A DNA stretch of 40,011 bases from positions 1-40,011 of the forward strand of contig DASPUT010000098.1 of assembly GCA_035622735.1 (NCBI GenBank). The letters run 5' to 3'. Within the stretch, counting starts at the first letter, position 1, and each line of letters begins with the position of its first letter. Made by a program: the position numbers and the translations under genes. Shown here piece by piece: positions 1 through 40,011 of the stretch. The notes under the pieces were generated by a model. It was not told where the DNA came from, ran no database searches, and worked only from the letters and a program-made list of their open reading frames with translations. This DNA is from Thermodesulfovibrionales bacterium. Lineage in GTDB: Bacteria; Nitrospirota; Thermodesulfovibrionia; Thermodesulfovibrionales; UBA9159.

Positions 1-30
1 ACCGAAAGGGATATCTCTGTTGAAGACAGG

Positions 31-666
31 ATGAACCTTATCGGAAAGATCGAGCGGATCATACGGAAACATAAATTCGATCCTGAAGAGCTTCTTGACC
101 ATATCAGGGCGATTGAGGTTCTTTATCCGAAGAAGGCGGGACTCGTTGATGATCTGACAGGGGTTTTCAGCCACCGATACTTCCAGATCAGGTTGGCTCA
201 GGAGGTCGAACGAGGCCTGAGGTACAAGCAGCCGCTCAACCTCCTGCTTATCGATGTAGACTTTTTCAGCGAATATGCTGAGAAGAACGGCGAACAGATT
301 GCGAACGATGTCCTGAAGAAGATTGCTGACCTCTTGAGAAAGAACGTCAGGGGTTCTGATGTTGTGGTGCGGTATGGGGGAGACGCATTCGCCATAATCC
401 TCCCCAACACGGTTCTCTCGGCTGCCCTCGCCTTAGGTAACAGGTTCAATGCTATCATCAGGAATTACCCCTTCCTCCATGAGGAGACACAGCCGAGGGG
501 ACGAGTAACGGCCAGTGTCGGTCTGACGTTCCTCGACGGTCAAACGCCGGAGGAACTCATCCTCTGCTGCGAGAGGGCCATGTCCCATGCGATCAAAATG
601 GGGGGCGACCGGGTGGAGATTTACTCAAAAGAGATGGATGAGGCCGAGGCACTACCCCCAGTCTGA
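31..666 (+). CDS. Degenerate GGDEF-domain protein (possibly 5'-partial)
   Basis: GGDEF-fold protein of the diguanylate cyclase superfamily. About 45 N-terminal residues precede the domain, which begins at the typical LTGVFSHRYF segment (about residue 42) and runs to about residue 200. The first metal-binding segment, LLIDVDFF, is kept. The signature reads RYGGDAF (residues 114-120), with Ala119 where GGDEF/GGEEF has Glu. The guanine-binding positions usually read as FKxxND and GHxxGD are here FSEYAE and GEQIAND, so both the Asn and the Asp seem lost. Known for the family: active enzymes need these residues. I infer a non-catalytic or altered nucleotide-binding domain. The reading frame is open to base 1, so the gene may begin before the window. 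No allosteric RxxD inhibitory site is seen. Its end overlaps the next gene. Confidence 0.85.
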   Translation: MNLIGKIERIIRKHKFDPEELLDHIRAIEVLYPKKAGLVDDLTGVFSHRYFQIRLAQEVERGLRYKQPLNLLLIDVDFFSEYAEKNGEQIANDVLKKIADLLRKNVRGSDVVVRYGGDAFAIILPNTVLSAALALGNRFNAIIRNYPFLHEETQPRGRVTASVGLTFLDGQTPEELILCCERAMSHAIKMGGDRVEIYSKEMDEAEALPPV

Positions 667-1153
667 TATCCTGATCGATACCTTCGAGAGTCCGATCGGC
701 AGGCTCTATCTCATATTCTCCGGAGAAACATTGACGGGGATACTCTTCGATAAACCGGAAGGTTCCCTGCCGATGAAGGCAAGCAAACGATCCGCGCTTT
801 TCAAGGTCCAGCTGAATGCCTATTTCAAGGGGCAGCTCACCGCGTTTGATCAGAAGATCGGCTTTTCCGAGGGCACTGACTTTGAAAGAGAGGTCTGGCT
901 CAACCTGAGGGAAGTCCCCTTTGGAGAGACGAGGTCCTACCGGTGGCTGGCGGAACGGATTAACAGACCGAAAGCGGTAAGGGCGGTCGGACAGGCGCTC
1001 AGCAAGAATCCCCTGCCTATCATCCTCCCCTGCCACAGGATCATAGAGTCCGACGGCTCGCTCGGGGGATACTCGGGAGGAGTCGACATCAAGAGGAGGC
1101 TTCTCGATCTGGAGTATTACGCAAGGCAGTCGCTGAGAGATAACGTGCCGTGA
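638..1153 (+). CDS. ogt: Methylated-DNA--protein-cysteine S-methyltransferase (Ogt/MGMT type)
   Basis: DNA repair protein that removes alkyl groups from O6-alkylguanine by transferring them irreversibly to its own cysteine. The active-site motif is LPCHRII with Cys132 counted from the chosen start. It is followed by the usual GGYSGGVDIKRRLLDLE tail, and an RAVGQALSKNPLPI segment gives the recognition helix and Asn hinge region. The 171 residues match the normal size of Ogt (about 160-175). I chose ATG 638, which follows AAAAGAG with short spacing. An ATG at 587 in the same frame would lengthen the protein inside the upstream GGDEF gene without adding family sequence. The 29-base overlap with the GGDEF gene suggests co-transcription. 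The symbol could equally be ada-like; there is no Ada N-terminal domain. Confidence 0.9.
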   Translation: MRPRHYPQSDILIDTFESPIGRLYLIFSGETLTGILFDKPEGSLPMKASKRSALFKVQLNAYFKGQLTAFDQKIGFSEGTDFEREVWLNLREVPFGETRSYRWLAERINRPKAVRAVGQALSKNPLPIILPCHRIIESDGSLGGYSGGVDIKRRLLDLEYYARQSLRDNVP

Positions 1154-1333
1154 TATGCCGTTCCAATTCAATCTCTGCTTTCGAACAAAACTCGGCGACT
1201 CCAATGCTCTGAAGATCACTGCCACTCCCTACCCAGGTAGGATTGACTCCTGAATGCTCCTGTAATAAGCTTTCGTTAGGCAACATCATGGACAAGCCAT
1301 CTGATATCCCAAAGCCAATTCAGGACGCTCGGA

Positions 1334-1651
1334 ATGTCGAATAGGGAAAAAGCCTGCAATCGAAGGGATGAGGTCTGCTGCACGGAAAACGAGAGAAGAC
1401 GGGACAAACGCTACAGCTACCATCAGGCGATAGAATATTCTCGTGATCCGGACGAAGGAAGCCGGCAGGGCATCGCGGTCAATTTCAGTTGCTCAGGACT
1501 CTGTATGTATCTGCACGAGAATCTCAGCGTTGGGCAAAAGATAACGGTAAGGGGTGAGCAACAGGGTGACGCGCAGAAGGCAACCGTTCGCTGGACCCGG
1601 AAAGTCGATGAGAATTTTTTCATGGCCGGACTCGAATACGATGACGACTGA
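1334..1651 (+). CDS. PilZ-domain protein (putative c-di-GMP receptor)
   Basis: Single-domain PilZ protein of 105 residues. The two c-di-GMP-binding signatures are visible: an RxxxR element (ERRRDKR, about residues 20-26) and a D/NxSxxG element, here NFSCSG (about residues 54-59). The rest reads as a small beta barrel ending in FFMAGLEYDDD, a common PilZ ending. The N-terminus is Cys-rich for its size (three Cys before residue 17), which is unusual and unexplained. PilZ proteins bind c-di-GMP and pass the signal to motility, polysaccharide or transcription partners; no partner is encoded here. It lies 180 bases after ogt and near a GGDEF gene, so a link to c-di-GMP is reasonable but unproved. 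The start has no strong ribosome binding site. Confidence 0.85.
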   Translation: MSNREKACNRRDEVCCTENERRRDKRYSYHQAIEYSRDPDEGSRQGIAVNFSCSGLCMYLHENLSVGQKITVRGEQQGDAQKATVRWTRKVDENFFMAGLEYDDD

Positions 1652-2006
1652 TGGCAGTATCATTTGTAAAAGTTCATAGGTAATCTCCGCTCAAATGTGA
1701 AACAATGTGAGTTCCTCGCGGTAGTTGCTTGCGTTATGGTTCATGGTAGCCAATGTGCGGGAATCCGCCGTTGCGTTCGCACCACTACCGTGAGCGGCAC
1801 GATCCCTAACCTTCTCAACCCGGACCAATGGAAATGAACGAGGGCGACGGTCTCCATCTCTGTTTGGCTTTAAGGAGCGAATGCACCGCCAGTAACAGGT
1901 GCACTGCCAAGAAGAAATCGCAATCCTGCTCAAGGTGAATCAAATATAGGGATTCGTTCCCACATCCTTCCAATAAATCTGCGATTTGGTAGAATAGACA
2001 TGAATC
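1652..2006 (+). other. Intergenic region, 355 bases, no gene recognised
   Basis: I see no convincing gene, RNA or mobile-element end. An 80-codon minus-strand frame at 1691-1933 has no recognisable family and is Arg/Cys/Trp-rich like a shadow frame. The last 20 bases hold a TAGAAT box (1990-1995) close to the GTG start at 2007. Confidence 0.6.
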
Positions 2007-3695
2007 GTGATACAGATCAAGCCTATCGAAAAAGGGATTATTGCACTGGCGCTCATAACGCTTCTTTTATGCGGCCAGGGTAATGCTTCTGAAAGGAAAT
2101 CGTCTCTTCGTGCGACGGATTCGGAGCTCGGCCCGCTCATAAAAAAGAGGTTGACGGAATGGAAGATCCCGTCGCAAAGGGTTGTTGAAGGAGAACCTCT
2201 ATGCGCATCGGTTCTCGTAGAAAGATTCTATCGGAGAAGAAACTATCGACCCGCGTGGAGAGAAGACGGCGGCACGATACAGGCCGAGCCCCTGATGAGG
2301 GCTGTGGAGGATGCCCATGACGACGGGCTGACGCCAGATCACTATCACCTAGACCTCATAAAATCTCTGCTCGCCAAGGGAGGGAAGGAATCATTTGCGG
2401 ACGCGGCTACTTTGGTCGATCTCGAACTACTCCTCACGGATACATTCCTTGCCCTCGGTTGTCATCTTTCAGGCGGGTGCGTAAATCCTGTTACCATCGA
2501 GGCAGAATGGTTTGCGAAACAGAGAAATGTGGATGTCCCCTCCGCCCTCGAGCAGGCCCTCAAGAAAAAACAGGTTAGAGAAGCCCTCGCGATGATGCGT
2601 CCCGAACAGGTCTCCTACGAGAGGTTGAGACAGGCCCTCGCTTTTTACAGGGAACTATCATTAAAGGGAGAATGGCCCCAGGTCTCCGCCGGCCCCGTCT
2701 TGAAGAAAGATGCAGTATCCGACCGGGTCGTGGAGCTGAGAAAGAGGCTCGCCGCGTCCCGCGATCTGGAGGCTGAAGAGGGAACGGAAGCTTCTCTCTT
2801 TGATACAAGGCTGAAACAGTCGGTAATCTCGTTTCAGAAGCGACACGGACTGAAAGCCGATGGAATCGTCGGCTCCGCCACACTCGATGCCCTCAATGTT
2901 CCCCTCAGTGATAGGATACGGCAGATTGAATTAAACATGGAGCGGCTGCGGTGGATACTCGGCAACATCGAGCGGCGCTGCATCATTGTCAACATCGCGA
3001 ATTTTGAGTTGGATGTTCTTGAGGGCGGGAAGTCGATTCTCTCCATGAGAGTCGTGGTGGGGAAGCCTTACTGGGACACCCCTGTCTTCACGGCAAGGAT
3101 GACGTACCTCATCATAAATCCTTCATGGACCGTTCCGGAGAGGATTGCGCGGAAAGAGTTGCTGGAGACGATCAAGAAAGATCCTCATTACCTCACCGAA
3201 CAGAATATTACGACATTGAGGGGATGGGGATCTCAGGAAGAGGAGATGGACCCTGAGGCGATTAACTGGTCGAAGGTCACGGCAAAGAATTTGCCATACA
3301 GATTTCGGCAGGAGCCAGGCCCTCAGAACCCCCTTGGGTCCCTCAAGTTTATGTTTCCGAACAAATTCGATATCTACCTCCATGACACGCCGGTCAAGCG
3401 TCTGTTTTCGGAGAACGTGCGCACCTTCAGTCACGGCTGCACCCGCATCGAAAAACCACTCGAATTGGCCGTGTATCTCTTGCAGGGTGACCCCTCCTGG
3501 ACGCACGAAGCCATATTGGCTGCCATAGAAGAAGGGACTGAGCAAGAGGTGAGGATTCCAATTCCTTTAAACGTCCATTTCTTTTATCTCACCGCCTGGG
3601 TCGATGAACAGGGCGCCGTTCAGTTCAGAAACGATATCTACGGAAGAGACAAGCGTCTCGATGAGGCCCTCCGCAAGAAACCGTCTCTTCAATGA
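2007..3695 (+). CDS. L,D-transpeptidase, YcbB/LdtD family, with peptidoglycan-binding domain
   Basis: Cell-wall enzyme that makes 3-3 (mDap-mDap) cross-links or attaches groups to tetrapeptide stems. Length of 562 residues fits the large YcbB type rather than the short ErfK type. An N-terminal signal or anchor segment (about residues 10-25) is followed by a long helical region. A PG_binding_1-like domain lies at about 262-295 (LKQSVISFQKRHGLKADGIVG), and the YkuD catalytic domain at about 320-500. The active site reads FSHGCTR, with His476 and catalytic Cys478; the usual version is SHGCVR, so Thr replaces Val. A conserved IYLHDTP segment precedes it. The start is GTG with no clear Shine-Dalgarno sequence. 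The next gene is a MepK/YcbK-type hydrolase, the same order as ycbB-ycbK in Escherichia coli, which supports shared work on 3-3 cross-links. Confidence 0.92.
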   Translation: MIQIKPIEKGIIALALITLLLCGQGNASERKSSLRATDSELGPLIKKRLTEWKIPSQRVVEGEPLCASVLVERFYRRRNYRPAWREDGGTIQAEPLMRAVEDAHDDGLTPDHYHLDLIKSLLAKGGKESFADAATLVDLELLLTDTFLALGCHLSGGCVNPVTIEAEWFAKQRNVDVPSALEQALKKKQVREALAMMRPEQVSYERLRQALAFYRELSLKGEWPQVSAGPVLKKDAVSDRVVELRKRLAASRDLEAEEGTEASLFDTRLKQSVISFQKRHGLKADGIVGSATLDALNVPLSDRIRQIELNMERLRWILGNIERRCIIVNIANFELDVLEGGKSILSMRVVVGKPYWDTPVFTARMTYLIINPSWTVPERIARKELLETIKKDPHYLTEQNITTLRGWGSQEEEMDPEAINWSKVTAKNLPYRFRQEPGPQNPLGSLKFMFPNKFDIYLHDTPVKRLFSENVRTFSHGCTRIEKPLELAVYLLQGDPSWTHEAILAAIEEGTEQEVRIPIPLNVHFFYLTAWVDEQGAVQFRNDIYGRDKRLDEALRKKPSLQ

Positions 3696-3804
3696 AGGTC
3701 GATTATTTAGCAGGCACCGTATCCTCATCTCTTTTTACTCCTTTTCGTTGGCAGTTGCGATTTTTCTTAGATATGGTTTATAACAAACAGACCGTGAGGG
3801 ATCG

Positions 3805-4359
3805 ATGAGCAGTCATAAAATGGGCCGGCGAGATTTTCTCACCGCGGGATTGCTGACAGCGACCGCGTGCCTTTTCCCATTCGAATCTGTCGCTGCTGCC
3901 GCAAGGTTCTTATCCCCTGATCGAGCGCTTTCCTTCTACAATGCCCACACGGGCGAGAATATGAAGACCGTTTACTGGCAGGAGGGCGCGTATCTGCCGC
4001 AAGCACTCGCCGATATCAACTACATCCTTCGCGACTACCGGACAGGGGAAGTCAAGGAAATCGATATCGCGTTATTGGACCTCCTCTTCTCTCTCCTTCA
4101 GTCACTCGAAAGCCCGGGTCCCTTTCATGTTATTTCGGGATATCGGTCTCAGAAGACAAATTCACTTTTGCGTTTCATAAATCGCGGGGTGGTCAAGGAC
4201 AGTCTCCACATCGAAGGCAAAGCGATAGACATTCGCCTCCCCGGGCGTGAGCTGACAACGGTAAGGAACTTTGCCACAGGCCTTCAGAGAGGAGGCGTCG
4301 GGTATTATCCCTTCGCGGATTTTGTCCATCTGGATGTGGGAAGAATTCGTTACTGGTAG
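3805..4359 (+). CDS. YcbK/MepK-type murein endopeptidase (DUF882, peptidase M15 fold), Tat-exported
   Basis: Predicted zinc peptidase acting on murein in the periplasm. The N-terminus carries a twin-arginine signal, GRRDFLTAG with Arg8-Arg9, then a hydrophobic stretch ending near SVAAAA. Metal ligands in the expected M15/DUF882 places are His135 and Asp142 in SLHIEGKAIDIRLPG and His175 in FVHLDVG. SGYRSQKTNSLLR is the other family hallmark. The 184 residues match E. coli YcbK (MepK), which cleaves 3-3 cross-links. Placed 109 bases after the L,D-transpeptidase, it likely opens bonds that the transpeptidase makes. It converges with the URO-D-like gene, with only 26 bases between the stop codons. 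Confidence 0.9.
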   Translation: MSSHKMGRRDFLTAGLLTATACLFPFESVAAAARFLSPDRALSFYNAHTGENMKTVYWQEGAYLPQALADINYILRDYRTGEVKEIDIALLDLLFSLLQSLESPGPFHVISGYRSQKTNSLLRFINRGVVKDSLHIEGKAIDIRLPGRELTTVRNFATGLQRGGVGYYPFADFVHLDVGRIRYW

Positions 4360-4385
4360 CACAAATGATGTTTCATTCTTGCCGC

Positions 4386-5411
4386 TCACCCTACTCGGTC
4401 GGCGCAAGAGAGAAATTCTTGAACATTCCGCAGGGGGGTGTCTGGCGGCAGATCACAGGAGGGCATGAGGATATATTTCCGGTGAGGATCGGAAACCTCG
4501 GCAACGCATTCGGCGACCGCCTTGCAGAGCAGAGCGGGCTCCCCGCCGAATATGGTATTGATAACGTCCACGTTCCCTGCGGTGACGAGCCGGTCGCTGT
4601 ATAGCCTGTATACCTCGCCGAGGGGCACACCCACATCGATCGAGATACAGTCGGCGCCGGTTTCAGGATAGAGAAGGAGCTGGGGACGTATGTCTCCGCA
4701 CTGGTGGAGAAAGCGCCCGATCCCGTATTTCCTGAACTCTTCGAAGAGTTTCCTTTCACAGGGCAGTACCACGTCGCGATAGAGGTCGACGGGGATCAGC
4801 GTGACGGCACCTTCCGGTATGGAGATGCCGTCGATAAGACCCCGCTCGATGAGTGGCCCAAAAAGCGCACGGGAGAGACGCAGACCGAGCTCGCAGACCT
4901 CCAGGATGAAGGTCTTGTCCGACGCTATCTTCTCCGTGAGGAGATTCCAGTCGCAGAGGATCATGGCCCAGGTGAAGGGGCCCCAGGACGTGGCACAGAG
5001 AAAGCGGTCGGGAAGGTGCTTTCTCAAAACAGCGGTCATTTCATGGAGCGCGAGGGTGTGAGGAGAGTGGGAGATATCCACGTTTTCGAGACACCGCGCG
5101 TCTTCAGACTTCTCGATCAGGGGAAAGGAAAGGAGTGGGGCCTGTTCCCCGCGGAAGGCGAGGGTGCCTCCTATCGCCTCGGCCGGAAAGGTATTGAGAC
5201 CCGACCCGGCAAAAACGATATCGGTATCGAGCTCCCCCAAAAAGTCTGCGAGGGTCTCGGCAAAGATGACAGGGTTTTCGGCGAGGTCCTCGATGATGAG
5301 GCCGGTCTGCCGGTATGCCCAGAGCCCGGCACCGAACAGAGCACGGGGCAGACGCTCGCTGCGCTCCCCTCGTAAGACCCGCCTGATACTTTCCCGCCTA
5401 TCCACGGACAT
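4386..5411 (-). CDS. Uroporphyrinogen decarboxylase-family protein (MtaA/CmuA-like)
   Basis: URO-D superfamily TIM-barrel protein, 341 residues. The N-terminal RRESIRRVLRGERSERLPR is the typical opening. The sequence carries an HQC motif (about residue 238) and a second cysteine in PSCDLPP about 81 residues later. This resembles the His-x-Cys...Cys zinc site of methylcobamide:CoM methyltransferases rather than haem-pathway HemE. True HemE would also carry the RQAGR N-terminal motif, which I do not see. I infer a methyltransferase-like member of unknown substrate, since no corrinoid protein lies beside it. It starts about 10 bases after the stop of the phosphorylase gene, so the two are likely co-transcribed, although no metabolic link is obvious. 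Confidence 0.82.
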   Translation of the reverse strand: MSVDRRESIRRVLRGERSERLPRALFGAGLWAYRQTGLIIEDLAENPVIFAETLADFLGELDTDIVFAGSGLNTFPAEAIGGTLAFRGEQAPLLSFPLIEKSEDARCLENVDISHSPHTLALHEMTAVLRKHLPDRFLCATSWGPFTWAMILCDWNLLTEKIASDKTFILEVCELGLRLSRALFGPLIERGLIDGISIPEGAVTLIPVDLYRDVVLPCERKLFEEFRKYGIGRFLHQCGDIRPQLLLYPETGADCISIDVGVPLGEVYRLYSDRLVTAGNVDVINTIFGGEPALLCKAVAECVAEVSDPHRKYILMPSCDLPPDTPLRNVQEFLSCADRVG

Positions 5412-5420
5412 CTCGATCCA

Positions 5421-7157
5421 TCACCGTATGTACGCATCGGTCACGTACCTCCGCATCATCCTGTGTGAGTTGAAGTAATAGGCGTTCTTGCCGATGGCGT
5501 TCTGCATGATCCGTATCCACGCATTCCGGTCCCCGTAGAATGTGGGCATGACGACATGTTCGAGCTTGCGGTAAAGATCTTCCGCATCCTGTGCGTTGTC
5601 AGCGCTGCTTTCGGAGGCATGATTTTCGGAAGGGTACGGCCCGATGGACCAGCCGGTAAAATTTTCTATGTGCCCTTCTATCCACCATCCGTCAAGGACG
5701 CTGAAATTGGGGACTCCGTTGTGGGTAGCCTTCATGCCGCTCGTTCCTGAAGCCTCGAGGGGTCTCATAGGGGTGTTGAGCCAGACATCAACACCCGAGA
5801 CGAGTTTCAGCGCCATATCCATGTTGTAATTCGGGAGATACGCCACGGGGATGCTGTCCTTCAGTTTTTCCTTAATCACGAAGATCTTCTCTATGAGCCT
5901 CTTCCCGGCATCGTCCCTCGGATGTGCCTTTCCCGCATAGATTAACTGGAGCTTACCCCTGCCGATCCTCTCAAGCCTCTCGATGTCGGTAAAGAGGAGA
6001 TCAGCACGCTTGTAAGCCGTCGCCCTCCGTGCGAATCCGAGGGTGAAGATTTCAGGGCTCATCTCGACCCCTGTCTCCAGCCTGACAAAATCGACAAGGA
6101 CCTTCTTCGCTTCCCCGTGCGCCGCCCAAATCTCATCATCGGGTATGCGGCCCACCCTGACGAACAGCTCCGGCTCATTCGCCCAACCGGGAAGGTACTT
6201 ATCATAGAGCCTCCTGAAACTCTCACAGGTCCATGTGAAGGAATGGACCCCGTTCGTCACGGAGTTTATCTCGTATCCCGGAAACATGTGCTGGGAGACT
6301 TCTCTGTGCTTCTTGGCAACCCCGTTCACGTATTCGCTGAGATTCAGGGCAAGCAGGGTCATGTTCATATGGTCCTTACCGGCGAGGTCTTGCAAAACTT
6401 GAAGAGGAAGCGGTTCACCGAGCACCCTCGTCACGAGGTCGTAAGCGAATTTGTCATGCCCCGCTTCAACGGGCGTGTGCGTGGTAAATACGCAGAGGTC
6501 TCTCACCTTCTCCACATCCCACACGAGGCGCTCATCCCAAACCTCTTCGATATCCCTCCGATACTCTTTCAAGAGCTCGAGGGCGAGGAGACTCGCATGC
6601 CCCTCATTCATATGGTATTTCCTTATCATGAATCCCAGTCTGTTCAGCATCCGGACGCCCCCGATTCCGAGGACGATCTCCTGCTTCAGCCTGTAAGATT
6701 TGTCGCCGCCGTAAAGTTGTGCGGTTATTTCCCTGTCTTCGGGGGTGTTGTCCGGGAGGCCGGTGTCGAGGAAGAAGACGGGGATCGTACCGCCCGTCAG
6801 ACTCCGAACCTCATAGAGCCAGGCCTGCACCGATACATCCCTGCCCTCTATCTGGACTGTTATCTTCCCGGGGAGGAGTTCCATGCATCTCGATACATCC
6901 CATCTTTCAGGCTCTTCAGTCTGCCACCCTCTCTCATCAAGGAGCTGACGGAAATAGCCTCCTCTGCTGATCAGGGTGACGCCTACCATCGGGAGTCTGA
7001 GGTCTGCGGCAGACTTTATTGTGTCTCCCGCGAGAACCCCTAGCCCGCCGCTGTATGTTGGCATCTCCTGCTTTATCCCAATCTCCATCGAGAAGTAGGC
7101 TATCTTCGGATCCCGGGTATATTTCTCCAAACGATCCTGAACGGTGGTTCTCACCAT
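5421..7157 (-). CDS. glgP: Alpha-glucan (glycogen) phosphorylase, short form
   Basis: PLP-dependent enzyme that releases glucose 1-phosphate from glycogen-like alpha-1,4-glucans. The first glucan phosphorylase block, AYFSMEIGIKQEMPTYSGGLGVLAGD, starts about 20 residues in. Later come KYHMNEGHAS, TTHTPVEAGHDKF, NSVTNGVH and FARRATAYKRADL. The PLP-lysine segment is EASGTSGMKATHNG. At 578 residues it lacks the roughly 100-residue N-terminal DUF3417-like part of the 700-850-residue relatives, so it is a compact form. I chose ATG 7157 because GAGGAGCG lies just upstream; an in-frame start eight codons earlier lacks this. A TATAAT-like box sits upstream on the minus strand. It heads a two-gene unit with the URO-D-like gene. 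Confidence 0.93.
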   Translation of the reverse strand: MVRTTVQDRLEKYTRDPKIAYFSMEIGIKQEMPTYSGGLGVLAGDTIKSAADLRLPMVGVTLISRGGYFRQLLDERGWQTEEPERWDVSRCMELLPGKITVQIEGRDVSVQAWLYEVRSLTGGTIPVFFLDTGLPDNTPEDREITAQLYGGDKSYRLKQEIVLGIGGVRMLNRLGFMIRKYHMNEGHASLLALELLKEYRRDIEEVWDERLVWDVEKVRDLCVFTTHTPVEAGHDKFAYDLVTRVLGEPLPLQVLQDLAGKDHMNMTLLALNLSEYVNGVAKKHREVSQHMFPGYEINSVTNGVHSFTWTCESFRRLYDKYLPGWANEPELFVRVGRIPDDEIWAAHGEAKKVLVDFVRLETGVEMSPEIFTLGFARRATAYKRADLLFTDIERLERIGRGKLQLIYAGKAHPRDDAGKRLIEKIFVIKEKLKDSIPVAYLPNYNMDMALKLVSGVDVWLNTPMRPLEASGTSGMKATHNGVPNFSVLDGWWIEGHIENFTGWSIGPYPSENHASESSADNAQDAEDLYRKLEHVVMPTFYGDRNAWIRIMQNAIGKNAYYFNSHRMMRRYVTDAYIR

Positions 7158-7204
7158 AGTAACGCTCCTCTCACTTCGCAAGTCTCTCCTCTTGTCATGA
7201 GGTG

Positions 7205-7250
7205 ATTATATAGCACATACGCAGCCGTCCTGTCCATCCTCCGGCAATCC
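7205..7250 (-). promoter_or_regulatory. Candidate promoter for the glucan phosphorylase unit
   Basis: On the minus strand, TATAAT (complement of 7205-7210) is overlapped by a TATATA, with TGGACA 18-20 bases upstream. The -10 box is good and the spacing of the -35 box is loose. It sits about 48 bases before the chosen ATG at 7157. Confidence 0.35.
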
Positions 7251-7448
7251 TACCCTCGCGGAAAAATGGACTCCGGCAGTTCACTCTCCGGAGACAGACG
7301 GTCTTTACCCTGGTCACCGTTTATTGTAAGCTATGTAGTAATTCGTCACTCGGCCGGATGACGACAGGGGGAAACTCGAGACAAATGAATCGTCCCGTGA
7401 CGCGGCCCGGTGCCTACGGCCGTTATCTGTCTTGAAGAGGTTAGTCTT

Positions 7449-7757
7449 GTGGAAGAGATTGCTGAGTTAATCAGACAGTATCACCTTGAAGAAGATTCTG
7501 AATATGTTATTATTCCTCTCTCTGACAAGAACGGCAAGGTCAGACGGTGCTTCATCCTCAAGAGGAGGTTTATCAGGATAGTTTACCCTGACGGACATTT
7601 TGCCGATTATCCCCTCGGTGAGATAATCGAGGCAACGGTCAAATATCCGGAACTCCCCCTGAGCGAGTCGATGAAATTCGTGCATAGAGAAACAGAAGTC
7701 CCAACACCCGGGGGTACCGGTGACGAAGGACAATCGGAGGCAGAAGAAACAGAATGA
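7449..7757 (+). CDS. Small conserved-looking protein of unknown function, coupled to RNase G
   Basis: I do not recognise a family. The 102-residue product is acidic. Its N-terminal half reads as an ordered alpha/beta fold (EEIAELIRQYHLEEDSEYVIIPL, then KVRRCFILKRRFIRIVYPDGHF). The last 25 residues, rich in Glu, Gly, Pro and Thr, look disordered. I chose GTG 7449 because GAAGAGG lies about 10 bases upstream; an in-frame start at 7410 has no such site. Its stop overlaps the ATG of RNase G by four bases (ATGA), so the two are translationally coupled. That makes a role linked to RNA decay or to expression of RNase G possible, but the sequence does not show it. Confidence 0.7.
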   Translation: MEEIAELIRQYHLEEDSEYVIIPLSDKNGKVRRCFILKRRFIRIVYPDGHFADYPLGEIIEATVKYPELPLSESMKFVHRETEVPTPGGTGDEGQSEAEETE

Positions 7758-9253
7758 AGAAAAAGATATTCATAAACGCAAAATATCCCGAGGAAAAGAG
7801 AGTCGCGATCGTGGACGGAGACCTCCTCGTCGACTTCTATGTTGAAGTGGCCTCAAAAGAACATCTCAAAGGAAATATCTACAAGGGCGTCGTTACGCGG
7901 ATAGAACCGGGTCTTCAGGCGGCATTCGTGAATTTCGGGCCTAAGAAGCATGGCTTTCTCCAGATGAGGGAGATCATGCCCGAGTACCTTACTGCCGGGG
8001 GGGAGGGGAAAAGACGGAGGATACAGGATGTCCTCGTAAAGGGAAAGGAACTCATTGTGCAGGTCGAAAAGGATGAACGGGATACAAAGGGTGCGAGCCT
8101 GACCACTTACATATCCCTTCCCGGCAGGTATATCGTCATGATGCCCGGGCAGGAGCGGATAGGGATTTCGAGAAAGATCGAGGATAGAGAAGACAGAGAG
8201 CGCCTCAAGGAGGCTTTCCATTCCCTCAAACCCCCAAAGAATGCCGGTTTTATCCTGAGAACGGCGGGAAGCGACAAGACCGGTGAAGACCTCGCCAATG
8301 ACTTAAAGTACCTGACGAAACTCTGGACCAAAATACAGCATGAATCAAAGAAGGTTTCGGCACCGGCCCTCATCTATCAGGAGCATGACATCTCAGTGAG
8401 AACCGTGAGGGATTATCTCACCTCGGATGTGAACGAAGTGCTTGTCGATGACCAGGCCGCGTACAGAAATATCAAGGAATTTCTGAGAAAGACCTTGCCC
8501 TGGCGCAGGATAAACGTCCGGTATTATAAAGATGCCAAGCCCATCTTCAGCAGGCACAATCTCGAAGAGCAGATCGCGAAGATCAACGAGCGATACATCT
8601 ATCTGCCTTCGCGGGGATATCTTGTCTTCGACAGGACGGAAGCGCTTACCGCCATTGATGTGAATTCGGGACGATCCAGAAAAGAGGAGAATGTAGAAGC
8701 GACCGCGCTGAGAACGAACCTTGAGGCCGCGGACGAGATAGCGAGGCAGCTCAGACTGAGGGACATCGGGGGTCTCGTCGTGATCGATTTTATCGATATG
8801 GAATCGTCGAAAAACCGGAGAGAGGTCGAAAACGCCCTGAAGACGGCGATGGGCTCGGACAAGGCCCATACGGACATAAGCGGAATCTCGAAGTTCGGAC
8901 TCATCGAGATGACGAGAGAGAGACTGAGGACGGCCTACGCCGAATCGATACACACGAAATGTGAAAGCTGCGGGGGTACCGGTATCCTCAAGACGGAGAA
9001 GATGGTCGCCATTGCCGCGTTCAGGGAGATTCATACCCGGGTTTCACAGGGCGGCATAAGGAGTGTCACCTGCCGTCTGCCCGTCGAGAGTGCGAATTAT
9101 CTCATGAATGCAAAACGGGACGAGATCGGCATGCTCGAAAAGGATTCTCTTGTCGCCATTAATATTCTCGCAGACACCTCTGTTCTCCGTGGGCAGTTCA
9201 GCGTTGAGTCTGAAAAATCCGAAGTGGCTCCGGAGGCGCCTCCGACGGAGTAG
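7754..9253 (+). CDS. rng: Ribonuclease G (Rne/Rng family)
   Basis: Endoribonuclease of the RNase E/G family, acting on A/U-rich single-stranded sites in mRNA decay and rRNA maturation. An S1-like domain occupies about residues 35-125 (GNIYKGVVTRIEPGLQAAFVNFG). The 5' sensor and RNase H-like parts follow. The DNase I-like catalytic part holds Asp302 (AIDVNSGR) and Asp345 (VVIDFIDME), matching Asp303 and Asp346 of E. coli RNase E. The Zn-link reads CESCGGTG with Cys403 and Cys406. At 499 residues it has the length of RNase G and lacks the long disordered C-terminal scaffold of RNase E, so a degradosome built on this protein is unlikely. It overlaps the upstream small gene by four bases. Confidence 0.95.
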   Translation: MKKKIFINAKYPEEKRVAIVDGDLLVDFYVEVASKEHLKGNIYKGVVTRIEPGLQAAFVNFGPKKHGFLQMREIMPEYLTAGGEGKRRRIQDVLVKGKELIVQVEKDERDTKGASLTTYISLPGRYIVMMPGQERIGISRKIEDREDRERLKEAFHSLKPPKNAGFILRTAGSDKTGEDLANDLKYLTKLWTKIQHESKKVSAPALIYQEHDISVRTVRDYLTSDVNEVLVDDQAAYRNIKEFLRKTLPWRRINVRYYKDAKPIFSRHNLEEQIAKINERYIYLPSRGYLVFDRTEALTAIDVNSGRSRKEENVEATALRTNLEAADEIARQLRLRDIGGLVVIDFIDMESSKNRREVENALKTAMGSDKAHTDISGISKFGLIEMTRERLRTAYAESIHTKCESCGGTGILKTEKMVAIAAFREIHTRVSQGGIRSVTCRLPVESANYLMNAKRDEIGMLEKDSLVAINILADTSVLRGQFSVESEKSEVAPEAPPTE

Positions 9254-9323
9254 AAGCCCCCGAACCGATCAGGAAATTTCGTGGTCTCGCTTTCTTGTCA
9301 AGGGGTCTTGTCCGCCCAAATAC

Positions 9324-9353
9324 TTTCCCTGAGGGGTAGGGGCGTGATAGAAT
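9324..9353 (+). promoter_or_regulatory. Weak candidate promoter for the desulforedoxin-like gene
   Basis: TAGAAT (9348-9353) lies 35 bases before the ATG, with a poor TTTCCC (9324-9329) at 18-base spacing. Confidence 0.25.
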
Positions 9354-9388
9354 AGAAACAACAGAAACAGAGGCAAAGGAGGAATCAT

Positions 9389-9655
9389 ATGGCAAGAGTG
9401 GTCACCTACGAGTGCGACGAGTGCGGATGCGAGGTCGTTGTTACAGAGACGGCAGAAACCGATTTGAGCCCGCTCTATTGCTGCGGCATGGAGCTTACCG
9501 AGGTTTCGACGGAGAAGAAAGCCGCAAAACCAAAAAAGAAAACCTCCGGGAAAGCGGTCAAGAAGCCGGTGAAAAAAGCACCGAAGACCGTAGCGAAGAA
9601 GCGAGTTACAAAAAAGACGAAAACGACCGCAAAGAAGAGGGCATCAAGAAAATAG
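9389..9655 (+). CDS. Desulforedoxin-like Cys4 domain fused to a lysine-rich histone-H1-like tail
   Basis: An 88-residue protein with two unlike halves. Residues 7-37 hold YECDECG...LYCCGMEL, with Cys9, Cys12, Cys31 and Cys32. This is the CxxC...CC pattern of desulforedoxin and of the N-terminal domain of desulfoferrodoxin, where it binds one iron with four cysteines. There is an extra Cys14. From about residue 43 the protein is a Lys/Ala/Thr/Pro-rich tail with repeated KK, AKKR and KTT steps, like bacterial histone-H1-like or AlgP-type DNA-binding tails. It has a strong ribosome binding site (AAAGGAGGAATCAT before ATG). The domain could bind zinc instead of iron. I infer a nucleic-acid-associated protein with a metal or redox-sensing head. 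It follows rng by 135 bases and converges with the RibL-like gene. Confidence 0.85.
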   Translation: MARVVTYECDECGCEVVVTETAETDLSPLYCCGMELTEVSTEKKAAKPKKKTSGKAVKKPVKKAPKTVAKKRVTKKTKTTAKKRASRK

Positions 9656-9693
9656 TCTGCGACGGTCAAACGGGCTGCTTTCTTAAAAAAGCC

Positions 9694-10104
9694 TTATGAG
9701 CCGCCCTGGCTCCCTGCCCGGTAGAATGAAGACTTAAACCTGTCGGGATGAAAGGGCTTCAACCTGACGACCGTACAGGCAGGTACCTGAGTCTTCAGGT
9801 CCTCTTCCGAAACGCGCTGGTCATACCCGAGCGCGATGATATCGGGTGCGAGTTCGCCAAGGATAAAGAAGAGGTCCTGTTCCAGGTTGCCGAGGACGAC
9901 CCGCATAGGTATGCCCGTTGCTTCCACGTCCGTCTTCCTGCGGTTTTCATCGTGCTCAGGCCGTATGCCTTTTATCCTTGCGACCGTCTCGTCCCTCGCG
10001 ACAATGACAACGAGTTCGTCTCCGAGAGCCTTTGCCTGAAGAAGGTAGTCGATGTGACCGGGATGGAGATGATCGAAGGTGCCTGCGCAGACGACGCGCT
10101 TCAA
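9694..10104 (-). CDS. RibL-like cytidylyltransferase-family nucleotidyltransferase (putative FAD synthase)
   Basis: Small nucleotidyltransferase of the HxGH superfamily (136 residues). The ATP-binding motif reads AGTFDHLHPGH, with His14 and His17. ELVVIVARDETVARIKG and PDIIALGYDQ follow. This order and wording closely resemble archaeal FAD synthase RibL and, more distantly, glycerol-3-phosphate cytidylyltransferase TagD. The activity is inferred: FMN plus ATP to FAD, or transfer to another phosphate. Bacteria normally use bifunctional RibF, so this would be an archaeal-style or accessory enzyme. The start is TTG six bases after the stop of the GAF gene, so expression is probably coupled to it. 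No partner for teichoic acid synthesis lies nearby, which weakens the TagD reading. Confidence 0.8.
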   Translation of the reverse strand: MKRVVCAGTFDHLHPGHIDYLLQAKALGDELVVIVARDETVARIKGIRPEHDENRRKTDVEATGIPMRVVLGNLEQDLFFILGELAPDIIALGYDQRVSEEDLKTQVPACTVVRLKPFHPDRFKSSFYRAGSQGGS

Positions 10105-10110
10105 TTCAGT

Positions 10111-11775
10111 TCACCGTACCGTTCCTGAAAATGCCTTGGCATACTCGATGACTATCGCCGCTTGCTCTGCAAGGGCGGTACCGAACTCGATCTCGTCACC
10201 GTCAAATTTCCTGTGATCTTTAGCAAGAATCCTGAGTACCCCGATGACCCGCCCCTGGAAGGTCATAGGCACAACGAGCATGCTCGATATGCCCTCCTCC
10301 CTCGCCTCCTTCTTATAAACGATCCTCGGATCATTCGGCACGTCATAGATCGCAACGGGCCTTCCCTCGAGGGCGTCTCCGACGCTCTTTTCTGCATCAA
10401 CCGGTCCCTTATTGAGATACCCTTCACTGAGGCCGTAGGAGGCGACGAGTTCAAGCCTCCTGCGGGATGCATCGAGAAGCCGGATCGTAGCTGCATCAGT
10501 GTTCATGGCATGGGCTATTCTCTGCACGATCAGGTTCATCACCTCTTGAACGCTGAGGGTTGAACTGGCCGCCTTCGCTATGTCCTGAAGGGCCTGGAGG
10601 TACTTTGCCTCCTTGTACTGCCGCCCGTACATCCTCGCATTTTCTATGGCGATCCCGCATTGTTCGGCAAGGGCCGCCGCAAAGTCGATGTCCTGCTGGC
10701 TGAAGTGTCGCGGCTCCGCGGTGAGGAGTCTCAGTATCCCAATTGTCCTGCTCCGTACGACAATCGGCAGCGTAAGCATGCTCTTGATACCCTCATCCTG
10801 AGCCTCTCGCCGGTAATAAACCCTCGCATCACTGGAGACATCATAGATGGCAACCGGTCTCTCTTGCAATGCCTCCTTGATATTTGTCTCCATATCGACG
10901 GGTCCCCGCCCGAGATACCGCTCACTCAACCCGTATGCGGCCGCGAGTTCGAGGTTCTCTCCGGAATTATCGAGGAGCCGTATGGTCGCAGCCTTGAGAT
11001 TCATCACCTCGGGGAGCGTCCTCGTGATCAGGTCAAGCACCTCCTTCAATTGAAGGGATGAACTTGCAGCCCTGGTGACCTGTTGAAAGACCCTGAGGTA
11101 TTCCTTCTCCTTTGATACGGTCTTCTCGAAGACCCTTGCGTTCATTATGGCGACTGCCGCCTGATCTGCGATCGCGGTCACAAACTTCAGATCCTCCCCG
11201 GAATATTCGACGGGTTCTGCCGTATACATCCTCAGGACGCCTATGACTTCATCTCCAAAACGGAGCGGGACGGAGAGGATGGTTCGGATTCCTTCTTCCA
11301 TCGCCTCCCGCCGGTACCGAGCATTCTCATCGGAGGTGATGTCGTAGACAGAGGCGGATTTACCCGTCAAGGCATCCGTGATGCTTCCGTCGTATTCGAC
11401 CGGCCCTTTGTTGATGTAGAGGTCGCTCAGCCCGTGATAGGCAGCCAGCTCGAGTTGCTGCGTCTCCTTGTTGAGAAGCCTGAGGGAGCTCGCCTTGACA
11501 TTCATCACCTTGACCACATTCGTCGCGATGAGGCTCAGGACTTCGTTGAGAGAGAGGCTCATGCTGATCGCCTTACAGATACTCTGATAGCTTTCGAGAT
11601 ATATCCGCTTCGTGAAGATCTTTTCAGCGCAGCCGGGACATATGGAATGGGTTAATTCCCCTAACCCGGCCGCGGCAAAGTAGGCCTCGATGCTCTCCCA
11701 CTCCTCCTGCTCCGTCCTGATCTTCTTGCACCAACCGCAGATGGGGATCAGCCTCCCCCGACTGTTGCCTTGCAC
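10111..11775 (-). CDS. Triple-GAF sensor protein with N-terminal zinc-finger-like motif, no output domain
   Basis: A cytoplasmic protein of 554 residues. The first 50 residues carry a CGWCKKIR...CPGCAEK motif, a four-cysteine element often seen beside PAS or histidine kinase modules, probably zinc-binding. Three GAF domains follow at about residues 70-220, 245-390 and 410-550. All share the repeated texts KAA/SSLRLL, LELAAxYGLSE, GPVxxxxSIxDAL, xxIYDVxxD and EGIxSMLxxPL, so they arose by internal duplication. There is no kinase, GGDEF, HD-GYP, PP2C or DNA-binding output. GAF domains bind small ligands such as nucleotides or haem; the ligand here is unknown. The GTG start follows GGGAGGAG. It probably acts through a partner protein. 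The RibL-like gene follows after six bases. Confidence 0.88.
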   Translation of the reverse strand: MQGNSRGRLIPICGWCKKIRTEQEEWESIEAYFAAAGLGELTHSICPGCAEKIFTKRIYLESYQSICKAISMSLSLNEVLSLIATNVVKVMNVKASSLRLLNKETQQLELAAYHGLSDLYINKGPVEYDGSITDALTGKSASVYDITSDENARYRREAMEEGIRTILSVPLRFGDEVIGVLRMYTAEPVEYSGEDLKFVTAIADQAAVAIMNARVFEKTVSKEKEYLRVFQQVTRAASSSLQLKEVLDLITRTLPEVMNLKAATIRLLDNSGENLELAAAYGLSERYLGRGPVDMETNIKEALQERPVAIYDVSSDARVYYRREAQDEGIKSMLTLPIVVRSRTIGILRLLTAEPRHFSQQDIDFAAALAEQCGIAIENARMYGRQYKEAKYLQALQDIAKAASSTLSVQEVMNLIVQRIAHAMNTDAATIRLLDASRRRLELVASYGLSEGYLNKGPVDAEKSVGDALEGRPVAIYDVPNDPRIVYKKEAREEGISSMLVVPMTFQGRVIGVLRILAKDHRKFDGDEIEFGTALAEQAAIVIEYAKAFSGTVR

Positions 11776-11935
11776 CGAATCTCCTCCCTCTTTATGCTTC
11801 CTGTCTTATTGATGTATTTTACCCTTCCCTCCTCTCTTTTTTCTCCGTTTTCAGTTCGTTTCAAAAAGATTTGCTTATAAATTCTTTTAATGAACCCATG
11901 AGAGGACCGTTCCGGAATGTGGTATTATATTTATC

Positions 11936-12292
11936 ATGGTTGAGAGCATCGATTATAAGAATTTCAACGAGGAAGAAGACCGCATCTATAAGCATACCAT
12001 TGCGATGATACGGGCGAGCATCAGTGACGGGGTGAAATTTGATATCGCCTGCGAATTCGTCACGCGTGATGACGGGGAATTGAGGAGTCTCATCATCGAT
12101 GACGCACTCAAGATCGAGATCGCGGAGTTGCATTACGGGCAAGGACTTTCTCTTCTCGACGTATCAAAGAAACTCGGCGTCTCGATGGAAAGGCTCTTGA
12201 AGGCCAGCTCCGAGATGATGGAGGATGTCTTCAATACCGCGACCGAGGCGGCCAAACGACCGCCCGATGGTTCCAAACCGAGCACGCACTAA
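11936..12292 (+). CDS. Unknown small protein with helix-turn-helix-like C-terminus
   Basis: I do not recognise the family. The 118-residue product is acidic at its N-terminus. Residues 84-104 (LSLLDVSKKLGVSMERLLKAS) have the spacing of a helix-turn-helix: helix, Gly-Val turn, then a second helix. A regulator or DNA-binding adaptor is therefore possible, but the segment is short and might be only a helical hairpin. It lies just ahead of the glutaredoxin-like gene, six bases before that ATG, so the two are co-transcribed. A TATTAT box (11923-11928) ends seven bases before the ATG and I see no Shine-Dalgarno sequence, which suggests a leaderless or near-leaderless transcript. Confidence 0.75.
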   Translation: MVESIDYKNFNEEEDRIYKHTIAMIRASISDGVKFDIACEFVTRDDGELRSLIIDDALKIEIAELHYGQGLSLLDVSKKLGVSMERLLKASSEMMEDVFNTATEAAKRPPDGSKPSTH

Positions 12293-12298
12293 AAACGG

Positions 12299-12568
12299 AT
12301 GAAGCGGGTAACCCTCTTCACACTAAGCACCTGCGCTGTCTGCAAGAAAGTGAAGAAGTTCCTCGATGACAACAGCATACCCTACACTCAGATCGAGGTT
12401 GATACTCTCGAGAGCGGAGAGCAGTGGCTTATGACAAAGGAACTTAAGAAACATAACCCTCAGGCCACCTATCCAACGGTCGTCGTGGAAGAGGTTATTC
12501 AGGGTTACGACAAGGATGCCCTGGAGTCAAAGCTCCTCGGGGGCGAACAGGGAAAGTCCTCCGGGTGA
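12299..12568 (+). CDS. Glutaredoxin-like thiol-disulfide oxidoreductase
   Basis: Short thioredoxin-fold protein (89 residues). The active site reads STCAVCKKVKKFL, with Cys12 and Cys15, in the place of glutaredoxin CPYC. The cis-proline segment follows as ATYPTVVVEE, and QGYDKDALE is the usual ending helix. The CAVC sequence resembles NrdH-like and anaerobe glutaredoxins more than glutathione-dependent ones. The reductant is not known; thioredoxin reductase or a ferredoxin-linked enzyme are options. It sits in a three-gene set with two unknown proteins and overlaps the longest frame of the next gene, so the set is probably one transcript. Confidence 0.88.
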   Translation: MKRVTLFTLSTCAVCKKVKKFLDDNSIPYTQIEVDTLESGEQWLMTKELKKHNPQATYPTVVVEEVIQGYDKDALESKLLGGEQGKSSG

Positions 12569-12615
12569 GGGAATGGCGGCGTGCCGGGGAGACATCCGCT
12601 GAAGGAGCGAATGGA

Positions 12616-13014
12616 TTGAAAGACGAGAAGGAATGTGGTCTTGGTAACGACATCTTCGATATACTGGGGCTCAGCGATATAAGAGAGAACCCCGATATCC
12701 TTGCAAGGATCAAATTCGATGTTACCCCGCGGATGGTCATGGAACCGAGATTCGGGTCAAACCAGGAAGACCTCCTGAAACTCGCTGAGATCTCCGGTTA
12801 CATGTTCTATGTGGAATCCCAATGCGAGCCGCCTGCGCTGATGCTCCTGAAGGTCGGGCAAAGGGATGTCACCTCCACCGTCGGAAAGATCGATGAAATC
12901 CCCGGAGAGCTGGTGAGGAAAGCGATAGAGAACCCTGCAGACACGCCGTCGAACGGAATGTACGCGATTACGGACGAGATAAAGGGGTGGTTGAAGAAGG
13001 AACTGCAGCGTTAG
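12616..13014 (+). CDS. Unknown protein downstream of glutaredoxin
   Basis: No family recognised. The product (132 residues from the chosen TTG) has one cysteine near the start (Cys7) and one in ESQCEPPAL. It contains a DIFDILGLSDIRENPDIL helical opening, a central FDVTPRMVMEPRF segment, and a C-terminal ELVRKAIENP...AITDEIKGWLKKEL. The TTG at 12616 is favoured because GAAGGAG lies about eight bases upstream. A GTG at 12565 overlapping the glutaredoxin stop would add 17 residues and cannot be excluded. There is no signal peptide or membrane segment. Position after a glutaredoxin-like gene suggests a link to thiol or metal handling, but nothing in the sequence proves it. Confidence 0.7.
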   Translation: MKDEKECGLGNDIFDILGLSDIRENPDILARIKFDVTPRMVMEPRFGSNQEDLLKLAEISGYMFYVESQCEPPALMLLKVGQRDVTSTVGKIDEIPGELVRKAIENPADTPSNGMYAITDEIKGWLKKELQR

Positions 13015-13078
13015 TCTTTATCTGAAAAGTCATGCCCACAGGACAGCGTACAATTCTCACCTAATTTCATTCGAAAAC

Positions 13079-13115
13079 AGGACCATTCATCATAGGCGAT
13101 CAGAGGAATGGTCCT
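13079..13115 (-). terminator. Candidate hairpin terminator between convergent genes
   Basis: A perfect 10-base inverted repeat, AGGACCATTC (13079-13088) and GAATGGTCCT (13106-13115), with a 17-base loop. Read on the minus strand it is followed by GTTTTC, so it may end the TPR gene transcript. The loop is long and the T-run short. Confidence 0.4.
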
Positions 13116-13256
13116 TCCTGAAAGCCGTGGTTTCATGAGCTTGCAACGGTATCGAGGGTACCATTGGAATTTGTTATCCCTGATTCCAGATTACTTCCAA
13201 TAACCGTCGACCATAAAGATGCTGGATCAGCCTTCCTAATTATATGATCTCTTTAG

Positions 13257-15149
13257 CTATTTTCCACCTTCCTGTAATGCCTTACAGCCTTCCTGACTTC
13301 CTGCATCACATGCTTTTTGAAAATCTGAAACGGCAAGATCAGGGGAGCCGCGGAGGGAATAGGCATATCCACGGTTAACGTACGCTATACCATCACCCGG
13401 CTGCAATGAGATAGCTTTATTGAAATCGTTTATCGCCTCACTATACAGACCTTTCTCGCCATGTACAATTCCCAGACCGATATATGCTTTATGATTGAGC
13501 GGGTTTAGCTGAATTGATCTGTCAAAGTCTGCTTTTGCTCTATCCACTTCTCCAATCCGGTTCAAAGCCAAACCCCGATTATAATAAGCAGTATCGTCAA
13601 GAGGCCTCAAGTCGATCACAATGTTATAGTTCTCTATGGCAAGATCATAATGGCCCATTTGGGCGAGCACCAAGCCACGATTATTGTATGCTTTATAATA
13701 TGAGGGCCTCAGAGATATTGCCTTGTCGAAATCTGTTATCGCTTTATCGAACTGCCTCATTCGATAAAAAACGACGCCGCGATTATAATAGGCCCTAGGT
13801 ACCGTTTGCGGTTCTTTTTCAATCACGTAACTCCATAAGTCAATGCTATTTCTCCATACGCCTATTTGCATGTATGTTAAATATGCCATAAGAACAAGTG
13901 ACGAAATGATTACAAACACACTGACAGGCTTAATCCACGGGTTAGATATAAACTTTTTTGTCAACAACCATGACACGCATACCCCCACAACAAGAAGAAT
14001 GCCGATGCTGGGTAAATAAGTATATCTGTCAGCCATTGCTTGACTGCCAACCTGAACAATACCGAGTACAGGGACCAAGGTTATGACATAATAGCTCCAT
14101 GCTGACAAAAATAATTTTTGCTTTCTTGCCACAACCAAGCAAGCTGCAGTAATCGCGATAACAATGATAATGGCCGAGAGGTATTCCCAAGCTAAGAGTG
14201 GCATGTCTTTCAGGGTTGGATAAGGATAAAAGGGGATCAGATCCAAGGGAATTATCATCTTCCCAAGATAGGCCGAGAGGGATTTCATTCCCGTAAGCAA
14301 CCGCGTTGATAACGGGATCTCCTCAATGGAAGCAAGAGAGGCCCCCGCTTTTTGCGCTGCCACAGTTAATGCTGATGATAGACAACTTAATAAGATAAAG
14401 GGCAACTTTTCCAAAAGCGCTGACTTAGATATATTCAGTGATCGATACCGATCGTAGGGGTACCAGTCCAAAATGATTAGGACGGCAGGAAGGCTCACTG
14501 CCATAGGCTTACTCAACAGAGCAAGGATGAAGAATCCGAGCGAGCTTAAGTACGTTCTAACGAGCAACAGCGGTTTTTCTCTGTCTACCCTGCTATCTAT
14601 AAGCCTTAAATATTTTGTATACATGATAATGCTGAGCAAGAAGAAAAGCGCACAAAGGAGATCTTTTCTTTCAGCAACCCATGCCACTGACTCGACATGC
14701 ACGGGAGGAAGACCAAACAACAAACCTGTCACCCCCGCCGCTATAAGTGTCGCTTGCCTGTTCAGAAAAAATGATGGTCCATTTTGTGAGAGTACATAAT
14801 TCCGTTCCTCAATAAGTCTCATCACGAGAACTATGACAAGAAAAGTGTTGAGGGCGTGTAAAGCATTGTTGGTCAGGTGATGTCCAATAGGATTCAACCC
14901 CCACAAGCTGAAATCTATAGCATGGGATATCCACGTAATCGGATGCCAGTTACTATTATAGAAATGTCCAAATGCCCATCTGAAGAAGCTCCCATCTAAA
15001 GAGCGTATGTGAAAGTTATCGTAAACATATTCATAATCGTCCCAGTCAACGAAGTCATTCTGAAGAGACGGCAAGAAGACGAGAAAAGCCAAAAAAGCAA
15101 TAATAGCAGCAACGCTATAATTAACGAGCAAATGTTTCTTTATTTTCAA
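13257..15149 (-). CDS. Polytopic membrane glycosyltransferase-like protein with C-terminal TPR repeats
   Basis: A 630-residue protein. The N-terminal 430 residues hold about ten membrane segments and the motif FVDWDDYEYV...NWHPITWISHAIDFSLWGLNPIGHH. This is typical of bacterial proteins related to protein O-mannosyltransferases/TMTC, with an acidic Asp-Asp pair in the first periplasmic loop. From about residue 445 come about five 34-residue TPR units, each with AYYNRG and AIxDFDKAISLxP. I infer a GT-C-fold glycosyltransferase, perhaps for protein or surface-polymer glycosylation; the sugar donor and target are unknown. The start is a TTG with AAGGTAAG upstream. The gene is visibly AT-richer than its neighbours, which fits horizontal acquisition. 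Confidence 0.85.
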   Translation of the reverse strand: MKIKKHLLVNYSVAAIIAFLAFLVFLPSLQNDFVDWDDYEYVYDNFHIRSLDGSFFRWAFGHFYNSNWHPITWISHAIDFSLWGLNPIGHHLTNNALHALNTFLVIVLVMRLIEERNYVLSQNGPSFFLNRQATLIAAGVTGLLFGLPPVHVESVAWVAERKDLLCALFFLLSIIMYTKYLRLIDSRVDREKPLLLVRTYLSSLGFFILALLSKPMAVSLPAVLIILDWYPYDRYRSLNISKSALLEKLPFILLSCLSSALTVAAQKAGASLASIEEIPLSTRLLTGMKSLSAYLGKMIIPLDLIPFYPYPTLKDMPLLAWEYLSAIIIVIAITAACLVVARKQKLFLSAWSYYVITLVPVLGIVQVGSQAMADRYTYLPSIGILLVVGVCVSWLLTKKFISNPWIKPVSVFVIISSLVLMAYLTYMQIGVWRNSIDLWSYVIEKEPQTVPRAYYNRGVVFYRMRQFDKAITDFDKAISLRPSYYKAYNNRGLVLAQMGHYDLAIENYNIVIDLRPLDDTAYYNRGLALNRIGEVDRAKADFDRSIQLNPLNHKAYIGLGIVHGEKGLYSEAINDFNKAISLQPGDGIAYVNRGYAYSLRGSPDLAVSDFQKACDAGSQEGCKALQEGGK

Positions 15150-15638
15150 GAATGCTTACCTTTTGATAAATGATGAACGCTTTTCAATATTATACTGACA
15201 TTAAGGGAATAAGATAATCTATTTGAAGCATGATTACTATATGCTATCAGCGGAGTGACTTCCTCATATTCTTTCCGAAGTCAACAGTCAAAATGGTTTG
15301 CAACTGGTGAGACTTTGTCGGTGAACTTGAGGTGAAGACCTCAAGACCGAGGACAAGATTTCCCTATGAAATCATGCGCTCACGAATTACCGTTATTAAT
15401 CCACATTTCGATGAGGCAGATATAAAATCAGGGCTACTTCCAAGGCAACGCCCAACGACGAAGATAGTGCCTGCCAATGACTCTACCGTAACGAGTTCGG
15501 AAACACTTCAATTTGCCGATGAGTTTGTCATGTGTCCGGAACAGGCTGCCTTTCGGGTAGCTACTCAAGATACTTGCGATATGATAGAGTAATGTTGTCA
15601 TTAGCATTCTTTGTCAAAACAGGAGGGGAAGGAATCCA
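15150..15638 (+). other. Intergenic region, 489 bases, with a perfect hairpin and a doubtful small frame
   Basis: No gene I can support. A GTG-started frame at 15332-15592 (86 codons) has no ribosome binding site, no recognisable family and begins inside a hairpin, so I do not call it. The hairpin is listed separately. The last 25 bases carry the ribosome binding site AGGAGGGG of the DUF1566 gene. Confidence 0.55.
15326..15345. repeat. Perfect 8-bp inverted repeat (hairpin)
   Basis: CTTGAGGT (15326-15333) and ACCTCAAG (15338-15345) around a GAAG loop. There is no T-run on either side, so it is more likely an operator or an RNA stem than a rho-independent terminator. Confidence 0.5.
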
Positions 15639-16223
15639 ATGAAAAGAATGGGCATTCTGGTAAGCGCTTTGATTCTGCTGCTTGGGTTGTCTTTGCCTGT
15701 TCAGGCATCGCTTGTGGACATGAACGACGGAACGATCTATGACACGGCAACTCAGCTAACCTGGCTGAAGAATGCCAACTCAGCAGGGATGATGACCTGG
15801 ACCGAAGCTGTTGCATGGGCAGAGAGTCTGAATGCCGGCAGTGGGTTTGCGGGCTTAAAAGGCTGGCGGCTTCCGACGACCACTCAGCCGGACAAGACCT
15901 GTTCGGATCAAGCTACGCCCGGCGGCAGTTTCCCTCTGCAAGGGCACGGACATAATTGCACCGGCAGCGAAATGGGGTATTTGTATTATGTTTCGCTTGG
16001 CAACACGGCAGGCGGCCTTGTGGTCAAACCCGGGCCATTTACGAATATCCGGAAGAACTTCTACTGGTCGGGTACCGAGTACGCCCCAAGCACTACACAT
16101 GCGTGGAGCTTCGTTGTCCGCAATGGCTTTCAGTTCTACAACCTTAAGACCTTCAACTACTATGTGTGGCCGGTGCGACCCGGAGAAAGGGCACAACCTA
16201 ACCCTGCCCCGACTCGGCAATGA
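15639..16223 (+). CDS. Secreted DUF1566 (Lcl C-terminal-like) protein, copy 1
   Basis: A 194-residue exported protein. The N-terminal signal peptide is about 24 residues (MKRMGILVSALILLLGLSLPVQA). The mature part opens with LVDMNDGTIYDTATQLTWLKNAN and continues with TWTEAVAWAESLNAGSGFAGLKGWRLPT, the typical DUF1566 text. It ends with FYWSGTEYAP and a YYVWPVRPG closing motif. DUF1566 domains resemble the Legionella collagen-like protein C-terminus and have a C-type-lectin-like fold; their function is mostly unknown. A GHNCTGSEMGYLYYVSLGN insert with two Cys in the middle may form a disulfide. The next gene is a close tandem copy. It lacks a PEP-CTERM or sorting signal, so I infer a periplasmic or released surface protein. 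Confidence 0.88.
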   Translation: MKRMGILVSALILLLGLSLPVQASLVDMNDGTIYDTATQLTWLKNANSAGMMTWTEAVAWAESLNAGSGFAGLKGWRLPTTTQPDKTCSDQATPGGSFPLQGHGHNCTGSEMGYLYYVSLGNTAGGLVVKPGPFTNIRKNFYWSGTEYAPSTTHAWSFVVRNGFQFYNLKTFNYYVWPVRPGERAQPNPAPTRQ

Positions 16224-16279
16224 GATTCTTAAAGCGAATTCGACCATGTACTGTAGGAACACAAGAGGGAGGGAATTTA

Positions 16280-16864
16280 ATGAAAAGGATAGGCATCTTA
16301 TTGGGCGCTTCGATCTTGGTGCTTTGGTTGTCTGTGTCTATTCAAGCAACGCTTGTGGACATGAACGACGGAACGGTCTATGACACAGCCACGCAGCTAA
16401 GCTGGCTGAAGAACGCCAACTCGGGAGGGTCGCCGATGAACTGGGATCAGGCGGTTGCTTGGGCCGCAAGCCTGAATTCCGGCATTGGGTTTGCGGGCTT
16501 AAAAGGCTGGCGGCTGCCGGAGACCGCCCAACCGGACGCAACGTGTTCGTATCAAGCCGCCCCGGGCGACAGCTTTCCTCTGCAAGGGTACGGACATAAG
16601 TGCACCGGTAGCGAGATGGGGCATCTGTATTATGTTTCGCTGGGCAACACGGCGGGCGGCCTATTAACCAACAGGGGGCCTTTTGAGAATATTCAGGCAG
16701 ACGACTACTGGTCAGGCACCGCCTTCGCACCAAATACGGAAAGCGGGTGGTTTTTTTTCTTCTTCAATGGCTTACAGAACTACACGAATAAGGCCACTTG
16801 CTATTATGTTTGGGCAGTGCGTCCTGGAGCAAGAGTACAATCAAAGCCGATGCCGCCAAGGTAA
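16280..16864 (+). CDS. Secreted DUF1566 (Lcl C-terminal-like) protein, copy 2
   Basis: Paralogue of the preceding gene with the same length, 194 residues from the chosen start. The signal peptide MKRIGILLGASILVLWLSVS parallels that of copy 1. Almost all motifs are shared (DMNDGTVYDTATQLSWLKNAN, GFAGLKGWRLPE, CTGSEMGHLYYVSLGNTAGG, YYVWAVRPG). Differences gather after about residue 140, where copy 2 has DDYWSGTAFAP and a run of five Phe. I chose ATG 16280 because GAGGGAGGG precedes it and it aligns with copy 1; an in-frame start at 16220 would add 20 residues before the signal peptide. A 56-base spacer separates the copies. Recent tandem duplication is the simplest origin. Confidence 0.88.
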   Translation: MKRIGILLGASILVLWLSVSIQATLVDMNDGTVYDTATQLSWLKNANSGGSPMNWDQAVAWAASLNSGIGFAGLKGWRLPETAQPDATCSYQAAPGDSFPLQGYGHKCTGSEMGHLYYVSLGNTAGGLLTNRGPFENIQADDYWSGTAFAPNTESGWFFFFFNGLQNYTNKATCYYVWAVRPGARVQSKPMPPR

Positions 16865-16872
16865 CGATTCCC

Positions 16873-16895
16873 AAGCGCCACGGACAGTAGCGCTT
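16873..16895 (+). terminator. Possible hairpin after the DUF1566 pair
   Basis: AAGCGC (16873-16878) and GCGCTT (16890-16895) around an 11-base loop, nine bases after the stop. There is no clear T-run, so this is a weak call. Confidence 0.25.
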
Positions 16896-17065
16896 AGGCA
16901 TTTGAATTATTCGGCAATTAAGGCCCTGAAGATGCAGGGATTTCCCATGCAGTCATTTTATTAAACTCTCTGAGAAGTCATTGTCGATTTTCCCACGGTA
17001 AGGCACAATTGACTCGACAGCATCTTACCACACGACAAGGTCTTATATTGAACCCGTAAATTTGA

Positions 17066-17093
17066 TTGACAAAACGCTCATATCTGATATATT
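17066..17093 (+). promoter_or_regulatory. Strong sigma-70-like promoter of the plus-strand hexahaem cytochrome
   Basis: TTGACA (17066-17071), a 16-base spacer, and TATATT (17088-17093). Expected start of transcription is about 17100, giving a 48-base leader with ribosome binding site GAGGAGGAGATCC before ATG 17148. Confidence 0.7.
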
Positions 17094-17147
17094 AGCAATA
17101 TCAAGGGTTCACATCTTCTGTAGAAAACACCTTAGAGGAGGAGATCC

Positions 17148-17942
17148 ATGAAGAAACCTTTCTTCATATTGTTGCTGCTCGTGATCTTTGCTCCACTCGT
17201 ATTTGCCGAGGTCGGGGTGAAGAAGAAGAGGCCGTTACCTCCTGAATACGGACGGGTGATCATCAATAATTATTCACAGAAGGCCGGTATTCCGCCTGTC
17301 GCGTTCGACCACTGGCTGCATCGCGCGAAGTTTACCTGCAGACTCTGTCACGTCGACATCGGGTTCGGGATGAAGGCGGGAACAACAGAGATTAGGGAGA
17401 CCGACAACATCGCCGGCTACTATTGTGGCACGTGCCATAACGGCAGGACGACTATCAACGGCAAGAAGGTGTTTGAGGCGTGCTCCAAAACCGATGTGGG
17501 TGACAGGAGCAGATGTCTGAGATGTCATTCTCTCGGTCAGAATGTCAGGCCGGAATACGACTTTAAAATCTTTACTCAGGATCTCCCAAAAGAACGCTTC
17601 GGAAACGGGATCGATTGGGAAAAAGCTGAACATGACAAGATTATCAGCCCTATAGATTCAATGGAGGGCGTCTCGATTAAGAGGAAACCTCTCACCGCGC
17701 AGAAGGATTTTCTCGTTGTGCCGACGGTTGAGGGAATGCCTGACATCATATTCTCGCACCAGAAGCACACGGTATGGAACGGATGCGAGCTTTGCCACCC
17801 TGAAATATTCGGCAAAGTGAAACGGGGCCAAATTAAGTTCACGATGAACGATAACTTTGAGGGAAAATACTGCGGCGTCTGTCATATGACCGTTGCGTTC
17901 CCCATGATTGACTGTCAGAGATGCCATTCGAAGCCGGTGTAG
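17148..17942 (+). CDS. Hexahaem c-type cytochrome (two c7/three-haem units)
   Basis: Exported cytochrome of 264 residues with a 20-residue signal peptide ending in VFA-EVG. Six CxxCH haem sites are present: CRLCH, CGTCH, CLRCH, CELCH, CGVCH and CQRCH. They form two sets of three, each opened by a His ligand motif, FDHWLH and FSHQKH, just as in c7 or the nanowire three-haem domain. The two halves are joined by a linker containing RFGNGIDW. Such cytochromes carry electrons across the periplasm or to the outside; the partner here is unknown. A close paralogue lies convergently 0.4 kb downstream. The next gene, 24 bases on, is likely co-transcribed. A good promoter precedes the gene. Confidence 0.93.
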   Translation: MKKPFFILLLLVIFAPLVFAEVGVKKKRPLPPEYGRVIINNYSQKAGIPPVAFDHWLHRAKFTCRLCHVDIGFGMKAGTTEIRETDNIAGYYCGTCHNGRTTINGKKVFEACSKTDVGDRSRCLRCHSLGQNVRPEYDFKIFTQDLPKERFGNGIDWEKAEHDKIISPIDSMEGVSIKRKPLTAQKDFLVVPTVEGMPDIIFSHQKHTVWNGCELCHPEIFGKVKRGQIKFTMNDNFEGKYCGVCHMTVAFPMIDCQRCHSKPV

Positions 17943-17966
17943 TAATGGCGGGGTAGGAGGCACACA

Positions 17967-18296
17967 ATGGGAGAACTGAAGATCCCGCATTTTGTGCTCA
18001 TTTTGGTAGCGGTAGTATCTTCAGTGGGGCTGATGAGAGGAACGCCCACGCCTGTGAGTGTGGGCGTTGCCTTTGCTCAGGAAGCCTGGTTGCAGGAATT
18101 CAACGATATTTGTGCCAAGACGGAAGAAACGGCTATGCTCAGTTCCGACGATTTGAAGAACCTCGTCGCTCGATGCGATGCACTGAAGCCGCTCATCGAC
18201 AAGCTTCCCGAGACACAGAAAAAGGTCTATCTCAAGAGACTCCACAGTTGCAGAGACTTCTACGTCTTTGCGCTCGAATCGAAAAGCGACAAATAA
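17967..18296 (+). CDS. Small exported protein of unknown function, between the cytochromes
   Basis: A 109-residue product with a long hydrophobic N-terminus and a likely signal cleavage after VAFA-QEA (about residue 37). The mature 70 residues are helical. They carry three cysteines (DICAK, ARCDAL, HSCRD), too far apart for a haem site. An ATG with strong ribosome binding site TAGGAGG starts it 24 bases after the cytochrome stop. I do not recognise a family. The location between two hexahaem cytochromes and export to the same compartment suggest an accessory or partner protein. A role in haem delivery or as a soluble adaptor is only a guess. Confidence 0.78.
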   Translation: MGELKIPHFVLILVAVVSSVGLMRGTPTPVSVGVAFAQEAWLQEFNDICAKTEETAMLSSDDLKNLVARCDALKPLIDKLPETQKKVYLKRLHSCRDFYVFALESKSDK

Positions 18297-18317
18297 TTCC
18301 GTGCTTCGTGAAAAATA

Positions 18318-19094
18318 TCACCGTGGCGCGCCCGATGATTTCATTTTGGGATGACATCTCTTGCAATCGTCCAGAGGAAAGGCCACAAAGAGATGACAGA
18401 TACCGCAGGACTCCCCCTCGAGCATGTTGTGCATCCTCAGAGTCTCCGTCGATTTCTTCTTTATATTGAACAGGTCAGGATGACAGCTGGAACAGTCCAG
18501 CCACTGCTCGTGAGTCTTGTGAGGAAAGACCGCTGAGGAAATCCCGCTCATCTCCGACTCAAGGACGAAGGTCTTGATATGTACGATTTTCATGGCGCTG
18601 CCCGATAAGCTGGTCTTCGGTTTTATGAGTCCCTCATCCAGGGCCTTCGACCAGTCGATTCCATTTCCAAATTTGCTTCTCGGCAGTTTTGCCTCAAGTT
18701 CCTGGAGCTTTTTCCAAGGGGCATTCGAACCTTTGCCGTGGCAGCTGTCGCAATTTTTATTGGCGCCTTCCTCCGGCCCAAACGCAATCTTGCCGTTGTG
18801 ACATGCGGCACAGTATTTGCCGTTCATGTTCCCATTATTACACTGAATGGGCGTTTCATTACGCTTCATCGGAAATTCAAGCTCGTAATGACATACTTTA
18901 CATGTGTAGTTCACCCTGTGAGTCAAATGCGAAAATTCCACTGGCCGCATATTCTGTTGTCCGCCGGGTCTGGACATGAATTCAGAACCATAGTTTTCGG
19001 GCGATGGCAATGGCGGGAGCTTCAACATGCTTTGGGCAAGAGAAAGATCTGCAAGGAAAAGACAACTCAGCAGGAGAAGTATGACCACCTTCAT
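18318..19094 (-). CDS. Hexahaem c-type cytochrome, paralogue of the 17.1-kb gene
   Basis: Exported cytochrome with six CxxCH sites: CKVCH, CAACH, CDSCH, CSSCH, CGICH and CKRCH. Each triple follows a His ligand motif (FSHLTH and FPHKTH). It shares the linker text KFGNGIDW and the closing VAFPLDDCKRCHPK with the other cytochrome. I chose ATG 19094 (258 residues) because it gives a clean signal peptide, MKVVILLLLSCLFLADLSLAQ. An ATG at 19175 with a GGAG six bases upstream, or a TTG at 19238, would add an unusual N-terminus and cannot be excluded. The ending ...MKSSGAPR is short and free of anchors. It converges with the small exported gene, 21 bases away. Confidence 0.92.
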   Translation of the reverse strand: MKVVILLLLSCLFLADLSLAQSMLKLPPLPSPENYGSEFMSRPGGQQNMRPVEFSHLTHRVNYTCKVCHYELEFPMKRNETPIQCNNGNMNGKYCAACHNGKIAFGPEEGANKNCDSCHGKGSNAPWKKLQELEAKLPRSKFGNGIDWSKALDEGLIKPKTSLSGSAMKIVHIKTFVLESEMSGISSAVFPHKTHEQWLDCSSCHPDLFNIKKKSTETLRMHNMLEGESCGICHLFVAFPLDDCKRCHPKMKSSGAPR

Positions 19095-19465
19095 TGTTGT
19101 GAAACCCCTGCTAACAAATTTAATGCCCGCAGCAACGAAAAAGAGATTCCTGAAAACCCCTCTGACCGATTTCATAGCACGCTCCGCAAACCCATTCCGG
19201 GTTCTGCTACGTGAAACATACAATTCGCCAGGCAACAAGGGTTGAAGAATTTCGGAAGTGTTGCGTTACCTTATACATAGATGCCACCCGTTTTTCTTTA
19301 TTATCACACAGTGAGTTACTTGTCAAGTAAATAATCGCCAAATGGTTCAAAGGAGTCACTCGCAGACCATGAACACCTCATGACTGTGACGTATTTCCAG
19401 AAGAAATGCTGCGAGCCTGAATCCCATTCCGGACCTCCTCCACAGCGGCTTGACGGCACGTCGAA
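19095..19465 (-). other. Leader and promoter region of the minus-strand cytochrome, 371 bases
   Basis: No other gene seen. The stretch holds the promoter listed at 19298-19326 and a long candidate leader of about 200 bases to ATG 19094. The part from 19327 to 19465 has no recognised element. Confidence 0.5.
19298..19326 (-). promoter_or_regulatory. Near-consensus sigma-70 promoter of the minus-strand hexahaem cytochrome
   Basis: On the minus strand, TTGACA (complement of 19321-19326), a 17-base spacer, and TAATAA (complement of 19298-19303). The spacing is ideal. The expected start is near 19291, leaving about 200 bases before the chosen ATG or about 115 before the alternative ATG at 19175. 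Confidence 0.72.
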
Positions 19466-21064
19466 CTAAGATGTCGAAGGGACCATGAGCATCTGTTCCG
19501 TCTCTTTCCATCTTACTGGAAACGTGATCGTCACGGTAGTGCCCTTCCCTTCCGTACTTTGTATCGTGATATCACCGAGATGCTCGGAGACAATCTGCTT
19601 CACAAGAGACAGCCCCATGCCGAACTTATGAAGCTTCGTGGTGAAAAAAGGATTAAAGATCTTTTCACGGATCTCGTCCGGAATGCCGGATCCGGTGTCG
19701 GTAATCCTCACCGTAATCCTGTCACTATCACCGGCGCTCGTCACCGAAATGAGTCCTCCCGCCGGCGTCGCGTCGATTCCGTTTTTTATTACATGAAAGA
19801 GTGCGACCCTCAGGAGGTTTCTCTCGACGTTCATTTTGAGCGGTTGCTGCGAGAGGTTCAGGTCAAGACGGAGCCCTTTCAGGGAGACCTCCTTCTCCGT
19901 GAGCGAGATGATGCCTCTGATCAGCTCATTGACGTCTTCGTGCCTGAATAAGCTCTTCCTGCTCCTCAGGAGATATTCGAAATTCTCGACGACCTTTTCG
20001 AGTTTCTTACACTCATCTATGATGCTGTTCATCTTATCGGCCAGCTCAGGGGAGGAAGTCTCCTTCATGAGGAGCCGCTTGCAGGTGCATCCGATTACAA
20101 CAGCAGGGTTTCTCACCTTATCCGCCACGGTCAACCCGATAAGAGCCATTGTTCGCTCGGCGACCAGCGTTTCCAGTTCCTGATTCATTTCAGTGAGCTC
20201 GGCATTAATTCCCTCGATCTCCCGTTCTTCTTTTATGATCTTAAGGTAGAGGGGGTAGATACCCATGAAAAAAAGGCTGACCGAGGCGACAAGGAAAAAG
20301 GTGAAGTTATTCAAACTTCCGCTTATCGGGTCAAGGTATCTCCAAAGCGCGAGATGACCTGTGGCGATAAGAAAGGGCCTGACGATATGCCCTACAACCC
20401 GCGAGAAAGAATAGAGCACATAGGATGACGAGAGCCAGCAAAAATAGTGCCACAGTGCATTTTCCCGGTTGATCCGGTACAGTTTCAGGCTGGTGGAAAG
20501 ACAGCGGATGGACAGGATGATCATGATGACATTGCCGACCGTGTCAGAAAGAATGATTGGGAAGAAAGGCAGGAGGGCCGTAAGCGAGGCTTGGGCGCTC
20601 TTTTCTTCTTCACCGATGAGCAGGCAATTCAAACCGCGTGCAAAGAAAAAGAGACCGAGGTCAAGGAAGAGGAAGTCGAATCTGCCTATATAGAGGAGAT
20701 AATCTTTCCCTTCGACCACAACATACTGCCGCAGGTAGTTCCAGCCATCGGTATCACCAACAACCCAAAGTTCCCAAAAACGGCTGACGAAGACATCGAC
20801 ATCCCAGACAATGAACCAAAGCAGGGAGATGGAGAGGAAGCGCCAGGCCTTCTCCTTGTAGAGCCGGTTGCCTACTATTGCGCTGAGGATAAAGATACAC
20901 GCTATAAAGAAAAATACACGTCCGATCTGGTGTGTATAAATCGCAGGATAATCGTGGGCCACAAAGGCGTATGCCCGCGATGGGATTAAGAACATGCAGA
21001 TGAGGGGGAGGAAAAGAGAAATCGCCATTTTCATCGACCTGGCCCCTGCTGCTCGTCTTCTCAT
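19466..21064 (-). CDS. Multi-pass membrane histidine-kinase-like protein lacking the canonical phospho-acceptor His
   Basis: A sensor-kinase-like protein (532 residues from the chosen start). A signal or first membrane helix ends in SRAYA, and about six further membrane segments follow to residue 265. A coiled coil (EEREIEGINAELTEMNQELETLVAERT) leads to the dimerisation part. There the usual AHEIRNP reads ADKVRNP, with Asp315 where His is expected. The ATPase domain looks intact: HVIKNGIDATPAGG (N box), DTGSGIP (G1), IFNPFFTTK (F) and GMGLSLVKQI (G2). It may therefore act as a phosphatase, bind ATP without autophosphorylation, or use another residue. No response regulator is nearby. The start is uncertain; ATG 21064 follows GAGGG, and in-frame starts at 21034, 21094 and GTG 21166 exist. 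Confidence 0.85.
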   Translation of the reverse strand: MRRRAAGARSMKMAISLFLPLICMFLIPSRAYAFVAHDYPAIYTHQIGRVFFFIACIFILSAIVGNRLYKEKAWRFLSISLLWFIVWDVDVFVSRFWELWVVGDTDGWNYLRQYVVVEGKDYLLYIGRFDFLFLDLGLFFFARGLNCLLIGEEEKSAQASLTALLPFFPIILSDTVGNVIMIILSIRCLSTSLKLYRINRENALWHYFCWLSSSYVLYSFSRVVGHIVRPFLIATGHLALWRYLDPISGSLNNFTFFLVASVSLFFMGIYPLYLKIIKEEREIEGINAELTEMNQELETLVAERTMALIGLTVADKVRNPAVVIGCTCKRLLMKETSSPELADKMNSIIDECKKLEKVVENFEYLLRSRKSLFRHEDVNELIRGIISLTEKEVSLKGLRLDLNLSQQPLKMNVERNLLRVALFHVIKNGIDATPAGGLISVTSAGDSDRITVRITDTGSGIPDEIREKIFNPFFTTKLHKFGMGLSLVKQIVSEHLGDITIQSTEGKGTTVTITFPVRWKETEQMLMVPSTS

Positions 21065-21187
21065 GAGCGCAAATCCCTCGGCATAAGGTGTCATATCTGA
21101 GTTCAATTCTATCAGATACTGGGCAAAATACCAGTAAAATTGCGGGCGTTGCAGTTCCATCCGCACCCTGTCTCTTGATGCAGGGAA

Positions 21188-21347
21188 TCATAGATTTCGT
21201 CCATGCACTCATCGTGCATTTGTGGTCTTCGTTGTCTTTATCACCCCCTACGATGCTATGTACAGGATGCAAATGAGTTCCGTCCGGATATTTTTGACGG
21301 ATGGATGCGATGAATTCAACTACAGATGGTTTATCTTCTGTATACAT
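21188..21347 (-). other. Possible coding remnant or extra N-terminal frame upstream of the kinase
   Basis: An ATG at 21347 with a GAGGAATAGAAG ribosome binding site opens a frame whose first 55 codons read like protein (TEDKPSVVEFIASIRQKYPD and later HKCTMSAWTKSMIPCIKRQG). It then runs on over the kinase gene in another frame, where its text degrades into shadow-like sequence. The kinase frame has a stop at 21188-21190. A frameshift may separate a former leader domain from the kinase, or the stretch may be a small independent gene. No family was recognised. Confidence 0.3.
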
Positions 21348-21362
21348 CTTCTATTCCTCTGA

Positions 21363-21368
21363 TATAAT
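21363..21368 (+). promoter_or_regulatory. TATAAT box ahead of the chemoreceptor-like gene
   Basis: A perfect TATAAT 57 bases before the ATG, in the spacer between divergent genes. No convincing -35 box is seen at 16-18 bases upstream. Confidence 0.35.
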
Positions 21369-21425
21369 GGTAATAGCTTCAGAGCGACTCTTTAAGCCGC
21401 TCCGATGGTGAAGTAGAGTGGAGTA

Positions 21426-22052
21426 ATGCAGAATATGAAAATCGGAAGAAAGTTCTTACTCGGTTTCGGGTCGATCCTCGTAGTGATGTCCCTGCTGGTT
21501 GCGGTTGCGGTTATGAACATGAGCGCCCTTCATGAAGACCTCAGAAGAATTGTGCAAGTGAACAACAAGCTACAGAGCATTGCCGCCGGCATGGGCATAC
21601 TTGTTCGCGAAGACGCTATTGCGGTGCGCAACTGTTTCCTCCAAAGGGAACGGATGGATGAGATGATAAAACGGATCAATGATTGCAATGCAAAATTCGA
21701 TGAAGCGTTTAACCAGGTAGAACAGATGACTTCGAGCGATGACACGAAGGGGCGCGAGATCCTGTTATCGGTCAAGGAAAGCTGGACAGCATCAAGGGCG
21801 TTGAACGAGCGCACCCTGGCACTTTTGAGAGAAGGTAGGCAGCACGAGGCGTTTGCGATGTATGAGAAAGAATCGCGGGCCGCCATGCGCCAGGCTATCC
21901 AGGCGACAGAGAACCTCGTGAAACATCAGCAGACGCGAAGCGAGATGCGGTACGATGAGGCGACGCGGCATTACCGGGATACGCGGCTCTTCATGATTTC
22001 TGTTGGATTCGCCACATTGCTCCTTGTTATGCTTATAGCCATACGATTCTGA
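21426..22052 (+). CDS. Truncated methyl-accepting chemotaxis receptor: 4HB sensor between two TM helices
   Basis: A 208-residue protein with TM1 (about residues 10-32), a periplasmic four-helix-bundle sensor (4HB_MCP type, about 35-185), and TM2 (about 187-206). The stop comes directly after TM2 (MLIAIRF), so HAMP and the signalling domain are missing. In the +1 frame right at the stop, the codons give ILTRDI, which resembles the normal start of a HAMP domain. That suggests a frameshifted remnant of a full receptor whose rest has been lost, since the next 240 bases do not encode MCP sequence. An independent sensor-only protein remains possible. It is divergent from the membrane kinase. Confidence 0.8.
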   Translation: MQNMKIGRKFLLGFGSILVVMSLLVAVAVMNMSALHEDLRRIVQVNNKLQSIAAGMGILVREDAIAVRNCFLQRERMDEMIKRINDCNAKFDEAFNQVEQMTSSDDTKGREILLSVKESWTASRALNERTLALLREGRQHEAFAMYEKESRAAMRQAIQATENLVKHQQTRSEMRYDEATRHYRDTRLFMISVGFATLLLVMLIAIRF

Positions 22053-22296
22053 CGCGAGATATCATATAGAGAATCAACAATAGGTAACAATGCCTTTCGG
22101 TTTGTTGCCGTAACAAACGCTCTCACCCTTTGTCCAGGGAGTCTTATTCAGGCCGCAATCTAAAGTTGCGAACGGCGGTATCGTCGGTGAATCCAACATT
22201 TGATAAGTTGCAGAAGGAGACTATCTTTCCGGGGAAAACGAACCGTGCCGGCTCACTTAATCATCGCCTGCCGATCGAATCGATGCAACCGCACTT

Positions 22297-23079
22297 TCAT
22301 CGCGCAGACGATGGGCCCGAAGACTTCGTCTTCAGCGTCTCTTCCATCATGAGGATATACTTCAGGAATTTAAATCCGAAGAGCATTAATTCCGCGTCGT
22401 CTTTGCGCATCTTTTCCTTAGCAGCTTCATCCACCTCGAAATGTTCCAGGAATTTACTGTCGAAGATAAACCTCCGGAACCTGTCCATGTCATAGCAGGC
22501 CATATAAAACATCGCCTGTTTCTTCCCGTCAAACTCGATCCCCGGAGCGTTCAGCATGAGGATGATAGCCTTCCAGTCCCTGTTGAGTTCATCGTACCGG
22601 TCAACGCCCTGGTCTTGTCTCCATTGTTCGATGGTCCACTCAACGGGCTCGTCAAAACCCTTACAGTGGTCTTCCTTCACAAAGAAGAAGAACTCCTCGT
22701 CCAGAACTTTCTCGTCAACCCTCTTCTTCAGGGTCCCCTGACCGATCGGATAATACCTGCAGTTTGCAGGCCTGTCCTGGTAGATGCTACATCCGTCAGG
22801 TGTGACAAAGCGGCAACTCCTCTCCTCGTTGTCATGCATGCGCAAATAGACCATGGGGAACTGGGCCTTCCCTTCGGCCTTTGTGAGAGTGTATTTCTCG
22901 AGGAATTCCTCGGATGAAATACCGAGCCGTTTCTTCAATATGATAATGTCATAGGGCGTGAGCATGATATCGATGTTGCTGCAGCATTTCGTAAAACAGG
23001 ATATCCCCTTATGACATCTGAACCTGAACCTGCTTTTAGGAGTGAGTTGAACGGGATCGACCGCCGACATATTAACCAT
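22297..23079 (-). CDS. YkgJ-family cysteine cluster protein
   Basis: A 260-residue protein of the YkgJ/FliB-like cysteine-cluster family, thought to bind zinc or an iron-sulfur cluster. The cysteines lie in the expected pattern: RCHKGISCFTKCCSN near the start, SCRFVTPDGCSIYQDRPANCRYYP near residue 90, and DHCKGFDEP near 138. The C-terminal half is Lys/Asp-rich helical sequence without a known domain. It has no signal peptide, so it is cytoplasmic. ATG 23079 follows GGAGG at good spacing. The role of the family is not settled; proposals include metal chelation and protein methylation. It stands alone downstream of hppA on the same strand, beyond that gene's terminator. Confidence 0.85.
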   Translation of the reverse strand: MVNMSAVDPVQLTPKSRFRFRCHKGISCFTKCCSNIDIMLTPYDIIILKKRLGISSEEFLEKYTLTKAEGKAQFPMVYLRMHDNEERSCRFVTPDGCSIYQDRPANCRYYPIGQGTLKKRVDEKVLDEEFFFFVKEDHCKGFDEPVEWTIEQWRQDQGVDRYDELNRDWKAIILMLNAPGIEFDGKKQAMFYMACYDMDRFRRFIFDSKFLEHFEVDEAAKEKMRKDDAELMLFGFKFLKYILMMEETLKTKSSGPSSAR

Positions 23080-23263
23080 GGAAGCCTCCGGATTAGTCCA
23101 AAACTTTCTCTATTATACCCCACCATTCATCGGATAAACAAACTTTCGCTTTTGAGAAAGACTAAAGACAGATTCGCTGTTTTTCCCTGGAAGAATATCG
23201 GATCGATTGATATTGATATAACGTCAGGATAAGGGCAGGTAAAAAGGTCGGGCTTGTTTTTTG

Positions 23264-23299
23264 GGAAAAGAAAAAGGGGCCGGCACGGAACCGGCCCCT
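23264..23299 (-). terminator. Rho-independent terminator of hppA
   Basis: Inverted repeat AGGGGCCGG (23275-23283) and CCGGCCCCT (23291-23299) with a seven-base loop. On the minus strand it is followed by TTTTTCTTTT. It lies 16 bases past the hppA stop and ends the sulfate block. Confidence 0.85.
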
Positions 23300-23314
23300 G
23301 AAACCTTTACTCTC

Positions 23315-25390
23315 TTACTTAATCAACGGCACGATGAGGAGCGCAACGATGTTGATAACCTTTATCATCGGGTTGATCGCGGGGCCTGCCGTGTCCTTGT
23401 AAGGGTCACCGACGGTGTCACCCGTGACGGAGGCCTTGTGCCCGTCGCTCCCCTTCTTGTGCACTTTGCCGCTGTCGTCGGTAACGCCTTCTTCAAAGGA
23501 TTTCTTGGCGTTGTCCCATGCGCCTCCGCCGCTTGTCATCGCTATCGCCTGGAAGAGTCCGGTCAAGATACTTCCGATAAGAACTCCACCGAGGGCTTCC
23601 CTGCCAAGGAGAATACCGACAACAATCGGAACCACCACCGGGATGAGAGCGGGAACCATCATCTGCTTGATAGCGCCCTTTGTGACGATGTCGACGCACT
23701 TGCCATACTCCGGCTTGGCCTTATATTCCATAATTCCAGGGATCTCCCTGAACTGTCTTCTCACCTCTTCAACGATGCTGCCTGCTGCCTTTCCGACAGC
23801 CTCCATGAGGAGTGAGCCGTAATAATAAGGGAGCAGACCGCCGATAAAAAGACCTGCCAAAACCATCGGGTTCGAGAGGTCAAAATAAAGCTGTGTACTA
23901 AATGACCTTGAATACTCCGCAAAGAGAACGAGGGCCGCAAGACCTGCCGACCCGATCGCATAACCCTTCGTAACAGCCTTCGTCGTATTGCCGACCGCAT
24001 CGAGGGGGTCTGTGATGTTACGGATATCTTCAGGCAGTCCTGACATCTCCGCGATACCGCCTGCGTTGTCAGTAATCGGGCCATAGGAGTCGATGGCGAC
24101 GACGATTCCTGTCATCGAGAGCATCGAAACCGCTGACAAGGCGATGGCAAAAAGACCGCCTGCAGCATCACCGGCAAATCCGCCGCCTAAAGCATATGCG
24201 CCGAGGATTGAGGCAACAATAACTATGACGGGCGCGGCGGTTGACTTCATGCTGACCGCGAGACCCGCTATGACGTTTGTGCCGTGGCCGGTCAGGCTGG
24301 CCTTTGCAATGTGTTTCACCGGGGGATACTGTGAAGCAGTGAAGTACTCAGTTATAACCACGATCAGTCCGGTCAATGCAAGGCCGATAATCGCCATAAG
24401 GAAAACGTTCATCTGGGTAAATGAAGGGTGAGAGACCATTGAAGTCGCATCTACGCCTTTCAGAAATTCACCCGCCACAAAATAAAATACTATTGCCGCG
24501 AGAACTCCGGCAACGGCAAGCCCCTTATAGAGGGCGCCCATGATGTACTGGCTTTTACCGAGCCTTACCGCAAATGTTCCGATGATGGAAGCGATGATCG
24601 AGATTCCGCCAAGGAGCATCGGGAATTCCACCCAGGCGCTTTCAGCGCCAAAGACCGTCTTGGCAAGGAGCATCGCCGCAACCAGGGTGACCGTGTACGT
24701 CTCATAAAGGTCAGCAGCCATTCCCGCGCAGTCACCGACGTTATCACCAACGTTGTCGGCGATAACCGCAGGATTTCTGGGATCATCTTCAGGAATTCCT
24801 GCCTCAACCTTTCCGACAAGGTCGGCTCCCACGTCTGCCGCCTTTGTATAAATTCCGCCTGCGATACGGGCGAAGACGCTCATGAGTGAGCAGCCGAAGC
24901 CGAGTCCCACGAGCGCATGGAATGCCATCTCAGGGGCTGCCTGCTTTGCTATTGTATAAAACCCGGCAAGACCTATAATCCCCAGGCCAACGACCATGAC
25001 GCCGGTCACGGATCCACCCTTAAATGCAAGGCTCAGTGCGGCCTGAAGCCCTTTATGCGCGGCCTGCGTGGTGCGGACATTGGCACGTACGGTAACCCAC
25101 ATGCCGACAAAGCCTGCGAGAGCCGAACCCACTGTGCCGATGATGAACCCTACGGCTGTCCAGGTTCCGAGATTGGCCACCGCGATCAATATCACGAGAG
25201 CGATAAGAACGATTGCGACCGTCTTGTATTCGCGTGCAAGGAACGCATAGGCGCCCTCTTTTACGGCATTGGATATCTCCTGCATCTTTGTACTCCCGGC
25301 GTCCTGCTTCGATACCCACATGGCGGTCATCACGGCGTATATGACGCCCAACACACCACAAGCCAAGGCAAAAAGTATTGTAGAACTCAT
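23315..25390 (-). CDS. hppA: Membrane-bound proton-translocating pyrophosphatase (K+-independent type)
   Basis: Integral membrane H+-PPase of 691 residues with about 16 membrane helices. It hydrolyses PPi and pumps protons. The substrate-site motifs are [11 protein letters not shown] (about residues 190-200), [19 protein letters not shown], and the C-terminal [17 protein letters not shown]. The K+ switch region reads [11 protein letters not shown]: Lys and Thr in place of the two Ala/Gly positions mark the K+-independent subfamily, which argues for H+ rather than Na+ pumping. A strong AGGAGGAGAGA precedes the ATG. It is last in the sulfate series, 213 bases after qmoC. Sat in the same series releases PPi, so HppA can recover that energy and pull the unfavourable sulfate activation forward. 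Confidence 0.96.
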
Positions 25391-25602
25391 TCTCTCCTCC
25401 TTTTGTTAGATCTTCACCCAAGAGAAAACCATAAAAAAGATTTCTATGAGCATGTAGTATGGCTTCCGGATGAACAGCCTCCCCGCCATATCTGAAATCC
25501 TCACCTCCTTTAGCGTTTTGCCCCAGGGAAACGGCTCAAGGAGCCGCGGATAGAATAACCATTCCTCTCCATCTAACCTTCGCGTCTCGCGTGCCGTCGC
25601 CT

Positions 25603-26742
25603 CTATTCCCTTCCCGCTTCTTTCGCGAAGACCATGGCCGTAGCCCGGTATACCATATGGGCCATCTTCGAGAAAGGTGCGTACGCAAGAAGGAAGAAGA
25701 CAAACACGAGATGGATGAAATATGTCGGATAGGCCAGGGTACCGATGTCGGCTAGCCTGAAGACCTCGGAGAGTATGCCTGTCGCCATGATGGCGAAGAC
25801 CACGGCGATGAAGAGCCAGTCGTAGTAGCTCCCGCCGCCGGCCTTCTCCTGATTCTTGAGACGATTGCCGATGACGAGCGCGATGCCGATAAGGAGGGCG
25901 AGGGCGCTCACATTTCCGACAATTTTGAGCGGATCGTAGAGGGGAAAAGGCGAATCCCCGAAGTGAAAGACAGAAAACGCCTCGATGCCGAAAAGCTTGT
26001 GGCCGTAAAGATAGACAACGGCCCAGCTTGTAGTTATGGCGAGGCCGATAAAGGCATAGAAGACGAGGAGATGGGAGGTTGACCGCGCCTTCGTGACATT
26101 GCATTTCTTGAATCTGTTATGGGAAAGGATATCGGCAATCACGCCCTTGAGGCTGCCCATGACATCGCCCTTGAGCTTCTTCCCCTTGCTCATGGTTGCC
26201 CAGTACTTCTTCACGCCGAAGACGAAAGAAAAGACCGCGAAAATCGTCACGGCGATGAAGATCGGGTCGATGAAATGAATCGGAATGAACTTCGAAAACA
26301 CGATTTTCCCTTCGGGCAGGGACGAAAGCCCGTTCTCGTATCCGACAACTCCCAGGAAGATAAGGACCGGAAGCGCGAAGAGGAGGATAAGGTACTTTGA
26401 ATCGCTCACCATAGCGGCGAGGAAAGAGGGGGCTGAGAATTCCTTTATCGTCATCTTTCGTATCGCACCGAGCACCTCACCCGGCTTTGCTCCCCGCGGA
26501 CAGTATGCGGTGCAGTCGCTGCATTGATGGCAGAGCCAGATATCGGGATTTCCGAAGAGTTCCTCTTTCTGTCCCCACTGGGCAAGGACCATCTCTTTTC
26601 TCGGAAAAGGCTTGTTGTCAGGGGTAACGTTGCATACCACGGAACACGTGGCGCACTGATAACACTTCTTGAGTGACTCCCCTCCATTATTGATAATGTG
26701 TCTGACGAAATTCAAATCCGGACGTATTACCTGTTCCGCCAT
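25603..26742 (-). CDS. qmoC: QmoC, quinone-interacting membrane-bound oxidoreductase subunit C
   Basis: Membrane subunit of the Qmo complex, which passes electrons from menaquinol to APS reductase. The N-terminal 110 residues carry two CxxCxxCxxxC sites, CYQCATCSVVC and CHQCSDCTAYC, as in HdrC. The C-terminal 250 residues hold about six membrane helices of a cytochrome b (NarI/HdrE-like) domain, with His in STSHLLVFYAF and YFIHLVFVF as possible haem ligands. Length 379 fits QmoC. The ATG follows GGGAGGTGCGAGTAC, 86 bases after qmoB, so it is the third gene of the qmoABC series. Confidence 0.95.
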   Translation of the reverse strand: MAEQVIRPDLNFVRHIINNGGESLKKCYQCATCSVVCNVTPDNKPFPRKEMVLAQWGQKEELFGNPDIWLCHQCSDCTAYCPRGAKPGEVLGAIRKMTIKEFSAPSFLAAMVSDSKYLILLFALPVLIFLGVVGYENGLSSLPEGKIVFSKFIPIHFIDPIFIAVTIFAVFSFVFGVKKYWATMSKGKKLKGDVMGSLKGVIADILSHNRFKKCNVTKARSTSHLLVFYAFIGLAITTSWAVVYLYGHKLFGIEAFSVFHFGDSPFPLYDPLKIVGNVSALALLIGIALVIGNRLKNQEKAGGGSYYDWLFIAVVFAIMATGILSEVFRLADIGTLAYPTYFIHLVFVFFLLAYAPFSKMAHMVYRATAMVFAKEAGRE

Positions 26743-26828
26743 GTACTCGCACCTCCCTGTAACAGTTCCTTGGTTTCAGTCGCCCGTCGCCGGACGAAAA
26801 ACTGAGCAGAAGAACCAACGGCTTTATT

Positions 26829-29063
26829 TTACATTCCCTTAAACGGATTAGGACCTATCTCTTTGACCTTCTCGACGAATTCATTGATCATTTCGGGGAG
26901 CTTGTCATACTCGGAGATCGCCACCTGCATCATCTGGACCCTCTCCGCCTCAAGCTGGAGCCTGTTCAGGGTCTCCCCCACCTTGCTGAAGCGGTAATTC
27001 GCGAGCTCACTCCCCTTCACAAAGTGGCACTGATAGTTTTCTCCGTACTTGCAGCCGAGGAGGAGCACGCCGTCAATGCCTTTGGAAAGCGCATCGGCGA
27101 TCCAGACAAGATTCATGCCACCGAGGCACCGCAAGGAAATAAACCGCACGCTCGGGTCGACCCCTTTACGGTTGATGGCGGCCGTATCGAGCGCTGGGTA
27201 CGCATCATTTTCGCAGACCAAAGCAAGAATCCTGAAGGTCTCTTCGTCCGGTGAGTCTATCTTCTTGATCATCGAGCCTATGATATCGACGCTGTAGTCC
27301 TTGAAGGAAACGATTCTTTCCGGGCACGCACCCATGCAGGTCCCGCACCTCCTGCACCTGTTCAGCTTGTAGAAGGGAATGCCCTTTTCATCCTCCTCGA
27401 TGGCGCCGAACGGACATTCTTCCGTGCACCTCTTGCATGCCGTGCACTTGATGAGCAGCGGATCGGGGAAGGTCAGGTCCCATGCCCGCGGATGGACAGC
27501 CATGCCCTTGGCCACATGGTCTAGGCATTGAATCGCCTTGAATGCCGCGCCCGCCGCATCCTCCTGCGCCTCAGCCATGTTCATGGGCTGTCTGACGGCC
27601 CCGGCAGCATAGACACCGGTCCTCCGCGTCTCATACTGAAAGCATATGAAGTTCGAGTCTGCAAAGCCGCACGCGCCTTCGAGGGAAGGGATCTCGGGAC
27701 CCTGGCGGTAGGCGAGGTTCAGGATGAAATCCGGCTTCGGAACCGTCTCGAGGTATGCCTTCTTCGCGTCATCGCCCTTGGCCGCTTCCTGGGTAAGGTT
27801 ATCGAGATACTCCTGAGGTCCCCTTGTGGTCGGTACCATGCCGGTGGCGAGCACCACGAGATCGGCCTCGACCCTCACTTTTTCGCCAAGGAGGGTATTC
27901 TCCGCCTCGACAAGGAGATTCCCGTTCCCCGCATCTGCAATTCCCTTCACGTCGGCCTTCGTCAGCATGACCCCGGGATCGTTCTGTGCCTCCTGATAAT
28001 ACGCCTCGAGCCTTCCGGGAGTCCTGATATCGATGTAAAAGATCATGGCAGCCGCATCCGGATTCTGCCGGACATACCTTGCCTGCTTGAGGGAGGTGAC
28101 GCAGCACATCGAGGAGCAATAGGGGAGATGGTTTGGATCTCTCTGGCCTGCACACTGTATGAACGCAACCTTTTTCGCCTCCTTACCGTCAGAAGGCCTC
28201 ATGATCTTTCCGTTGTTATTCTTTGCGATCTCTTCGAACTCCAAGTTGGTCACCACGTCCTTGAATTTCCCGTAACCGAGGTGATCCAGTTTCGTTGCGT
28301 CATAGGGCTTCCAGCCCGTTGCCATCACGATCGCCCCGATCTTTATCGTTTCCGAATTGCCGTCCGAGGCTATGGTTACATCGTAGACCCCGGGCTGGCC
28401 CTCGGTCTTTGCGATCACCGATGACTTGTATACCTTGATATCGGGGTGGCTCTCGACCTTATTAACAATCGAGGCGATGTCCGTATCGACGATAAGCGGC
28501 TCCTTGAATTCTCCCGTCGGTATCTTCTTGTAGAGCTTACCGGTAAAGCCTCCAAGCTGAGGCTCCTTCTCGACAAGGACCACCTTATTCCCCCCGTCGG
28601 CCGCTGCGAGGGCCGCTGTCATGCCGGAAATGCCGCCGCCCACGACGAGTATGGTATTGTTGAGGTCTTCGAGGATATTCGGCTCAGGAAGGTCGCCCCT
28701 CTGTGTCTTGACAATACCCATCATGAGGTAATCCTCTGCAATGCTCTGGGTCTCATCGGTCATGGCCGGCTGGGTCCAGGCGACAAACTCCCGTATGTTG
28801 ACCCGCTCTGTTATCGTCCCGGGGAAATCGAACTCCTCGAACTTCACCCGAGGAGAGCAGGCAGCGATTGTCAGGGTGTTGATTCCCTCGTTCTTTATAT
28901 CGTCTTTGATGAGCTGAAGGCCTTCGGGGCCGCAGAGGATGCCGTGGGTCTTGCAGACCGGAACCTGCATGTCTTTTGTCGCGGTATTGGTGAGCTTCTC
29001 TATATCAATCGCCTCTCCTATGCCGCAGCCCTTACAGATATATACGCCGAATTTCTTCTCCAT
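26829..29063 (-). CDS. qmoB: QmoB, HdrA/MvhD-like flavin and iron-sulfur subunit
   Basis: Cytoplasmic subunit of Qmo, 744 residues. It opens with a Cys pair in YICKGCGIG and an HdrA-like region. An FAD motif follows in VVGGGISGMTAALAA (about residue 142). Two ferredoxin clusters read CTACKRCTEECPFG and CRRCGTCMGACPE (about residues 570-615). The last 130 residues form an MvhD-like domain with a possible [2Fe-2S] site (LVCENDAYPALD, RCLGG, LLGCKYGENYQCHF). This domain fused to HdrA is the known hallmark of QmoB. The Shine-Dalgarno sequence GAGGAGGAAATAG overlaps the qmoA stop, with only two bases between the genes, so the two are translationally coupled. Confidence 0.95.
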   Translation of the reverse strand: MEKKFGVYICKGCGIGEAIDIEKLTNTATKDMQVPVCKTHGILCGPEGLQLIKDDIKNEGINTLTIAACSPRVKFEEFDFPGTITERVNIREFVAWTQPAMTDETQSIAEDYLMMGIVKTQRGDLPEPNILEDLNNTILVVGGGISGMTAALAAADGGNKVVLVEKEPQLGGFTGKLYKKIPTGEFKEPLIVDTDIASIVNKVESHPDIKVYKSSVIAKTEGQPGVYDVTIASDGNSETIKIGAIVMATGWKPYDATKLDHLGYGKFKDVVTNLEFEEIAKNNNGKIMRPSDGKEAKKVAFIQCAGQRDPNHLPYCSSMCCVTSLKQARYVRQNPDAAAMIFYIDIRTPGRLEAYYQEAQNDPGVMLTKADVKGIADAGNGNLLVEAENTLLGEKVRVEADLVVLATGMVPTTRGPQEYLDNLTQEAAKGDDAKKAYLETVPKPDFILNLAYRQGPEIPSLEGACGFADSNFICFQYETRRTGVYAAGAVRQPMNMAEAQEDAAGAAFKAIQCLDHVAKGMAVHPRAWDLTFPDPLLIKCTACKRCTEECPFGAIEEDEKGIPFYKLNRCRRCGTCMGACPERIVSFKDYSVDIIGSMIKKIDSPDEETFRILALVCENDAYPALDTAAINRKGVDPSVRFISLRCLGGMNLVWIADALSKGIDGVLLLGCKYGENYQCHFVKGSELANYRFSKVGETLNRLQLEAERVQMMQVAISEYDKLPEMINEFVEKVKEIGPNPFKGM

Positions 29064-29065
29064 CC

Positions 29066-30322
29066 CTATTTCCTCCTCAAGCTCTGGATGCTCTTGATGA
29101 CGACCCCCGTGGCATCTTGAGCTGAACGCGCGACATCAACAGGGCTCTTCAGTGTTCCCACCGCATAAACCCCCTTCTTCGCAGAGGTGTCAACAAATCC
29201 GTCAGGTGTATACGTAACGTCCTTCGCGATCTTCGTCTCTTTCGTGCCGGGCACCATGCCTGTTGCGAGGACAACCATGTCGAAGCTTGCCTTGATCTTT
29301 TTGCCGCCGAAGACATCTTCCACTTCGACAATAACATCCTTTGTCGCAGGATCTTCCGCAATGCCCGCGACTTTACCCTTCGTGAGGGTCACGTTGGGGT
29401 CTTCCTTTGCTTTCCAGAGGAACCGGTGCTCATAAAGGCCCGGGGTTCTCAGATCGATGTAAAAGACCTGTGCCTTCGAATCGGGATACTGCTCCCTCAC
29501 GTACATGGCCTGTTTGAGCGAGGCAAGACAACATATGTATGAGCAGTAGGGGAGATGGTTTTCGTCTCTCGAACCGGCGCACTGGACGAAGGCGATGTTC
29601 TTCACCTCCTTGCCGTCGGAGGGACGGACGATCCTGCCGCTCGTCGGACCATTCGGTGCGGAAAGCCGCTCCATCATCATGTTCGTAATCACATTCTGAA
29701 CCCGTCCGAATCCGAGGATGTCCATTCGCGTTGCGTCATAGGGGCTCCATCCCGTTGCCATGACGATGGCGCCGGCCTTGAGCTTTATCGTCTCGGGCTT
29801 CATGTTCAGATCGATCGCGTCATATTTGCATGCATAGGCACATGCCTTCATGCAGTCCTTCGCGCAGGCAGTATCGTCAATCACGTACTGAAAAGGGAAG
29901 GCCTGGTTAAAAGGGATATAGGCCGCCTTCGTCTTGTCCATGCCGAAGTTGAAATCATTGCTCCTGTGAGACGGACAGGCCTGTGCGCAGGCGTCACAGC
30001 CCACGCATTTATCATTCACATACCTCGGTTTCACCTTGACGGTGACGTCAAAATTTCCCTCTTCCCCCTTGATCTCCTCCACCTCGGCGAGGGTAAGGAA
30101 CCTGACCTGTGAGCTGTTCTTGATGCGCTTGAACTGTATCTCAAGGCCGCAATTGGGCGGGCAGAGCTTCCAGAAATACTTGTTGAGCTGAGCCACCCTT
30201 CCGCCAAGATAGGGGTTCTTTTCGACAATGACCACATCGCATCCGGCCTCAGCAGCCTCCACCGCCGCAGTGAGCCCGCTGAAACCGCCGCCGATCACGA
30301 GAACTGTCTTATTTTCCGCCAT
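29066..30322 (-). CDS. qmoA: QmoA, HdrA-like flavoprotein subunit
   Basis: Cytoplasmic HdrA-like flavoprotein of Qmo, 418 residues. A Rossmann FAD motif opens the protein (VLVIGGGFSGLTAAVEAAEAG). The KLCPPNCGLEIQFKRI segment seen in Qmo proteins follows. Next come a CVGCDACAQACPSH cluster site and a second Cys-rich stretch, CAKDCMKACAYACKYDAIDL. The closing QDATGVVIKSIQSL matches the C-terminus of the HdrA family. I chose ATG 30322 because the strong AAGGAGG abuts the first ATG at 30328 and is correctly spaced from the second. It is the first gene of qmoABC and lies 130 bases after aprA, with a hairpin terminator between them. Confidence 0.94.
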   Translation of the reverse strand: MAENKTVLVIGGGFSGLTAAVEAAEAGCDVVIVEKNPYLGGRVAQLNKYFWKLCPPNCGLEIQFKRIKNSSQVRFLTLAEVEEIKGEEGNFDVTVKVKPRYVNDKCVGCDACAQACPSHRSNDFNFGMDKTKAAYIPFNQAFPFQYVIDDTACAKDCMKACAYACKYDAIDLNMKPETIKLKAGAIVMATGWSPYDATRMDILGFGRVQNVITNMMMERLSAPNGPTSGRIVRPSDGKEVKNIAFVQCAGSRDENHLPYCSYICCLASLKQAMYVREQYPDSKAQVFYIDLRTPGLYEHRFLWKAKEDPNVTLTKGKVAGIAEDPATKDVIVEVEDVFGGKKIKASFDMVVLATGMVPGTKETKIAKDVTYTPDGFVDTSAKKGVYAVGTLKSPVDVARSAQDATGVVIKSIQSLRRK

Positions 30323-30407
30323 CTCCATCCTCCTTAAGGCAGTAAGTCACAAAGAGATTCTTATGTCACGGTTCTGGGGTAATAACATAAACGCCTCTTT
30401 TTGACCT

Positions 30408-30441
30408 ACAGAAAAATCGGGGGAGGGCATCGCCCTCCCCC
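30408..30441 (-). terminator. Rho-independent terminator between aprA and qmoA
   Basis: A perfect ten-base stem, GGGGGAGGGC (30419-30428) and GCCCTCCCCC (30432-30441), with a three-base loop. Minus-strand transcripts then read GATTTTTC. It sits 11 bases past the aprA stop, so sat-aprBA and qmoABC may be separate or partly separate transcripts. Confidence 0.85.
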
Positions 30442-30451
30442 TCCGCATCAA

Positions 30452-32455
30452 CTACGGAAACATCTGGACGTAAGGAACCTTCTTGAATTCCCATGCATGC
30501 GTCTCCGCATTATACTTCGAGTTCGTGAAGCACTTCCAGTTTGTGTCATCGATCTTGTTGAAGTCGCCCCTGTAGTAGTAGCCGGGGTACCTTGACTCCT
30601 CTCTAAAGAGGATGTGTCTTGCGTGTGCTTCAACAGAGAGGATTCTGTGATAATTCTCATTGCACCTGAGGAGCTCATGGAGGTCCTTTGCTGCCATCCT
30701 GCCTGCATCCTCTTTGAGCAGCTCGAGTTTCTTGAGACCCTCTTCGAGCATCGTCTTTGAGGTCATGTACCAGGTGGCTACCCCGCCAAAGTACTCGTCG
30801 GCGATCTTCTGGAGCCTCAACTGAAGGGCCTTCGGACCGATATAGTTGGGGTTAATCGTGGGATCCGTCGAGTATGTCTTATACTTCTCATAGAGCTCAA
30901 AGGGGAGATACATCTCGGCAACGACTTCATCAGCAGATTTCTTCGGAGCCGGTTTGTAGTCCGGATGATCGAGAATAAAGGCCAATGCAGCCTTCGCAGC
31001 TATTCTGCCCTCTGCGTGGGAGCCGGATGAGAATTTGTGGCCTGATGCACCGACCACGTCGCCTGCCATGAAGAGGCCGGGCACGGTAGACATCCTGTTG
31101 TATCCCCAGCTGTAGTGCTCCGGAGTGCCGGGGATATCGCCAGGTCCGGACACCCAGAACCCTGCGCAGCCCGCGTGTGAGCCGAGGAGATACGGCTCTG
31201 TCGGCATAATCTCGGAAGGAGTCTTGTCGGGCTCGATATTGTGTGCTGCCCAAATGGATGCCTGTCCGATCGCCATATCAAGGAAGTCTTCCCATGCCTC
31301 TGCCTCGAGGTGTTTCATCTTCTTGGCGCCTTCCTTATCGCCAAGCTTCTCCTTGAAGGCCTTCCCTAACTCTGCCATCGCCTCGTGCGTCCTCATGATG
31401 ATGGGGCCCTTGCCGTCCTTCATCGCCCTCATCATGAGATGGTTCCTGATGGCTGTGCCGAGACCCTTTGCATAGTCTCCGTATCTGGCTACCGCATCAT
31501 CGAAGTACTCCTTGTTTACACAGTAATCTTCCCCGTAGCTGTCTGTTGCCTTTGCCTTAAAGAACAGGAACCATGCGCCGACAGGACCATATCCGTCCTT
31601 AAACCGTGCGGGCACGAACCGGTTCTCCATCAGGGTCAGCTCAGCTCCGGCCTGCATGCCGAAGGCATACCCCGAGCCTGCGCTAAACACCGGGTACCAG
31701 GTCCTTCCCATACCTTCACCGACGGACCTCGGCCTGAAGCAATTGACCGCACCGGCAGTAGCGTTGATTAAGGCCTTTGCCTTGAAGACATAGGTCTTGT
31801 TCTCTCTTACGCTGAAGCCCGCTGCCCCTGCTATGTTCTTTCCGTTCGCGTCCATGAGAGGGCTATGGATCAGAACCCTTTCAAAATGGTTTTGGGCCAT
31901 ACCGGTCTTCTCCCTATTGGTCTGGAGAGCTCTCTTTGCAGCCTCTGCAACGATAACCTTGTAAGATTCACCGTTGATCATGATCTGCCATTTGCCGGAC
32001 CGTACCGGAGTCCCGCCGTCCTTGAGCATTTTCTTTCCGGCATCTCTCGCCTGGAACCCGTCGAGAGAGAAACCGTCATCGCCCTTCTTCCAGATCGGGA
32101 GGCCCCATTCTTCAAAGAGCTGCACAGAGTCATCAACGACTCTGCCAAGGTCGTATACAAGGTCTTCCCTGATGATGCCCATCAGGTCGTTTCTCACATA
32201 TTTAACATAATCAGCCACCTTATTCTCACCGACATAGGTATTGATGGCGGAAAGGCCCATTGCGACTGCGCCGCTTCTGTCCGTGGCAGCCTTGTCGACC
32301 AGGACGACCTTCATCCCCTTCTCATTTGCCCAGCGGCATGCCTCAAATGCTGCGCCGCATCCTGCCATACCGCCACCCATGATCAGGAGATCACACTCGA
32401 CTTCGGTCACTTCAGGCTTTTGACAATATGAAAATGTACAGGTCTCTTTTTCCAT
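30452..32455 (-). CDS. aprA: Adenylylsulfate (APS) reductase, alpha subunit
   Basis: FAD-containing catalytic subunit of dissimilatory APS reductase (667 residues), reducing APS to sulfite and AMP in the cytoplasm. The N-terminal FAD motif is LLIMGGGMAGCGAAFEA. Family texts such as ATDRSGAVAMGLSAINTY, KAKALINATAGAVNCFRPRSVGEG, GSGYAFGMQAGAELTLMENRFVPARFKDGYGPVG and FWVSGPGDIPGTPEHYSWGYNRMSTVPGLFMAGDVVG are all present. The length is typical. The start follows AGGAGGTGAATATAC. The aprB gene lies just upstream (13 bases), the usual order. Neighbouring qmoABC argues for the reductive direction, although sulfur oxidisers use the same enzyme in reverse. Confidence 0.97.
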   Translation of the reverse strand: MEKETCTFSYCQKPEVTEVECDLLIMGGGMAGCGAAFEACRWANEKGMKVVLVDKAATDRSGAVAMGLSAINTYVGENKVADYVKYVRNDLMGIIREDLVYDLGRVVDDSVQLFEEWGLPIWKKGDDGFSLDGFQARDAGKKMLKDGGTPVRSGKWQIMINGESYKVIVAEAAKRALQTNREKTGMAQNHFERVLIHSPLMDANGKNIAGAAGFSVRENKTYVFKAKALINATAGAVNCFRPRSVGEGMGRTWYPVFSAGSGYAFGMQAGAELTLMENRFVPARFKDGYGPVGAWFLFFKAKATDSYGEDYCVNKEYFDDAVARYGDYAKGLGTAIRNHLMMRAMKDGKGPIIMRTHEAMAELGKAFKEKLGDKEGAKKMKHLEAEAWEDFLDMAIGQASIWAAHNIEPDKTPSEIMPTEPYLLGSHAGCAGFWVSGPGDIPGTPEHYSWGYNRMSTVPGLFMAGDVVGASGHKFSSGSHAEGRIAAKAALAFILDHPDYKPAPKKSADEVVAEMYLPFELYEKYKTYSTDPTINPNYIGPKALQLRLQKIADEYFGGVATWYMTSKTMLEEGLKKLELLKEDAGRMAAKDLHELLRCNENYHRILSVEAHARHILFREESRYPGYYYRGDFNKIDDTNWKCFTNSKYNAETHAWEFKKVPYVQMFP

Positions 32456-32468
32456 GTATATTCACCTC

Positions 32469-32888
32469 CTATTCATTTCTTGCCGGACCGGTAAAGAACC
32501 CAGGCTTTTTGATTGTCGCAAAATCCGGTGCCGGTTTGCCCGCAAACGGGTCCACCGAACCCTCAGCAGTCGTCCTGATCGGGAACTTGAACCTCTTGAG
32601 TATTCCGTTCCTGAACTTAATGGTCCACATAATGGAGTCCGTCCCTCTCATCGGGATGGTGCTCGACCCGAGGGGAACGAAGTCTGAATAACCCCTGACC
32701 TCGATCGCCTGCTGCGGGCAGATCTTCACACAGTTAAAGCACTCCCAGCACTGCTCGGGCTCCTGATTGTACGCCTTCATCTTTTCCCTGTCGAGCGCCA
32801 TGAGATCATGAGGACAGATATACTGGCACGCCGTCTTATCCTGAGCCTTACAGCCATCACACTTTTCGGTAATCACGAAACTTGGCAT
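32469..32888 (-). CDS. aprB: Adenylylsulfate (APS) reductase, beta subunit
   Basis: Electron-transfer subunit with two [4Fe-4S] clusters, 139 residues. The N-terminal half carries the cluster cysteines in CDGCKAQDKTACQYICP and CWECFNCVKICPQQAI. The C-terminal half holds the AprB-specific tail that wraps AprA (IMWTIKFRNGILKRFKFPIRTT). The length is slightly short against the typical 145-165 residues, at the very end only. ATG 32888 follows AAGGAGGTTAAGGAAC. It hands electrons, received from Qmo, to the FAD of AprA. Confidence 0.96.
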   Translation of the reverse strand: MPSFVITEKCDGCKAQDKTACQYICPHDLMALDREKMKAYNQEPEQCWECFNCVKICPQQAIEVRGYSDFVPLGSSTIPMRGTDSIMWTIKFRNGILKRFKFPIRTTAEGSVDPFAGKPAPDFATIKKPGFFTGPARNE

Positions 32889-32921
32889 GTTCCTTAACCT
32901 CCTTTTCGTTTCTTAATAGTA

Positions 32922-32940
32922 GGCCTTAGCGCAGAAGGCC
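32922..32940. repeat. Short inverted repeat in the aprB leader
   Basis: GGCCTT (32922-32927) and AAGGCC (32935-32940) with a seven-base loop, about 35 bases before the aprB start. No T-run. It could stabilise or modulate the leader. Confidence 0.3.
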
Positions 32941-33056
32941 AGTCTTCCTGATTGATGCGTAAACGTTCCACCTCCTCTCACCTCTGAAATCATACCTTGC
33001 GAGTCTGGAGCTCTCAGTAGAAACGCTCTCCGGACCCTTCACCCCGAACTCAGAAC

Positions 33057-34265
33057 TTATTTTATTCCCTCAGAATATTTGTGAGTCTTTATCTCAACCT
33101 TTTCTGTCAGTCCTTCATAGTATTTTCTCAATATCGCAAGGACCTCGGGCCGGCTGAAGTGGTCCGGCACTTCCTCATTCTCTGAGAGCATCTTTCTCAA
33201 TTTGGTCCCGCTCAGGAGCATCCTGTCTTCCTTGCCGTGACAGCATGTCCTCATCGATGCCATTCCATCGCATTTCGTGCAATAGAAGGTCCAGTCAATC
33301 TTGAGCGGCTGGGTTTCAAGGGCGTCTGCGGGGATCTCATCGAATATCTTCTGTGCATCGAACGGACCGTAATACTCGCCGACGCCGGCATGGTCGCGGC
33401 CGATGATCATGTGGCTGCAGCCGTAATTCTGTCTGAAGAGCGCATGGAGAAGGGCTTCGCGCGGACCGGCATATCGCATATCGAGCGGGTATCCTGCCTG
33501 TATACAGGTATTCTTCACAAAATAGTGCTCGACCAGCTTATCGATCGCCTGCACCCTCACTTCTGCCGGGATATCGCCGGCTTTCAGCTTTCCGAGGAGC
33601 TGATGGATGAGCACGCCATCACAGGTCTCAATAGCGATCTTTGCGAGGTACTCATGAGAACGGTGCATGGGGTTCCTGAGCTGAAGGGCCGCAACCTTTT
33701 TCCATCCGTTCTGAAGGAAAAGGTGCCGGGTCTGGGCAGGGGTCATATAGGTATTCGGGTATTCCGCTGGGAACGTTCCCTGGCTCATCACCTTAACCGG
33801 TCCAGCAAGGTTGGTGCCCGGCTGGTCCATGACCATTTTCACCCCCGGATGATCCTTCATATCGGTCGTCCGGTAAACGTTCTTGCACTCGAACTCCTTG
33901 TCAATCTTGTAGGACTCGGTGACCTTCATTGTCGCCAGGACCTCGCCGTACTCGTCGGAATAGAGGGCAACTTCTGTCCCTGCCTTGATGCTCTCATCCG
34001 TAGAAACGGTAACCGGTATCGGCCAGAACGTGCCGTCAGCCATCTTGTAGTCGGAACAGACATCCTTCCAGTCTTCGTAAGTCATGAACCCCTCAAGGGG
34101 CGTAAACCCGCCGATACCCATCATGATAAGGTCGCCTGATTCGCGCGACGATATCTTGATCTGTTTCAATGTCTTCGCTTTTTTCTTTTCTTCCTCCAAC
34201 TCCTTGCCTGCCAGTAAGAGCGGTTTTAATTTCTTCTCTTTTCCATGCGGATTCACTAATGACAT
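33057..34265 (-). CDS. sat: Sulfate adenylyltransferase (ATP sulfurylase)
   Basis: Dissimilatory-type, single-chain ATP sulfurylase (402 residues): sulfate plus ATP gives APS and PPi. The active-site motifs are [12 protein letters not shown] (QxRNPxHxxH) and [20 protein letters not shown] zinc-binding Cys/His group reads FYCTKCDGM...CCHGKEDR, and [11 protein letters not shown] follows. There is no APS kinase domain. ATG 34265 follows AAAAAGGAGGTCAGAC. It is first in the sat-aprBA series, with 168 bases before aprB. Sulfate uptake genes are not in the window. Confidence 0.96.
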
Positions 34266-34576
34266 GTCTGACCTCCTTTTTTTGCGTTTTTATTTAAGAA
34301 TGAAGCTCAACCCTGCCCGTTCAGCCGACTCTCGCCTCTTCGCTCTTTCTTGCCATAGGTGCACGATAAAGAATATATGACCGCGTGAGACCAACAACAG
34401 GAGATTTTCAAGAAAGCACTCTAAATTACTCGATGTCCGAGCTTAATTCAATTTTAAAATTATAATTGACAGATTAGTTTTCCTTATAAATTCCGATCCG
34501 CGCTATTGAGCAAGCAGGCGACAATGAATACCGGCCTCACTCAGAAGAAATGATCTCACGTAGTTCCTTCCAATCC
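34266..34576 (-). other. Intergenic region between adk and sat, 311 bases
   Basis: No gene. The stretch near 34440-34490 is AT-rich and holds a plus-strand TTGACA (34466-34471) without a well-spaced -10 box. The promoter of sat should lie here, but I could not place it with confidence. Confidence 0.45.
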
Positions 34577-35224
34577 TTACCGGAGACCGAGGGCGCTGCA
34601 CACCTTCCCGAAGATTTCATCGATGCTGCCCGTGCCTTTGACGGCGCTCAAAATCCCTTTCTTACCGTAGTAGTCGATGAGGGGAGCGGTCTGGGCGTTG
34701 TATACCTCGAGCCTTTTCTTGATCGTCTCTTCCTTGTCGTCGTCCCTCTGGAACAGCGCACCACCGCACTTGTCGCAGACACCTTCCTTCTTGGGAGCGT
34801 TGGAATAGACGTTGAACATCTGGCCGCAGGCCTTACAGGTCCTCCTGCCGGTGAGTCTCTTCATGAGGTCATCGAAGGGGACATCCACACTCAGGGCGGC
34901 GGCGAGGGACATCCCCAGACCACCGAGCATCTTGTCAAGGGCCTCTGCCTGCGCCGTATTCCGGGGAAAGCCGTCGAGGATATATCCCTTCTTGCAGTCA
35001 TCCTGTTTCAGCCTCTCCTCAACCATCCCGAGCACAACCCTATCCGGAACAAGTTCACCTTTGTCCATGAAGGATTTCGCCTCCTTCCCGAGCTGCGAAC
35101 CTGCGGCAACAGCCGCACGGAGGAGGTCTCCCGTCGAGATCTGCGGGATACCGTATTTTTCGATCAGCTTTTTTGCCTGGGTCCCTTTTCCGGCCCCCGG
35201 CGCGCCAAGAAGTACGAGTCTCAT
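34577..35224 (-). CDS. adk: Adenylate kinase (zinc-containing lid)
   Basis: ATP plus AMP gives two ADP. P-loop GAPGAGKGTQ (residues 7-16), the NMP-binding ISTGDLLRAAV, the GFPRN motif (residues 84-88) and the LID start TGRRTC are all in place. The LID has four cysteines (CKACG and CDKCGG), so it binds zinc, as in Gram-positive and Nitrospirota-type enzymes. Length 215 matches the long form. ATG 35224 has AGGAGGC upstream. It lies on the same strand as sat. AMP is the by-product of AprBA, so Adk is a needed partner of that pathway, although a shared transcript is not shown. Confidence 0.96.
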   Translation of the reverse strand: MRLVLLGAPGAGKGTQAKKLIEKYGIPQISTGDLLRAAVAAGSQLGKEAKSFMDKGELVPDRVVLGMVEERLKQDDCKKGYILDGFPRNTAQAEALDKMLGGLGMSLAAALSVDVPFDDLMKRLTGRRTCKACGQMFNVYSNAPKKEGVCDKCGGALFQRDDDKEETIKKRLEVYNAQTAPLIDYYGKKGILSAVKGTGSIDEIFGKVCSALGLR

Positions 35225-35270
35225 GCATGCCTCCTATAACGTGTGGTGTGCGGGTCTCAAGGTCTGTACC

Positions 35271-35300
35271 GAGAAGTCGAAACCCTTCGGTCGACCTCTC
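35271..35300. repeat. Imperfect inverted repeat in the adk leader
   Basis: GAGAAGTCGA (35271-35280) pairs with TCGACCTCTC (35291-35300) in nine of ten positions, with a ten-base loop. It is about 47 bases before adk. No T-run follows, so it is a leader stem rather than a terminator. Confidence 0.35.
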
Positions 35301-35356
35301 TTCCGTCTTGACAGAGGCAGGACCATTCGATGAAAACAGTCCCCCAAAGCGTAGTT

Positions 35357-35385
35357 ACTCTATGACAACCATCTTTTTTTTGCAA
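35357..35385 (-). promoter_or_regulatory. Candidate promoter of adk
   Basis: On the minus strand, TTGCAA (complement of 35380-35385), a 17-base spacer and TAGAGT (complement of 35357-35362), in a visibly AT-rich stretch. Confidence 0.4.
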
Positions 35386-35457
35386 GAAAGAAATTAAAAT
35401 TAAAGCATTAATTTTTCTTATAATTGGAACGGCATAACGGCTGGCGGAAATACACGC

Positions 35458-36057
35458 CTATTCGAGCAGATGGGCGGCAACATACTCCCTGAATTTTCTC
35501 AGCGCCTTCCCCCTGTGGCTCAACGCATCCTTCTCATCGGCGGCCATCTCTGCAAAGGTCCTCTCATGCCCTTCGGGATAGAATACCGGGTCATAGCCGA
35601 ATCCGTTCGAACCAAGGGCCACTCTTCCTATCCTGCCTTCCACTGAACCCTCAAACGCCTCTGCACTGCCATCGGGAAAGGCCAGCGCGATGCAGCAGAC
35701 AAAGCGCGCTCCTCTCCTGCCGTCATCGACATCGTGTAATTCCGAGAGCAATTTCTCGAGGTTTTTCTTATCATCGGCGGCTTCACCCGCATACCGTGCG
35801 GAGAAGACTCCCGGCGCCCCATTCAGGGCGAATACCTCAAGGCCGGAATCATCAGAGATTGCCGGTCTTTTGGCATAATTCGCCACAGCTGAGGCCTTCT
35901 TGACCGCGTTCCCCCTGAATGAATCGGCGTCCTCGGAAACCTCGGGACACCCGGGGAAGTCATCGAGGGTATAGAGCAGAACCGCCATATCCTCCAGCAG
36001 CCTCTTCATCTCCTCGATCTTCTTTCTGTTGCGTGTGGCAATTACGAGTTCTTTCAT
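35458..36057 (-). CDS. rdgB: XTP/dITP diphosphatase (RdgB/HAM1 family)
   Basis: House-cleaning nucleotide pyrophosphatase that hydrolyses XTP, ITP and dITP to their monophosphates. The opening reads ELVIATRNRKKIEEM, the phosphate-binding part. Then come SFRGNAVKKA, AISDDSGLEVFALNGAPGVFSARYAG, GFGYDPVF and LSHRGKALRKF, all hallmark texts. Length 199 is typical. It reads from the minus strand, opposite to the RDD and mre genes, and ends 233 bases before adk. In many bacteria it follows rph; that gene is not here. Confidence 0.95.
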   Translation of the reverse strand: MKELVIATRNRKKIEEMKRLLEDMAVLLYTLDDFPGCPEVSEDADSFRGNAVKKASAVANYAKRPAISDDSGLEVFALNGAPGVFSARYAGEAADDKKNLEKLLSELHDVDDGRRGARFVCCIALAFPDGSAEAFEGSVEGRIGRVALGSNGFGYDPVFYPEGHERTFAEMAADEKDALSHRGKALRKFREYVAAHLLE

Positions 36058-36360
36058 CCCCTATCCGCTCATGCGCCCGTGATACCTTATGGCCGTCATT
36101 CCCACTTGTGGGGAATTCTTTTCAACGAAAATTAGTGATGAGCCGGAATGCCGAAACATCATCTCCTTCATGCCGTTATTCAGGGCCGCGTGAAGCATAT
36201 GCGATCCTTTCACGGGTACCGCCTAACTTCTCCGGCGTTTACTCCTCAAAGCATTAAGATACAAGAGCCCCCTGATAAAGTAAACCGCATTGCGGTCCGG
36301 CCAGCCGGAAATGGCCTTTCCCTGTTGAAAAAACCGCCCTCCATCTGTTACTATTTCGGG
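36058..36360 (+). other. Intergenic region between rdgB and the RDD gene, 303 bases
   Basis: No gene seen. It contains the promoter at 36325-36354 and, by position, must also hold the rdgB promoter, which I could not place. Confidence 0.45.
36325..36354 (+). promoter_or_regulatory. Candidate promoter touching the RDD gene start
   Basis: TTGAAA (36325-36330), an 18-base spacer and TACTAT (36349-36354). The predicted transcription start falls at or near ATG 36361, which has no Shine-Dalgarno sequence, so the transcript may be leaderless. Confidence 0.45.
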
Positions 36361-36795
36361 ATGTCTGATGGGGTAAAGAAGGCCAGTGTTCTCCTAAGGG
36401 TATTTGCGAAGGCTCTTGACTTTATCATCATCGCAGCGGCGACTGAAATGGTGCCGAAGGCCGGTTTCTATGCCGGACTTTCCTATCTCCTCATCAGCGA
36501 CGGCCTCTTTGAGGGGAGGAGCATCGGTAAGAGACTCATGGGGCTGAGGGTCGTATCTAGCGCGACCGGCGCCCCCTGCACGATGAAGGAATCGATACTG
36601 CGCAACGCCCCCCTCGGAGCGGGGGTCCTGCTCTATAAGTTGCCGCTGATCGGCTGGATTTTCATCGTGGCCGTTTCCGCACTGGAATTTTTGATACTTC
36701 TCGGCAGCAGTGAGGGCCTGAGGCTCGGAGATGAACTCGCAAAGACTGTGGTAATCGAAGGACAGCAGCCCAAGGGTGAACAGGTCTCAGAGTAA
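36361..36795 (+). CDS. RDD-family membrane protein
   Basis: A small integral membrane protein (144 residues) of the RDD family. It has about three membrane segments. The family residues are seen in RVFAKALDFIIIAAA (Arg and Asp of the first helix) and GRSIGKRLMGLRVV, followed by LRNAPLG and RLGDELAKT. The RDD family has unclear function; some members are Na+(Li+,K+)/H+ antiporter-like or transport helpers. I chose ATG 36361, where family homology begins; the longer frame from 36148 has no hydrophobic or conserved text. It is 34 bases ahead of mreB, so it probably heads the mre transcript. Confidence 0.85.
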   Translation: MSDGVKKASVLLRVFAKALDFIIIAAATEMVPKAGFYAGLSYLLISDGLFEGRSIGKRLMGLRVVSSATGAPCTMKESILRNAPLGAGVLLYKLPLIGWIFIVAVSALEFLILLGSSEGLRLGDELAKTVVIEGQQPKGEQVSE

Positions 36796-36799
36796 ATAA

Positions 36800-37860
<1,061 letters not shown>

Positions 37861-37861
<1 letters not shown>

Positions 37862-38643
37862 TGCCCTTCAGACGGATGCTTCCCCTCTTCCTGCTCGTAA
37901 TCCTGTCATTCACCCTCATGACATACCAGAGCAACAGGGGCATTATCGTCCCATTCCATATTCTCAGCGGCCCTCTGAACTGGGTGAACTGGGCATTTCA
38001 TTCCCTGTCCGCCTCCTTCAGAGAGCCCTTCAGGATGATACATCTGAGGGATGAAGAAAACAGAAGGCTCAGGCAGGATATGGGGAGACTCCTCCTGGAG
38101 CAGCAGAGATACCGGGACCTATTCTTCGAAAACCAGCGGCTGAGGGAAGTCCTCTCTCTCAAGGAAAAAGAGGGCCGATACATCACGGCGGCGAGGGTCG
38201 TTTCGAAGGGTTGGGACCGGTGGGTTAGCACCCTCGTCATCGACAAGGGCAGGAATAGCGGAGTTACAAAGGACATGGCGGTCATGACCCCCCTGGGACT
38301 CATCGGCAAGGTCTCCCTCGCGGACGATAATTACGCCTATGTGCTGCTCCTGACGGATATCAATTTCTCCGCGTCCGTGAGGATCCAGGAGACGAGGAAA
38401 GAGGCGATACTCTCGGGGACCGGTTCGATGTCCTGCATCCTCAAATACATCACGAGAGAGGAGGAGGTGAAGGAGAACGAGGTAGTTGTTACATCGGGCT
38501 TTGACGATCTCTTCCCCGCCGAACTCCCCGTGGGATATATCTCCCGTGTATCGAAGAAAGGACCGGGCATCTTCCAGCAAGTCGAGGTGAGGCCCTTCCA
38601 GGACATGACAAAACTCGATGAGGTAATAATCGTAAGACGATGA
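37861..38643 (+). CDS. mreC: Rod shape-determining protein MreC
   Basis: Bitopic periplasmic scaffold of the elongasome, 260 residues. A short cytoplasmic start is followed by one membrane helix (about residues 5-22). A coiled coil lies at about 60-105 (RLRQDMGRLLLEQQRYRDLFFENQRLREVLSLKEK). The two beta-barrel halves follow with VIDKGRNSGVTKDMAVMTPLGLIGKV and VVTSGFDDLFPAELPVGYIS, the most conserved MreC text. It links MreB with PBP2. Start and stop overlap its neighbours by one and four bases, so mreB-mreC-mreD are tightly coupled. Confidence 0.95.
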
Positions 38644-39092
38644 GACATGTCGCACTCTTCATCGCCGTCCTCGTTTCATTTGTGCTCCAGACGAGGGTGA
38701 GGATCTTCGGTGTTCCGCCGGAATTGACCGTCATCGTCGTTTACTATATCGGGGTGACCGGCGGTGCCGCAAAAGGTATCCTTCTTGGTTCTCTCATCGG
38801 CATTGTCGAGGACAGCATTTCCGGCGGCATCATAGGGCCGAACCTCCTTGGAAAAGGGATGGTCGGCTTTTTCTCGTCCGTCATGGCGGGCGGCCTGTTC
38901 CGGTGGACACCGCTCCTGGGGCTGCTCATCATCTCGAGCCTCACCGTGCTTGACGGGTTTGTCGTCTTCTTCTCGAGGATGTTCTACTCGTCGCTGTCCG
39001 TTCCTCCTCATCGGGTCTTTCTCACCGTTGTGATTCAGGGACTGATTAATGCATTGGCAGGGATCTTCATAAAGCCGGAACATGCAGACTAA
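38640..39092 (+). CDS. mreD: Rod shape-determining protein MreD
   Basis: Small polytopic membrane protein (150 residues) of the elongasome with about five hydrophobic segments. Text such as GAAKGILLGSLIGIVEDSISGGIIGPNLLGKGMVGF matches the MreD pattern, GxxxGfxxGLxxDxxsg..lG...l. MreD sequences are otherwise poorly conserved, so context carries much of the weight. It begins inside the mreC stop (ATGA) and overlaps mrdA by 11 bases. Confidence 0.9.
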   Translation: MRHVALFIAVLVSFVLQTRVRIFGVPPELTVIVVYYIGVTGGAAKGILLGSLIGIVEDSISGGIIGPNLLGKGMVGFFSSVMAGGLFRWTPLLGLLIISSLTVLDGFVVFFSRMFYSSLSVPPHRVFLTVVIQGLINALAGIFIKPEHAD

Positions 39093-40011
39093 CGGATCAT
39101 CAGAGAGGATCGTCGCCGTAGGATATATCATCGCCGCGCTCTTTTTTGTCCTCGTCATAAGGCTCTGGCAACTGCAGATCCTTCAGGGTGACGAATACCG
39201 GAAACTCTCGGAGGAGAACAGACTGCACATCGTCAAGGTCGCAGCACCGCGGGGTATCATTTATGACAGGAACGGCATACCGCTCGTGAAGAATGCTCCG
39301 TACTATTCCGTCTCGATTAACCCGCAGGCCATCGGCCGGATAGACATTCCCGCCCTCTCCGCACTCCTTAAGACCGACGCGGCGACGATCGCTAAAAAAA
39401 TAAAGTCGAACCGCAGCCTCTATGAGCCGATACGGCTTAAGGAGGGCCTTTCGCCGAGAGATATCGCATTCGTTGAGGCGAGGAGATCGGACTTCCCGGG
39501 TCTGTCTATCGATATTGATGTGACGAGACAGTACCTCTTCGGCACCGTGGGCGCTCACCTGATCGGGTATCTGGGGAAACCGAATCAAGTCCAGGCTCAG
39601 GCACCGGAATTCAGAGACGTCCCACCCGACGCGTTTATCGGCCAGTGGGGCATTGAAAGACTCTACGATGAAGAGCTGCGAGGAAGGGCCGGGGAGATGG
39701 TGATCGAGGTGGATGCCATGGGAAGGGAACTACGCCTCATCCAGGAAAAACCCTCCGTGAGAGGCGAAGATATACGGCTCGCAATGGATATCAATGTCCA
39801 GAGGGAAGCAGAAGAGGCCTTCGGAGAAAAGACCGGTGCGCTCGTGGCGCTGAGGCCCGACACCGGAGAGATACTCGCGCTCATCAGCAAACCTTCATTC
39901 GACCCTAACCTCTTTGCGAAGGGGATCAGTTCAAAAGAGTGGGAAGAGCTTATGACGAACCCGAAACAGCCCCTCCTGAACCGGGCGCTTCAGAGCCAGT
40001 ATCCGCCCGGC
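39082..40011 (+). CDS. mrdA: Penicillin-binding protein 2 (elongation-specific transpeptidase), 3'-partial
   Basis: N-terminal 310 residues of PBP2; the gene runs off the window end. A membrane anchor (about residues 10-28) is followed by LRLWQLQILQGDEYRKLSEENRL-type text and the PBP dimer domain mark APRGIIYDRNGIPL (about residues 55-68). GQWGIERLYDEELRGRAGE (about 190-210) follows, and the transpeptidase domain begins near LAMDINVQREAEEAF. The sequence stops at SQYPPG, directly before the expected STFK active-site motif. The next elongasome gene in line is usually rodA. It overlaps mreD by 11 bases. Confidence 0.95.
   Translation, partial: MQTNGSSERIVAVGYIIAALFFVLVIRLWQLQILQGDEYRKLSEENRLHIVKVAAPRGIIYDRNGIPLVKNAPYYSVSINPQAIGRIDIPALSALLKTDAATIAKKIKSNRSLYEPIRLKEGLSPRDIAFVEARRSDFPGLSIDIDVTRQYLFGTVGAHLIGYLGKPNQVQAQAPEFRDVPPDAFIGQWGIERLYDEELRGRAGEMVIEVDAMGRELRLIQEKPSVRGEDIRLAMDINVQREAEEAFGEKTGALVALRPDTGEILALISKPSFDPNLFAKGISSKEWEELMTNPKQPLLNRALQSQYPPG

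Follow-up and report, generated by a model that had tools for sequence, protein, structure and literature searches.

Multihaem cytochromes are abundant and diverge rapidly, which makes them hard to assign by sequence (PMC12977616). Among the described systems, those closest to the locus reported here are the periplasmic dodecahaem "nanowire" cytochromes GSU1996 and GSU0592 of Geobacter sulfurreducens, which are built of trihaem domains of the c7 kind. Every domain of GSU1996 contains one His-Met haem, and Met209 is a known axial ligand (PMC10138318). A second point of reference is the hexahaem cytochrome GSU2501 of Geobacter, because the gene block downstream of it has been linked to the maturation and secretion of the OmcS nanowire (PMC12977616). 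Here, we describe a locus of two hexahaem cytochromes (CytA and CytB) and a small protein (S), found in a 40,011-nucleotide stretch of DNA of a Thermodesulfovibrionales bacterium. This whole stretch is referred to as the window.

Results

Arrangement of the Locus

CytA, S and CytB are complete open reading frames in the window. CytA, an exported-type hexahaem cytochrome of 264 residues, is encoded at positions 17148-17942 of the plus strand, and a ribosome-binding site, AGAGGAGGAG, can be read from the sequence at 17134..17143 (plus strand). The reading frame of S starts 24 nt past CytA on the same strand (17967-18296), confirming that an exported-type protein of 109 residues lies between the two cytochromes, as stated in an earlier note on this DNA. 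CytB (258 residues, also an exported-type hexahaem cytochrome) is encoded at 18318-19094 of the minus strand, convergent to S; with an alternative in-frame TTG start at 19238, the protein would be 48 residues longer. The stop codons of S and CytB are 21 nt apart (18296-18318), and a search for a terminator-like hairpin between them found none, so the convergent transcripts may overlap.

The same note had placed each cytochrome gene under a near-consensus promoter. This held for the plus strand, where a sigma-70-type promoter-like site at 17066..17093 (TTGACA-N16-TATATT, with TG before the -10), defined by its match to the consensus only, agreed at 11 of 12 positions and was the top of 48 candidates in a promoter scan of the window. 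It did not hold for the minus strand, where the site proposed for CytB (TTGACA-N17-TAATAA at 19298..19326, some 200 nt ahead of the ATG) combines a perfect -35 with a -10 that matches at only 3 of 6 positions, and is absent from the list produced by the scan. The exact pattern of this minus-strand site occurs once in the window, and an overlapping TGTGATAAT, at a spacing of 15 nt, could act as an extended -10. When the upstream regions of relatives were compared, no conservation of either promoter site was visible, and the hexamers were not visibly kept upstream of CytA. Directly upstream of CytA, there are two tandem paralogous exported proteins (15639-16223 and 16220-16864, plus strand; 194 and 214 residues) with the motif VDMNDGT.YDTATQL.WLKNANS, which we take to resemble proteins of the DUF1566 type.

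CytA and CytB Consist of Two c7-Type Trihaem Domains

Both cytochromes begin with a signal-peptide-like N terminus and contain six CxxCH motifs in two groups of three, at residues 64, 93, 123, 213, 242 and 256 of CytA and residues 65, 95, 115, 201, 230 and 244 of CytB, in agreement with the two three-haem units noted before. The TIGR04257 profile, which describes the c(7)-type trihaem "nanowire" domain and has a curated cutoff of 40 bits, matched two stretches of each protein, with scores of 95.5 bits for CytA and 106.4 bits for CytB, and CytA also matched Cytochrome_C7. The trihaem domains of CytA extend from about residue 51 to 128 and from about 194 to 261, and the linker of about 65 residues between them holds the sequence FGNGIDW (151-157). 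This sequence and the similar end of the proteins (VAFPxxDCxRCH), both of which had been pointed out as shared features, were indeed present in CytA and CytB. The best solved sequence relative of CytA was GSU1996 (3OV0), with an E value of 3.7e-26 for the single sequence and 8.6e-46 with a profile. Together with the TIGR04257 matches, this bears out the suspected kinship with the three-haem nanowire and c7 families. The predicted structure of CytA was of moderate confidence (mean pLDDT 73), and a Foldseek search with this model found a single domain of GSU1996 (1RWJ) with a TMt of 0.76, but with an E value of only 0.024.

The HxxxH-type ligand motif attributed to the cytochromes was found in neither protein; the actual motif is HxxH, at residues 55/58 and 204/207 of CytA. 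Outside of the CxxCH motifs, the conserved candidate ligands amount to two His and one Met per domain, with nothing else conserved: H55, H58 and M75 in domain 1 and H204, H207 and M233 in domain 2 (CytA numbering), which were present in 53-56 of 56 sequences. M233 of CytA aligns with Met209 of GSU1996, and Met75 of domain 1 sits at a different offset. On the basis of the conserved residues and this alignment, two bis-His haems and one His-Met haem are predicted for each domain of CytA and CytB, with less certainty for M75. In the CytB of several relatives (L032, L033, L034, L036 and others), CxxxxCH takes the place of CxxCH as the second haem motif, and so a plain count of CxxCH motifs gives five haems.

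CytA and CytB are 34% identical over 235 residues (E 2e-53), and the view that they are paralogues from one ancestor is therefore sound. However, the tree showed that the split between the A and B types is ancient and spans phyla, and an origin of this pair by local duplication was rejected.

S Is Conserved and Occurs Together with the Cytochromes

S has an N terminus of the exported type, and an alignment of 61 homologues showed that W41, C49 and R91 are invariant and C95 nearly so. The protein is predicted to form a three-helix bundle (residues 40-57, 60-78 and 82-108), for which the AlphaFold2 block means were 90-97 pLDDT from residue 41. A search of Pfam gave no match to S, the best NCBIfam score was 14.2 bits relative to a cutoff of 83, and a comparison of the predicted fold to the PDB yielded nothing significant, the best hit being a BAG domain with an E value of 0.21. 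S appears to represent a family that is without a name so far.

The presence of S was evaluated in 61 genomes of relatives using a threshold of E<1e-8. It was found that 15 of these genomes contain S, and that all 15 encode a full-length CytA and/or CytB; a lone CytB-like protein without S was present in one genome (G006). In a phylum survey of 246 Nitrospirota genomes, the cytochromes were present in 25 of the 25 S-positive genomes (Fisher 7e-29, a p value that overstates independence because of kinship). Six cytochrome-positive genomes were without S, four of them with a single weaker homologue and two of them incomplete assemblies (85% and 74%). The co-occurrence is patchy over many families, and it extends to genomes in which the genes of S and the cytochromes are unlinked (G010, G022, G051 and G060). 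The small protein is thus conserved and tracks the cytochromes, and the co-occurrence and synteny support the interpretation in the earlier note that the locus is a self-contained electron-carrier module of which S is a part.

The Convergent Form Is a Rearranged Copy of a Widespread Module

The three-gene set was found in other Nitrospirota, as had been anticipated, and also outside of the phylum, mostly in a co-directional arrangement. A contig search identified CytA homologues with 54-71% identity in Nitrospirota, Geobacterales/Desulfuromonadales, Acidobacteriota, Myxococcota and two betaproteobacterial MAGs, and cultured strains of Geomonas and Oryzomonas are among the carriers. The A-B-S module is found repeatedly, in no fewer than five bacterial phyla. 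In a count of gene order at 92 loci, a few of which are duplicated between collections, the order A>B>S was found at 35 loci, co-directional A>S>B at 19, A>S>A-like at 12, and A>B with S not detected at 7. The window type, with CytB convergent to A>S, was found at 3 of the 92 (the window, L108 and L116), and the remaining orders were few. The hit coordinates in genome G181 showed the convergent order too. An assembly artefact is an unlikely explanation of this order, because L108, L116 and the hits in G181 show it independently. Therefore, the convergent two-promoter layout, which had been regarded as a defining feature, is neither ancestral nor typical but arose by rearrangement of a co-directional operon within one clade, and the module in the window is a rearranged copy with CytB inverted. 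No other broadly conserved neighbour gene was found beside the module across the loci compared. A cluster of NtrC/response-regulator proteins was near the module in 35 loci, but it is a mixed superfamily and its position is not fixed.

The inverted CytB is common to a small set of Nitrospirota, two members of which keep only remnants of CytB. These degraded, inverted remnants lie behind S at 9258-9589 (minus strand) in L136, from "Candidatus Sulfobium" Nbg-4, and at 9179-9256 (minus strand) in L106, from DeMMO2_3, which indicates that both cytochromes are not always needed. In the trees, the CytB of the window grouped with those of L108 and L116 (support 98), and its S grouped with the S of the convergent set (support 84). 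The CytA of the window was placed with that of L107 in a quick tree (support 96), whereas a careful tree left its placement open, and an AU test did not reject a single clade of this CytA and those of the other convergent loci (p 0.289). Most simply, the lineage of the window would have undergone a single inversion of CytB, and some of its members would now be losing this gene, with CytA-S remaining as the core. In addition to the CytA, second hexahaem cytochrome and S of the window, the same genome contains, on contig C257 (L008:1134-2349, minus strand), a second CytA-S cassette that lacks CytB; its CytA is 66% and its S 49% identical to those of the window. As a separate observation, the module of L106 and L108 is beside genes resembling dnaA-dnaN-gyrB, near a likely replication origin, as judged by eye from N-terminal sequences.

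Candidate Electron Conduits

In four genomes of the same order (G010, G022, G029 and G047), doubled-CXXCH cytochromes with 14-19 haems are encoded directly upstream of A. The content of doubled-CXXCH cytochromes was weakly higher in genomes with the module (p 0.075), a correlation that was given no weight, and at most loci a conduit gene adjacent to the module was absent. Elsewhere in the genome of the window, contig C191 (L198:3435-6476, minus strand) encodes a decahaem cytochrome of the DmsE family (249.6 bits; cutoff 192.2) whose start resembles that of a lipoprotein, and behind it a GSU2204-like porin that scored 96 bits, below the curated cutoff of 350. The best PDB relative of the cytochrome was 6r2q chain A, which we take to be MtrA from an MtrCAB complex, although the text of the record names another molecule. 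The pair is a candidate outer-membrane electron conduit of an MtrA-like cytochrome and a porin. The same genome also encodes, in a row on contig C83 (L009:2201-4657, minus strand), a 312-residue multihaem protein, a cytochrome b561 and a 258-residue c7-domain lipoprotein, which possibly form a quinol-to-cytochrome module.

Discussion

We consider it probable, with some reserve, that CytA and CytB are secreted and probably periplasmic wires that, along with a dedicated partner S, relay or store electrons on the way between quinol oxidation at the inner membrane and either conduits in the outer membrane or periplasmic reductases. In this model, each cytochrome would be a short, presumably periplasmic wire built from two trihaem domains of the c7 type, and S would be a dedicated helical-bundle partner whose most likely role is to dock to CytA, whether as scaffold, adaptor or assembly factor, a contact suggested by gene linkage. 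Electrons would be exchanged with inner-membrane quinol-oxidising cytochromes on one side of the module and with multihaem conduits of the outer membrane or reductases of the periplasm on the other, as in metal-reducing bacteria, with the direction and the partners being our inference. We favour periplasmic transfer toward outer-membrane conduits, on the basis of the gene neighbours and the MtrA-like cytochrome and porin pair elsewhere in the genome, and extracellular electron transfer as the probable broader role.

The other function suggested for the locus was a partnership with Qmo, in which the cytochromes would be carriers for sulfate respiration or for a periplasmic hydrogenase or formate dehydrogenase, feeding Qmo or Dsr complexes. 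As read from translations, sat-apr-qmo-hppA genes are present in the same window, and AprA is present in all but two of the module-bearing relatives of the order. However, AprA is near-universal in the order (57 of 61 relatives) whereas the module is patchy (15 of 61), the two are not associated (Fisher p 0.25), and two of the four genomes that lack AprA carry the module. Furthermore, neither apr nor qmo was found among the conserved neighbours of the module in other genomes, and the module is present in Geomonas, Oryzomonas and Acidobacteriota. The link to Qmo and sulfate was therefore rejected on distribution, and we regard carriers of this kind as very unlikely. Dedicated donation to a periplasmic terminal reductase for nitrate, selenate or a similar acceptor, with the partner enzyme varying by lineage, would agree with locus L168, in which A-B-S is followed by multihaem cytochromes and, by eye, a molybdoprotein-like gene, and with the genes resembling a bc-type complex downstream of the module in L039/L040. 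Across the loci, the module is not accompanied by any conserved reductase gene, and this explanation seems improbable to us.

It is also conceivable, but unlikely, that the cytochromes leave the cell as surface or polymerising nanowire-like proteins, while S and neighbouring NHL/PPIase proteins would serve in their secretion or assembly. In L144 and L145, the module is directly preceded by genes for PPIase and NHL-repeat proteins, which in L145 are accompanied by 16- and 26-haem cytochromes, the genes past CytB in L151 and L156 resemble, on reading, components of type II secretion, and the block behind GSU2501 mentioned above provides a precedent. On the other hand, the NHL/PPIase genes are present in only a few loci, the sequence family of CytA and CytB is of the c7/GSU1996 kind and not that of OmcS, OmcE or OmcZ, and each domain contains a full predicted ligand set, which means that no ligand from a neighbouring subunit would be required.

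Returning to the periplasmic relay, we tentatively suggest that it could represent a widely shared and as yet unnamed envelope electron-transfer module, in which two hexahaem carriers are obligately paired with the new helical family S as a scaffold or maturation factor, and which bacteria of the metal and sulfur cycles, from at least five phyla, have passed among one another. The fixed partner and the good conservation across phyla make the module usable as a marker of one electron-transfer circuit, and S provides a handle on how such multihaem carriers are organised. The presence of the module in cultured Geomonas and Oryzomonas opens its role to a gene-deletion test.

Comparison with Known Systems

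The literature searched, mostly excluding subscription journals, contained no published account of the three-gene unit or of S. The cytochromes belong to a known domain family and have two such domains each. The three-gene unit, its distribution and the family formed by S appear to be undescribed in that literature. OmcS shares the number of six haems with CytA and CytB, and PPIase-type genes are near some relatives of the module, but the ligand set of each domain is complete in CytA and CytB, and the filament cytochromes OmcS, OmcE and OmcZ were not among the PDB sequence matches of the cytochromes at E values of 0.01-1. The UetDEG trihaem cytochromes of Tenderia and Gallionella, which have NHL, PPIase and porin partners, are similar in being c7-type secreted cytochromes near NHL/PPIase genes, a gene context that the module shares in a few loci (L144 and L145). 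UetDEG have three haems each and no S has been described for them, and the locus in the window is without NHL/PPIase neighbours.

The trihaem cytochromes c7 PpcA-E have in common with CytA and CytB the c7-type fold and, presumably, the role of a secreted, probably periplasmic carrier. In contrast, CytA and CytB have six haems and a candidate Met ligand in each domain, their similarity to PpcA is weak (E about 0.007-0.01), and the scores with the Ppc profile NF043011 (23.1 bits for CytA and 12.7 for CytB) did not reach the equivalog cutoff of 120. The greatest similarity is to GSU1996 and GSU0592, which consist of the same tandem TIGR04257/c7 trihaem domains as CytA and CytB, and the two bis-His haems and one His-Met haem in each domain of GSU1996 are as predicted for CytA and CytB. 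CytA and CytB fall outside of the dodecahaem type, which is defined by four trihaem domains and short linkers, in that CytA has two domains separated by a long, FGNGIDW-containing linker. Furthermore, the module consists of two diverged cytochromes plus S.
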